Source of the DNA: Elusimicrobia bacterium HGW-Elusimicrobia-2
Lineage (GTDB): Bacteria; CG03
DNA length: 6,482 nt
Assembly: GCA_002841685.1 (NCBI GenBank)
Contig: PHAM01000080.1
Coordinates: 1-6,482, forward strand
Reading direction: 5' to 3'
Numbering within the stretch: position 1 is the stretch's first letter; every line of letters begins with the position of its first letter. Shown in pieces: positions 1 to 6,482 of this stretch. The notes under the pieces were generated by a model, which made no database searches, was not told the DNA's origin, and saw only the letters and a list, made by a program, of their open reading frames with translations. The position numbers were made by a program, and so were the translations under genes.

Positions 1-1
1 G

Positions 2-82
2 AAGGCAATCATTACTTGGCAGTTTACGAAGAACGATGCTCGGAAAAAACTTAATCGGCATTATGGGACTATCAGAAATTAA
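2..82 (+). mobile_element. Probable C-terminus of an IS630-type transposase (partial)
   Basis: Frame 2 is open from the left edge and encodes 26 residues ending in TAA. The sequence ITWQFTKNDARKKLNRHY resembles the C-terminal tail of IS630/Tc1-mariner-type transposases, which often end W-x-FT-x-x-DAR-x-KL-x-x-x-Y. The bases right after the stop, ACAGAGTACTA at 87-97, end in TA and could be the right terminal inverted repeat, since IS630 elements insert at TA. Only the tail is visible, so the family assignment rests on pattern memory and the position of the stop. It converges on the OB-fold gene and overlaps it by 11 bp. Confidence 0.4.
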
Positions 83-389
83 TGTTACAGAGTACTACTG
101 TCTTTGAGGAGATTATTTCTGTATATTTTGTTAGATGAACTTCCATACTCCCCGTTTGTTCATAGAACTTTCCCCTGGCTTTTTTAAATAAATATGTGCT
201 CCCCTCCGTTAAGAGGGGCAACTTAGAATCGGCCCAAATAACAAATCGAATATTTCCCGTTGAATCACTTAACCTTCCCGACTGCTTTATCTTACTGGTT
301 GACGTGTGGCAATTTATCACCTTCGCCTTAAAAGTTACAGCTACACCGGACTGCTTATTATCTTTTGCTAAAATTGTCTTAATGTCCAT
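72..389 (-). CDS. Small OB-fold nucleic-acid-binding protein
   Basis: This 105-residue protein is a single OB-fold of the RPA/tRNA-anticodon-binding type. The core GRLSDSTGNIRFVIWADS (38-55) followed by LLTEGSTYLFKKA (59-71) and SMEVHLTKYTEI (81-92) gives the usual strand pattern with a short acidic-Ser-Thr-Gly turn. Such domains bind single-stranded DNA or RNA; the ligand here is unknown. The ATG at 389 gives a full N-terminal strand, but only a weak GAG lies upstream. The domain is complete by about residue 92. The last 7-8 residues (VVLCNINF) may be encoded by the end of an insertion element, because a transposase-like frame converges on this gene and overlaps its stop. It is probably co-transcribed with the Smr gene, 130 bp upstream. 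Confidence 0.65.
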   Translation of the reverse strand: MDIKTILAKDNKQSGVAVTFKAKVINCHTSTSKIKQSGRLSDSTGNIRFVIWADSKLPLLTEGSTYLFKKARGKFYEQTGSMEVHLTKYTEIISSKTVVLCNINF

Positions 390-519
390 GATTGTTGTTG
401 TTTCTCACGATTACATACTACCAAATTTCGGGCTCTTGAAGAAATGCGGCTTTAGACCAAATTCCTATAGGTATCTTTGTTTCCCCCACGCCATTACTCT
501 TACTTTGAACTGACTTAAT
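390..519. other. 130-bp gap between Smr and OB-fold genes
   Basis: No confident gene, promoter or terminator is seen. It contains the palindrome CCTATAGG and two near copies of GAATTTGG/GAAATTTGG about 39 bp apart (minus-strand reading). A structured leader is possible, but I cannot match it to a known RNA class. Confidence 0.3.
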
Positions 520-831
520 CTATAACAACTCGACGACGGTTGCGCCGTAGCCGCCATAGGAACGCGTGGCATAATAATATATGGATTTATAAGGGCTTGT
601 AGAAAGATAGTCCCAGGTGATCTGCCGTAATACACCTCTGCCAATACCATGGATGATCAGCACTCTTTTCCTGTGTTTGACTACCGCGGCATCCAGAAAA
701 GCCTCTATTTTGTTTTCAATGAGCCACGAGGATGTCCTATGAAGATCTATCGTCTCATCTATGGCTAGAATAGGTTCCGTATATTCTTTCATAGAATTAT
801 TTTTTTGTGGATTGCGTTGATTTTTTCTCAT
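520..831 (-). CDS. Stand-alone Smr-domain protein (MutS2 C-terminal type)
   Basis: This 103-residue protein is little more than one Smr domain, the DNA/RNA-nicking module found at the end of MutS2 or alone. Visible motifs are TIDLH (27-31, from the LDLHG motif with Gly replaced by Arg), LIIHGIGRGVLR (58-69, the HGxGxG loop) and GGYGATVVEL (93-102). No MutS ATPase or clamp sequence lies upstream, so it is not the visible end of a MutS2 gene. The first 13 residues are basic and low-complexity (RKNQRNPQKNN). The in-frame Met14 at 792 is an equally possible start, since neither has a good ribosome binding site. It follows the HTH-ATPase gene by 98 bp that contain repeat block B. The nuclease role is known for the family and not shown here. 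Confidence 0.8.
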   Translation of the reverse strand: MRKNQRNPQKNNSMKEYTEPILAIDETIDLHRTSSWLIENKIEAFLDAAVVKHRKRVLIIHGIGRGVLRQITWDYLSTSPYKSIYYYATRSYGGYGATVVELL

Positions 832-885
832 TTGCTTATAAATTTATCAAACATTTCACTGTTCAGTTCCCTGGCTTTTAGCAAT

Positions 886-914
886 ATCCTGACGCAGGCA
901 AAGGCTTATGTCAA
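886..914 (-). promoter_or_regulatory. Possible promoter for the Smr and OB-fold genes
   Basis: The last unit of block B gives TTGACA (914-909). After 17 bp comes CAGGAT (891-886), which keeps the key A and T of a -10 box but matches only 3 of 6 bases. The start would be near 879, giving a leader of roughly 48 bases before the Smr gene. It is weaker than the block A promoter and speculative. Confidence 0.3.
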
Positions 915-951
915 CCCATTGTCAACCGGTTATTTCTTTTTATTGTCAACC
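907..951. repeat. 45-bp triple-repeat block B, copy of block A
   Basis: The three units are TATGTCAACC (907-916, degenerate), ATTGTCAACC (918-927) and ATTGTCAACC (942-951). Start spacings are 11 and 24 bp, exactly as in block A. Base-by-base comparison with 1986-2030 gives 40 of 45 identical, including 12 of 14 in the T-rich spacer. The 942-951 unit encodes the penultimate Val-Asp-Asn of the HTH-ATPase protein, and its stop codon lies in the spacer. The other two units are downstream of the stop, ahead of the Smr gene. Similarity stops at the block edges. Confidence 0.85.
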
Positions 952-1970
952 GTTTTTTTTACAAACCCTATCATGGCCGTTACCGCCCTGTTTGTATTTA
1001 TCGTTTCTATGACTATATCGGGATATCTGTTTTTAAAAACCCTGAATATTTCATCCGCAAAACCCTGGCCTATTCCCCGTATATCTTTGAAGTCAAGAAT
1101 TATTTTTTTATACTTCTGTAAATTATAAAGCAGCCTTTTCGCCTCAGAACGAGAAGGAATATATTCTTTTCCCGCGGCGAACAGTTTTACCAGAATAGAA
1201 GTTTTTACCCATTCATACTCATATTTTTCCCCGCTGTAAAAATCAAATATACTTTTTAAGTCCTTCCTTGAATTTCTGCTTATGTTAAATTCAACTGCTG
1301 TGCCTTTCCTGTGCCTGATGTTCTGTATCATCATATCTTTTTTTCTATTATCAAATCTTAACTCAGTATTATCACTTTGAATAACCAACTCGTCAGCAAT
1401 TTTTGAAACATAAAACAGCCCCGCTCCCGAATGCTCGCTTTTTGCGGTTGTTGTTTTTCCCTTAATCAGCTCCTGTATTGCCTGAAATTCATCTTTCAGC
1501 TTGAATTTCCTGATAATGTTATTGAATATCCCTACCCCGCAATCTATGATTGAAAAACTTAAACTGTAATTATCCGCTCCAATGCATACTGCCACATCCG
1601 ACGATTGTGAATGGTCTATGGCATTATTGAGTATCTCGGTAAATGAAAAGCCGAATATATCTGACACATTTTTCCTCAGTATGCTCTTCAAATTATATTT
1701 CAGCTCCAGCTCGCTGAAAACTTCATCTTCCCGTAACCCTTTAATAATATATTTTGCCCTGGATTGTATTCCTATCGCTCCGGCTTTACCACGGATCGCA
1801 TATTTGACATTCTTTGTTTTTCCTATTTTTACTATTTCTCCGCTGACAACCAGATCTTTAACGTGTTTGTTTACTGCCTGTCTGGTAACACCCGTGATCG
1901 CCCGTATGTCGCTCACCCTGAAGTATGCCGTTTTTTTTAACCTGTCTATGATTGTTTTTTTTATATCCAT
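930..1970 (-). CDS. Winged-HTH / GHKL ATPase / STAS-like (DUF4325) protein
   Basis: This 346-residue protein has three parts. Residues 5-60 form a winged helix-turn-helix (VSDIRAITGVTRQAVNKHVK, with recognition helix near 29-41). Residues about 85-230 form a GHKL-type ATPase with N box FTEILNNAIDHS (110-121), G1 box IIDCGVGI (141-148) and G2 box HSGAGLFYVSKIAD (180-193). Residues about 256-338 form a STAS-like DUF4325 domain, with IPSRSEAKRLL, then ILDFKDIRGIGQGFADEIF. The ATPase resembles anti-sigma-factor kinases (SpoIIAB/RsbW type) more than sensor kinases; no sensor or His-phosphotransfer region is present. The phosphorylatable Ser of true anti-anti-sigma STAS domains is not seen at the matching IGQGFAD site. 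The ATG is the only sensible start, since the HTH begins at once. Its role is unknown; a nucleotide-dependent autoregulator is the best guess. The last codons lie inside repeat block B. Confidence 0.85.
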   Translation of the reverse strand: MDIKKTIIDRLKKTAYFRVSDIRAITGVTRQAVNKHVKDLVVSGEIVKIGKTKNVKYAIRGKAGAIGIQSRAKYIIKGLREDEVFSELELKYNLKSILRKNVSDIFGFSFTEILNNAIDHSQSSDVAVCIGADNYSLSFSIIDCGVGIFNNIIRKFKLKDEFQAIQELIKGKTTTAKSEHSGAGLFYVSKIADELVIQSDNTELRFDNRKKDMMIQNIRHRKGTAVEFNISRNSRKDLKSIFDFYSGEKYEYEWVKTSILVKLFAAGKEYIPSRSEAKRLLYNLQKYKKIILDFKDIRGIGQGFADEIFRVFKNRYPDIVIETINTNRAVTAMIGFVKKTVDNKKK

Positions 1971-1975
1971 GGTCT

Positions 1976-2004
1976 ATTATGATTTATTGTCAACCTATTG
2001 TCAA
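1976..2004 (-). promoter_or_regulatory. Sigma70-type promoter of the HTH-ATPase gene, probably leaderless
   Basis: On the minus strand TTGACA (2004-1999), supplied by the middle repeat of block A, is followed by 17 bp and CATAAT (1981-1976). Only five bases separate the -10 box from the ATG at 1970, so the predicted start of transcription is at or within one or two bases of the start codon. No Shine-Dalgarno sequence is present. Another repeat copy fills the spacer between -35 and -10. Confidence 0.75.
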
Positions 2005-2030
2005 CCTGTTTTTTCTTTTTATTGTCAACC
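1986..2030. repeat. 45-bp triple-repeat block A (ATTGTCAACC x3), operator-like
   Basis: Three exact copies of ATTGTCAACC (plus-strand reading) lie at 1986-1995, 1997-2006 and 2021-2030, starting 11 and then 24 bp apart. Each contains the symmetric core TTGnCAA. The T-rich spacer TGTTTTTTCTTTTT lies between the second and third copies. The block covers the -35 and spacer of the promoter for the HTH-ATPase gene. A second block with the same geometry is at 907-951. The 11-bp step, one helical turn, suggests binding of a regulator on one DNA face; the HTH-ATPase itself is the natural candidate. Binding is inferred. Confidence 0.85.
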
Positions 2031-2055
2031 CGGCAGACTTTTTTGCTTGATATAC

Positions 2056-2077
2056 GCTAAATCCTAATAAGTTTAGC
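2056..2077 (-). terminator. Weak hairpin just after preA, possible terminator
   Basis: The 6-bp arms GCTAAA and TTTAGC are separated by 10 bases, 1 bp past the preA stop. There is no T-tract on the minus-strand side; the T-rich run is on the other side. It is therefore a poor intrinsic terminator for the operon, although the position is right. Confidence 0.25.
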
Positions 2078-2078
2078 C

Positions 2079-3329
2079 TTAAATTTTTGACACAGGCGGG
2101 ATTACAGGTTTTTTGTTTTTTATTTCCTTGTATGTAATCATCGGGGGGTCGGAGACAGGGCAGATAAAAGAACATATCATGCAGCTCACACATTTATCTT
2201 TGTCCTGAACAGGCCTTCGTTTTTCACCGTCCCATTCAAGACATTGACCGCCGGCATCCTGACAGACGATATAACATTGACCGCAGCCGATACACCTGTC
2301 CAGGTCATATTCCGCGATACCCTGCCGCTTTAAATCAAAAGCATCAGTTGGATGAATATTGGGCAACGCCTTTCCCACAATGTCGCTGACGTGCCCGTAC
2401 CCTTTTTCTGTCATGAAATCAGAAAGGCCTTCGCGCATATCCTCAACAATTCTATGACCGTAATGTATTACACCCGTTGTTACCTGCAGAGTTGAAGCCC
2501 CGCACAATAAATATTCAACGGCGTCAATCCATGTCTCTATTCCCCCGCAACCTGAGAGAGGTAGATTCAATTCTTTGCATTGAGCCATTTCCGCGATAAA
2601 CCTCAAACCGATAGGTTTTACCGAGGGCCCCGAAAAACCGCTTATTGCTCCTTTTCCAAAGACATTGGGTTTAGGAACATAATCATCAAGACCGACTTCA
2701 GTAATACCCCGCACCGTGTTGATGGCGGTAATACCGTCCGCGCCGCCTTTTTTAGCAAACAATGCCGGTTCGTTTATATCAGTAATGTTGGGAGTCATTT
2801 TCGCGAGAATGGGTATTTTCACAACTTTTCTTACCGCGGCCGTGAATTTTTCCACAAGGTCAAACGCCTGGCCGACCTTCATTCCCGAGCCTTCAACAGT
2901 CATATGCGGACAGGAAAAGTTAAGTTCCAGCATATCCGAACCCGCGTCTTCAGACCTTTTCGCGAGTTCAACCCATTCATCCTCTGAAAAACCCATAATG
3001 CTTGTTATGACCGGATGTTTCGGCCAGTGTTTTTTCAGATATTTAATATCCAGTAAATTATCTTTAAGCGGCCTGTCGGACGTCTGTTCAACATTTTGAA
3101 GGCCGACTAACTTTTTATTCCCATAATTATATTTCGCCATTCTCGGAGACGGGTGTATAATTTTTGTCTTATCAATAACAAGCGTCTTATACGCGACCCC
3201 GCCCCAGCCCATATCAAAGGCCCGTCCCACCATCTCCGCCGTATTTGACACCGGTGAAGATGATAACAAAAAAGGATTCGGGAATTTCACTCCGCACATT
3301 TCTATGCTTAAATCTTTGGGCTTACTCAT
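2079..3329 (-). CDS. preA: Dihydropyrimidine dehydrogenase catalytic subunit PreA (FMN, 2x[4Fe-4S])
   Basis: This 416-residue protein is full length for PreA and reduces uracil or thymine to the dihydropyrimidine. Residues 5-310 form a dihydroorotate dehydrogenase-like FMN barrel. Landmarks are SSSP (23-26), Lys48, Asn79, the active-site loop NFSCPH (137-142) with catalytic Cys140, KMTPN (177-181), INTV (203-206), SGCGGI (259-264) and QVTT (282-285). These match the FMN- and pyrimidine-binding positions of mammalian and E. coli enzymes. The C-terminal ferredoxin domain has C346-x2-C349-x2-C352-x3-C356 and C380-x2-C383-x2-C386-x3-C390-Pro for two [4Fe-4S] clusters. Electrons come from PreT. 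The start is supported by GGGGAG at 3336-3341, 6 bp upstream, and by the ATGA overlap with preT. It is the last gene of the operon. A hydantoin- or other pyrimidine-like substrate cannot be excluded. Confidence 0.94.
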   Translation of the reverse strand: MSKPKDLSIEMCGVKFPNPFLLSSSPVSNTAEMVGRAFDMGWGGVAYKTLVIDKTKIIHPSPRMAKYNYGNKKLVGLQNVEQTSDRPLKDNLLDIKYLKKHWPKHPVITSIMGFSEDEWVELAKRSEDAGSDMLELNFSCPHMTVEGSGMKVGQAFDLVEKFTAAVRKVVKIPILAKMTPNITDINEPALFAKKGGADGITAINTVRGITEVGLDDYVPKPNVFGKGAISGFSGPSVKPIGLRFIAEMAQCKELNLPLSGCGGIETWIDAVEYLLCGASTLQVTTGVIHYGHRIVEDMREGLSDFMTEKGYGHVSDIVGKALPNIHPTDAFDLKRQGIAEYDLDRCIGCGQCYIVCQDAGGQCLEWDGEKRRPVQDKDKCVSCMICSFICPVSDPPMITYKEIKNKKPVIPPVSKI

Positions 3330-4627
3330 TTCTTTCTCCCCGACAGTTTCATTATCTGTTCGGCCGCGGCCTTGCCGTCACGCACTGCCTCTACGACGAG
3401 AGCTTCGCCCCGCACTATGTCGCCGCCGGCGAAGATCCTTTTATCAGTTGTTGAAACGCCGTCTTTTTTGGTCAGCGCCAATCCTTTCTTATCGTACTTT
3501 ATCAGCGAACAGATGTCCCTGCTTTTTTCATCAGGTTTCAATCCTGTGGCGAAGATGAAAAAATCAATCAAAAGATTAAATTCCGTACAGGGAACCTCTT
3601 TGAGATTTGAAGATAAAAAATTATTTGGTTTTATCCAGTCCAGTTCAACACCCTTTAACCCCGTAACCTTTCCGCTTTTTCCAAGAAATTTCAGGACGGT
3701 GGTCTGGGGTTTGATGATTACAAAATTATCCCTGGCCATCTGGACTTCCGCGGGATTCGCGGGCATCTCCTTTTCCGTTCTCCTGTAAATCACATACGCC
3801 TTTTTCGCGCCCATACTCTTGCAGGTTGTGGCGCAGTCCATTGCCACCGCGCCGCCGCCCATTACCGCGACATTTTTATTTTTTATCAGAGCGGATATTT
3901 TTGAAATTTTCCCCGAGCGCAGAGATGTCAAAAATTCTATCGCGGTGGTAATGTTTCCCAGATCCGCGCCGGGGATGTTGAGTTTTTTCCCCTGCCAGAT
4001 ACCGGTTGCGATAAAGACCGCGCTATATCCCTGCTTTAACAAACTTTCCACCCCGTTATCCTTTATCGGCGAATTGAGTTTTATTTCAATGCCGAGGGCA
4101 ATTATATCCCGCAGTTCCCGGGCGAGAAACTCTTTGTTTAAGCGGTATTCAGGTATGGCATATCTTAACATTCCGCCCGCCTCAGGCCTGGCTTCAAAAA
4201 CTGTGACACTAAAACCTTCCCTGGCTAATGTCGCGGCGCAGGACAACCCTGCCGGGCCCGACCCGATGACGGCCACCCTGACATTATTCTTTTTTTTCCT
4301 GTCAAGAGGATTGAAACCTGTTTCCCAGCTGTGTTCCACCAGAAACCGCTGCAGTTTACCGATATTTATTGGCCTGTCAATGCCTGTGGCGCTGCAGGCC
4401 TTTTCGCACAACATTTCGGTCGGACAGACCGCCCCGCACACTCCGCCTAAGATATTATTTTTCTTGATTGTTCTGATGGCGCCTTTGATATTTTTAAGGT
4501 TCATCTTCCGGATAAATGTCGCGGGGTCGGTGGAAGCGGGACAGTCCCGGCTGCATGGCGCGTCATGACATAAAAGGCAGCGCGCCGCCTCATTTTGCGC
4601 TTGAGTCAGGGTATAACCTTTCTTCAT
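3326..4627 (-). CDS. preT: Dihydropyrimidine dehydrogenase subunit PreT (FAD/NAD(P)H, 2x[4Fe-4S])
   Basis: This 433-residue flavoprotein corresponds to the N-terminal half of mammalian dihydropyrimidine dehydrogenase and takes electrons from NAD(P)H. The first 100 residues are the Fe-S domain. It has C17-x2-C20-x4-C25-x3-C29-Pro, then C68-x5-C74-x3-C78, then Gln93 in the INIGKLQ segment. That Gln lines up with the unusual glutamine ligand (Gln156) of the mammalian enzyme. An FAD site follows at VIGSGPAG (120-127), with GGMLRYAIPEYRL (151-163). The nucleotide-binding site is at MGGGAVAMD (256-264) with YRRTEKEMPA (281-290). The closing FAD motif is IFAGGDIVRGEALVVEAVRDG (398-418). Glutamate synthase small subunit is the nearest alternative, but it would not be expected beside PreA. 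The gene overlaps preA by ATGA, so equal production is likely. It acts in the cytoplasm as a PreT-PreA complex. Confidence 0.93.
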   Translation of the reverse strand: MKKGYTLTQAQNEAARCLLCHDAPCSRDCPASTDPATFIRKMNLKNIKGAIRTIKKNNILGGVCGAVCPTEMLCEKACSATGIDRPINIGKLQRFLVEHSWETGFNPLDRKKKNNVRVAVIGSGPAGLSCAATLAREGFSVTVFEARPEAGGMLRYAIPEYRLNKEFLARELRDIIALGIEIKLNSPIKDNGVESLLKQGYSAVFIATGIWQGKKLNIPGADLGNITTAIEFLTSLRSGKISKISALIKNKNVAVMGGGAVAMDCATTCKSMGAKKAYVIYRRTEKEMPANPAEVQMARDNFVIIKPQTTVLKFLGKSGKVTGLKGVELDWIKPNNFLSSNLKEVPCTEFNLLIDFFIFATGLKPDEKSRDICSLIKYDKKGLALTKKDGVSTTDKRIFAGGDIVRGEALVVEAVRDGKAAAEQIMKLSGRKK

Positions 4628-4634
4628 TTAAATT

Positions 4635-4640
4635 CTCCTA
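4635..4640 (-). promoter_or_regulatory. preT ribosome binding site overlapping the mmsA stop
   Basis: AGGAG lies 7 bp before the preT ATG and shares bases with the TAG stop codon of mmsA (TTAGGAGAA). Ribosomes ending on mmsA would sit on the preT start site, which suggests translational coupling. The site also fixes the preT start. Confidence 0.8.
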
Positions 4641-6098
4641 ACTCATCCAGTTGATTCTCTTGCCCTCGGGATTCCATTTGCATGTGATCTTTTTGATTCT
4701 TGTCCAGAACCGTACGGCGCTCTTACCGGTGATGTCGCCGGTGCCGGTTATGGAATCCTTGCACCCGCCGAATGAGAACGGCTCCCGCGGCACAGGCACG
4801 CCGACATTGACGCCGACCATCCCGACCTCTATATTATCGCAGAAAACCTCCGCCGCTCTTCCGTTTTGCGTGAAAATTGACCCGCCGTTGCCGTAGGGCG
4901 ACGAGTTCGCGATCTCAAGCGCCTCGTTAAGGCTCTTGGCATGGACAACCGTCAGTACCGGGCCGAAGTTCTCCTCAACGGCGATCTCGGAACCGCGTTT
5001 CGCCTCTATGACGGTGGGGCCGATATAGAAACCTTTTTCAAGGCCTTTCGGCGCAACGGCATTTCTTCCGTCCAGGAGGATCTTTGCGCCGTCTTTTTCA
5101 GCGCGGTCAATGTATCCGGTGATTGAAATCTTTGCTTCAGCATTTACTATCGCGCTCATATTGTCGCCCGGAATAAATTTTTTCGATTCTTCTATAATTT
5201 TTTTTATTATCCCGTCGCAGTCGCCCACAGCCACCAGCACGCATGCGGACATGCACCTCTGGCCGGCGCATCCAAGGTATGACGCGGCAATATTGACGGC
5301 GGAGTTATCCGGATGAGCGTCCGGCATAAGTATCAGATGATTGTTGGCCGACCCGAGCGCCAGGCATCTCTTATATTTGGCGCTGGATTTTTCATACACA
5401 ATTTTCATTACAGGCGTTGAACCGACAAATGACACCGCCTTGATATCGGGATGTTCGGTCATACCCGTGACTATTTCACGCCCGCCGCAGACGACATTAA
5501 AAACACCGTCGGGAAGCCCTGCCTCTTTGAGCATCTCGCCAATTTTTATGGCGCAATACGGCGCTTCGCGGGAAGGTTTCATGACCATCGTATTGCCGAG
5601 CACAATCGCATTCGGGAACGTCCAATGGGGCACCATATGCGGAAAATTAAATGGTATAATTGAGGCAACCACTCCAAGCGGGATAAATTCTTCACGGCTC
5701 TGCACACCGCCGCTCACCCTTTCGGAATCGCCTGTGGCCACCTGCGGCATTGAACAGGCAAACTCGGTAAGTTCCAAACTCTTTGCCGTCTCCTGCATTG
5801 ACTCTTTGAGATTCTTTCCCATCTCGTCCTGCATTATCTGGGCGCATTCTTCCAGATTTTTAGACAGCAGTTCATAATACTTGTAGAGTATCTGCGCGCG
5901 GTCCTTAATTGTTCTGGCGGACCACTCGGGAAACGCCTTCTTCGCGGCGGCAACGGCTTTATTCAGCTCATCAATTCCAGATAGAGGAAATGTTGAAATG
6001 ACACTGCCGTCCACGGGGCTTATCCGCTGCGCTCTTTTTACACCCGCGGGGCATGACGGTTTCCCGTCGATAAAGTTGCTCAATTCACCATATTTCAT
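4638..6098 (-). CDS. mmsA: CoA-acylating (methyl)malonate-semialdehyde dehydrogenase
   Basis: This 486-residue protein is full length for the MmsA branch of the aldehyde dehydrogenases. The branch oxidises malonate or methylmalonate semialdehyde with NAD+ and CoA, giving acetyl-CoA or propionyl-CoA plus CO2. Visible motifs are PFNFPHMVPHW (oxyanion Asn151), MKPS (Lys174), FVGST (224-228), GCAGQRCMS with catalytic Cys282 preceded by Arg281, and the MmsA-type tail NVGVPVPREPFSFGG, GDITGKS and FWTRIKK. As in MmsA generally, the usual ALDH general-base Glu is absent. Two deviations stand out. The segment usually read GAKNH is GSANNH here, and Lys106 appears to replace an Arg that is otherwise conserved in MmsA. 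The start is set by AGGAGG at 6105-6110, 6 bp upstream. The stop lies 10 bp before preT. In this operon it would finish beta-alanine breakdown. Family is secure; the exact substrate is not. Confidence 0.93.
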   Translation of the reverse strand: MKYGELSNFIDGKPSCPAGVKRAQRISPVDGSVISTFPLSGIDELNKAVAAAKKAFPEWSARTIKDRAQILYKYYELLSKNLEECAQIMQDEMGKNLKESMQETAKSLELTEFACSMPQVATGDSERVSGGVQSREEFIPLGVVASIIPFNFPHMVPHWTFPNAIVLGNTMVMKPSREAPYCAIKIGEMLKEAGLPDGVFNVVCGGREIVTGMTEHPDIKAVSFVGSTPVMKIVYEKSSAKYKRCLALGSANNHLILMPDAHPDNSAVNIAASYLGCAGQRCMSACVLVAVGDCDGIIKKIIEESKKFIPGDNMSAIVNAEAKISITGYIDRAEKDGAKILLDGRNAVAPKGLEKGFYIGPTVIEAKRGSEIAVEENFGPVLTVVHAKSLNEALEIANSSPYGNGGSIFTQNGRAAEVFCDNIEVGMVGVNVGVPVPREPFSFGGCKDSITGTGDITGKSAVRFWTRIKKITCKWNPEGKRINWMS

Positions 6099-6111
6099 TT
6101 ATTCCCTCCTC

Positions 6112-6482
6112 TTAAACAATACCGGATTCTTTTTCTACGATTCCCATTGTTTTATCCAAAGTCTTGATAATAAAATCCGCATCTTCTTTATTAATGCAGA
6201 GAGGCGGCTTTATCCTTATAACATTTCCCGCCATAGCGCCCTTGCCTATAAACAGCCCACCGTCTTTACAGAGTTCCATCATCCTTAATGTTTCCGCCGC
6301 GGCCGGTTCTTTGGTCTTTCTATTTTTAACAAGTTCAATTCCAAGCATCAAGCCTTTACCGCGGATATCTCCGATGATCTTGTGTTTTTTCTGAAGTTCC
6401 TTTAAACCTTCTTTCAGCTGTTTGCCTATTACCTGGACATTCTTCCTGTATTCCCTTTTCTTGATCGTCTCTATCACAAGAC
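6112..6482 (-). CDS. Class III (PLP) aminotransferase, AGXT2-like, C-terminal part
   Basis: The gene is cut by the right edge of the window; about 123 C-terminal residues are visible, and the frame stays open to the edge. The GTG at 6477 is an internal valine, not a start. The visible part is the small C-terminal domain of the class III aminotransferase fold: GDIRGKGLMLGIELV, then GGLFIGKGAMAGNVIRI, PPLCI and EDADFI. The Arg in the VIRIKPPL segment matches the residue that binds the substrate carboxylate in this family. The GKG..GNV-RI-PPL pattern resembles alanine-glyoxylate aminotransferase 2 and beta-alanine/omega-amino acid transaminases. The PLP lysine lies outside the window. It ends 13 bp before the mmsA start, in the same operon. 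By context it probably deaminates beta-alanine or 3-aminoisobutyrate to the semialdehyde used by MmsA. The class is secure; the substrate is inferred. Confidence 0.9.
   Translation of the reverse strand, partial: LVIETIKKREYRKNVQVIGKQLKEGLKELQKKHKIIGDIRGKGLMLGIELVKNRKTKEPAAAETLRMMELCKDGGLFIGKGAMAGNVIRIKPPLCINKEDADFIIKTLDKTMGIVEKESGIV

Follow-up and report, generated by a model that had tools for sequence, protein, structure and literature searches.

The window analysed here is the whole stretch of 6,482 bp, which is an entire contig, and it carries on its minus strand a gene for a 346-aa protein that is bracketed by two closely similar blocks of repeated units (Table 1). The two blocks lie on the same strand and match in 40 of 45 bases, against a best chance identity of 27-30 for 45-mers in 20 Markov resamples of the window. 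Read on the minus strand, which is the strand of the gene, each block is made up of three units of the type GGTTGACAAT, whose starts are 24 and 11 bp apart. Five of the six units are perfect and the sixth (907-916, GGTTGACATA) has two mismatches, with TTGACA kept; TTGACAAT occurs five times in the window where 0.3 occurrences would be expected. The 5′ block is located in the promoter of the 346-aa gene, and the 3′ block spans the stop codon (930-932) and the beginning of the intergenic stretch that precedes the Smr ORF. The original prediction of two triple-unit blocks of 40/45 identity and like orientation, with TTGACA retained in all six units, and with one block at the promoter and the other over the stop codon and the leader of the next gene, is therefore confirmed. 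A genome-wide search for further copies, allowing up to two mismatches, found the paired unit at the two window blocks only, with no third copy in 1.78 Mb. A dispersed repeat can be ruled out, the paired units being essentially confined to the element, and the pair is not a product of chance because homologues of the gene in many phyla have it at the corresponding two positions.

Table 1. Features of the window around the 346-aa gene
Feature	Position	Strand	Description
346-aa protein	930-1970	-	winged HTH ~1-63; GHKL/HATPase ATPase, SpoIIAB/RsbW fold, ~66-235; STAS-like DUF4325 276-329
-10 box CATAAT	1976-1981	-	17 bp from unit 2 TTGACA; 5 nt before ATG; no Shine-Dalgarno
5′ block	1986-2030	-	GGTTGACAAT x3 at 2030-2021, 2006-1997 and 1995-1986; predicted autoregulatory operator
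3′ block	907-951	-	units at 951-942, 927-918 and 916-907; overlaps the gene's final codons together with its stop; lacks a -10 box
Smr-domain ORF	520-831	-	PF01713; downstream chance neighbour, outside the module
Right junction	891-906		G001 98% identical from 891 downward, unrelated above

The genes that adjoin the homologues vary between genomes and are mostly unrelated housekeeping genes, with no family found in more than two of 89 neighbours. On the right the junction is located by G001, a same-genus relative without the element; since its identity with the window stops at 891, the boundary must be no more than 16 bp from the block. The stretch 520-891 (L105) is a 372-bp island, made up of the Smr ORF and a short stub, that is 98% identical to G001. 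The gene preceding this island is a different one in G001 and the homology stops at the Smr stop codon, so that the OB-fold gene is not shared. Positions 2079-6480 encode a PreA-like dihydroorotate/dihydropyrimidine dehydrogenase with a ferredoxin domain, a partner flavoprotein, a semialdehyde dehydrogenase and an aminotransferase, which looks like a putative reductive pyrimidine or beta-alanine pathway cluster, the PreA-like dehydrogenase being the one gene of this stretch that was profile-tested.

Domain composition of the encoded protein

Three Pfam families, PF14213, PF13581 and PF02518, score above their cut-offs in the 346-aa protein. DUF4325 (PF14213) reaches 53.5 bits against a gathering cut-off of 23, and HATPase_c and HATPase_c_2 match on the C-terminal side of the winged HTH. 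The winged HTH itself scores just under the Pfam cut-offs of MarR_2 and a DIP2311-like family, and with 19.7 bits against a cut-off of 27 for MarR_2 the protein is not assigned to the MarR family. Across 55 homologues the residues of the GHKL N-box and of G1/G2 (N115, N116, H120, G145, G147, G182, G184, G223 and T224) are invariant, and the DUF4325 signature GQGFADE-FR (301-310) is mostly so. In the AlphaFold model of the protein (pLDDT 88) the best fold match for residues 66-235 is SpoIIAB/RsbW (Z ~13.7), and residues 1-63 match winged-HTH domains. Judged from its motifs and its modelled Bergerat fold, the protein is a member of the GHKL/HATPase_c superfamily of the SpoIIAB/RsbW type. On the strength of the Pfam domains, the invariant motifs and the fold matches taken together, it resembles a putative anti-sigma-type GHKL kinase and its STAS-like partner, fused behind a DNA-binding domain.

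A search of PDB sequences with the 346-aa protein as a single query gave no match, and no description of this protein type was found in the literature searched, in which DUF4325 is mentioned incidentally and by only two papers. The same genome has another DUF4325 match (G000:C53:37510-38336; L084, L095), which adjoins a separate GHKL ATPase ORF, so that the two domains are there neighbouring genes rather than one chain. A defence system was considered and rejected, as PADLOC gave weak matches to the HTH alone and defence genes were not seen as recurrent neighbours.

Distribution and boundaries of the element

The comparison of the blocks drew on 80 homologous loci collected across many phyla. 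The search of relatives that had been proposed with the original prediction found the upstream block often kept, with the triple unit at about -59/-35/-24, and found both blocks in about 20 homologues, in which the second one overlaps or adjoins the stop codon and usually has the same unit and spacing. Unit steps among homologues are 22-24 and 10-12 bp. Of 13 non-redundant elements, 11 have the same spacing in both of their blocks, where 4.1 would be expected (p=6e-5). A motif-free test detected direct 5′/3′ similarity at 18 of 98 loci and inverted similarity at none, with an in-gene control positive at one of 98. The 3′ block is clustered on the protein tree, in a 41-row clade of which 20 rows have the block and 7 have relics of it; L048 and L049 have a 3′ block though they lie outside the clade. 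We regard the 3′ block as accessory because most homologues outside one clade are without it. The counter-case named with the original prediction, the gene without either block, was looked for; some homologues lack the 3′ block, but largely as a trait of clades in which relics can still be seen, as in the Syntrophorhabdus-type loci L018, L026, L029 and L030. At L006, L021, L034 and L047 a tandem pair of operator blocks lies upstream instead of one block at each end.

The gene is sporadic, being present in 9 of 98 relatives (own genome counted), in none of three same-genus genomes and in 30 of 389 genomes of one class, where the survey found at most one copy per genome. Elements at unrelated sites, with up to 88.7% nucleotide identity, have homology that ends near the block edges. 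For nearly all pairs aligned over the whole element the limits fall between -12 and +1 bp of the 5′ edge and between -5 and +7 bp of the 3′ edge, the 3′ limit tracks the block and not the stop codon, and non-syntenic element pairs have otherwise no homology in their flanks. An apparently sharp 3′ limit between L116 and L117/L118 was discarded as an internal deletion within a syntenic region. Sites without the element that were examined are also without the block, as is seen at the Smr flank in G001, at a tpiA/tRNA-Leu site and at a competence-gene site in several relatives. The spacers of the 5′ and 3′ blocks are near-identical in some elements and diverged in others.

One genome (G218) has a single block at the competence-gene site. 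Its right edge matches a 3′ block and its left flank is orthologous to the site of the element in G098. The simplest reading of this solo block would be that the repeats recombined and the gene was lost, although the event may have run the other way. Two further solo-block candidates were rejected, G467 as an element split between contigs and G372 as decayed remnants of the element. The right flank of the G098 element (L142:8900-9598) looks like the start of a group II intron.

No transposase, recombinase or nuclease domain was recognised in the 346-aa protein, which is the product of the only gene of the element. The ends are direct repeats (0/98 inverted), no target-site duplication is consistent among the elements, and a tRNA as target was rejected because it is found at only one of 18 loci. 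The element is thus not classed as an insertion sequence or DNA transposon, having no recognised recombinase, no consistent target duplication and one copy per genome. A plasmid or phage origin was also considered and is not supported, neither PLSDB nor INPHARED giving a match to the gene. Distant relatives of the gene are present on IMG/VR contigs, and no 3′ block was noticed on the contigs inspected.

Recognition of the units and layout of the promoter

The units of homologues vary (GTTGACAAT, ATTGACAAT, CCTTACAAT, CTTTACAAT and GTTTACAAT, plus an inverted GTTGACAACTTT form), and the first base of the unit covaries with residue 35 of the recognition helix, which is K35 in the window protein. 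Among the first 64 columns this residue has a z of 13.4 and the next column 4.5; K goes with G in 23 of 23 cases, Q or E with C in 5 of 5, and A, I, V or T mostly with A. The covariation is strong but not proof, since the independent changes behind it are few (3 pairs on starred branches; sign test not significant). It nevertheless points to direct binding of the unit by the HTH.

In a subfamily from Patescibacteria and Omnitrophota an inverted repeat (GTTGACAACTTT...AAAGTTGT) takes the place of the direct triple as operator, as found in the upstream regions of L034, L036, L037, L044, L051, L054, L056 and L058; the recognition helix differs there (SRAYINRFF-like) and there is no 3′ block. The distant homologues L116, L119, L122, L074, L080 and L081 have upstream direct triples of their own at ~22-bp steps, with units such as AGGTTGAC, CTGTCTAT, CATTACAA and CACTAAGT, which suggests that the operator has evolved over the whole family.

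Unit 2 of the 5′ block provides the TTGACA of a -35 box. In the 19 flanked elements a -10 box comes 16-19 bp after this TTGACA, mostly 16-17, the start codon usually comes 6 nt after the -10 box, and the layout is similar in most of them; an SD-like motif was found in none of the 19. Because the -10 box is so close to the start codon and a Shine-Dalgarno sequence is absent, a leaderless mRNA is predicted, and the sigma-70-type promoter of the gene is apparently leaderless. Since the 5′ block is built into the gene's own promoter, its occupancy should repress the gene. With a predicted site of its own that overlaps its own promoter and is conserved together with the gene, the protein would be an autoregulated repressor.

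Site and likely role of the 3′ block

The -10 score of the 5′ blocks has a mean of 4.92 against 2.99 (p=0.0004), and the 3′ blocks score the same as shuffled sequence. Intact 3′ blocks face convergent genes at several loci, including L012, L014, L015 and L049. Both the lack of a -10 box and the convergent genes argue against the 3′ block as a promoter operator for the gene that follows. In nine elements the identity of the 5′ and 3′ spacers goes down to 37% and the 3′ units are still 93% consensus; because the units were kept while the spacers diverged, selection seems to have maintained the 3′ site for binding.

In 17 of 20 flanked elements unit 1 of the 3′ block begins within the ORF, and a polymerase stalled before it would leave an RNA without a stop codon in 19 of the 20, a count that assumes a stall 14-18 nt ahead of unit 1. 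LacI at O3, at the 3′ end of lacI, acts as a roadblock that truncates the lacI mRNA (PMC3711431). As a predicted operator that lies where the gene of its own regulator ends, the 3′ block would by position be of the lac O3 type. A loop between the blocks could be an alternative or an addition to the roadblock; the block-to-block distance is 1,055-1,102 bp across elements, and a test of its helical phasing gave no strong signal.

Discussion

The blocks are probably dedicated sites for the protein whose gene they flank, and block, gene and block together would constitute a self-contained autoregulatory unit of ~1.1 kb that roams horizontally. The sequences strongly support a winged HTH that would read a unit of ~9 bp, with residue 35 specifying base 1. 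The 5′ block, well supported as a site wired into the gene's own, apparently leaderless promoter, would bring about repression when occupied. The 3′ block, placed over the stop codon and without a promoter, may be a second autoregulatory site: as at lac O3, protein bound there would hold up RNA polymerase ahead of the stop codon so that a nonstop mRNA results, and/or a loop of ~1.08 kb would connect it with the 5′ block. The fold suggests that binding could be switched by the ATP state and by GHKL/STAS contacts. Recombination between the direct repeats may then delete the gene and leave a solo block, as one site suggests if its direction is read correctly. The part of the original prediction in which both blocks are bound by the HTH protein, which thereby controls itself, is well supported by the sequences, through the conserved operator, the covariation of residue 35 and the overlap with the promoter.

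A single-gene mobile element, with the blocks as direct terminal repeats bound by the encoded protein, is unlikely in our estimate. It would move by a mechanism not yet recognised, which could be recombination or replication by the host, or else an activity residing in the GHKL/DUF4325 domains. It would account well for homology that ends at the block edges, with a 3′ limit that follows the block, for empty sites that lack the block and for the solo block, for spacers that are alike in some elements and dissimilar in others as in aging terminal repeats, and for the sporadic presence of the gene. However, no domain of a mobility enzyme is recognised, the class survey found no genome with a second copy, and neither inverted ends nor a consistent target duplication was seen. 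Moreover, most of the family is likewise sporadic without having a 3′ block, and a deletion bias after ordinary transfer could trim the flanks to the functional edges. Less likely again is a new type of minimal mobile element, in which the product of one gene binds its own terminal repeats and so enables precise gain and loss across phyla with no classical recombinase, the same repeats doubling as promoter operator. The suggestion that the blocks mark the ends of a moved cassette stands to the extent of the edge-limited homology and the solo block, and is compatible with the reading of the blocks as the protein's own operators.

It is very improbable that duplication left the 3′ block behind as a passive by-product, kept by chance and now decaying. 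The relics in the Syntrophorhabdus-type loci and the absence of the block from many homologues would fit such decay, but the 3′ units are ~93% consensus at ~37% spacer identity and 40-50% protein identity in several phyla, and the geometry of the 5′ and 3′ blocks agrees within elements. The remaining explanation, in which the 3′ block is an operator of the following gene and the protein thereby regulates the genes downstream (Smr and OB-fold in the window), appears the least probable of all. Control of these two genes had been proposed in the original prediction, and the next gene is indeed co-directional and near in the window and at several other loci. The 3′ blocks have no -10 box, however, intact ones face convergent genes and the neighbours are unrelated from locus to locus, so this proposal is not supported.

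If the two blocks are the protein's own operators, a large family, undescribed as far as the literature searched shows, would have a readable predicted operator and a testable recognition code. Gene, operator and mobility would be linked through an apparently leaderless promoter, dedicated sites and transfer limited by the blocks, a linkage that might allow a single regulator gene to be expressed across many phyla. This raises the question of how a regulator with itself as its only evident target is selected.

The element shares direct terminal repeats, a solo repeat and sharp limits of homology with LTR-like and IS elements, but unlike them it lacks a recognised mobility enzyme and a consistent target-site duplication and occurs as a single copy per genome. 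In phage lambda the tripartite operators OL and OR, made up of palindromic 17-bp sites, bracket cI. As predicted for our element, two three-site operators flank a repressor gene and a loop is possible, whereas CI belongs to another protein family, its sites are palindromic and its setting is a phage, in contrast to the direct units and the chromosomal single gene described here. The resemblance to LacI and O3 lies in a repressor-type gene of ~1 kb that ends in a predicted site for its own product, placed so that it could cut the transcript short. LacI, however, is not a winged-HTH/GHKL/STAS protein, and the lac operators are palindromic and serve lacZYA, whereas here the site is a direct triple that is also the predicted operator of the gene's own promoter and the neighbours are unrelated. 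With SpoIIAB/RsbW and their STAS partners SpoIIAA/RsbV the protein has in common the modelled GHKL fold (Z 13.7) and a STAS-like domain so named by Pfam, but both domains are here joined in one chain behind a winged HTH that has a predicted operator of its own.
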